37,516 nt of DNA, taken from positions 1 through 37,516 of the forward strand of contig NZ_BOPF01000065.1 in assembly GCF_016863615.1 (NCBI RefSeq), in the 5' to 3' direction. Made by a program: the position numbers and the translations under genes. The DNA is from Virgisporangium aliadipatigenens (GTDB lineage Bacteria > Actinomycetota > Actinomycetes > Mycobacteriales > Micromonosporaceae). Shown here piece by piece: positions 1 through 37,516 of this stretch; the first letter of the stretch is position 1; each line of letters opens with the position of its first letter. The notes under the pieces were generated by a model that had not been told where the DNA came from, searched no databases, and saw only the letters and a list, made by a program, of their open reading frames with translations.

Positions 1-54
1 CCCCGCGGGCATGCGACATGAAAGATCTTTAGCTTCTCCGAAACACATGACCAC

Positions 55-60
55 TAGCCT
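55..60 (+). promoter_or_regulatory. putative -10 box of a leaderless promoter for the ATP-grasp gene
   Basis: TAGCCT matches the actinobacterial TAnnnT -10 consensus and ends 6 nt before the ATG at 67. No Shine-Dalgarno sequence lies between, so the transcript probably starts at or next to the A of the ATG. The same geometry occurs before seven other genes here. No clear -35 element is visible. Confidence 0.45.
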
Positions 61-66
61 TCGTCC

Positions 67-1614
67 ATGGCGGACATTTTCGATGCGTATCCGATGTCCG
101 CGGCGTGGGACGAGATGTTCGCCCGGCCCGGCCTGCCCCGGCCCGCGTACGAGTCCGTCTTCGCGACGCTGCAGCCGCTCGCCCCAGCTGACCTGCGCTT
201 CCGTGCCGATCAGCTGGCCCGCGTCTTCACCGACCGGGGCGTGACGTTTGCCTACGCGGGTGAGGAACGCCCCTTCCCGCTCGACCTCATCCCGCGCATC
301 ATCGACGCCTACGAGTGGGACCTGCTCACCCGGGCCGTGCGGCAACGGGTGCGCACGCTCGAGGCGTTTCTCGCCGACCTGTACGGCAAGTGCGAGGTGC
401 TGCGCGACGGACTGGTGCCGCGGCGGGTGATCGCCACCAGCGCGCACTTCCGCCGCGAGGCGTACGCGATCGACCCCCCGAACGGCGTCCGCGTCCACGT
501 CAGCGGCGTCGACCTGGTCCGCGACGAACTGGGCCGCTTCCGGGTGCTGGAGGACAACCTGCGCATCCCGTCCGGGGTCAGCTACGTCATCGAGAACCGG
601 CGCGCCATGACACAGACGATGCCCGCGCTCTTCGCCGACGCCCCCGTGCGGCCGGTCGACGACTACCCGGCCCGGCTGCTGGCGGCCCTGCGCGCGGCCG
701 CGCCGGCCGGGGTCGACGACCCGTGCGTGGTGGTGCTCACGCCCGGCGTCTACAACGCGGCCTACTTCGAGCACGCCCTCCTCGCCCGCCTCATGGGCGT
801 CGAACTCGTCGAGGGGCGCGACCTGCGCTGCACCGCCAACCGGGTCTGGATGCGCACCACCCACGGCGAACGCCCGGTGCATGTGGTGTACCGCCGGGTC
901 GACGACGACTTCATCGACCCGCTGCACTTCCGGCCGGACTCGGTGATCGGCACGCCCGGCATCGTCAACGCCGCCCGCGCCGGCAACGTCACCCTGGCCA
1001 ACGCCATCGGCAACGGCGTCGCCGACGACAAGCTCATCTACACCTACGTGCCCGACCTGATCCGGTACTACCTGCACGAGGAGCCGCTGATCGACAACGT
1101 CGAGACGTGGCGCCTCGACGACCCGGACATCCTCGCCGACGTGCTCGACCGCCTGGACGAACTGGTCCTGAAGCCGGTCGACGGGGCGGGCGGCAAGGGG
1201 ATCGTGATCGGCCCGCAGGCCTCGTCCGGGGACCTGGCCGCGCTGCGCACGGCAGTCCTGAAGGACCCGCGCGGGTGGATCGCGCAGCGGCCCGTCGCGC
1301 TGTCGACCTCGCCCACCCTCGTCGCCGACCGGGTCGCGCCGCGCCACATCGACCTGCGGCCGTTCGCCGTGAACGACGGCACCGACGTGTGGCTGCTCCC
1401 CGGCGGCCTCACCCGGGTGGCGCTGCCCGAAGGAGCCCTGGTCGTCAACTCCAGCCAGGGTGGAGGATCGAAGGACACCTGGGTCCTGGCCAGTCCCCTC
1501 ACACCGACACCCCGGCCCATGGCGGAGCCGCCGCCCGCCGGACCGCCGCCCGGGGAGCCCGCCGAACGGGACCTGGGGCCGGCCGCGGCGCAGGCCGCGC
1601 AGCAGCAGCAATAA
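67..1614 (+). CDS. circularly permuted ATP-grasp type 2 family protein
   Basis: 515 aa. It belongs to the circularly permuted ATP-grasp family formerly split into DUF404/DUF407. The nucleotide-binding part includes a Gly-rich KPVDGAGGKG stretch near residues 366-375, and a GTPGIVNAARAGN-type segment near 298-310 is typical of the family. Members are predicted to form amide or peptide bonds with ATP; the substrate is unknown. The ATG at 67 is chosen because it opens the conserved N-terminus and has a leaderless-type -10 box just before it. The last 40 or so residues are Pro/Ala/Gln-rich and probably disordered. The stop lies 10 nt before the alpha-E gene, whose ribosome binding site starts at this stop, so the two are co-transcribed. 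Iyer and colleagues predicted a peptide-forming or peptide-tagging role for this ATP-grasp/alpha-E/transglutaminase association. Family assignment is firm; function is inferred. Confidence 0.9.
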   Translation: MADIFDAYPMSAAWDEMFARPGLPRPAYESVFATLQPLAPADLRFRADQLARVFTDRGVTFAYAGEERPFPLDLIPRIIDAYEWDLLTRAVRQRVRTLEAFLADLYGKCEVLRDGLVPRRVIATSAHFRREAYAIDPPNGVRVHVSGVDLVRDELGRFRVLEDNLRIPSGVSYVIENRRAMTQTMPALFADAPVRPVDDYPARLLAALRAAAPAGVDDPCVVVLTPGVYNAAYFEHALLARLMGVELVEGRDLRCTANRVWMRTTHGERPVHVVYRRVDDDFIDPLHFRPDSVIGTPGIVNAARAGNVTLANAIGNGVADDKLIYTYVPDLIRYYLHEEPLIDNVETWRLDDPDILADVLDRLDELVLKPVDGAGGKGIVIGPQASSGDLAALRTAVLKDPRGWIAQRPVALSTSPTLVADRVAPRHIDLRPFAVNDGTDVWLLPGGLTRVALPEGALVVNSSQGGGSKDTWVLASPLTPTPRPMAEPPPAGPPPGEPAERDLGPAAAQAAQQQQ

Positions 1615-1624
1615 GGAGGGGTCG

Positions 1625-2563
1625 ATGCTCAGCCGGATCGCCGAGTCCCTCTTCTGGATCGGCCGCTACGTCGAACGCGCCGACGACACCGCGCGCATCC
1701 TGGACGCTTTTCTCACCCGGTTGCTCGAAGACCCGTGGGCCGACGAGGACCGGGGCGGCCGGCAGCTGCTCGCCACGCTCGGCGCCGCCTCCCCGGGCGA
1801 CGGCCGGCTGACGACCGCCGCCGTGCTGGAGACGCTGGCGTTCGACGCCGAGAACCCGGGCGCGATCGCCGGTGCGCTGACCGCCGCCCGGGACAACGCC
1901 CGCGGCTGCCGGGAGACCGTCTCGACCGAGATGTGGGAGTGCCTCAACGTCACCTGGCACGCCCTCGGTGCGCGGCGCCTCGCGGCCGACCGGCTCGGCC
2001 CGGCGGTCTACCTGGCGTTCGTGCGGGAACGCGCCGCCGTCCTCGCCGGGCTGGCCGAGTCGACGATGAGCCGCGACGACGGGTGGCGGTTCCTGGTGCT
2101 GGGGCGTTCGCTCGAACGGGTCGACATGACCACCCGCCTGCTCTCCGTCCAGGCCGACGCGGCACCGGAGCATCCCGCGTGGCGCACGGCCCTGCGGGCC
2201 AGCGGCGCCGACGAGTCGTTCCTGCGGACCCACGGGGGGCACGTGCGCGCCGACCGGGTCGTCGAGTTCCTGCTCCTGGACCGTCTCTTCCCCAGGTCCG
2301 TGCTGCACGCGCTGACCACGGCGGAGGACTGCCTGCGGCAGTTGGATCCCTCGATGGAACGGGCCGGAGTGGCCGACCCCGCCCGCCGGCCCATCGGGCG
2401 GGCGCGCACCCGGCTCGAGTACACCGACTCGAAGGTGCTGCTCGCCGACCTGCCCGCCGCACTGACCGACCTGCAGGACGCCTGCGCGACGGCGAGCGCG
2501 GCCGTCACCGACCGGTACTTCCCCGAGTCGGTGCCGGTGAGCTGGGCGCACGAGGAGGTCTGA
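1625..2563 (+). CDS. alpha-E domain-containing protein (DUF403)
   Basis: 312 aa. The N-terminus MLSRIAESLFWIGRYVERAD is the hallmark of the alpha-E (DUF403) all-helical family, which almost always occurs beside or fused to circularly permuted ATP-grasp proteins. The ATG at 1625 has a strong ribosome binding site (AAGGAGGGG) about 5 nt upstream, overlapping the stop of the ATP-grasp gene. No catalytic motif is known for the family; it is thought to partner the ATP-grasp enzyme. The downstream transglutaminase gene starts 3 nt after this stop, so the three genes form one tight transcription unit. Length and conserved N-terminus are normal for a free-standing member. Confidence 0.9.
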   Translation: MLSRIAESLFWIGRYVERADDTARILDAFLTRLLEDPWADEDRGGRQLLATLGAASPGDGRLTTAAVLETLAFDAENPGAIAGALTAARDNARGCRETVSTEMWECLNVTWHALGARRLAADRLGPAVYLAFVRERAAVLAGLAESTMSRDDGWRFLVLGRSLERVDMTTRLLSVQADAAPEHPAWRTALRASGADESFLRTHGGHVRADRVVEFLLLDRLFPRSVLHALTTAEDCLRQLDPSMERAGVADPARRPIGRARTRLEYTDSKVLLADLPAALTDLQDACATASAAVTDRYFPESVPVSWAHEEV

Positions 2564-2565
2564 AC

Positions 2566-3396
2566 ATGTCCTGGCGGCTGCGGATCAGGCACATCACCGG
2601 GTTCACCTACGCCGGCAAGGCGCACGCGTCGTACAACGAGGCGCGGCTGACGCCGATGACGCTGCCGTGGCAGGTGACGCTGTTCAGCCAGGTGGAAGTG
2701 CAGCCGGTCGCGCCGGTGTACCGGTACTACGACTACTGGGGCACGCTCGTCACCTCGTTCGACCTGCAACGCGCGCACGGCGAGCTGAAGGTCGTCGCGA
2801 GCAGCCTCGTCGAGACCGACACCCCGCCCGCCGTATCCGTGGTCGATTGGTCGGCGATCGGCGAGGCTTCTGACCCGCATGCCGAGATGCTGGCGCAGAC
2901 GCCGCGCACCGCCGTCGCGGAGGACCTCGCCGCCCAGGCCGCCGCCGCCTCCCCGGGTGACCCTCTTGCGGCGGGGAGGGCGATCGCCGAGTTCGTCCGT
3001 TCGCACGTCGACTACGTGCCCGGCTCGACCGGGGTGCAGACCTCGGCGCAGGAGGCCTGGACCCTGCGCAAGGGCGTGTGCCAGGACATCGCCCACCTGA
3101 CCGTCGGGCTCCTGCGCGCCCGCGGCCTGCCCGCGCGGTACGTCTCCGGCTACCTGCACCCGCAGCGCGAGGCGCAGGTCGGCAGGACGGTCGAGGGGCA
3201 GAGCCACGCCTGGGTCGAGTACTGGTGCGGCGACTGGGTCGGCTACGACCCGACGAACGGCGTCCCGGTCGGGCCGCAGCACGTCGTCGTCGCGCGCGGG
3301 CGGGACTATGACGACGTGTCGCCGCTCAAGGGCGTGTACCACGGGTCGCCCGCCAGCCACCTCGGCGTAACGGTGGAGATCACCCGGGTCACCTGA
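2566..3396 (+). CDS. transglutaminase-like family protein
   Basis: 276 aa. It has an N-terminal beta-rich bacterial transglutaminase-like region (about residues 1-95) followed by a papain-like transglutaminase core. The triad is visible: Cys172 in GVCQDIAH, His214 in GQSHAWVEYW and Asp228 in GYDPTNG. The ATG at 2566 follows GAGGAGG 8 nt upstream, at the end of the alpha-E gene. The family may act as cysteine peptidase, amidase or crosslinker. In this operon it is expected to process or transfer the product of the ATP-grasp enzyme, but no substrate can be read from the sequence. No signal peptide is seen, so it is probably cytoplasmic. A 22-bp hairpin starts within the stop codon region. Confidence 0.9.
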   Translation: MSWRLRIRHITGFTYAGKAHASYNEARLTPMTLPWQVTLFSQVEVQPVAPVYRYYDYWGTLVTSFDLQRAHGELKVVASSLVETDTPPAVSVVDWSAIGEASDPHAEMLAQTPRTAVAEDLAAQAAAASPGDPLAAGRAIAEFVRSHVDYVPGSTGVQTSAQEAWTLRKGVCQDIAHLTVGLLRARGLPARYVSGYLHPQREAQVGRTVEGQSHAWVEYWCGDWVGYDPTNGVPVGPQHVVVARGRDYDDVSPLKGVYHGSPASHLGVTVEITRVT

Positions 3397-3463
3397 CCCT
3401 GTCCTGTCGGTCATCGGCGTCTGGGTCCGCCGCAGGCCCGTCGATGACCGGCAGGGCAGGGTC
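3395..3463 (+). terminator. long stem-loop at the end of the ATP-grasp operon
   Basis: Arms 3395-3416 and 3442-3463 form a 22-bp stem with a 25-nt loop. Twenty pairs are Watson-Crick and two are G-U when read as plus-strand RNA; the minus-strand transcript would have A-C mismatches instead. The left arm contains the last two bases of the transglutaminase stop codon. A 10-bp palindrome (3468-3477) followed by TCTTTT lies directly downstream and could be a second terminator element. Most likely this terminates or stabilizes the operon mRNA. Confidence 0.6.
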
Positions 3464-3539
3464 TAATGCCCCGGGGCTCTTTTCGGCGGACACAGTGGGT
3501 AAGGTGGCGGCCGGTGACGCGCTCCTCGGTGCGCGCCTC

Positions 3540-3612
3540 GGGGCCGTAGCCCAATGGCAGAGGCACACGGTTTAGGTCCGTGCCAGTGTGAGTTCGACTC
3601 TCACCGGCCCCA
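3540..3612 (+). tRNA. tRNA with UAG anticodon (Leu by codon), short variable loop
   Basis: 73 nt, fully foldable. The acceptor stem is GGGGCCG/CGGCCCC (7 bp) with discriminator A; CCA is not encoded. The anticodon stem is CACGG/CCGTG with loop TTTAGGT, giving anticodon UAG, which reads the leucine codon CUA. The T-arm is GTGAG-TTCGACT-CTCAC. The D-arm has a 3-bp stem GCC/GGC with an enlarged loop containing GGCAGA, as in leucine or serine tRNAs; alternatively it has a 4-bp stem with one bulged A. The variable loop is only 5 nt (CCAGT), whereas bacterial tRNA-Leu has a long extra arm. The gene itself is well supported; the amino acid it carries is uncertain. A TAAGGT box at 3500-3505 could be its -10 element. 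Confidence 0.85.
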
Positions 3613-3629
3613 CCCTCACCCGCACGAGT

Positions 3630-3658
3630 GGACCCCCGCTCGTGGTGAGCGGGGGTCC
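3630..3658. terminator. perfect 12-bp hairpin between tRNA and hydrolase gene
   Basis: GGACCCCCGCTC and its exact complement flank a 5-nt loop (GTGGT). It lies 17 nt after the tRNA and 22 nt beyond the stop of the convergent hydrolase gene, so it can terminate from either side. It has no T-run, as is usual for intrinsic terminators in GC-rich actinomycetes. Confidence 0.65.
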
Positions 3659-3680
3659 GGGACCCGAGCAATGCCTGCGA

Positions 3681-4325
3681 CTACTTGATCTTCTTGTACT
3701 TGTAGGGGACGTAGCCCGAGTTCTTGGCCGAGGAGACCGAGACCTTGCGGTGGTTCATGTCGGAGGCGGTGCTGCCCTCCTCGTAGATCCAGAACGAGGT
3801 CTTGCCGGAGTTCGCCCACTTCTCGAAGAGCTGCACGTGCTTGCCCTTGCGCAGGACCATGTCACCGGGCTTGAGGTTCTTCCACGCGATCTTCGTGGAG
3901 ACCTGGTGCAGCGTGCGGGTGGTGCGGCTGCTGGTCAGCGCCCAGGTCATCGACACGAAGCCGGAGCAGTCGGTGCGGTACTTCTTGCCCTTGTTGATGT
4001 CCCAGGCGTACTTCGACTGGCTGTAGGGGACGTTGCGCTTGTACCAGTCCTTCGCCCGCTTGATCACGTCGGCGCGCTTGATGGTGCCGCCGTAGTTGAC
4101 CTTCGCGGCCGCGAACGGCGCGACCGCGGTCTCCTCCTCGCCCTCCGGAGTCTCCCCCGCGGGTGCGGCCGAGTCGTCCACCGCCTCGACGACGGTGACC
4201 CCCGTTTCGACGCCGGCCGGAACCCAGGACTCCTGCTTCGCGACCGCCTGCGTCGGGCCGGCGAGCACCAGACCCAGTCCGGCGGCCAGCGCTACGCCGA
4301 TCGCGATCTTTTTCAAAACCTTCAT
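3681..4325 (-). CDS. secreted NlpC/P60-like cell wall hydrolase
   Basis: 214 aa. Residues 1-27 form a signal peptide: KK-rich start, hydrophobic AIGVALAAGLGLVLAG, then an Ala-X-Ala-like end near TQAVA. An acidic, Ala/Glu-rich linker covers about residues 30-70. The catalytic domain carries the DCSGF motif with nucleophile Cys120, followed by KPGDMVLRKGKHVQLF with the presumed catalytic His163 and an acidic partner near Glu182-183. This is the NlpC/P60 or CHAP-like cysteine peptidase arrangement, so it should cut peptidoglycan peptides outside the cell. The ATG at 4325 has AGGAAAGG about 7 nt upstream and gives a proper signal peptide; longer starts would spoil it. The gene is divergent from a membrane-anchored HTH/lectin protein. 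Its extended Lys-rich C-terminus could bind anionic wall polymers. Confidence 0.85.
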   Translation of the reverse strand: MKVLKKIAIGVALAAGLGLVLAGPTQAVAKQESWVPAGVETGVTVVEAVDDSAAPAGETPEGEEETAVAPFAAAKVNYGGTIKRADVIKRAKDWYKRNVPYSQSKYAWDINKGKKYRTDCSGFVSMTWALTSSRTTRTLHQVSTKIAWKNLKPGDMVLRKGKHVQLFEKWANSGKTSFWIYEEGSTASDMNHRKVSVSSAKNSGYVPYKYKKIK

Positions 4326-4460
4326 CGTGAACCTTTCCTGCCCGTTCGAAATCGTTATTTCATTGAGAGATAAGGAGCGGGAAAGACCGGCCGGCTCTTG
4401 TCCCGCTTGCCATCTGGCGGCAGCGAAAGACAATCAGCGGGCCGCGGCGGCGGGCAACGG

Positions 4461-4496
4461 ATCCCGCGGTCCGGGATGGTCCCGGATCACCGGGAT
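4461..4496. promoter_or_regulatory. overlapping inverted repeats in the divergent intergenic region
   Basis: The 293-bp gap between the hydrolase and the HTH/lectin gene (4326-4618) holds no gene I can support. It contains two adjoining hairpins: 4461-4477 (ATCCCG/CGGGAT) and 4480-4495 (TCCCGG/CCGGGA). CCGGGAT also recurs directly at 4471 and 4490, 19 bp apart. This could be a regulator binding site between the divergent genes. The rest of the gap is less GC-rich, as expected for promoters, but I see no strong -35/-10 pair. Confidence 0.35.
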
Positions 4497-4618
4497 AGCG
4501 CTCTACCTGCATGGATGTGCCAGGTCACGCCGGGATCTCGACCGCCCGGAATCCCCACGACCTCGACGTGAGCCGTTACGATGCGACGGCACATGCCGAA
4601 TTCACGGGGAGGACGGCA

Positions 4619-5836
4619 TTGACTGATCACACTTCCGGACCCAATTTTCGCGGGCCGGATCCGGGCCGGGCGGACAGTCCGGCCGCATTCGTCACGCAGA
4701 TGCGACAGCTCAAGGAATGGTCGGGACTCGGCTTCAAGCAACTGGAGCAGCGGGCCGAACGCGCCGGTTCGCCGCTGCCGCACAGCACACTCTCGGCCGC
4801 GCTCGGGCGGGGCTCGCTGCCGCGCGCCGACCTGCTCGAGGCGTTCGTGCGGGCGTGCGGCTGCGACGACGAGACCGTGGACGCGTGGCTCGCCGCCCGG
4901 TCCCGGCTGGCCGGCGGGGTCACCCCGGCGCCGGCGCCCCCGTTGCCGGCGGGCTCCCTTCCGGCGACTCCGGAGTGGCCCGCCGCGCGGCGCGGCACCA
5001 CGGTGTACGCGGTGGTGCCGGCGCACGCGTTCGTGCAGGCGGACGGGTCGGGCGCGCCGGTCGCGGTGCCCGCGTCGGTCCGCCGGGCGCTGGGCCGCAT
5101 CACCCCGGCGCCGGTGCGCCGCGGCGGATGGCTGGTGCGGGTGTGCACGTCGGCGCTGGCGATCCTGACGCTCGCGCTGTTCTCCGTGACCGCCAGCCAG
5201 AGCGGCCACAACGTCGCCAACAACACGCCCGCGGCGCCGCCCGTGGCCGACCGGTCGCCGTCCGAGGCACCCCAGGTCGCCGCCGCGCCGCTCGCCTCCG
5301 CGTCCGGGTCCGGGGCACCGGGTTCGTCGGCGGCGTCGCCGTCGGCCTCCGCCACCACGTCGATCGGTCCCCACCAGCCGTCGAACGGCTTCTACCGGCT
5401 GCGGCCCGTCCACTCGTACAAGGCGAAGATGTGCGTCGGCCTCGCGGAGTCCGGCAGCCGGTTGATCCTGGCCCAGGAGGCCTGTTCGAAGAGCGACGAG
5501 CTGCACTTCGCGCTGGAGTACGCCGGCCGTTCCGTCGAACGGATCAAGCCGCGCTCGACCCGGTTCGGCAAGGACGCGTGCGTGAGCGTGGTCGACACCG
5601 GTGCGTACAACGGCGTTCACCTGAACCGGTGCGGGGACCTGCGCTCCGTGCAGCTCTTCTGGACCGAGCGCACCCGCACCCTCCCCGGAGCCGGGGTGGC
5701 GTACCGGCTGCGCCCCACCGCTCATCCGGCCAAATGTCTGTCGGTCGACAAGCGCAGTTCCGCCAAGGGCGCACTGCTGGTCGAGCAGGATTGCACCGGA
5801 GGGAACTACCAGGAGTTCGCCCTCGAGAAGGCATAG
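4619..5836 (+). CDS. membrane-anchored HTH protein with C-terminal beta-trefoil (ricin-like) domain
   Basis: 405 aa from the TTG at 4619, which has GGGAGGA 5-6 nt upstream. An in-frame ATG at 4511 lacks a ribosome binding site. Residues 26-98 form an XRE-like helix-turn-helix domain of the actinomycete type (LKEWSGLGFKQLEQRAERAG, then STLSAALGRGSLP). A Pro/Ala linker follows, then one transmembrane helix near 171-193 (LVRVCTSALAILTLALFSVTA), a Ser/Ala-rich extracellular spacer, and two beta-trefoil-like repeats (about 256-405; FYRLRPVHSYKAKMCVG and YRLRPTAHPAKCLSVD). The layout puts a DNA-binding head inside and a possible carbohydrate-binding domain outside. It may sense wall polymers and control nearby genes such as the divergent hydrolase; this is inference from layout and position. 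Confidence 0.85.
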   Translation: MTDHTSGPNFRGPDPGRADSPAAFVTQMRQLKEWSGLGFKQLEQRAERAGSPLPHSTLSAALGRGSLPRADLLEAFVRACGCDDETVDAWLAARSRLAGGVTPAPAPPLPAGSLPATPEWPAARRGTTVYAVVPAHAFVQADGSGAPVAVPASVRRALGRITPAPVRRGGWLVRVCTSALAILTLALFSVTASQSGHNVANNTPAAPPVADRSPSEAPQVAAAPLASASGSGAPGSSAASPSASATTSIGPHQPSNGFYRLRPVHSYKAKMCVGLAESGSRLILAQEACSKSDELHFALEYAGRSVERIKPRSTRFGKDACVSVVDTGAYNGVHLNRCGDLRSVQLFWTERTRTLPGAGVAYRLRPTAHPAKCLSVDKRSSAKGALLVEQDCTGGNYQEFALEKA

Positions 5837-5874
5837 CAATCCCCCGTACGCGGCAATCCTCGACCGGTCCCCGC

Positions 5875-5903
5875 TTGACAATGGCCGACCGGACGAATAT
5901 CAA
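5875..5903 (+). promoter_or_regulatory. putative housekeeping promoter upstream of the polysaccharide genes
   Basis: TTGACA (5875-5880) and TATCAA (5898-5903) are separated by 17 bp, close to the sigma-70/HrdB consensus. It would give a leader of about 200 nt before the GTG at 6109. The gap 5837-6108 contains no gene I can support; I did not recognise a known riboswitch in it. Confidence 0.5.
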
Positions 5904-6096
5904 TCGTCGCGGCCGCTTATTTCGTTGCACCGGGGGACGTCGCGACACGACCGACGTGATCTTCACTCGTTCGTGTACCGCCGTGCGGGCGAATTGGCCA
6001 CCGACCGCTGTCAATAATCGCAGCATACGCACTGACCTGCGAAAAGTTACGGGCAAATACGGGCCGATTGAAGTGGAATCGACCCTTCGCCGTCTC

Positions 6097-6102
6097 TAAG
6101 TT
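6097..6102 (+). promoter_or_regulatory. putative -10 box of a leaderless promoter for the Pro/Gly-rich membrane protein
   Basis: TAAGTT fits TAnnnT and ends 6 nt before the GTG at 6109. No ribosome binding site precedes that GTG. This would be a second, leaderless start in addition to the upstream promoter near 5875. Confidence 0.4.
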
Positions 6103-6108
6103 TCCCGC

Positions 6109-7062
6109 GTGACTGTCGAGAGTTCGCCCGATTCCGCGAGCGCGGAAGATGAAACCAAACCCATCTCCCGAGACCTGCCGGTCGCGCCGTCACCGGTGTT
6201 CGTCGACGCTTCAGGAAAGCGTGGACGCCGAATCCGCCTCGCGTTCTACAGTGTTGGCGGATTGAGTCTCACCTATGCGGCAATGGTCGTGGTGAGCCTC
6301 GCGGGCGGGCCGATCGACCCCAACAACCTGGTCCCCTTCCCGGACCTGCTCAAGGGCAACGGGTCCGACTCCCGGGTCGTCGAGCAGGGCGGCGGCGTCC
6401 AGAACGGCGTCGGCGGAGGCGGCGGGGCCAAGAACTCCACCCGGCCCAACGGCGGTGCCGGTGGACTGCCGGAGAACGGCCCCTCGAACGTGCCGGCACC
6501 GGCCGCCCCGGGCGCCTCCGCACCGCCGCAGCCCGCGCCGTCGGTGGAAGCGACACCGGTCGTGCCGCCCGCGGCGTCCAGCGCGCCGCCGATCGTCCCC
6601 AGCCAGCCCGCCCCGGGCAGCTCGTCGCCCGCCAGCTCCGGCGGGCAGACGGAGGGCGGCACCTCCGTACCACCGGCCGGGAACCCCCAGGGGCCGGCCG
6701 AGCCGCAGGTGCCCACCGAGCCGACGTCCGGCACGGGCACCAGCGGCGGCACCGGCGGCGGAACGGGCACGGGTGACACCGGCACGGGCGGAGGCGGCAC
6801 GGACCCGGGGACGCCGATCGTGACCGCGCCGCCGGTGATCGCTCCGCAGCCCGGGCCGCGTGCCGAGTCGAGCGCGGGCGGCGTCAGCTCCGGGGGCTCC
6901 TCCGGCGGCGGCTCGTCTTCGGGCTCCGCGACGCCCGAGAGCGACGCGATCAGCGCGGCACCTCAGATGACCGAGGCCGTCGAGTCGACCGCGCAGCCCA
7001 CCACGGGTCGCGCCCGCGGCACCGCCCCGTCGATCACCGAATCGGCGGGTACCGCGCAATGA
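6109..7062 (+). CDS. Pro/Gly/Ser-rich single-pass membrane protein of unknown function
   Basis: 317 aa. Residues 1-43 are a short, presumably cytoplasmic segment ending in the basic KRGRRIR. One transmembrane helix follows at about 44-66 (LAFYSVGGLSLTYAAMVVVSLAG). The remaining 250 residues are low complexity: Gly-rich stretches, Pro/Ala/Ser stretches and GTGTGDTGTGG-like runs, with no cysteines or recognizable domain. It probably reaches through the cell wall. The GTG at 6109 is preceded by a leaderless-type -10 box. It sits 79 nt before the fused deacetylase/glycosyltransferase gene and is probably co-transcribed, suggesting a structural or accessory role in export or anchoring of that polysaccharide. 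I do not recognise a named family. Confidence 0.75.
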   Translation: MTVESSPDSASAEDETKPISRDLPVAPSPVFVDASGKRGRRIRLAFYSVGGLSLTYAAMVVVSLAGGPIDPNNLVPFPDLLKGNGSDSRVVEQGGGVQNGVGGGGGAKNSTRPNGGAGGLPENGPSNVPAPAAPGASAPPQPAPSVEATPVVPPAASSAPPIVPSQPAPGSSSPASSGGQTEGGTSVPPAGNPQGPAEPQVPTEPTSGTGTSGGTGGGTGTGDTGTGGGGTDPGTPIVTAPPVIAPQPGPRAESSAGGVSSGGSSGGGSSSGSATPESDAISAAPQMTEAVESTAQPTTGRARGTAPSITESAGTAQ

Positions 7063-7086
7063 GCGGACGCTTGCGGGAGCGAATCA
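7060..7086 (+). repeat. short intergenic repeat-like element starting at a stop codon
   Basis: TGAGCGGACGC, then TTGCGGGAGCGAATCA, begins exactly at the TGA stop of the upstream gene. It resembles the TGAGCGCGCGG...CTTGCGCGGGGAGCA element near clpS in having the same position at a stop codon, a palindromic GC core and a purine-rich end. Membership of one dispersed family is a guess from this window alone. Confidence 0.35.
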
Positions 7087-7141
7087 AGGGGCACTGCGCG
7101 CTCGCGTCTCAGGGCGCCGGAGAGCGAAGCGAGCCGGTGAC

Positions 7142-10060
7142 ATGAGCGGACGGGTCGCCCCACGGGGGCGTTGGGCCGTCGCCGTCGTCCTGGTGTTCGT
7201 CTTCGTCAGCGTGCTGGCGGTCGAGGCGTACGTGAACGCCGAGTTCGCGCCGGACCACGGGCGCGCGCACCAGCCGGGCAGCTACGACGACGTTCCCGAC
7301 GCGATCCTCGGCGGCGGGTCGATCATCGACACCCGCAACGGGGCGGCCCGTTCGTACGCCATCCCGAAGAAGACGATGGCGATCACGTTCGACGACGGGC
7401 CGGACCCGCGCTGGACGCCGGCCATCGCGCGGATCCTCGACAAGCACGGCGTGAAGGCCACGTTCTTCGTGGTGGGCACGCAGGTGGCGCGGTACCCGTT
7501 CATCGCGCGCGAACTCACGAACAGCGGCCACGAGATCGCCATCCACAGCTTCACCCATCCGAACATGGCCGCGCTGCCGCAGTGGCGCCAGGACATGGAG
7601 TACTCGCAGAGCCAGCTCGCCATCGTCAGCGCGACCGGGCGTAAGGCGGCCCTGGTGCGGCTCCCCTACTCCGCCGGCGCGGACTCGATCGACAACGCCA
7701 ACTGGCGGCTGATCAAGGATGCCGGCCGGCACGGCTACCTCACCGCGATGACGGACACCGACAGCCAGGACTGGGCGCTGCCCGGCGTCGACCAGGTCGT
7801 GCAGAACTCGATCCCGAAGGACGACGACGGTTCGCTGCTGTTGATGCACGACGCCGGTGGTGACCGGGCGCAGACGATCGCCGCCCTCGACCGGCTCATC
7901 CCCCTGCTGAAGGCGCGCGGGTACCAGTTCACCACGGTCTCCGAGGGGCTCAACCGGACGCTGCAGGCCAACGCGGGCGGCGGCGCGGCGCCGACGTTCC
8001 ACGGGAACCCGAACGCCGCCAAGGGGGACGTGCAGCGCGGTTACGCCCTCGTCGCGGTCGTCAAGATCGCAGACTGGCTGCTGTACGCGCTCGGCGTCCT
8101 CTTCGTCGTCGTCGGTGTGCTGACGGTGCTGCGCACCCTGCTCATGTTCGGGTTGGCGTTCAAGCACGCCCGCACAAGACGTTCGACCAAATGGTCCTGG
8201 GGTCCGGCGGTGACCGATCCGGTCAGCGTGATCGTGCCGGCGTACAACGAGAAGGAAGGCATCGCGCAGGCGGTCCGCAGCCTCGCGGGCGGCGACCATC
8301 CCGGCGGCATCGAGGTGATCGTCGTCGACGACGGCTCCAGCGACGACACGGCGGCGATCGCGCGCGGACTCGGCCTGCCCAACGTGCGCGTCGTGAGCAT
8401 CCCCAACGGCGGCAAGCCGAACGCCCTCAACGTCGGCGTGGCGCTGGCCAAGCACGAGCTGATCGTCATGGTCGACGGCGACACGGTCTTCGAGAAGGAC
8501 GCCGTGCGGCAGCTGGTGCAGCCGTTCGGGGATCCGAGCGTCGGCGCCGTCGCCGGCAACGTGAAGGTCGGCAACCGGGACAGCATCGTGTCGCGGTGGC
8601 AGCACATCGAGTACGTCATCGGGTTCAACCTCGACCGGCGGCTGTACGACGAACTGCGCTGCATGTCGACGATCCCCGGAGCGATCGGGGCGTTCCGCCG
8701 CAGCGCGCTGGTCGAGGCGGGCGGCATGACCGACGACACGCTCGCCGAGGACACCGACGTGACGATGGCGCTCGGCCGGGCCGGTTGGCGCGTCGTCTAC
8801 GAGGAACGCGCCCGCGCGTGGACCGAGGCGCCGACGACGCTGCGCCAGCTGTGGCTGCAGCGGTACCGCTGGTCGTACGGCACGATGCAGGCGATCTGGA
8901 AGCACAAGAAGTCCCTGTTCGAGAAGGGGCCCTCCGGTCGGTACGGGCGGGTCGGGCTGCCGCTCGTGGCGGTGTTCGGGGTGGCGTTGCCGCTGTTCGC
9001 GCCGCTGATCGACCTGCTGACGGTGTACGGGCTGATCTTCTTCGACTGGACCGAGACCGCGGTCGCCTGGCTGGCGATGCTGGGGCTGCAGTTCATCACC
9101 GCGTTCGTGGCGTTCCGGCTGGACCGGGAGAAGCTGCGGGCGTTGTGGGTGCTGCCGTTGCAGCAGTTCGCGTATCGGCAGCTGATGTATCTGGTGCTGA
9201 TCCAGTCCGTGGTGACGGCGTTGACCGGGGCTCGGCTGCGGTGGCACAAGCTGCGGCGGGCGGGGACCGCGGGGGCGGCGGCGGCCGGGGCGGTCTCGAT
9301 CGATCCCGTTGTGCCGGTGGGAGGGGATGGGGCCGGCGCTGTGCCGGCTTCGGCTTCGGCTTCGGGGCGCAAGGTGTCTCAGGGGCTCAGTGGGCCTCCG
9401 GCGCAGCCGGCTGGGGCGGGGCAGGTCGGGCGGGTGCAGGTCGGGTCGGTGGGGCAAGCGGCGGTGCAGGCCGGTGCTGCCGATCGGGAACTGCCGGACG
9501 CCGGGGCGGTGGGTCAGGGCTCTGCGCACGCCGGGGTCGCCGCGCAGGGGTCCGCGCGCGTCGGGTCGACGGGCCAGGGCCGGGCCGCCGTGGGACAGGG
9601 CCGGGCAGTGGTCGGTCAGGGCCGAGCCGCCGGCCAAGCGCAGGTCCCCGGGCCGGCCGTCGCACGGGCCTCGGTGCCCGTCGCCGGGCCGTCGGGGCAC
9701 GACCCGATGCCCGTCGCAGGCCACCCGACACACGACCCGGCGCCTGCCGCAGGCCGCCCGACCTACGGGGCCGGTTCCGCCGGCCGTCCGGGCACACCGG
9801 AGGCACCCGCGGTCAATCAGCGGCATCCCACCGACCACTGGGACGAACGCGACCCGCAGCGCTTGCGCACCCCGGACGCCCGCCGCGACGGCCACGCCCG
9901 CCCGGACGGCCAGGCACCTCGGGACGGCCAGGCCGCGCCGGAGGAGGACCGCTGGGCCGCCCTCCGCGAGCCCCCGCTCCCACCGCCCCCGCCGTCTCCG
10001 CCCAGGGGCACGGCCCGGGTCCCCGGAACCCCTCCCCCGGACTGGCCCCCCGGCAGCTGA
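7142..10060 (+). CDS. bifunctional polysaccharide deacetylase / family 2 glycosyltransferase (MatB-like)
   Basis: 972 aa. A transmembrane helix (about 12-32) leads to an extracellular NodB deacetylase domain (about 75-265) with all five motifs: TFDDGPD, HSFTHP, RLPYS, DTDSQDW and LMHDAGG. A second helix region (about 298-335) precedes a cytoplasmic GT2 domain (about 355-590) with VIVPAYNE, VDDGSSDDT, VDGDT, AEDTD and QRYRW, marks of processive hexosamine polymerases. Further helices follow at about 610-695. The fusion resembles Streptomyces MatB, which is involved in poly-beta-1,6-N-acetylglucosamine formation, so an extracellular, partly deacetylated amino-sugar polymer is the likely product. 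The last 270 or so residues are a disordered Ala/Gly/Gln/Pro/Arg-rich tail with repeated GQGRA units; this is unusual for the family. The ATG at 7142 has only a weak ribosome binding site. Confidence 0.9.
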   Translation: MSGRVAPRGRWAVAVVLVFVFVSVLAVEAYVNAEFAPDHGRAHQPGSYDDVPDAILGGGSIIDTRNGAARSYAIPKKTMAITFDDGPDPRWTPAIARILDKHGVKATFFVVGTQVARYPFIARELTNSGHEIAIHSFTHPNMAALPQWRQDMEYSQSQLAIVSATGRKAALVRLPYSAGADSIDNANWRLIKDAGRHGYLTAMTDTDSQDWALPGVDQVVQNSIPKDDDGSLLLMHDAGGDRAQTIAALDRLIPLLKARGYQFTTVSEGLNRTLQANAGGGAAPTFHGNPNAAKGDVQRGYALVAVVKIADWLLYALGVLFVVVGVLTVLRTLLMFGLAFKHARTRRSTKWSWGPAVTDPVSVIVPAYNEKEGIAQAVRSLAGGDHPGGIEVIVVDDGSSDDTAAIARGLGLPNVRVVSIPNGGKPNALNVGVALAKHELIVMVDGDTVFEKDAVRQLVQPFGDPSVGAVAGNVKVGNRDSIVSRWQHIEYVIGFNLDRRLYDELRCMSTIPGAIGAFRRSALVEAGGMTDDTLAEDTDVTMALGRAGWRVVYEERARAWTEAPTTLRQLWLQRYRWSYGTMQAIWKHKKSLFEKGPSGRYGRVGLPLVAVFGVALPLFAPLIDLLTVYGLIFFDWTETAVAWLAMLGLQFITAFVAFRLDREKLRALWVLPLQQFAYRQLMYLVLIQSVVTALTGARLRWHKLRRAGTAGAAAAGAVSIDPVVPVGGDGAGAVPASASASGRKVSQGLSGPPAQPAGAGQVGRVQVGSVGQAAVQAGAADRELPDAGAVGQGSAHAGVAAQGSARVGSTGQGRAAVGQGRAVVGQGRAAGQAQVPGPAVARASVPVAGPSGHDPMPVAGHPTHDPAPAAGRPTYGAGSAGRPGTPEAPAVNQRHPTDHWDERDPQRLRTPDARRDGHARPDGQAPRDGQAAPEEDRWAALREPPLPPPPPSPPRGTARVPGTPPPDWPPGS

Positions 10061-10068
10061 CCCTCCCC

Positions 10069-10133
10069 ATGATCGGCACTTTTGGCACCGGGGTGATCCC
10101 AGAGGTCACCGAAGTGCCAAAAGTGCCGATCAT
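10069..10133. terminator. perfect 20-bp inverted repeat after the polysaccharide synthase gene
   Basis: The left arm 10069-10088 (ATGATCGGCACTTTTGGCAC) and right arm 10114-10133 are exact complements separated by 25 nt. The spacer contains a further GGTGA/TCACC pair. It starts 9 nt after the stop codon. It probably acts as a transcription terminator or mRNA end; the arm, with its TTTT/AAAA core, also looks like a mobile intergenic palindrome that could occur elsewhere in the genome. Confidence 0.6.
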
Positions 10134-10240
10134 CGCGTAGGGCCCCGCGATCGTCGGGAACGGTGGCGTCCCGGCAGCGGGCGCGGGACGATCTACGCGT
10201 GCCCGATTCAGACGGGGCGGGCGGGGTAGCCACCCCAGGG

Positions 10241-11854
10241 ATGGCCACCACCGACGCGACCACCCCCGTGCAGACCCGCCCCGAGTCCCCCTGGGCACCG
10301 CTGCGGAACGCCGTCTTCCGCAATCTCTGGATCGCGCTGCTGTTCAGCAATGTCGGCACCTGGATGCAGACCGTCGGTGCCCAGTGGCTGCTCGTCGACG
10401 AGCCGAACGCCGCCACCCTCGTCTCGATCGTGCAGACCGCCACGCTGCTGCCCGCCCTGCTGCTGGCGTTGCCGGCGGGTGCGCTGGCGGACTCGTTCGA
10501 CCGGCGGGGGATGTTGATCGTCGTCCAGGCCTACATGCTGGCCGTGGCGGTCGGGTTGACGGTGCTGACGGCGTTCGACCAGATGCCGCCGGCGCTGCTG
10601 CTGACGTTGACGTTCGCCCTGGGGGTGGGGCAGACGCTGACGATGCCCACCTGGCAGGCGCTGATCCCGGAACTGATCCCGCGTAAGCAGATCCCGTCGG
10701 CCTCGGCGCTCGGCGCCATCTCCGTCAACGTCGCCCGCGCCGTGGGGCCGGCGATCGCCGGTGTGCTGATCGCGCGCGCCGGCCCGGAGTTCGTGTTCGG
10801 GGTCAACGCCGCCAGCTTCCTGGTGTTCATCGTGATCCTGCTGATGTGGCGCCCGCCGCAGGAGGAGGAGCACGGCACCCCGGAACGCTTCACCAGCGCC
10901 CTGCGCGCCGGCGGCCGCTACGTGCGGCACTCCCCCGTGGTGCGCCGCATCCTGTTGCGCACGGCGCTGTTCGTGGTGCCGGGCAGTGCGCTGTGGGGCC
11001 TGCTGCCGCTGGTCGCGAACACGAGACTGCACCTGGACGCCGGCGGCTACGGCCTCATGCTCGGCGCCCTGGGCGTCGGCGCCGTCGCCGGCGCGTTGAT
11101 CATGCCGAGGGTCCGCCAGCGGCTGAGCACCAACCAGATGCTGACCCTCTCGGGTGTGCTGTACGCGGGCAGCATGACGGCGACGGCGACCAGCACCGTC
11201 ACGGCGGTGACGCTCGTCCTGCTGATCCCGGCCGGGGTCGCCTGGGTGGCGGTGCTGTCCAGCATCGGCGCGGCGGTGCAGCTGTTCCTGCCGGCGTGGG
11301 TGCGCGCCCGCGGCCTGGCGATATACCAGGTGGTCTTCGCGGGCGGTCAGGCCCTGGGCGCGCTCGCCTGGGGTGTGCTCGCCGACGTCGTGCACGTCGA
11401 CGGTGCGCTGCTCGTCGCGGCGGCCGTGATGGCGTTCGGGGCGCTGACGGTGCGCTGGCTGCCGCTGCGCGACTCGCGGGGCATGGACCGCGACCCGGCC
11501 GAGTACTGGCCGGAGCCGGAACTGACTGAGGAACCCGATCCGCAGGACGGCCCGATCCTGGTCACCGCCGACTATGTGGTGCTGCCGGAGCAGCGGGACG
11601 AGTTCGTCGCGGCGATGCGGGTGGTGCGGCGCACGAAGCTGCGCACCGGCGCCACTCGCTGGGGCCTGTTCCGCCAGGGCGAGCACGAGAACCACTACAC
11701 CGAGGTGTACCTGGTGCCCTCGTGGGACGAGCACCTGCGCCAGCACTACGGGCGGCTGACGGGTTCCGACCGGGCGGCCGACGAGTACGCGCAGTCACTG
11801 GCCCAGGGACCGGCGAACGTCACGCACTTACTGCCAGCGGATCCCCCACACTGA
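10241..11854 (+). CDS. MFS transporter with C-terminal monooxygenase-like domain (MFS_3/EntS type)
   Basis: 537 aa from the ATG at 10241; in-frame GTGs at 10163 and 10199 would add 26 or 14 residues, and none has a strong ribosome binding site. It has twelve predicted transmembrane segments starting at FRNLWIALLFSNVGTWMQTVG, with the MFS loop signature LADSFDRRGML between helices 2 and 3. This is the MFS_3 (PF05977) group, which includes the enterobactin exporter EntS. After the last helix, about 110 residues form a soluble antibiotic-biosynthesis-monooxygenase-like (ferredoxin-like) fold, VTADYVVLPEQRDEFVAAMR to the end, also common in this group. Export of a small molecule is likely, but the substrate cannot be told. 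Its 3' end overlaps the convergent MOSC gene by 35 bp. Confidence 0.85.
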   Translation: MATTDATTPVQTRPESPWAPLRNAVFRNLWIALLFSNVGTWMQTVGAQWLLVDEPNAATLVSIVQTATLLPALLLALPAGALADSFDRRGMLIVVQAYMLAVAVGLTVLTAFDQMPPALLLTLTFALGVGQTLTMPTWQALIPELIPRKQIPSASALGAISVNVARAVGPAIAGVLIARAGPEFVFGVNAASFLVFIVILLMWRPPQEEEHGTPERFTSALRAGGRYVRHSPVVRRILLRTALFVVPGSALWGLLPLVANTRLHLDAGGYGLMLGALGVGAVAGALIMPRVRQRLSTNQMLTLSGVLYAGSMTATATSTVTAVTLVLLIPAGVAWVAVLSSIGAAVQLFLPAWVRARGLAIYQVVFAGGQALGALAWGVLADVVHVDGALLVAAAVMAFGALTVRWLPLRDSRGMDRDPAEYWPEPELTEEPDPQDGPILVTADYVVLPEQRDEFVAAMRVVRRTKLRTGATRWGLFRQGEHENHYTEVYLVPSWDEHLRQHYGRLTGSDRAADEYAQSLAQGPANVTHLLPADPPH

Positions 11855-12605
11855 GCGTTCCGGTCGCGTCGGGGATGAGGTTGCGGCCGAAGAGCAGCCC
11901 GTGGCGCAGCTTGCGGATGCGGCCGAGGGTGCGCAGCGGTTCCCGGCCGCGTTCGCCGGTCTCCTGGTCGGTGGTGGTGACGACGCAGCGGGCGCAGTCC
12001 TTCGGCCCGCGGAACGGGAGGTCGCCGATCCGCAGTCGCTGCCAGTCGTCCTCGGCCCAGGGGTGTTCGCCGTCGACGACGACGTTGGGGCGGAAGCGGT
12101 TCATCGGCAGCGGTTCGTCCAACTCGGCGTTGAGCGCCCCGAGCGAGGCCATCGAGGTGAGCAGCAACGGGTAGCCGTCGGCGAAGGAGACCCGGTCGTC
12201 CGCGCGGGCGTACTGCGGGTCGACCGGCCGTTGCGTCGGGTCGGCCAGCCAGGCCAGCCAGACGTCGCGGTCGAGCAGTTCGGAGAGCCAGCCGCTCGCC
12301 GCGGGCGCGGTCACCCCCTTCAGAAAATCGCGATGTACCTGGACGGTCCGGGCCTCGCCGGCGGGTTCCGCCACGTCGAGGTCCTTTTTTCCGGGGGAAC
12401 GGAGCACCAGGCCCCCGGGCACCGTCGCGGGGCGGATGCGGGTGAGCAGGGGCGCCTCCCGTTGGGTCAGTCCCTTGCCGCTCGCGGTGTCGACGATGAG
12501 CCAGCGCCGGTCGCCCCGCAGCCCCCACGGCTCCACGTCGGCGGTGTCGAGATCCTCGCGGTAGCAGCCCTTGACCGGGTAGCGGTGCAGTGAGACGACG
12601 CGCAT
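11820..12605 (-). CDS. MOSC domain-containing protein
   Basis: 261 aa. It has an N-terminal MOSC beta-barrel domain (about residues 1-115, starting MRVVSLHRYPVKGC) and a MOSC domain (about 120-261). The invariant cysteine of the sulfur/molybdenum site lies in GPKDCARCVVTT, and MNRFRPNVVVDG is a further family signature. This is the YcbX/mARC-like class of molybdenum-cofactor enzymes that reduce N-hydroxylated compounds; the exact substrate is unknown. The ATG at 12605 matches the family start; a start 6 codons upstream is possible. The gene is divergent from hutU and overlaps the MFS gene tail to tail. Confidence 0.85.
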   Translation of the reverse strand: MRVVSLHRYPVKGCYREDLDTADVEPWGLRGDRRWLIVDTASGKGLTQREAPLLTRIRPATVPGGLVLRSPGKKDLDVAEPAGEARTVQVHRDFLKGVTAPAASGWLSELLDRDVWLAWLADPTQRPVDPQYARADDRVSFADGYPLLLTSMASLGALNAELDEPLPMNRFRPNVVVDGEHPWAEDDWQRLRIGDLPFRGPKDCARCVVTTTDQETGERGREPLRTLGRIRKLRHGLLFGRNLIPDATGTLSVGDPLAVSA

Positions 12606-12681
12606 CGGTTCAGCTTGCCGCATCCGGGCGGTACGGTGCGGGTGAGGTCCGACACCGGGGTCGGGCCCTTACTGAGTCTTC

Positions 12682-12714
12682 TCCGGGCCTATGCCTTCCG
12701 GCCCGGAAAGGCAT
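12682..12714 (+). promoter_or_regulatory. two mutually exclusive hairpins in the hutU leader
   Basis: TCCGGGC (12682-12688) can pair with GCCCGGA (12701-12707). Alternatively ATGCCTTCCGG (12691-12701) can pair with CCGGAAAGGCAT (12703-12714) with one bulged A. The two folds share bases and cannot form together. The second ends a few nt before the GGGGGG ribosome binding site of hutU. The region could be an RNA switch or a protein-binding operator. Confidence 0.35.
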
Positions 12715-12726
12715 TGGGGGGTCATT

Positions 12727-14367
12727 GTGCGCGCGCCGACGGGATCGAGCCGTTCCGCCAAAGGCTGGCCGCAGGAGGCGGCGCTGCGGATGCTCCAGAA
12801 CAACCTCGACCCGGACGTGGCCGAGCGTCCTGACGATCTCGTGGTCTACGGCGGCACCGGCAAGGCGGCGCGGGACTGGCCGTCCTTCCACGCGATCGCC
12901 CGCACACTGTCCACTTTGGACGACGACGAGACGCTGCTGGTGCAGTCCGGCCGGCCGGTCGGCGTCCTGCGCACGCACGAGTGGGCCCCGCGGGTGCTGA
13001 TCGCCAACTCCAACCTGGTCGGCGACTGGGCCAACTGGCCGGAGTTCCGCCGGCTGGAGGCGCTCGGCCTGACCATGTACGGCCAGATGACGGCCGGTTC
13101 GTGGATCTACATCGGCACGCAGGGCATCCTGCAGGGCACCTACGAGACGTTCGCGGCGGTGGCCGCCAAGCGCTTCGGCGGGAGCCTCGCCGGGACCCTG
13201 ACCGTGACGGCCGGCTGCGGCGGCATGGGCGGCGCCCAACCCCTCGCCGTGACGATGAACGGCGGCGTGTGCCTCATCATCGACGCCGATCCGGCACGGC
13301 TGCGGCGCCGGGCGGCGACCCGCTACCTCGACACCGTCGCGGAGTCGCTGGACGAGGCGCTGCGGCAGGCGCTGGCCGCGAAGCGGGAGCGCCGTGCGCT
13401 GTCGGTGGGCGTCGTCGGCAACGCGGCCACCCTGCTCCCCGAACTGCTGGCGCGCGGCGTCGAGGTCGACATCGTCACCGACCAGACCAGTGCGCACGAC
13501 CCCCTGTCGTACTTCCCGGAGGGCATCGAGCCGGGCGACGCGCCGGACTACGCCGCGAAGAAGCCGGAGGAGTTCACCGACCGCGCGCGGGCCTCGATGG
13601 CGAAGCACGTGGCGGCGATGGTCGGCTTCCTCGACGCCGGTGCGGAGGTCTTCGACTACGGCAACTCGATCCGCGGCGAAGCCCGCCTCGGCGGCTTCGA
13701 GCGCGCGTTCGACTTCCCCGGGTTCGTGCCCGCCTACATCCGGCCGCTGTTCTGCGAGGGGAAGGGGCCGTTCCGCTGGGTGGCCCTGTCCGGCGACCCG
13801 GCGGACATCGCCGCCACGGACCGGGCGGTGCTGGAACTCTTCCCCGACAACGAACCGCTCGCCCGCTGGATCCGGCTGGCCGGCGAGCGGGTGGCGTTCC
13901 AGGGGCTGCCGGCGCGCATCTGCTGGCTCGGCATGGGCGAACGCGCACAGGCCGGCGCCGTCTTCAACGACATGGTCGCGTCCGGGGACGTGTCGGCGCC
14001 GATCGTCATCGGGCGCGATCATCTCGATTGCGGCTCCGTCGCCTCGCCGTACCGCGAGACTGAGGGCATGAAGGACGGTTCCGACGCGATAGCCGACTGG
14101 CCGCTGCTGAACGCCCTGGTGGCCACCGCATCGGGCGCCTCCTGGGTGTCGCTGCACCACGGCGGCGGGGTGGGCATCGGGCGGTCGATCCACGCCGGCC
14201 AGGTGACGGTCGCCGACGGCACTCCGCTGGCCGCGCAGAAACTCGCGCGGGTGCTCACCAACGACCCGGCGATGGGCGTGCTGCGCCACGTCGACGCGGG
14301 CTACCCATCGGCCGGCGACTCCGCGCGGGAGCACGGGCTCTCCGTTCCCATGGGAGAAGACCGGTGA
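12727..14367 (+). CDS. hutU: urocanate hydratase
   Basis: 546 aa. Catalyses urocanate to 4-imidazolone-5-propionate with tightly bound NAD, the second step of histidine breakdown. Family blocks are visible: [14 protein letters not shown] near the N-terminus, [12 protein letters not shown], the NAD-binding region around [14 protein letters not shown], and the active-site stretch [20 protein letters not shown]. The GTG at 12727 has a G-rich ribosome binding site (GGGGGG) about 6 nt upstream and begins with MRAPTG, as in related enzymes; an upstream ATG at 12691 lies in the leader hairpin. First gene of the five-gene hut operon; its stop overlaps the next start by 4 bp (GTGA). Its codon S-T-L-D region carries one of the GTCCA-N3-TGGAC palindromes. 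Confidence 0.95.
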
Positions 14368-15578
14368 CCCCCGAACGCTTCGGCGCCCTGTGGCGCTCGC
14401 TCGCCCACGTCGGCCGGGACGCCACCAGCGGCGGCTATCTGCGCTACAGCTTCGGCGACGCGGATCTGCGCTGCCGGGAGTGGTTCACCGAAGAAGCCCT
14501 CGACCGGGATCTCTCCGTCGAGACCGACCGCAACGGCAACGTCTGGGCCTGGTGGGGTGACCAGCGCGGCAGCGACGCCGTCGTGACCGGCAGCCACCTC
14601 GACTCGGTGCCGCACGGCGGCGCCTACGACGGCCCGTTGGGCGTGGTCAGCGCCCTGCTCGCGATCGACGTGCTGCGCGAACGGGGCCTCAGCGCACCCC
14701 ATCGTCCGATCGCCGTGGTGGTCTTCGCCGAGGAGGAGGGCGCCCGCTTCGGTGTGCCCTGCCTGGGTTCGCGGCTGATGACCGGCGCGATCGCCCCGGA
14801 GCAGGTGCGCACGCTGCGCGACCGGGACCGCATGACGTACGCCGACGGGCTGCTCGCCGCCGACCTGGATCCCGACCGGTTCGGGCCGGACACCGAGCGG
14901 CTCGGACGCATCGGCGTGTTCGTCGAGCTGCACGTCGAGCAGGGCAAGGCGCTGGTCGAACTGGACGCCCCGATCGGCGTGGCCGACGCCATCTGGCCGC
15001 ACGGGCGGTGGCGGATCACGATCGACGGCGCGGGCGACCACGCCGGCACCACCCGCATGTCGGACCGGCGCGACCCGATGCTGACGTTCGCCTACGGGGT
15101 GCTGGCGGCCAACAAGGAGGCCCGGCTGGCCGGTGCGCACGCCACGGTGGGGCGGGTCGCCGTGGAGCCGGGTGCCACCAACGCCATCCCGTCGCGGGTC
15201 ACCGCGTGGCTCGACGCCCGCGCCGCCGATCCGTCCACATTGGACGCCGTCGTGGCGGCGGTCAGCGGCCGCCTCACCGAACGGGCCGGCCGCGACGGCA
15301 CCACCGTCGAGATCGTCGCCGAGTCGGTGAGCCCGTCGGTGTCGTTCGACCCGGAGCTGCGCGATCGCATCGTGAAGACGCTGGGTGGGCCGCCGGTGCT
15401 GCCGACCGGTGCCGGGCACGACGCCGGGGTGCTGTCGGCGCACGTGCCGACCGCGATGCTGTTCGTGCGCAACCCGACGGGCGTGTCGCACGCGCCGGGT
15501 GAGCACGCCACCGACGTCGACTGCGCCGCCGGCGTGAACGCCCTCGCCGACGTGCTGGCGGAGCTGGCGTGGCGGTAG
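14364..15578 (+). CDS. M20-family amidohydrolase (allantoate amidohydrolase/N-carbamoylase type) in the hut operon
   Basis: 404 aa. It carries the M20 hydantoinase/carbamoylase motifs: [15 protein letters not shown] with metal ligands His78 and Asp89, EEEGARF near 123-129, FVELHVEQG with His190, GAGHDAGVL, and SHAPGE with the last His. By similarity it would be called allantoate amidohydrolase. Its place between hutU and hutF, with translational coupling on both sides (4-bp overlap upstream, 10-bp overlap downstream), and the absence of hutG suggest that it hydrolyses N-formyl-L-glutamate to glutamate and formate, the last step of this hut route. Homologs sit in hut clusters of other actinomycetes. 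The substrate is inferred from context. Confidence 0.85.
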
Positions 15579-16825
15579 CCGACTACTGGTGCGAGCACGC
15601 GTGGCTCGACACCGGCCCCGTCGCGGGGGTGCGGGTCTCCGTTGTGGACGGTCGCTTCACGGCTGTCGCTCCCGGGTCTTCCTCCGACGGCCTTCCGCGG
15701 CTGCGGGGCGTGAGCCTGCCCGGCTTCGCCAACGCGCACTCGCACGCCTTCCACCGGGCGCTGCGCGGCCGGACCCACGACGGCGCGGGGTCCTTCTGGA
15801 CCTGGCGGGAACGCATGTACGCGACGGCCGCGGAGTTGGATCCCGACTCGTATCACGCGCTCGCGACCCGGGTGTACCGCGAGATGGCCCGGGCCGGGAT
15901 CACCTGCGTGGGCGAGTTCCACTACCTGCACCACGCGCCGGGCGGCGTGCGCTACGCCGATCCCAACGCGATGGGGGTCGCGCTGATCGAGGCGGCCCGG
16001 GAGGCGGGGATCCGGATCACGTTGCTGGACACCTGCTACCTGACGTCCACAGTGGACGGTGCGCCGTTGGCGGGGGTGCAGGGACGGTTCGGCGACGGCG
16101 ACGCCTCCGCGTGGGCCGCGCGGGTCTCCCTGCTCTCCGCACCGGCGTTCGCGACGATCGGCGCGGCCGTCCACAGTGTCCGGTCGGTGCCGGCCGGTGA
16201 GCTGGCGGTCGTGGCTTCCTGGGCCGCTTCGCGGAACGCGCCGCTGCACGTACACCTCTCCGAGCAGCCCGCCGAGAACGACGCCTGCCTGGCCGTCCAC
16301 GGATGCACCCCGACGCAGCTCCTGCACCAGCACGGCGTGCTCGGCGAACGCACCACCGCCGTGCACGCCACGCACCTGACGGAGGCCGACATCGCACTCC
16401 TCGGCGCCACGCGCACCGGCACCTGCCTGTGCCCCACCACCGAACGCGACCTCGCCGACGGCCTCGGCCCGGCCGGCCCGCTGGCGAGCGCCGGCAGCCC
16501 GCTGTGCACCGGCTCCGACTCGCACGCCGTGATCGACCCGTTCGAGGAGGCACGCGGGGTCGAGCTGCACGAACGGCTGCGCACCGGCCGGCGCGGCACG
16601 TTCTCCCCCGGTGCTCTCGTAAACGCCGGGACGGTCGCCGGGCACGCGGCGCTCGGCTGGTCCGACGCCGGCCGGATCGCCCCCGGGTACCGCGCGGATC
16701 TGGTGGTGACGGCGCTCGACTCCGACCGCACGGACGGGGTGGACCCGGCGCAGGCGGTGTTCGCGGCGACGGCCGCCGACGTGCGTGGGGTCATGGCCGA
16801 CGGGGTCTGGATCGTGGGCTCATGA
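15569..16825 (+). CDS. hutF: formimidoylglutamate deiminase
   Basis: 418 aa. Amidohydrolase-superfamily enzyme that deiminates N-formimino-L-glutamate to N-formyl-L-glutamate and ammonia. Metal-binding motif [13 protein letters not shown] lies near residues 54-66; further conserved parts are [10 protein letters not shown], the HATHLT segment and [17 protein letters not shown]. The GTG at 15569 overlaps the end of the M20 gene by 10 bp, and the stop overlaps hutI by 4 bp (ATGA). HutF defines the five-step hut pathway that needs a formylglutamate amidohydrolase afterwards. Full length. Confidence 0.93.
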
Positions 16826-18003
16826 GCGCAGCGCACAGCGGCGGAGCGCCCGGCAGTCTGCTTGTCACGGGCATCGGGGAGTTGCTCACCAACGATCCAG
16901 ATCTCGGCACGCTCACGGATGCGGCGATCCTGCTCGACCGCGGGACCGTCGCGTGGATCGGCCCGGCGTCGCGGGCGCCGGCCGCCGACCGCGCGCTGGA
17001 CGCCGGCGGCGCGGCCGTCATACCCGGCTTCGTGGACTCGCACGCGCATCTCGTCTTCGCCGGCGACCGCTCGGTGGAGTTCGCGGCGCGGATGGCCGGG
17101 GCGCACTACACCGGCGGCGGCATCCGCACGACCGTGGCCGCCACCCGCGCCGCCTCCTCCTCCGCGCTCCGCGCCCGGACCGAGAAGCTGGTGCGTGAGG
17201 CGCTCGCCCAGGGCACCACGACGATCGAGATCAAATCCGGGTACGGGCTGACCGTCGAGGACGAGGTGCGCGCGCTGCGGATCGCCGGCGAGTTCACCGC
17301 CGAGACGACGTTCCTGGGGGCGCACGTGGTGCCGTCCGATGTGGACGGTGACGAGTACACCGCCCTCGTGTGCGGTGCCATGATGGCCGCGGCCGCCCCG
17401 CACGCCCGCTGGGTCGACGTGTTCTGCGAGACGGGCGCGTTCACGCCGGAACAGTCCGAGGCGGTGCTGCGGGCCGGTGTCGCACACGGCCTCGGGGCGC
17501 GCATCCACGCCAACCAGTTGGGCCCCGGCCCCGGTGTGCGGCTCGCCGTCGAGCTGGGCGCGGCGAGCGCGGACCACTGCACCCATCTCGGCGATGACGA
17601 CGTCGACGCACTGTCCACCTCGGACACCGTGGCCACGCTGCTGCCGGGTGCGGAGTTCTCCACCCGTTCGCCGTACCCGGACGGCCGGCGGCTCCTCGAC
17701 GCCGGTGTGTCCGTGGCGCTCGCGACGGACTGCAATCCCGGGTCGTCGTTCACGACGTCGATGCCGTTCTGCGTGGCGCTGGCGGTGCGCGAGTGCGGGC
17801 TCACGCCGACCGAGGCCGTCGTGGCGGCCACCCGCGGCGGGGCGAAGGCGTTGCGGCGCGGCGATGTCGGGCACCTCGGCGTCGGCGCCCGCGCCGATCT
17901 CGTCGTGCTCGACGCCCCTTCTCATCTGTACCTGGCCTACCGACCGGGTGTGCCCCTCGTGGGCACGGTCGTGCACAACGGAGAGATCGCATGGAAACGG
18001 TGA
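16822..18003 (+). CDS. hutI: imidazolonepropionase
   Basis: 393 aa. Hydrolyses 4-imidazolone-5-propionate to N-formimino-L-glutamate. Metal ligands are visible in [11 protein letters not shown]; substrate and family blocks include [42 protein letters not shown] and ATDCNPGSS. The ATG at 16822 overlaps the hutF stop by 4 bp. The 3' end runs 13 bp into hutH. Its first codons (ATGAGCGCAGCGCAC) resemble the intergenic repeat-like sequences noted elsewhere in the window. Complete, normal length. Confidence 0.95.
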
Positions 18004-19523
18004 CGGTGACGGCGGCCGGTGTGACGGCCTCGGACGTGGTGGCGGTGGCGCGACACGGCGCCCGCGTGGTGCTGGGCGACGACGCGATCGCCGCCATGCG
18101 CGCGAGTCGGTCCATTGTGGACGACATCGAGAAGGACGCCCGTCCCGTGTACGGGGTCTCGACCGGTTTCGGTGCGCTCGCCCAGACGTTCATTCCGCCG
18201 GAACGGCGTGCCGAGCTCCAGCACGCCCTGATCCGTTCGCACGCCGCGGGGCTCGGCGCGCCCATGCCGGCCGAGGTCGTGCGGGCGATGATCCTGCTGC
18301 GGGTGCGCTCGCTGGCCCTGGGCCACTCCGGCGTTCGTCCCGTCGTGGCGCAGGCGCTCGTCGACCTGCTCAACGCCGGCATCGTCCCCTGGGTGCCGGA
18401 ACACGGTTCGCTCGGCGCCTCCGGCGACCTCGCTCCGCTGGCGCACTGCGCGCTGACGCTCCTCGGCGAGGGCTGGGTGGTCGACCGGCGCGGCAACGGG
18501 CGCCATCCCGCGGGGCCGGCCCTGGCCGCGGCCGGGCTCACGCCGATCGCGCTCTCCTCGAAAGAAGGGCTCGCGCTGATCAACGGCACCGACGGGATGC
18601 TGGGCATGCTGCTGCTGGCGATCGCCGACGCCGGGCACCTGTTCCGGATGGCCGACGTGACGGCCGCGCTCGCGATCGAGGCGATGCTCGGCAGCGACCG
18701 CCCGTTCATGCCCGAACTGCACACCATCCGGCCGCATCCCGGCCAGGCGGCCTCCGCCGCGAACATCCACCGCCTGCTGCAGCACTCCGGCGTCATGGCC
18801 TCGCACAAGAACGACGCGTGTCACGCCGTTCAGGACGCCTACGCCATGCGCTGCGCCCCGCAGGTCGCCGGCGCGGCACGGGACACGCTCGGCTTCGTCA
18901 CCGACGTCGCCGGTCGCGAGCTCCGGTCCATTGTGGACAATCCCGTGGTCCTGCCGGACGGCCGGGTCGAGTCGACCGGCAACTTCCACGGTGCCCCGCT
19001 CGGCTTCGCGGCCGACTATCTGGCGATCGCCGCCGCCGAGGTGGGCGCCATCAGCGAACGCCGCACCGATCGGCTGCTCGACGTGACGCGCAACCGCGGG
19101 CTGCCGCCGTTCCTCACGCCGGATCCGGGGGTCAACTCGGGACTGATGATCGCCCAGTACACGGCGGCCGGCATCGTCGCCGAGAACCGTCGCCTCGCGG
19201 CACCGGCCAGTGTGGACAGTCTGCCGACGTCGGGCATGCAGGAGGACCACGTCTCGATGGGCTGGGCGGCGACGGTCAAGCTGCGCCGCGTTCTGGACAA
19301 CCTGGTGAGCCTGCTCGCCGTGGAACTGCTGGCGGGTGCGCGGGGGTTGGCGTTGCGGGCTCCGCTCGTTCCCTCGAAATCGGGTGAGATCGCGATCCGG
19401 ATGCTCGGGTCGAAGCCGGGGCCCGACGAGTTTCTCGCGCCCGTCGTGGAGGCGGCGCGCGACCTGCTCGCGGGGCCGGCGCTGCGCGCGGAGATCGAGG
19501 CGGCGGTGGGGACGCTCAACTGA
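17991..19523 (+). CDS. hutH: histidine ammonia-lyase
   Basis: 510 aa. Converts histidine to urocanate and ammonia, the first step of the pathway, though encoded last in the operon. The self-processing MIO triad Ala143-Ser144-Gly145 lies in [14 protein letters not shown]. Other landmarks are [13 protein letters not shown] near the N-terminus (MIO-proximal Tyr), NGTDGM, and [12 protein letters not shown]. The ATG at 17991 has GGAGAG 6 nt upstream, inside the end of hutI. The gene contains two in-frame GTCCATTGTGGAC palindromes. Its 3' end overlaps the convergent unknown gene by 8 bp. No hut repressor is encoded in this window. Confidence 0.95.
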
Positions 19524-20142
19524 GCCCGAGGTCGCTGCGGAACCGGTTGTACTCCTCGAACGGCCAGTGCCCGTGGTCCTTCGCGCGGTTGCCGTAGCAG
19601 GGATAGTCGCCGGTGAGCGTCCAGCCGAGCGCGGGGTCGTGCGTCCACGCGTAGTCGTCCTCCGGCACGGGCATCAGGAGCCGCTCGGCGAGGCGGGTCG
19701 CCTCCGCGCCCGCGAAGACGCCCACCCGCTCGACGGCGGCGGCGATCTCCTTGCGGCGGGCGGCCAACAGCTCACCCTCGTCCGAGCCGTGCCCGACGAA
19801 GCTCGCGAGCAGCAGCAGCGTCAGGTCGGGCGTGAGCCCCCCGGGCTGCGGCAGGGCGGCGTAGGCCCGCACCTCTTCCCAGCGCAGGCACCACGGCGCC
19901 CAGCGGGCCTGGTCCCAGTGGCCCAGTTCGTGTTCCTGCCCCGCGGCGAGGTAGAGCGTGAACATCCCGGCCTGTACGTCCAGCCGGAGCCGGGTGCCAC
20001 CGACCGTCGCGAAGTCCAGCCGGAACCCGCCGTGATCTGCTTCGAAGCGCTCCTCGGCCGCCATCAGGTCGAAGTCGTCCGCGTCCTCGTCGAGGGTGTA
20101 CAGCCGCCAGAAGTCGCGGGTGCGCAGGAGCTCGGAGATCAC
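19516..20142 (-). CDS. conserved protein of unknown function downstream of rdgB
   Basis: 208 aa, soluble, no signal peptide or membrane segment. It is rich in Trp, Leu and acidic residues, with features such as ELGHWDQARWAPWCLRWEEV and a C-terminal GDYPCYGNRAKDHGHWPFEEYNRF. I do not recognise the family. The GTG at 20142 overlaps the rdgB stop by 4 bp (GTGA), so it is translated with the rph-rdgB operon. The acidic N-terminal segment (DEDADDFDLM) and internal symmetry suggest a folded binding domain rather than an enzyme, but no catalytic motif is evident. It meets hutH tail to tail with an 8-bp overlap. Confidence 0.8.
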   Translation of the reverse strand: MISELLRTRDFWRLYTLDEDADDFDLMAAEERFEADHGGFRLDFATVGGTRLRLDVQAGMFTLYLAAGQEHELGHWDQARWAPWCLRWEEVRAYAALPQPGGLTPDLTLLLLASFVGHGSDEGELLAARRKEIAAAVERVGVFAGAEATRLAERLLMPVPEDDYAWTHDPALGWTLTGDYPCYGNRAKDHGHWPFEEYNRFRSDLGLS

Positions 20143-20717
20143 CCCAGCTTTTGTATCAGGGCGCGGAAAGCCTTCCCTCGATGGCTGATCGCGTCCTTCT
20201 CCGCCGGGGACAGCTCCGCGCTGGTGCGGGTCTCCCCCTCGGGCACGAACAGCGGGTCGTAGCCGAACCCGCCGTCGCCGCGCGGCGTGCGGATGAGGCG
20301 GCCGCGCATCTCGCCGTGCACCACCTCCTCGGAACCGTCCGGCCGCACCAGCGCCACCGCGCAGACGAACGCCGCACCGAGGTGCTCGTCCGGCACGTCG
20401 CCCACCTGGGCGAGCAGCAGCCGGTTGTTGGCCTCGTCGTCGCCGTGCCGGCCCGACCAGCGCGCGCTGAACACGCCCGGCATGCCGTTGAGGGCGTCGA
20501 CGGCGATGCCCGAGTCGTCGGCGATCGTCGGGATCCCGGTGAACCGCACGCCCTCGCGCGCCTTGAGCAGCGCGTTGTCGGCGAACGTCAGCCCGGTCTC
20601 CGGCGCCTCCTCGTACGGCGGCAGGTCGTCGAGCCCCACCACCTCGAACCGGCCCTCGGCGAGGCGCCGCAGTTCGGCGAGCTTCTTCGCGTTGCGGCTG
20701 GCGAGCAGGTACCTCAT
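20139..20717 (-). CDS. rdgB: RdgB/HAM1 family non-canonical purine NTP pyrophosphatase
   Basis: 192 aa. Hydrolyses dITP, dXTP/XTP and ITP to monophosphates, cleaning the nucleotide pool. Family marks are visible: [10 protein letters not shown] (nucleotide-binding N-terminus), [22 protein letters not shown] and [13 protein letters not shown], and SHRGKAF near the C-terminus. The ATG at 20717 overlaps the rph stop by 4 bp (ATGA), confirming an rph-rdgB unit as in mycobacteria (Rv1340-Rv1341). Complete. Confidence 0.95.
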
Positions 20718-21442
20718 GCGGAGAGTGCCAACTGCTGGATCTTGGCCAGCTCGGCGCAGCCGGCGACCCCCAGGTCGAGCAGGGCGTTGAGCTGCGCGCG
20801 GTCGAAGACGTCCTGCTCGCCGGTGCCCTGCACCTCGACGAAGTCGCCGGTGCCGGTGCAGACGACGTTCATGTCGACGTCGGCGACGACGTCCTCCTCG
20901 TAGCAGAGGTCCAGCCGCGGCTGCCCGCCGATGACGCCCACGCTGACGGCCGCGACGGAACGGTGCAGCACCTGCTCCGGCCGCCCCGCCAGCTTCTTCT
21001 GCGCGGCGATCCAGTGCACGGCGTCGGCGACGGCCACGAACGCGCCGGTGATCGCCGCCGTGCGGGTCCCACCGTCGGCCTGCAGCACGTCGCAGTCGAT
21101 GACGATGCTGTTCTCGCCGAGCGCCTTGAGGTCCAGACACGTCCGCAGCGAACGCCCGATCAGCCGCGAGATCTCGTGCGTGCGCCCACCGACCTTGCCG
21201 CGCACACTCTCCCGGTCGTTACGCGTCGTGGTGGCCCGCGGCAGCATCGAGTACTCGGCGGTCAGCCAACCCAGGCCGGAACCCTTGCGCCAGCGCGGCA
21301 CCCCCTCGGTGACGCTGGCGGTGCAGAGCACCCGCGTCTGCCCGAACTCCACCAGCACCGAGCCTTCGGGGTGGGTGGTCCAGTTGCGGGTCAGGCTCAC
21401 CGGGCGGAGCTGGTCCGGGGCGCGGTCATCGGGGCGAGACAT
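20714..21442 (-). CDS. rph: ribonuclease PH
   Basis: 242 aa. Phosphate-dependent 3'-5' exoribonuclease that trims tRNA 3' ends. Conserved parts: [33 protein letters not shown], the [23 protein letters not shown] phosphate/RNA region and [19 protein letters not shown]. The ATG at 21442 has no ribosome binding site, but a TAGGGT box ends 6 nt upstream, so the mRNA is probably leaderless. First gene of a three-gene unit with rdgB and an unknown gene. In M. tuberculosis the homolog directly follows murI and Rv1339; here 3.5 kb of other genes lie between. Confidence 0.95.
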
Positions 21443-21448
21443 ACGCCC

Positions 21449-21454
21449 ACCCTA
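21449..21454 (-). promoter_or_regulatory. putative -10 box of a leaderless promoter for rph
   Basis: On the minus strand TAGGGT is followed by 6 nt (GGGCGT) and then the ATG at 21442. No Shine-Dalgarno sequence is present. Confidence 0.45.
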
Positions 21455-21488
21455 TGGCGCCCGGTCACCTCCGCCCGGTGCGGGGGGC

Positions 21489-21785
21489 TCAGGCGGCCAC
21501 GATCTCCACGCTGAGCCTCGCGTCGAGCGCCGCCGCCACCCGTTCCAGCACGGTCAGCGTGGGGATCCCGCCGCCGGCCTCCAGGCGGGCGACCGCCGAC
21601 TGGGTCATGCCGGCCGCTGCCCCGAGCCGGCTCTGGCTCCAGCCGCGCTCCTCCCGCATCCGCCGCACTGTCTGCCCGATCTCGAACGCCATCCGCGCGG
21701 CCCCGTACGCGTCGGCCGCACCGGGCTCCGCCAGGCGCCGCTCACGCAGCTCAGACCAGGTCTCCTCGCGCTCCACCACCGTCAC
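21489..21785 (-). CDS. XRE-family HTH antitoxin (HigA-like)
   Basis: 98 aa. Residues about 34-90 form an XRE/Cro helix-turn-helix: IGQTVRRMREERGWSQSRLGAAAG, then MTQSAVARLEAGGGIPTLTVLERVAAALDA. The GTG at 21785 overlaps the toxin stop by 4 bp (GTGA). A second GTG two codons later (21779) has better spacing to GAGGAGG and may be the real start. Its position after a RelE/HigB-like toxin gene makes it the likely antitoxin and DNA-binding autorepressor, with the 20-bp palindrome over the toxin start as its operator. Toxin-first order is typical of HigBA. Confidence 0.85.
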   Translation of the reverse strand: MTVVEREETWSELRERRLAEPGAADAYGAARMAFEIGQTVRRMREERGWSQSRLGAAAGMTQSAVARLEAGGGIPTLTVLERVAAALDARLSVEIVAA

Positions 21786-22126
21786 CCCTCCTCGACCGTG
21801 TGCCGCCGCTCGATACACCGCGCCATCGCCGCCCATGCCCGCCCCACCTCCCGCGCCTCGCGCTGCTGCGTCTTCTTGAACACGGTCAGCAGGACGATCC
21901 GCCGCTGCGGTGCGATCCAGTACGTGGCGCGTATCGGCTGCCCGTCGAGGTGGAACCGGCGCTCCCGTAACGCTCCGCATAGCTGCCGCGTGTGCGGCCC
22001 GGAGAGCAGGACACCGCGCCGGGCGAGGAGGTCGATGTGGAAGGCGGCCGTTGCGAACGCCGTTGTGGACAGGCTTTCGAGCCATCCGCGCAGCTCAGGC
22101 TCAAGCTCCACGCCACCCCAAGTCAT
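21782..22126 (-). CDS. RelE/HigB-like toxin (phage-derived Gp49-like family)
   Basis: 114 aa. Similar to the Gp49-like HigB family: N-terminal ELEPELRGWLESL, central RELCGALRERRFHLDGQ-like segment (here QLCGALRERRFHL), IRATYWIAPQRRIVLLTVFKKTQQ and a C-terminal helix with REVGRAWAAMARCIERR. Such toxins cut mRNA at the ribosome; basic and aromatic residues in ATYW and FKKTQQ fit that fold. The ATG at 22126 lies in a 20-bp palindrome that also contains a -10-like TAGCGT 7 nt upstream, so the mRNA is probably leaderless. An in-frame start at 22156 would precede that palindrome and is less likely. Coupled by 4 bp to the HTH antitoxin. Confidence 0.8.
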   Translation of the reverse strand: MTWGGVELEPELRGWLESLSTTAFATAAFHIDLLARRGVLLSGPHTRQLCGALRERRFHLDGQPIRATYWIAPQRRIVLLTVFKKTQQREAREVGRAWAAMARCIERRHTVEEG

Positions 22127-22142
22127 AGCGTCGACGCTATGA
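22123..22142. promoter_or_regulatory. 20-bp perfect palindrome over the toxin promoter and start codon
   Basis: TCATAGCGTCGACGCTATGA is self-complementary over all 20 bases. On the minus strand it contains TAGCGT (a TAnnnT -10 box, 22134-22139), a 7-nt gap and the toxin ATG (22124-22126). Binding of the HTH antitoxin here would block both -10 recognition and transcription start. Because it is symmetric, the plus strand has the same -10/ATG layout. Confidence 0.65.
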
Positions 22143-22159
22143 AGGGGGTACGACAAGAT

Positions 22160-22192
22160 GCTTCCCCAAAGTCATGGCTTCCCCAAGGTCAT
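22160..22192. repeat. direct repeat upstream of the toxin gene
   Basis: GCTTCCCCAAAGTCAT (22160-22175) and GCTTCCCCAAGGTCAT (22177-22192) differ at one base and lie 17 bp apart. A shorter third match, ACCCCAAGTCAT, covers the toxin's first codons (22115-22126). On the minus strand each reads ATGACYTTGGGG. They may be extra regulator sites or a local duplication of the toxin start. Confidence 0.55.
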
Positions 22193-22209
22193 GCACGCCG
22201 AAACGGCGC

Positions 22210-22404
22210 TCAGCCGCGGCCGACCCGCGGATACCCGGCGCCGTAATAGGGCTCGCAGCGCATGTCGAGCACGTCGTCCGCCGCCAGGTTGGCGACCATG
22301 GCGGCGAGCCGCCCACCCGGCACCAGGATCTCCGTGCGCGAGTCCGAGCGGATCACTGTCAGTCGCCACAGCCGTTCGAGGGAGAACTCGACGAACCTCG
22401 CCAT
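22210..22404 (-). CDS. small protein of unknown function (64 aa)
   Basis: 64 aa, starting MARFVEFSLERLWRLTVIRS and ending CEPYYGAGYPRVGRG. The ATG at 22404 has an excellent ribosome binding site (GAGGAGG, 6 nt upstream), which supports it as a real gene despite its size. It is soluble with a mixed helix and strand pattern; no known motif. It lies 84 bp upstream of the toxin gene on the same strand and could be co-transcribed or carry its own promoter. A role with the toxin/antitoxin pair is possible but not shown. The 178 bp upstream (22405-22582) is less GC-rich and holds no gene I can support. Confidence 0.6.
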   Translation of the reverse strand: MARFVEFSLERLWRLTVIRSDSRTEILVPGGRLAAMVANLAADDVLDMRCEPYYGAGYPRVGRG

Positions 22405-22582
22405 GGCCGCCCTCCTCAACGCCTCCGGTGACGGTCTAACGCACAACTCGTCCGTGGGGAACGGCCCAGCGGCAGTCACGGTGCGTCATCGTAACGGCAG
22501 AGGCGTAGCGAAGTACAACCAGGAATACACGCAGCGTGATCATGGAAAGCCATCGAATCCCGACTACACAGCGTGCGGAGGG

Positions 22583-23698
22583 TCAAATCGACCGGCCGAG
22601 AGCCCGCAATCCGACAGTGGCACCGTGCACAGTCAAGAAGCCCTCGACGGCGGCGGGCCAGCCGTAACGTTCGGCGCGCGCCCGGGCCGCCGCGCGCCGG
22701 GCCGCCTCCGGCCGCGCGAGGAGTTCCCGCACGCCGGAGGCGAGATCCGCGCCGTCCGTCGCCACTCCCGCGTCGCCGATCACCTCCGGCAGCGCGCTGG
22801 TTCGGTCAACCACCACGGGGGAACCGCTGGCGAGAGCCTCCAACGCGGCAAGCCCGAAGGTCTCGATCGGCCCCGGTGCGAGCACCACGTCGGCCGTTGC
22901 CAGCAGGGCCGCGACGTGGTGCCGGTCCGGGATGAAGCGCTCGAAGCGCACCGGCAGGTCGCCGGCGTCGCGTTCGAGCCGGTCCCGCAGCGGTCCGTCA
23001 CCCGCAACCACGAGCACCGCCGGCACGCCCTCGGCCCGCAGCGCGCGCAGCGCCTCGATCGACCGGTCCGGCCGCTTCTCCGACGACAGCCGTCCACAGT
23101 GGACCAGCAGCACCGTGTCCGGTGATGCGTAGCGCAGCCGCAGGTCGGGATCGCGCCGCCGCGGATGGAACACCTCCAGGTCGACCCCGAGCGGCACGCG
23201 CACGAGGTTCTCCGCGCCGAGCCGCGCGAACTCCCGCCCGGCCCACGCCGTCGTGCACAGCACGGTGTCGTAGGAGGCGGCGGAGCGGGCGTTCAGCGGG
23301 TCGGCGAGGCGGCTCATCCCGATCGCGCCGAGCAGTCCCGCCAGGCTCTCGTGCGAGACCATCACCGACGGGATGGCGCGTTCGCGCGCCCACCGGCCGG
23401 TCCAGCGCAGCGTGAACCGGTCCGAGACCTCCAGCCGGTCGGGTGCCAGTTCTTCCAGGAGCCGGCGGACCGGCCGCTTGCGCAGCAGCACCCGGTATCC
23501 CCCGGTGAACGGCACCACCGGCCCCGGCAGCGTGATCACCCGCCCCTGCGCGGAGACCTCGTCGGTGTACGAGTCGCCGGGGACGATCAGCACGGTGTCG
23601 TGACCCGCGGCCGTGTAGCCCTCGCCGAGTTCGCGCAGCGCGGTGCGGAGCCCCCCGGAGCGCGCCGTCACGAAGTTGGCCAGCCGCACAATCCTCAT
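22583..23698 (-). CDS. GT4-family glycosyltransferase
   Basis: 371 aa. GT-B fold retaining glycosyltransferase: N-terminal acceptor domain (about 1-180; LANFVTARSGGLRTALRELG Gly-rich loop), C-terminal donor domain with VHCGRLSSEKRPDRSIEAL (diphosphate binding Arg/Lys) and the EX7E-type segment PGPIETFGLAALEALASGSPVV. It is probably a mannosyl or glucosyl transferase acting on lipid-linked or envelope glycan at the membrane; the acceptor is not identifiable. It follows an MgtA-like gene by 43 bp on the same strand. An RNA-level link with that gene is likely. The ATG at 23698 opens the fold directly, but its ribosome binding site is poor. Confidence 0.88.
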   Translation of the reverse strand: MRIVRLANFVTARSGGLRTALRELGEGYTAAGHDTVLIVPGDSYTDEVSAQGRVITLPGPVVPFTGGYRVLLRKRPVRRLLEELAPDRLEVSDRFTLRWTGRWARERAIPSVMVSHESLAGLLGAIGMSRLADPLNARSAASYDTVLCTTAWAGREFARLGAENLVRVPLGVDLEVFHPRRRDPDLRLRYASPDTVLLVHCGRLSSEKRPDRSIEALRALRAEGVPAVLVVAGDGPLRDRLERDAGDLPVRFERFIPDRHHVAALLATADVVLAPGPIETFGLAALEALASGSPVVVDRTSALPEVIGDAGVATDGADLASGVRELLARPEAARRAAARARAERYGWPAAVEGFLTVHGATVGLRALGRSI

Positions 23699-23709
23699 GT
23701 GCCGGCCCG

Positions 23710-23733
23710 CTCAGTGTGCGCCTCAGTGTGCGC
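23710..23733. repeat. 12-bp perfect tandem duplication
   Basis: CTCAGTGTGCGC occurs twice in direct tandem in the short gap between the two glycosyltransferase genes. It looks like a slippage duplication. Confidence 0.6.
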
Positions 23734-23741
23734 CGATGCCG

Positions 23742-24875
23742 TCATGCGGCACCGAGCGTCATGCTGCGCTGGATGGCGCGGTAGTGGCCGATCAGTTCGT
23801 CGCCGACCGCCGACCACGTGCGCCCCGCCACCACGGCCCGGGCCGCGAGGCCCATGCGCTGGCGCAGCTCCGTGTCGCGCACCAGCGTCGCCACCGCGTC
23901 CGTGAGCGCGTCACCGTCGTCCGGCGGCACCAGGAAGCCGGTCGTCCCGTGGTCGATCAGGTCGATCGGGCCGCCGGCCGCCGGGGCCACCACGGGCAGC
24001 CCGCTCGCCTGCGCCTCCTGCACCGTCTGGCCGAACGTCTCGAACGGCCCCGGCGTCACGAACACGTCCAGGCTCGCGTAGATGCGCGCGAGCTGGTCAC
24101 CCTTGCGCACGCCCAGGAAGTTCCCCTCGGGAACGGCCTTGTGGATCGCGGCGGCCGCGGGGCCGTCGCCCACGATGATCACGCGGACGCCGGGCATCCG
24201 CGCCACCGGCGCGAGCAGCTCGACCCGCTTCTCCACGGCGAGCCGCCCGACGTAGCCGACCAGGACCTCGCCGTTCGGCGCGAGCGCGCGGCGCAGGTCA
24301 GCGTCGCGGTGCGCCGGGTCGAAGCGCACGGCGTCGACCCCACGCCGCCACAGCCATACGCGCTCGATGCCGTGGCTGTGCAGGGCCGTCGCGGACGCGG
24401 TCGAGGGCGCGAGCGTCCGGTCCGCGCCGTTGTGGATGTGCCGCAGCCAGCGCCAGGCCGCCGCCGCGCTCCAGCCGAAGCCGGGGTACAGCTTGGCGTA
24501 CGCGGGAACGTCGGTCTGGTACACGGCCACCGTCGGCAGGCCGAGCTCCCGGGCCGCACGGGCACCGGGGCCGCCGAGGAAGAACGGGCTCGCCAGGTGC
24601 ACCACGTCGGGCCGGTGCGCCGTCAGGGCCGCGGCGATGCGGCGACTCGGCAGCCCCAACCGGAATCGCCCGTAGCCGGGCATCGGCACCGACGGCACGC
24701 GGACGACCGGGTACGGCAGCGCACCCGTGACCGCCCGCATGCCGGCCGCCGGTGCCGGCGCGATGACCAGCGGCTCGTGCCCCCGGGCGTGGAGATGATC
24801 AGCCGCCCGCAGCACGGAGCCGGCGACCCCGTTGACGTCGGGAGGGAACGATTCGGTAATGATCGCTACCCGCAT
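23742..24875 (-). CDS. GT4-family alpha-mannosyltransferase, MgtA/PimB-like
   Basis: 377 aa. It starts MRVAIITESFPPDVNGVAGSV, the typical N-terminus of the mycobacterial/corynebacterial MgtA (Rv0557) group of GDP-mannose-dependent enzymes. Further marks are VHLASPFFLGGPGARAARELG, VGYVGRLAVEKRVELLAPVA, and the donor-site segment TPGPFETFGQTVQEAQASGLPVVAP. MgtA mannosylates a glycolipid acceptor in the inner membrane; this enzyme may act on phosphatidylinositol mannosides or similar glycolipids. The ATG at 24875 is chosen by family alignment; a start 11 codons upstream is possible. Together with the following GT4 gene it forms a two-gene unit in the block that separates rph from murI. Confidence 0.88.
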   Translation of the reverse strand: MRVAIITESFPPDVNGVAGSVLRAADHLHARGHEPLVIAPAPAAGMRAVTGALPYPVVRVPSVPMPGYGRFRLGLPSRRIAAALTAHRPDVVHLASPFFLGGPGARAARELGLPTVAVYQTDVPAYAKLYPGFGWSAAAAWRWLRHIHNGADRTLAPSTASATALHSHGIERVWLWRRGVDAVRFDPAHRDADLRRALAPNGEVLVGYVGRLAVEKRVELLAPVARMPGVRVIIVGDGPAAAAIHKAVPEGNFLGVRKGDQLARIYASLDVFVTPGPFETFGQTVQEAQASGLPVVAPAAGGPIDLIDHGTTGFLVPPDDGDALTDAVATLVRDTELRQRMGLAARAVVAGRTWSAVGDELIGHYRAIQRSMTLGAA

Positions 24876-24960
24876 GGGGACACGATGCGGGCGGTCGCGG
24901 AGCATCACGCGACCATTGATGAACGTGGCGGCGAACGCCGGGCAACACCTCAGATGGTGC

Positions 24961-25710
24961 TCAGACGGCGAAGCGCTGCCCGGGTCGCACGATCTCGATC
25001 GGGCCGGTGTACGACGAGGCGGCCGCGTCGGAGGTCATGAACTCGCTCCCCCACGCGTCCACCAGGTGGGTGAGCAGCAGCCGCCCGACACCGGCCTTGG
25101 TCGCGAACTCCCCCGCCTCCCGGCCGGTCAGGTGCAGGTCCGGCGGGTTGTCGGCGTCGTCGAGATAGCTCGCCTCGCACAGGAACACGTCCGCCCCGCG
25201 GGCCAGCCGCACGATCGCGTCGCACGGGGCCGTGTCGGAGGAGTACGCGAGCGTGCGGTCCTGGTACTCCACGCGCAGCCCGTACGTCTCCACCGGGTGG
25301 TTCATCCGCTCCGCGCTGACCGAGAACGGCCCGATCTCGAACGTGCCCACCTTCAACTCGTGGAACGTGTACACGTCGTCGAGCGGGTCGTCGCCGGGGC
25401 CGCTGTAGGCGGTGGAGAGCCGTTCGCGGGCGCCCTCCGGGGCGTAGAGCGGCACCGGCGGCAGCACGCCGTCCGGGTTGTACCGCCGCGCGACCACGTA
25501 CGAACAGGCGTCGAAGATGTGGTCGGCGTGCAGGTGGGTCAGCACGATCGCGTCGATGGCGTACAGGCCGGCGAAGCGCTGCAACGGCGACAGCGCGCCG
25601 GTCCCGAAGTCGATCAGCAGCCGGAAGCCGTCAGCGTCGACCAGATAACACGAGCAGGCCGAGTCCGGCCCCGGGAAGCTGCCGGCGCAGCCAAGAACGG
25701 TGAGCCTCAA
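24961..25710 (-). CDS. metallo-beta-lactamase-fold hydrolase, Rv1339-like cAMP phosphodiesterase candidate
   Basis: 249 aa. The metallo-beta-lactamase fold starts LRLTVLGCAGSFPGPDSACSCY; the metal site THLHADHIFD is near residues 72-81, with later ligands in NHPVETYG, YSSDTAPCD and LTHL. Position next to murI matches mycobacterial Rv1339, reported as an atypical class II cyclic-AMP phosphodiesterase, so cAMP hydrolysis is the best guess. An RNase Z-like or other phosphodiesterase role cannot be excluded. The TTG at 25710 is chosen because it matches the family N-terminus and follows a purine-rich GAGGGGGCA; a start at 25788 would run into the murI gene. It lies 52 bp after murI on the same strand. 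Confidence 0.88.
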   Translation of the reverse strand: MRLTVLGCAGSFPGPDSACSCYLVDADGFRLLIDFGTGALSPLQRFAGLYAIDAIVLTHLHADHIFDACSYVVARRYNPDGVLPPVPLYAPEGARERLSTAYSGPGDDPLDDVYTFHELKVGTFEIGPFSVSAERMNHPVETYGLRVEYQDRTLAYSSDTAPCDAIVRLARGADVFLCEASYLDDADNPPDLHLTGREAGEFATKAGVGRLLLTHLVDAWGSEFMTSDAAASSYTGPIEIVRPGQRFAV

Positions 25711-25762
25711 CGCTGCCCCCTCGGCCCCGACATCCCATCGACACCCACAAGGCCCTCCCTGT

Positions 25763-26575
25763 TCACGATCCCGCCGCCACCTGGGCAAGTGTGCTCACGT
25801 TAGCCGCAGCAGGCCCGAGAAAGCGTGCCGCAAGTCGGCCAAAGGGTGCCGCATCCCCGGTTGCCAAGAACGCGTGTTGCGGCTCCGTAGCGGTATCGGG
25901 GCGCAGGAGGTCACGCTCGGTCAAAATCCGGTAGACCTCCTTCGCTGTCTCGTCGGCGCTCGACACGAGCGTCACGCCGTCACCCATGGTCAGCCCCAGC
26001 AGACCCGCGAGCAGCGGGTAGTGGGTGCAGCCGAGGACCAACGTGTCGACCCGGGCGCGCTGCAGCGGCTCGAGATAGGACTGCGCGAGGCCGAGCAGCG
26101 CCCGCCCCGAGGTGATGCCCCGCTCGACGAACTCCACGAACTGCGGGCACGCCGCGCTCGTCACCCGCACCTGCGGGGCGGCGGCGAACGCGTCCTCGTA
26201 GGCGCGGCTCGTCACGGTGGCCTGCGTGCCGATGACGCCGACGCGACCGTTGCGGGTGGCGGCGACGGCCCGCCGCACGGCCGGGCGGATCACCTCCACG
26301 ACCGGCACGGAGTAGCGCTCCCGGGCGTCGTGGAGGCAGGCGGCGGCAGCACTGTTGCAGGCGATCACCAATAACTTGACACCTCGTTCGACAAGATGAT
26401 CGAGGCAGTCCAGGGCGTAACGCCGAACGTCCGCGATGGGCTTGGGCCCGTACGGGACGTGCGCGGTGTCCCCCACGTAGATCACCCGTTCGTGGGGCAG
26501 CTGGTCGAGGATGGCACGCGCCACCGTGAGCCCGCCGACTCCCGAATCGAAGATGCCGATCGGCGCGTCCGTCAC
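25763..26575 (-). CDS. murI: glutamate racemase
   Basis: 270 aa. Makes D-glutamate for peptidoglycan. The two catalytic cysteines are visible in ACNSAAAA and GCTHYPLL; the N-terminal [12 protein letters not shown] and [12 protein letters not shown] are family signatures. The GTG at 26575 lies 6 nt after a TAAGCT box with no ribosome binding site, so a leaderless mRNA is likely. Upstream of the Rv1339-like gene, as in mycobacteria. The rhomboid-protease gene that precedes murI in M. tuberculosis is absent; a small membrane protein gene in the opposite orientation takes its place. Confidence 0.95.
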
Positions 26576-26581
26576 GGGCGC

Positions 26582-26587
26582 AGCTTA
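26582..26587 (-). promoter_or_regulatory. putative -10 box of a leaderless promoter for murI
   Basis: On the minus strand TAAGCT is followed by 6 nt (GCGCCC) and then GTG at 26575. No ribosome binding site is seen. Confidence 0.45.
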
Positions 26588-26742
26588 CGTCGTCACGCCC
26601 CGCCTGCAGGAACGGTCACATGAACAGAGTCATGAACGTGACACGCAACCCTCGGGTACAGCTACCGGTCGCCGACAAACCGTGACGACGGGTCGATTTG
26701 TCCGTTGCACAGGGTGAAGACGGTTGAACGCGGAGGTCCCCC

Positions 26743-27153
26743 ATGGCTACGGAAGTGCGGCTCCCCAGTGCACGGATCCGGCGGGCACCCGTGCGCCGCC
26801 CCGGAAAGCCGCGCAAGTACACGAAGGCGTGGTTCAAGCGGGAGATGTGGAAGCGGTTCCGGCTGCCCGGCATCGACGACCCCGCCCCCGAACAGCGCCG
26901 GCTCGCCGCCGTCTGCGTGTGGGCGGCGACCCTCGGCTTCGGCGGCGCGATCCTGGTGCTGCGGCTGCTGTTCAGCCTCTTCTACGCGACCGACGGCTGG
27001 TACGAGCCGACCGTCTTCCTCATCGGCGTCGTGGGGGTCTTCTCGACGGTGGGCGCGTTCGCCAGCATCCACCGCGAACGGCTCCCGTGGATGCTGCTGA
27101 TCGTCGGCACGATGTGCCTCGTGAGCGGCTACTGGATCAGCTCGGTGGGCTGA
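26743..27153 (+). CDS. small membrane protein with three predicted transmembrane helices
   Basis: 136 aa. The N-terminal 50 residues are strongly basic (RIRRAPVRRPGKPRKYTK, then FKREMWKRFR), followed by three hydrophobic segments at about 53-77, 90-107 and 114-134. The ATG at 26743 follows GGAGG by 7 nt. I do not recognise a family. It lies between murI (divergent) and cysM (convergent, 5-bp gap), the position held by the rhomboid gene Rv1337 in M. tuberculosis, but it lacks the rhomboid GxSG motif and is too short for that fold. Promoter region 26576-26742 contains a CATGAAC direct repeat but no clear promoter. Confidence 0.8.
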   Translation: MATEVRLPSARIRRAPVRRPGKPRKYTKAWFKREMWKRFRLPGIDDPAPEQRRLAAVCVWAATLGFGGAILVLRLLFSLFYATDGWYEPTVFLIGVVGVFSTVGAFASIHRERLPWMLLIVGTMCLVSGYWISSVG

Positions 27154-27158
27154 GCCGG

Positions 27159-28429
<1,271 letters not shown>

Positions 28430-28491
28430 GGCGATAGCAACCTTTCGAGAGTTCGAGGAATCAGAGCGACGACGGACAGGGACGCGACGGA

Positions 28492-28977
28492 TCAATTACC
28501 GGCGCGACACTCGTAGTCGACGGTCGTCGGGCTCTGCCCGAACAGGTATTTCTGGACGGCGTCCTCGCTCGCGTTGACGACCCGCACCGGCTCCTCGGTC
28601 ACGACGCCGTCCAGGATCCGGAACGACCGCACCTCCGTGACCTCCGGATCGGCGGTGGACACCAGCAGGTAGTGCGCTCCCGGCTCCTGTGCAAGGGAGA
28701 TGTCGGTGCGCGACGGGTACGCCTCGGTCGCCGTGTGCGAGTGGTAGATCACCACCGGCTCCTCGTCCCGGTCGTCCATCTCCCGCCAGACCCTGAAGTG
28801 CTCCATCGAGTCGAAGTGGTAGAAGGTCATCGACCGGGCCGAGTTTTCCATCGGCACCAGTCGGGACGGGACGTCGCTGCCCTCCGCACCGGCGACGATG
28901 CCGCATGCCTCGTCCGGGTGGTCCCGGCGGGCATGGGCGACGATCCCCTCCAGGATCGCGGCGTCGATGGTCAGCAC
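28492..28977 (-). CDS. mec: Mec/JAB1-MPN-Mov34 family metalloprotease
   Basis: 161 aa. JAMM zinc protease that releases cysteine from the CysO-cysteine adduct in mycobacteria. The motif is complete: Glu23 in DEACGI, then His79-x-His81, Ser89 and Asp92 in HSHTATEAYPSRTD. The GTG at 28977 gives MLTIDAAI, aligned with M. tuberculosis Mec, and lies 7 nt after a TAGATT box (leaderless); an alternative GTG at 28983 is only 1 nt from that box. About 25 residues beyond the usual end (SEDAVQKYLFGQSPTTVDYECRAGN region) are present. Together with cysO and cysM it forms the sulfur-carrier cysteine pathway. Because the local CysO has a C-terminal extension, Mec may also process it. Confidence 0.93.
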   Translation of the reverse strand: MLTIDAAILEGIVAHARRDHPDEACGIVAGAEGSDVPSRLVPMENSARSMTFYHFDSMEHFRVWREMDDRDEEPVVIYHSHTATEAYPSRTDISLAQEPGAHYLLVSTADPEVTEVRSFRILDGVVTEEPVRVVNASEDAVQKYLFGQSPTTVDYECRAGN

Positions 28978-28984
28978 GCCCACA

Positions 28985-28990
28985 AATCTA
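28985..28990 (-). promoter_or_regulatory. putative -10 box of a leaderless promoter for mec-cysO-cysM
   Basis: On the minus strand TAGATT is followed by 7 nt and then GTG at 28977, the start that aligns with mycobacterial Mec. No ribosome binding site precedes it. Confidence 0.45.
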
Positions 28991-29012
28991 CCCTGCCGAA
29001 CGGGGCACCTCG

Positions 29013-29032
29013 ACGGTGAGCACCCTCACCGT
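29013..29032. other. 8-bp perfect hairpin between mec and the DUF2017 gene
   Basis: ACGGTGAG and CTCACCGT flank a 4-nt loop (CACC). It lies 19 bp beyond the stop of the DUF2017 gene, so a terminator for that gene is the simplest reading; an operator for the mec promoter is also possible. Confidence 0.45.
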
Positions 29033-29051
29033 CCCAGATGTCGAGTGGACC

Positions 29052-29552
29052 TCAGTAGCCCACCAGCGCCTCGACCAGCGAGACCTGGAGCAGCGTCAGA
29101 AATCCGTACACCGACAGCTGCTGCACCCGCGCCGAACCGGGGTCCCGCGCCACGGCCGCGTCGATCTCCGCCTCGAGGTCGGTGTCGTCGCGCACGTCGA
29201 GGCGCATCCCGAGGGCCAGCCGGGCGTCGGTCAGCGCGCGCAGCCAGCTCTCGGCCTGCTCCTCGTCGAGGCGCACCACGCCACCGCCCTCCGGCAGGGT
29301 GCCGAGGACGGTGCCGGCCTGTTCGAGCTTGGCGGCCTTGAGGTCGTCGTCGGTGTAGCGACGCAGGTCGGCCGAGGTCTCGGCGTCGTCCGGATACACG
29401 TCCGGGAAGAGCCGGGCCATCACCGGGTCGGAGAGGTCGTGCCCCTCGGAGAGCAGGTCGACGACCTGGGTCAGGACCTCCTGCAGCACCTGGGTCTCCA
29501 CGGCGTCCAGCCGCGCGACGCATCCGGTACCGCGACGTGCGAAAACAGTCAT
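29052..29552 (-). CDS. DUF2017 family protein
   Basis: 166 aa. It starts MTVFARRGTGCVARLD and has ETQVLQEVLTQVVDLLSEG and LARLFPDVYPDDAETSADLRRYT-like segments (here MARLFPDVYPDD), then LRLD-type helices. This is the DUF2017 family that follows clpS in actinobacteria (Rv1332 in M. tuberculosis). Function is unknown; conserved linkage with ClpS hints at regulated proteolysis. The ATG at 29552 has GGGGAG 6 nt upstream, a site supplied by the intergenic repeat element. All soluble, mostly helical. Confidence 0.9.
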   Translation of the reverse strand: MTVFARRGTGCVARLDAVETQVLQEVLTQVVDLLSEGHDLSDPVMARLFPDVYPDDAETSADLRRYTDDDLKAAKLEQAGTVLGTLPEGGGVVRLDEEQAESWLRALTDARLALGMRLDVRDDTDLEAEIDAAVARDPGSARVQQLSVYGFLTLLQVSLVEALVGY

Positions 29553-29556
29553 GCTC

Positions 29557-29718
29557 TGCTCCCCGCGCAAGCGGACGGGCCGGCGCCCATGGCGCCGTCT
29601 TCCCTCGTCACTCCGGTCGCTGCGCTTCCTGCGCTCCTCAGTCCAGACGGCGCCGCGCCGTCCCGCCGCGCGCTCATATCGTGCTCCCCGCGCAAGCGGC
29701 GTTCCGCCGCGCGCTCAT
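29557..29718 (-). repeat. two copies of a palindromic intergenic element between clpS and the DUF2017 gene
   Basis: TGCTCCCCGCGCAAGCGG occurs at 29557-29574 and 29682-29699, and CCGCCGCGCGCTCAT-like ends at 29665-29677 and 29704-29718. Read on the minus strand, each unit is TGAGCGCGCGGCGG...GCTTGCGCGGGGAGCA. The first begins at the clpS stop codon, and the last provides the ribosome binding site of the next gene. The core GCGGCG-GAA-CGCCGC is a hairpin. It looks like a dispersed short palindromic repeat. Confidence 0.6.
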
Positions 29719-30005
29719 GACTTGTCCACTGTGGCCCAGAGGCCGTAGGCGTGCAGGCGGCTGGCGTCGTGCTCCATGCGCTCCCGCGCGCCGCTGGAGA
29801 CGATCGCCCGACCCTTGTGATGAACGTCGAGCATCAGCTTCTCGGCCTTCTCCTTGCTGTAGCCGAAGAGCTTCTGGAAGACCCAGGTCACATAGTTCAT
29901 GAGGTTGACCGGGTCGTTGTGGACGACGGTGACCCACGGCGTGTCGGGAGCCGTGGCCTCGTCGACCTCTGGGGTCTCGACCGGGGTGACCTGTGGCGCC
30001 GCCAT
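29715..30005 (-). CDS. clpS: ATP-dependent Clp protease adaptor ClpS
   Basis: 96 aa. Binds N-degron substrates and delivers them to ClpC/ClpP. The family core [21 protein letters not shown] and the helical [16 protein letters not shown] segment are clear; the His66-region and Asp/Asn-bearing VVHNDPVN form the N-degron pocket. A disordered N-terminal extension (about 25 residues, Pro/Glu/Thr-rich) is typical. The ATG at 30005 is chosen; a GTG at 30023 would add 6 residues. No clear ribosome binding site. The stop TGA also starts a repeat element. Downstream is the DUF2017 gene, as in other actinobacteria. Confidence 0.93.
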
Positions 30006-30039
30006 AACCACATATGGTGCCACCGAAACGCCGCCGGCA

Positions 30040-31413
30040 TCAGGCCAGGAGCACCCCGTGATCGATCGCGTCGGCCGCGAGCGCCTCGATCGCCTCCCGG
30101 AGCAGCGCGAACCGCTCCGCGACCGCGCGGTCCAGCTCGCGTTCGAGGGACTGGACGGCCTGTCGGAGCCAGCGGCGGCCCTCCGCCTTGTCCGGCACGC
30201 CGCGGTAGCGCCACATGAGGTGGCAGTTGCCCGAGACGGCGACGCCGATCGGCGGCAGCAGCGCCGACCCCGCGATCCCCGTGCAGGACAGCGCGTGTCC
30301 GCAGCCGGCCACGGCGGCCACCCCGGCGGTGGCGGTCACCAGCAGGGTGCGGTCGTCGAGGTCGACCTGCCGGCGCACCGCGGTGGCCACCCGGGCCAGC
30401 ACGTGGTCGGCGAGCGGGCCGTCGACGACGTGTTCGAAGACGGCGCGCACTCCGGCCCGGGCGGCGCGGTCGAGCGCCTCGCTGGTGCGCAGGGAGAGCG
30501 CGTGCAGTTCGATGTCGAGCACCGCCGGTAGCGCGGCCGGGTCACCGCCGCAGCGGGACTCCAGGGCGACGAGGTCGGCGGCGAGGCGCTGCCGAACGGC
30601 GTCGGCGCGCACCTTCAGGTCCCGGTCGAGCGCGGTGCGCCAGCGCACGTCGTCGTCGGTGACGGAGACCGCGCCGACCGCAAGGGTGCGGGCGGGGTCG
30701 TCGTCGGCCCGGGCCAGCACCTCCTCGGCGGTCCGGCGGCTCCAGCCGGTGAGCAGGTCGCGCAGCCCGGTCAGGTCGGCGGCGCGCATCCAGGTCGCCC
30801 CGGCGAGGGCCGGCACCTGGCGGGTCAGGACGGCGCGGTCGTCGTCGCCGGCGTCGCGCAGGTCGACCATCACCAGGCGGGGCGTGACCGCGACGGCGGC
30901 GGCGAGTTCCTCGCGCTGGTTCGGGGCGAGCGGGACTCCGGCGTCGAGCAGGTACAGCAGGCCGTCGGTGTGGGCCACCGCGTCGCGCAGCACCTCGGTG
31001 CCGGCGGTAGTGGCGGCCGTCGCGGGGGCCACGACCAGGTGGGCGAACGCCAACAGGGGCACATCGCGGGTCAGCACCACCCGCCGGGGTGGTCGGGTCG
31101 GCGGACCGGCAGGTCCTTCGGCGGTCAGTTCGCGGGGCTCGCGGTGTCCGGGGACCCACGCCTGACCCCCCGTCGGCCCGTGGCGCAGCGACACGTAAGC
31201 GCTCGCCGAGTGGCCGGGCACCGGCTCCCCGAGCAGTTCGTCGACGAACTCGCGCGGCTCCGTACCGGCGATGACGACCACGGGTGGAACTGGGGGCGGA
31301 GCGGGCACCTCGTCACCTCCGGCACCGGGGTCCGCGGTGGTGGGGTGCACCGGGTCCGACTCGTCCGCCCGTTCCGTTGTCCGAGGGCGGGGTAGCGCTG
31401 ACGTCCACGCCAT
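30040..31413 (-). CDS. degenerate dynamin-like GTPase family protein
   Basis: 457 aa from the ATG at 31413; a TTG at 31422 has a better-placed ribosome binding site (GGAGAAGG). After a Pro-rich N-terminus, [18 protein letters not shown] sits where dynamin-like GTPases have their P-loop and following helix, but there is no GxxxxGK[ST]. [21 protein letters not shown] and [15 protein letters not shown] correspond to later G-domain strands; the usual TKxD motif is also lost. The C-terminal half is helical, with a hydrophobic segment near 375-412 ([17 protein letters not shown] to GVAVSGNC) that could enter the membrane. It is best read as a pseudo-GTPase that may tubulate or bind membranes or act as a partner for an active dynamin. 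It is divergent from the LuxR-type regulator. Confidence 0.75.
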
Positions 31414-31487
31414 GGGGGTCAACTCGCCTTCTCCCGACGACCGGGCGGTACGCTACGTGAACGGCCACCTACTCTGACAGCCCACGC

Positions 31488-31530
31488 GGTACTCAGTAAT
31501 ATCACGGACATTACTCAATCCGGTACTCAC
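31488..31530. promoter_or_regulatory. repeats in the gap between the dynamin-like and LuxR-type genes
   Basis: The gap contains AGTAAT (31495-31500) and its complement ATTACT (31510-31515) separated by 9 nt, and CGGTACTCA in direct repeat (31488 and 31521). The AT-rich patch contrasts with the surrounding sequence and could bind the LuxR-type regulator or carry the divergent promoters. Confidence 0.35.
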
Positions 31531-31559
31531 GCGGGCGCGCAGAGTGACGGCGATGACTA

Positions 31560-31565
31560 TATGCT
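31560..31565 (+). promoter_or_regulatory. putative -10 box of a leaderless promoter for the LuxR-type gene
   Basis: TATGCT ends 6 nt before the GTG at 31572. There is no ribosome binding site. Confidence 0.45.
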
Positions 31566-31571
31566 CCGCCC

Positions 31572-34229
31572 GTGCCCCCATGGACCTTTGTAGGACGAGA
31601 GTCCGAATTACACCGGTTGACCACCACGGTCGCCGGTGAGACCGACCGGGGCGTGCTGTTCGGGGGCGGCGCCGGAGTCGGCAAGAGCAGGCTGCTGCGC
31701 GAGGGTGTGGCCCGGCTCGATCCGGAACGCCACTGGGTGGTCACCGCGAACGCCACCGCCGCGACGACGGGCTTTCCGCTCGGGGCGTTCGCGACGGCGC
31801 TGCCGGCCGAGTCACCGCCGCGGGTCACCGGTGCGGGGCTGCTGCGCTGGGCCGCGGACGTGCTGTACCGGCAGGCCGGAAGCCGTTCGCTGGTGCTGGC
31901 GGTCGATGACGCGCACCTGCTGGACCCGCTGTCGGCGGCGCTCGTGCACCAGCTCGCACGCGCGGGGCCGGCGACCCTCATCGGGACGTTGCGGACCGGC
32001 GTCGACGTTCCCGAGGCGGTTCGGGCGCTGTGGGTGGACGACCTGGTGACCCGGATCGAGCTCGACCCGTTGACCGGCGCCGACACCGAACGACTCCTCC
32101 GCGCCGCCTGCGACGGACCCGTCGACACCGCCTCGGCGGCCCGCCTGTGGGAACTCTCCCTGGGCAACGCCCACCTGCTCCGGGAGCTGATCCAGGCGGC
32201 CCGCGACGGCTCCGCACTCGTGCGCCGCTACGGCATCTGGCACTGGACCGGCGCGCTGCCGCTGTCCCCCACGCTCGCCGACGCGGTCGACCACCGCATG
32301 GGCCGGATCACCGCTCCCGTGCGCGAGGTCCTCGAACTGGTCGCGTTCGCCGCACCGGTCGGACTGTCCCTGCTGGTGAAGGCCACCGACGGCGCCGCCG
32401 TGGAGCTGGCGGAGGAACGCGGCCTGATCCGGGTCGGCCCCGACGACCGGCGCACCGTCGTCACGCTGGCTCATCCGCTGTTCGGCGCGGTGGTGCGCCA
32501 GCGCTGCCCGCTGACCCGGGTGCGGCGGCTGCTCGCCGACCTGGCGCACCTGATCGAGTCGACCGGTGCGCGGCGGCACGACGACCTGCTGCGGGTCGCG
32601 CTGTGGCGGCTGGACAGCGACACCGCCCGCGATCCGGGGCAGCTGCTGCGGGCCTGCCGGCAGGCGTTCGGCCGGTTCGAGATCGCGCAGGCGACGCGGC
32701 TGGGACGGGCGGCGGTCGCGGCCGGGGGTGGGTTCGACGCGGCGGAGCTGCTGGCGGCGCTGCTCGCGCTCGACGACCGGGCCGCCGAGGCGGTGCGGGT
32801 GCTCGACGCCGTCGCCGACGAGCTGACCGGCGACCGGCAGCGCACGCGCTGGCGCTGCGCCCGGGCGGCCGCGGCGTTCTGGGGGCTGGGCGACGCCCGG
32901 GCGGTCGAGCTGCTCTCGACGACCTCCGCGCGGCGTTCCACCGTCGCGGCGGGCGACCCGACCGACGGCGGGGAGCCGTTCGAGCCGGTCTCGCCGCGCA
33001 ATCTCGCACCGGTGAAGGCGGTCGAGGCGTCGATGCGGCTGCATCTCGGCGAGCCGGCGCAGGCCGGACGGCTGGCGCGGGAGGTGTTGGCCGATTCGGC
33101 CGCCGGGCCGGAGCACCGGGCCGTGGCGACCGCGACGCTGGCGCACATGGAGGCCGCCTCGGGCGATCCGGCGTCCGCGCGGGCGCGGTTGGACGCGCTG
33201 GGCCAGGGGTGCCTGACCGCGCCGCACGTCCGCCTCGCCGTCGAGGCCGCGCGCGGTGCCGCGCTGGTGATCGACGGCAGCCCGGGCGCCGTGGACGACT
33301 TTCTCTCCGCCGGCTTCGCGCGGGTCGCCCGGGAGCGCGACTTCCGGCTCGGGGGCGGCCTGCTGACCGTTCTCCAGGCGCAGGCGGCCCGGCTCCGCGG
33401 TGACCTCGCCGTCGCGTCGAGGCTCGCCTCCCAGGCCGCGGGGGAACTGTCGGACGGGCACGGGTTCGCCGTTCTGGCCCATGCCGAGCGGGCGCACGCG
33501 GCGGCGCTGATGGGCGACGCCGACCTCGCCACCGAGGCGATGGCCGACTGCGACCGGCTGCGCCGGGACACCGCGCGGCTGCTGCACCCCTGGGTCGAGC
33601 AGGCGCGCGCCTGGACGCACGTGGCCGCCGGCAACCGGCGGGAGGCGCTGGCCACGCTCGACCGGCTGGCGGCCCGGATGCGCGCGGACGGGCTGGCCGG
33701 GCACGAGACGACCGTCCTGCTCGACCTGGCGCGGCTCGGCTCCCCGGCACCCGAACGCGCCCGGCGGCTCGCCGCCACCGTCACCGCCACGGCGGCGCCG
33801 GCCGTGTTCCGCTACGTGGCGGCCGTGGCCGCCGGCGACGGGGCGGCGCTGCGCGGGGCGGCGGAGGCGTTCGCCGCGCTGGGGCTGCACCTGTACGCGG
33901 CCGAGGCGGCGGCCGGCGCGGTGACGGTGCTGCGGCGGCTGCGCGCCAAGGAGGCGCCCGAGGCGGCGCTGCGGCTGGCCGGTTCGTTGGCCCGCTGCCC
34001 GGACGCCCGCACGCCGGCGCTGGAGATCGAGCATCCCACGCTCACCCATCGGGAACGCCAGATCGCCCGGCTGGCCGCGGCCGGCGTGGCGAGCAAGGCG
34101 ATCGCCGAGCAGCTGTACCTGTCGGCGCGCACGGTCGACAACCATCTGATGCGGGTGTACGCGAAGCTGGGCGTCGACGGCCGTCACCGCCTGGCGGCGG
34201 CGTTACGCGCACTGCCCCCCGAGGAGTAA
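31572..34229 (+). CDS. large ATP-binding LuxR-type transcriptional regulator (LAL family)
   Basis: 885 aa. An N-terminal AAA/STAND ATPase domain has Walker A GGGAGVGKS (31-39) and Walker B LVLAVDDAHLL (107-117); a VGRESEL motif at 7-13 precedes it. The long helical middle (about 300-800, Ala/Leu/Arg-rich) resembles TPR-like sensor repeats. The C-terminal LuxR/FixJ HTH (about 818-880) reads LTHRERQIARLAAAG, SKAIAEQLYLSARTVDNHLMRVYAKLG. LAL regulators bind ATP and a ligand, then activate target genes, often in secondary metabolism or sugar use; the signal here is unknown. The GTG at 31572 lies behind a leaderless-type -10 box. pncB starts 44 bp downstream on the same strand. Confidence 0.92.
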   Translation: MPPWTFVGRESELHRLTTTVAGETDRGVLFGGGAGVGKSRLLREGVARLDPERHWVVTANATAATTGFPLGAFATALPAESPPRVTGAGLLRWAADVLYRQAGSRSLVLAVDDAHLLDPLSAALVHQLARAGPATLIGTLRTGVDVPEAVRALWVDDLVTRIELDPLTGADTERLLRAACDGPVDTASAARLWELSLGNAHLLRELIQAARDGSALVRRYGIWHWTGALPLSPTLADAVDHRMGRITAPVREVLELVAFAAPVGLSLLVKATDGAAVELAEERGLIRVGPDDRRTVVTLAHPLFGAVVRQRCPLTRVRRLLADLAHLIESTGARRHDDLLRVALWRLDSDTARDPGQLLRACRQAFGRFEIAQATRLGRAAVAAGGGFDAAELLAALLALDDRAAEAVRVLDAVADELTGDRQRTRWRCARAAAAFWGLGDARAVELLSTTSARRSTVAAGDPTDGGEPFEPVSPRNLAPVKAVEASMRLHLGEPAQAGRLAREVLADSAAGPEHRAVATATLAHMEAASGDPASARARLDALGQGCLTAPHVRLAVEAARGAALVIDGSPGAVDDFLSAGFARVARERDFRLGGGLLTVLQAQAARLRGDLAVASRLASQAAGELSDGHGFAVLAHAERAHAAALMGDADLATEAMADCDRLRRDTARLLHPWVEQARAWTHVAAGNRREALATLDRLAARMRADGLAGHETTVLLDLARLGSPAPERARRLAATVTATAAPAVFRYVAAVAAGDGAALRGAAEAFAALGLHLYAAEAAAGAVTVLRRLRAKEAPEAALRLAGSLARCPDARTPALEIEHPTLTHRERQIARLAAAGVASKAIAEQLYLSARTVDNHLMRVYAKLGVDGRHRLAAALRALPPEE

Positions 34230-34260
34230 GAGCCGCCCTGCCGGTGGCAATTCGGGGATC

Positions 34261-34266
34261 TACGCT
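34261..34266 (+). promoter_or_regulatory. putative -10 box of a leaderless promoter for pncB
   Basis: TACGCT ends 7 nt before the GTG at 34274. No ribosome binding site is seen. Confidence 0.45.
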
Positions 34267-34273
34267 CGGATCC

Positions 34274-35569
34274 GTGACGACGCAGACCTCGGTGGCACTG
34301 TGCACCGACCACTACGAGTTGACCATGCTCTCGGCCGCCCTGCGCGACGGCTCCGCCGACCGGCGGTGCGTGTTCGAGGTGTTCGCGCGGCGGCTGCCGA
34401 CCGGCCGCCGGTACGGGGTGGTCGCGGGCACCGCACGGATCATCGACGCGGTGGCCGACTTCCGGTTCCCCGCCGACGATCTCGCCTTCCTGCGGGAGAA
34501 CGGCGTGGTCAACGACGAGACGGCGCAGTGGCTCGCGGACTACCGGTTCAGCGGCGACATCGACGGCTACGCCGAGGGTGAGCTGTTCTTCCCGGGGTCG
34601 CCGATCCTCACGGTCAGCGGGACGTTCGCCGAGTGCGTGGTGCTGGAGACGTTCATCCTGAGCGTGCTGAACCACGACTGCGCGATCGCGGCCGGCGCGG
34701 CCCGGATGGTGACGGCGGCCCGGGGCCGGCGGTTGATCGAGATGGGCTCGCGGCGCACGCACGAGGAGGCGGCGGTGGCGGCCGCGCGCTCGGCGTACCT
34801 GGCCGGCTTCTCCTCGACCTCCAACCTGGCGGCCGGCCGGCGCTACGGCATCCCCACGGCCGGCACGGCCGCCCACGCCTTCACGCTGCTGCACGACGAC
34901 GAGCCGGCGGCGTTCGCCGCGCAGGTGGCGGTGCTCGGCAAGGGCACGACGCTGCTGGTGGACACCTACGACATCAGCGCCGGCATCCGGCACGCGGTCG
35001 AGGTGGCCGGCCCGGCGCTGGGCGCGATCAGGATCGACTCCGGCGACCTGTCCGTGCTCGCCGGCCAGTCGCGGGAACTGCTCGACTCGCTCGGCGCCAC
35101 CGAAACGAAGATCATCGTCTCGGGCGACCTGGACGAGTACGCGATCGCCGCCCTCGCGGCCGAACCGGTGGACGCCTACGGCGCCGGCACGGCCGTGGTG
35201 GTCGGCTCCGGCGCGCCGACGGCGGGGCTGGTGTACAAGCTGGTCGAGGTGGCGGGCCGGCCGGTGGTGAAGCGTTCGGAGAACAAGGCGACGGTCGGCG
35301 GGCGCAAGACGGCGGTGCGGCGGCACAAGCCCACCGGGACGGCCGTGGAGGAGGTCATCGGCGCCGGGTGCGTTCCCGAGGCGAAGCCGGGCGACCGGGC
35401 GTTGCAGATCCCCATGGTGCGCGGCGGGGCGGTGGTCGAGGGGCTGCCCACGCTTGCGGACGCGCGTGCGCTGCTGCGGCAGAATCTGATCTCTATCCCG
35501 TGGGAGGGCCTGAAGTTGTCGGCGGGCGACCCGGCCGTCCCGGTGACCACGATTGCTGGGGAGTGCTGA
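34274..35569 (+). CDS. pncB: nicotinate phosphoribosyltransferase
   Basis: 431 aa. Converts nicotinate and PRPP to nicotinate mononucleotide in NAD salvage. Typical parts are LCTDHYELTMLSAALRDG at the start, the FEVFARRLP segment, the active-site region EMGSRRTHEEAAVAAARSAYLAGFSSTSN and IRIDSGDL. The GTG at 34274 has a leaderless-type -10 box and matches the start of family members; the ATG at 34244 would lack support. It is followed 1 bp later by pncA, so the two enzymes for nicotinamide recycling are made together. In M. tuberculosis the pncB1 gene Rv1330c lies next to clpS, here separated by two other genes. Confidence 0.95.
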   Translation: MTTQTSVALCTDHYELTMLSAALRDGSADRRCVFEVFARRLPTGRRYGVVAGTARIIDAVADFRFPADDLAFLRENGVVNDETAQWLADYRFSGDIDGYAEGELFFPGSPILTVSGTFAECVVLETFILSVLNHDCAIAAGAARMVTAARGRRLIEMGSRRTHEEAAVAAARSAYLAGFSSTSNLAAGRRYGIPTAGTAAHAFTLLHDDEPAAFAAQVAVLGKGTTLLVDTYDISAGIRHAVEVAGPALGAIRIDSGDLSVLAGQSRELLDSLGATETKIIVSGDLDEYAIAALAAEPVDAYGAGTAVVVGSGAPTAGLVYKLVEVAGRPVVKRSENKATVGGRKTAVRRHKPTGTAVEEVIGAGCVPEAKPGDRALQIPMVRGGAVVEGLPTLADARALLRQNLISIPWEGLKLSAGDPAVPVTTIAGEC

Positions 35570-35570
35570 G

Positions 35571-36140
35571 ATGGCGCGTGCGCTGATCCTGGTCGACGTG
35601 CAGAACGACTTCTGCGAGGGCGGTTCCCTCCCGGTCAACGGCGGGGCGCAGGTGGCCGCGGCCCTGTCCGAACTGCTGGCCGGCGACGGCCCGTGGGACC
35701 ACGTGGTGGCGACGAAGGACTACCACGTCGACCCCGGCGCCCACTTCTCCGCATCGCCCGACTTCGTCGACTCGTGGCCGACCCACTGCGTGGTGGGCAC
35801 GGCGGGTTCGGACTTCCACCCGGCCCTGGCGACGGAGCGCGTGGAGGCGGTGTTTCACAAGGGCGCGCACGCGGCGGCGTACTCCGGCTTCGAGGGGCAG
35901 GCCGACGGCACGGGTCTCGCGGAGTGGCTGCGGCAGCGCGACGTGACCGCGGTCGACGTCGTGGGCATCGCCACGGACCACTGCGTGCGCGCCACCGCGC
36001 TGGACGCCGCGCGGGAGGGGTTCGACACGACGGTGCTGCTCGACCACACGGCCGGCGTCGCGGCGCCGACGGTCGAGACCGCGCTGACGCAGCTGCGCGA
36101 GGCCGGGGTGCGCCTGGAGGGTCAGCCCATCGTGCGCTGA
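35571..36140 (+). CDS. pncA: nicotinamidase (isochorismatase-like hydrolase)
   Basis: 189 aa. Hydrolyses nicotinamide to nicotinate and ammonia, feeding the PncB reaction. The catalytic triad is Asp9 (LVDVQNDF), Lys97 (FHKG) and Cys138 (ATDHCVRATALDA). Metal ligands Asp50, His52, His58 and His72 match the mycobacterial PncA set. The ATG at 35571 has GGGGAG about 8 nt upstream, within the pncB end. Enzymes of this family also activate pyrazinamide in mycobacteria. Complete; followed by a strong hairpin terminator. Confidence 0.94.
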   Translation: MARALILVDVQNDFCEGGSLPVNGGAQVAAALSELLAGDGPWDHVVATKDYHVDPGAHFSASPDFVDSWPTHCVVGTAGSDFHPALATERVEAVFHKGAHAAAYSGFEGQADGTGLAEWLRQRDVTAVDVVGIATDHCVRATALDAAREGFDTTVLLDHTAGVAAPTVETALTQLREAGVRLEGQPIVR

Positions 36141-36165
36141 GCGCAAGGTCCGTCCGGTGAATCAG

Positions 36166-36203
36166 CGATCCCGCAGGTGTGCCTCACTGCACCTGCGGGA
36201 TCG
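36166..36203. terminator. perfect 14-bp hairpin between pncA and the STAS gene
   Basis: CGATCCCGCAGGTG (36166-36179) and its exact complement (36190-36203) flank a 10-nt loop. It lies between two convergent genes and probably terminates transcription from both sides. No T-run follows. Confidence 0.75.
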
Positions 36204-36238
36204 ACGCCGGAGAAAGCCGAGCTGTCTGGAGGGGTGTC

Positions 36239-36628
36239 CTACGCGGGCTGGACGAGTGCGTCCGTGGTGCCGCGTTGGACGGGGGTGCGCCGGGCGGCTA
36301 CCACGCCGGCAGGGGCGGGGACGCCGAGCACCTCGGACACCCCGAGCACCGCGAAAAGGCGGGCGATGAACGGATTGACGTGGCGAAGCGTCATCTGCAC
36401 GCCACAGTCGGAACAGATCCGGCGGGCCACGACGAGCGTGCCGACGCCGGTCGAATCCAGGAAGGAGACCTGGGCCAGATCAACGACGAGAAGTCCGGCC
36501 TGGCCGCTGCTGAGCAGCTGCGAGACGGCTTCGCGGAACTGCTGCGCGGTGGCGTAGTCCACCTCGCCGCGCAAGGCGAGAACAAAGGTGCGTTCGCCTT
36601 GCGTGCCTGTCTGAATCGACAAACTCAC
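36239..36628 (-). CDS. STAS domain anti-sigma factor antagonist
   Basis: 129 aa. The STAS fold starts LSIQTGTQGERTFVLALRGEVDYATA; the phosphorylation site is Ser59 in SFLDSTGVGTLV. Such proteins (SpoIIAA/RsbV/BldG type) bind and are phosphorylated by an anti-sigma kinase, thereby controlling a sigma factor. No partner kinase or sigma gene lies in this window. The GTG at 36628 has AGGAGCGACGCA just upstream. The C-terminal 20 residues or so (ARRTPVQRGTTDALVQPA) are extra. A single-gene unit, convergent with pncA. Confidence 0.9.
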   Translation of the reverse strand: MSLSIQTGTQGERTFVLALRGEVDYATAQQFREAVSQLLSSGQAGLLVVDLAQVSFLDSTGVGTLVVARRICSDCGVQMTLRHVNPFIARLFAVLGVSEVLGVPAPAGVVAARRTPVQRGTTDALVQPA

Positions 36629-36766
36629 TGCGTCGCTCCTGAGGAAACGTTCACCGGGGGCGGTGACGCCGAGAAGTCAGAGTATCGGACCGGATGGGCT
36701 ACCGCTACCCCCAAGTTGGACTGAGAGTAGTTACGCCGATAGCCATGTGTCACCTTCCGGAAACAG

Positions 36767-36797
36767 AAATGCCGCCCTCGTAACGAAGGCGGCATTT
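36767..36797 (-). terminator. rho-independent terminator after ctaD
   Basis: AAATGCCGCC pairs with GGCGGCATTT (10 bp), followed inward by one C-A mismatch, three more pairs (TCG/CGA) and a TAA loop. Read on the minus strand it lies 20 bp beyond the ctaD stop and ends in a T-rich ATTTCTGTTTCC-like stretch. The gap 36629-36816 holds no gene I can support. Confidence 0.8.
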
Positions 36798-36816
36798 ATG
36801 TCCGTGCGGGCTGTAA

Positions 36817-37516
36817 CTAACCCGCGCTACTGGGAGTGTTCTCCTCGTAACGGGCCCCGCCGTCCGACTCACTTGACAGCGGCTTGGCGCCACCCTCCGG
36901 CGGGTTCTGCAGCGAGTGCCCCGGGGCGTGCTCGGGGAACTTCGCGTCAAACGCCGGCCGCTCCGAACGGATCCGCGGCATGCGGTCGAAGTTGCGCAGC
37001 GGCGGCGGGCACGAGGTGGCCCACTCCAGCGACATGCCGTGGCCCCACGGGTCGTCGACCTCGACCACGCGACCGGCCTTGTACGACTTGTAGACGTTCC
37101 AGATGAACGGGAGCGTCGAGGCGCCGAGGATGAACGCGCCCACGGTCGAGATCATGTTGAACGTGGTGAAGCCGTCGGCCACCTGGTAATCGGCGTACCG
37201 GCGCGGGAAGCCGATGTTGCCGAGCCAGTGCTGGATCAGGAACGTCGTGTGGAACCCGATCATCGTGAGCCAGAAGTGAATCTTGGCGAGCCGCTCGTCG
37301 AGCATCCGGCCGGTGAACTTCGGGAACCAGAAGTACACGCCGCTGAAGACGGCGAACACGATGGTGCCGAAGAGCACGTAGTGGAAGTGCGCCACGACGA
37401 AGTAGCTGTCGGAGACGTGGAAGTCGATCGGCGGGCTGGCGAGCAGCACGCCCGACAGGCCACCGAAGAGGAACGTCACCAGGAAGCCGATCGCGAAGAG
37501 CATCGGCGACTCGAAC
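36817..37516 (-). CDS. ctaD: cytochrome c oxidase subunit I, C-terminal part (5' end beyond the window)
   Basis: The visible 232 or so residues are the C-terminal part; the reading frame continues past the window edge (FESP before the first internal Met). Transmembrane segments include [20 protein letters not shown] and [12 protein letters not shown], the latter with the paired histidines that ligate heme a3 and heme a. [31 protein letters not shown] follows. The aa3-type oxidase subunit I of aerobic actinobacteria, in the inner membrane, ends with a 60-residue hydrophilic tail rich in Pro, Glu and Ser. Terminated by the hairpin at 36767-36797. Confidence 0.95.

Follow-up and report, generated by a model that had tools for sequence, protein, structure and literature searches.

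The gene at positions 3540–3612 is very probably a leucine tRNA of class I shape that replaced the long-arm tRNA-Leu(UAG), and it is the only CUA reader found in its genome, a draft of 10.3 Mb in 112 contigs. By definition, the tRNA-Leu of bacteria belongs to class II, and its long variable arm is a feature on which annotation and isotype tools rely. Across a set of actinobacteria, CUA seems to be read solely by a class I tRNA-Leu, which appears to occupy the place at which relatives carry the long form. The whole stretch of DNA analysed here, 37,516 nucleotides, is referred to as the window, and its features of interest are as follows.

67–3396: three consecutive genes upstream of the tRNA, for CP-ATPgrasp, alpha-E and transglutaminase (Pfam)
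3540–3612, plus strand: gene for a class I tRNA-Leu(UAG), 73 nt long, CCA not included (ARAGORN; Rfam RF00005, 55.3 bits; covariation in 62 relatives)
3549–3564, plus strand: D arm, GCCC / AATGGCAG / AGGC, with a 3-bp D stem, C13 facing A22, A14, A15, G18G19 and A20a (sequence and parse)
3573–3575, plus strand: anticodon TAG (UAG), reads CUA (sequence and ARAGORN)
3583–3587, plus strand: 5-nt variable loop CCAGT, the last base of which, U48, pairs with A15 (sequence and relatives)
3612, plus strand: discriminator base A73 (sequence; A in 120/120 relatives)
3630–3658, plus strand: 12-bp GC-rich hairpin without a T run, 18 nt 3′ of the tRNA, a possible terminator (centroid fold)
Downstream of the tRNA: convergent NlpC/P60-type gene
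4511–5836: protein that begins with a helix-turn-helix domain and has a weak ricin-B-lectin-like match in its C-terminal part

ARAGORN makes a single tRNA call in the window, tRNA-Leu (tag) at 3540–3614 on the plus strand, and the gene is solitary there, outside any array. The RF00005 match to 3540–3612 has an E-value of 2.1e-9, and its score compares with a gathering score of 29. A first-pass annotation of the DNA had described a working-looking gene with perfect stems, the anticodon UAG in the loop TTTAGGT and a variable loop of only 5 nt. ARAGORN, RF00005 and covariation confirm an intact class I tRNA gene, and the anticodon and the length of the variable loop are likewise as described. The claim about the stems holds for the acceptor (7/7 pairs), anticodon (5/5) and T (5/5) stems, and for the D stem only if it is counted as three pairs (10–12 with 23–25), C13 and A22 being unpaired. 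The anticodon loop has 7 nt, the T loop reads TTCGACT and the first pair is G1-C72. CCA is absent from the gene, positions 3613–3615 being CCC.

We aligned 62 class I relatives (53 with UAG and nine with other leucine anticodons) to look at covariation. Pairing was retained in 99.6% of 1240 cells and both-sided changes were seen in 15 of the 20 pairs; on each of five measures, none of 500 shuffles came up to the observed value. The strong covariation lies in the acceptor, anticodon and T stems. When the bare strand is folded by minimum free energy, the structure departs from the exact cloverleaf, yet is stable (z −3.43). Neither a consensus promoter nor a T-run terminator was detected near the tRNA; the terminator scan returned no sites because it requires a T run, which the hairpin at 3630–3658 lacks. 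A pseudogene reading was rejected, as the stems are intact and covary.

The genome has 72 places that match RF00005. All of them were passed to ARAGORN, which gave 77 distinct tRNAs, and no second UAG anticodon was found among these. Eight tRNAs have leucine anticodons. Four are long-armed, with one GAG gene, one UAA gene and two CAG genes that include an odd gene of 82 nt; the variable region of the long-arm tRNA-Leu has 12–16 nt, as compared with 5 nt in the window tRNA. Class I tRNA-Leu genes read UAG (the window gene), CAA (L191) and GAG (L181), and the eighth is an odd CAA gene (L192). A single LeuRS gene lies above the family cut-off.

Does the tRNA look like a substrate of that enzyme? 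According to PMC9976931, leucine identity in E. coli consists of A73, A15-U48, G18G19 and A20a, and the long arm is dispensable. The window tRNA has A73, A14, A15-U48, G18G19 and A20a, the leucine identity elements of that source. Moreover, it shares with long-arm tRNA-Leu a leucine core made up of A15-U48, A22 facing a mispaired position 13, and A73. Among the 454 tRNAs parsed from all loci, a sample enriched in leucine by the way it was fetched, this signature, chosen after the data had been seen, occurs in 237 of 244 distinct tRNAs with a leucine anticodon (170 class I and 67 class II) versus 1 of 210 others. Within the genome itself, 7 of the 8 leucine-anticodon tRNAs and 1 of the 67 others have the core. 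Since other tRNAs of the genome have A15 and A20a too, only the combination is informative.

We also ran a covariance model of the class I body on 24 genomes in which neither of our UAG gene patterns, described below, was present, and fetched 30 hits. All 27 hits scoring at least 76.6 bits, which came from 24 genomes, carry leucine anticodons (15 CAA, 9 UAA, 2 GAG and 1 UAG), and the three hits at 60–64 bits are Arg, His and Arg. Movement of the body among leucine anticodons only would be allowed by a synthetase that ignores the anticodon. We infer the following course of events. The gene would be transcribed and processed, with CCA added; the one LeuRS would charge the tRNA with leucine through A73 and the D-arm/hinge core (A14, A15-U48, G18G19, A20a) rather than the long arm; and the charged tRNA would read CUA. 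In this lineage, the short tRNA would have taken over from the usual long-arm tRNA-Leu(UAG) by gene replacement.

Short UAG genes are not confined to the window. BLASTN with the 73 bases matched 29 of 61 relatives at E ≤ 0.001; where the match was weak, the gene was another leucine isoacceptor. When named genomes were scanned with a pattern, at least 119 stretches with the short form came up, and the matches listed include Amycolatopsis, Saccharopolyspora, Micromonospora, Nocardioides and Acidimicrobiia. We gathered 121 distinct short UAG genes and parsed 120 of them, many of which had come by way of a pattern that fixes the D arm and the anticodon loop. All 120 have a 5-nt variable loop, A73, A14 and A15, and 119 have U48. 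A pattern that leaves positions 14, 15, 48 and 73 free retrieved 31 distinct genes, and A14, A15-U48, G18G19, A20a and A73 were kept in every one of them. Three of 137 were dropped from the parse: L063 (wrong 3′ end), L192 (odd body) and the cut-off CAG gene of L290.

The short and long forms largely exclude each other. In a phylum survey of 246 genomes with a long-arm and a short UAG pattern, the long pattern matched 195 genomes and the short one 7. One of these seven short matches is mispaired and due to chance; the 6 genomes with a real short match are all without the long pattern. Among 101 relatives, the long pattern occurs in 34 and the short one in 44, with 43 genomes having the short form only, 33 the long form only, 1 both and 24 neither (Fisher one-sided p 3.8e-10, computed on genomes that are related and not independent). 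In the sole genome with both patterns (G321), the long gene belongs to an array of 19 tRNAs and the short one lies next to a bcp gene. A family of another class (f43) is itself divided, with five of nine genomes short only, three long only and one neither. Even two genera are split by species into short only and long only (g4, G312/G005; g29, G030/G322).

The "neither" class shrinks on closer inspection. A wider D-arm pattern matched none of its 24 genomes. One of them (G338) turned out to carry a short UAG gene, its D loop being a variant, and two others that were examined (G012 and G129) have long-arm UAG genes with divergent D arms; therefore, the patterns overlook such genes. Once these three are assigned, 21 of the 101 relatives are left with neither form assigned.

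The two forms also share a neighborhood. Within 1.5 kb upstream of the tRNA and on its strand, we found a bcp-type peroxiredoxin gene at 24 of 38 short loci and 20 of 33 long loci, with gaps of 33–981 bp. The sample comprised 38 of the 44 short genomes, and 31 of the 34 long genomes together with two from the 246-genome survey. Since bcp stands beside both forms, short and long genes hold equivalent positions in many genomes. The bcp tree, built from 46 proteins, was poorly resolved and too weak for a count of switches (at least 13 label changes, two of them forced by starred branches; 71 of 500 shuffles gave a number as low).

Phages, too, carry related class I tRNA-Leu genes. We found 148 phage records with a match, and among the matches listed all but one are annotated as tRNA-Leu. 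Nine phage regions were opened. Class I tRNA-Leu genes are present in Gordonia phage GodonK, Mycobacterium phage DyoEdafos, Streptomyces phage Targaryen, Enterococcus phage TJE2 and others. They resemble the window gene in their class I body, their leucine anticodons and, in most cases, the leucine core. They differ in being phage-borne, mostly in small tRNA groups, and in depending on the host for the synthetase. Enterococcus phages TJE2 and EFGrNG (L401 and L402) share a 590-bp stretch that is 89.5% identical. In one phage it contains a class I UAG gene, whereas the counterpart in the second is of class II and 87 nt long, which shows a class switch at one locus. The acceptor and T arms of these two tRNAs are similar, as if only the middle had been exchanged. 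Class I tRNA-Leu genes with GAG, CAG or CAA were seen in tRNA arrays of relatives too (L352, L364, L365, L395 and L252); the L395 array packs more than 30 tRNAs into 7.6 kb.

We put forward, tentatively and with somewhat more doubt than belief, a broader reading in which the shape class of tRNA-Leu is not fixed in Actinomycetota. The class I body, shared with a pool borne by phages and tRNA arrays, may have taken over the chromosomal locus of the long-arm tRNA-Leu(UAG) again and again, even within genera. Under repeated displacement, the body could take any leucine anticodon because LeuRS ignores both the anticodon and the long arm, and one synthetase would be left charging two tRNA shapes. 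The displacement could be driven by escape from phage or toxin enzymes that recognize the long arm. The natural short/long pairs offer a way to ask what the long arm is for and how a tRNA changes its shape class with no change of meaning. They also bear on whether phage-borne tRNAs feed the resident set.

The window locus itself has a distinct setting, and no bcp gene stands beside its tRNA. CP-ATPgrasp, alpha-E and transglutaminase genes form a known trio of unclear function. Of 173 carrier loci, three, including one from Dactylosporangium vinaceum, have the alpha-E and transglutaminase genes next to the tRNA. The CP-ATPgrasp gene is there in 1 of 173, two of the three alpha-E/transglutaminase loci ending before its place. 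Neither the NlpC gene nor the protein at 4511–5836 has a counterpart beside the tRNA in any of the 173 carrier loci. The position away from bcp, unlike that of many relatives, together with the related class I genes in phages and in arrays L352, L364, L365 and L395, could be taken to mean that the window gene is an accessory copy of phage or array origin that adds little to translation, or that it is decaying. We consider this very unlikely, as the stems are intact and covarying, the genome yielded no second UAG tRNA, the gene stands alone outside an array, and its upstream operon is common to three other carrier loci. A mobile origin long ago is possible.

We then turn to the meaning of CUA. 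In a first alignment test on 139 carrier sequences (1.01 Mb), in which the named carriers possibly have a long UAG gene as well, mainly leucine was found at 55 of 82 informative CTA sites versus 2503 of 3793 CTC sites. A second test, with CTA masked, used 400 kb each of two carriers without the long pattern (G039 and G054). Leucine was found at 25 of 30 CTA sites (the rest being three Ile, one Met and one Val), as compared with 599 of 741 for CTC and 283 of 326 for TTG, a test that a small misincorporated fraction would escape. CTA sites therefore align like those of other leucine codons, and we rejected CUA reassignment. The first-pass annotation had offered two options, a non-standard leucine tRNA or a tRNA charged with a different amino acid. 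The former is supported by the leucine core, the leucine-only strong relatives, the locus shared in relatives and leucine at CUA sites. The latter, with CUA reassigned or ambiguous in these actinobacteria, we regard as extremely unlikely. Reassignment would be cheap given the rarity of CTA (5 of 10,035 codons in the called window genes and 0.98 per 1000 in carrier loci), and a yeast mitochondrial tRNA-Thr with anticodon UAG does read CUN as threonine according to PMC7609411. However, that tRNA has an 8-nt anticodon loop, whereas the window tRNA has a loop of 7 nt and its carriers have CTA at leucine positions. In addition, the part of PMC8629427 that we draw on reports that Codetta, applied to more than 250,000 assemblies, found new bacterial sense reassignments for arginine codons only, with no leucine codon among them.

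The aside in the first-pass annotation on misassigned actinomycete tRNAs fits poorly, since the window tRNA is the only UAG tRNA found and not an extra copy. The mistranslating proline-type tRNAs of Streptomyces and Kitasatospora reportedly combine a proline-tRNA body with a foreign anticodon. The window tRNA is not proline-bodied: it has G1-C72 and the leucine core, and the ARAGORN tRNA-Pro calls in the genome start with CGG (5/6) or CCGG (1/6). The case is a caution against labelling such tRNAs misassigned.

How, then, does the window tRNA compare with known leucine tRNAs? It shares with the long-arm bacterial tRNA-Leu(UAG) the anticodon, A73, A15-U48, A22 facing a mispaired position 13 and, in many relatives, the bcp locus; it differs in its 5-nt variable region and in its acceptor and T stems. 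It has the leucine anticodon of a class II tRNA-Leu and lacks the long variable arm, and it combines the class I body, leucine core and leucine anticodon of the class I tRNA-Leu family as defined here. A short-loop tRNA-Leu(TAG) is already in print, in a tRNA cluster of Mycobacterium mucogenicum/phocaicum, where PMC6582537 places it beside a normal long-loop gene. It shares the short variable loop. However, that source describes an additional copy within a cluster that was probably gained by horizontal transfer, whereas the window tRNA is the only UAG tRNA found and lies outside arrays. For M. tuberculosis, PMC11541572 names tRNA-Leu-2, 3 and 5 as long-looped, which we take to imply that the other tRNA-Leu are short. 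The set differs from the present case in that, in G129 (same order), the short tRNA-Leu read UAA and CAA and the UAG tRNA is long. In G129, the UAG, CAG and GAG tRNA-Leu are all long-armed (L385, L382 and L380), and G151, G129 and G043, all of the same order, have class I tRNA-Leu for UAA and/or CAA (L348, L349, L372, L373 and L358). The human mitochondrial tRNA-Leu(UUR) is another leucine tRNA without a long arm, its identity resting on A73 and A14 (PMC9976931), but it is weakly folded and served by a mitochondrial enzyme. Among open papers, we found none on a class I tRNA-Leu as the resident actinobacterial CUA reader or on a class switch at one locus.

The genome contains further unusual tRNA genes. 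One region (L170, G000:C25:9400-11300) has about 19 divergent tRNA genes in less than 2 kb, with bodies unlike those of the ordinary tRNAs of the genome. Three odd genes on separate contigs (L182, L192 and L194, on G000:C38, C45 and C58) have a common body, GTAG.GCAGA.GT.G...GGAGGACGCCGG, and differ in their anticodons (Gly GCC, Leu CAA and Arg CCG); possibly they are tRNAs of one identity with several anticodons. Finally, a tRNA-like gene (L193, G000:C2:572148-572218) has the amber anticodon CTA, an RF00005 score of 42.2 bits and the ARAGORN label tRNA-Pyl.
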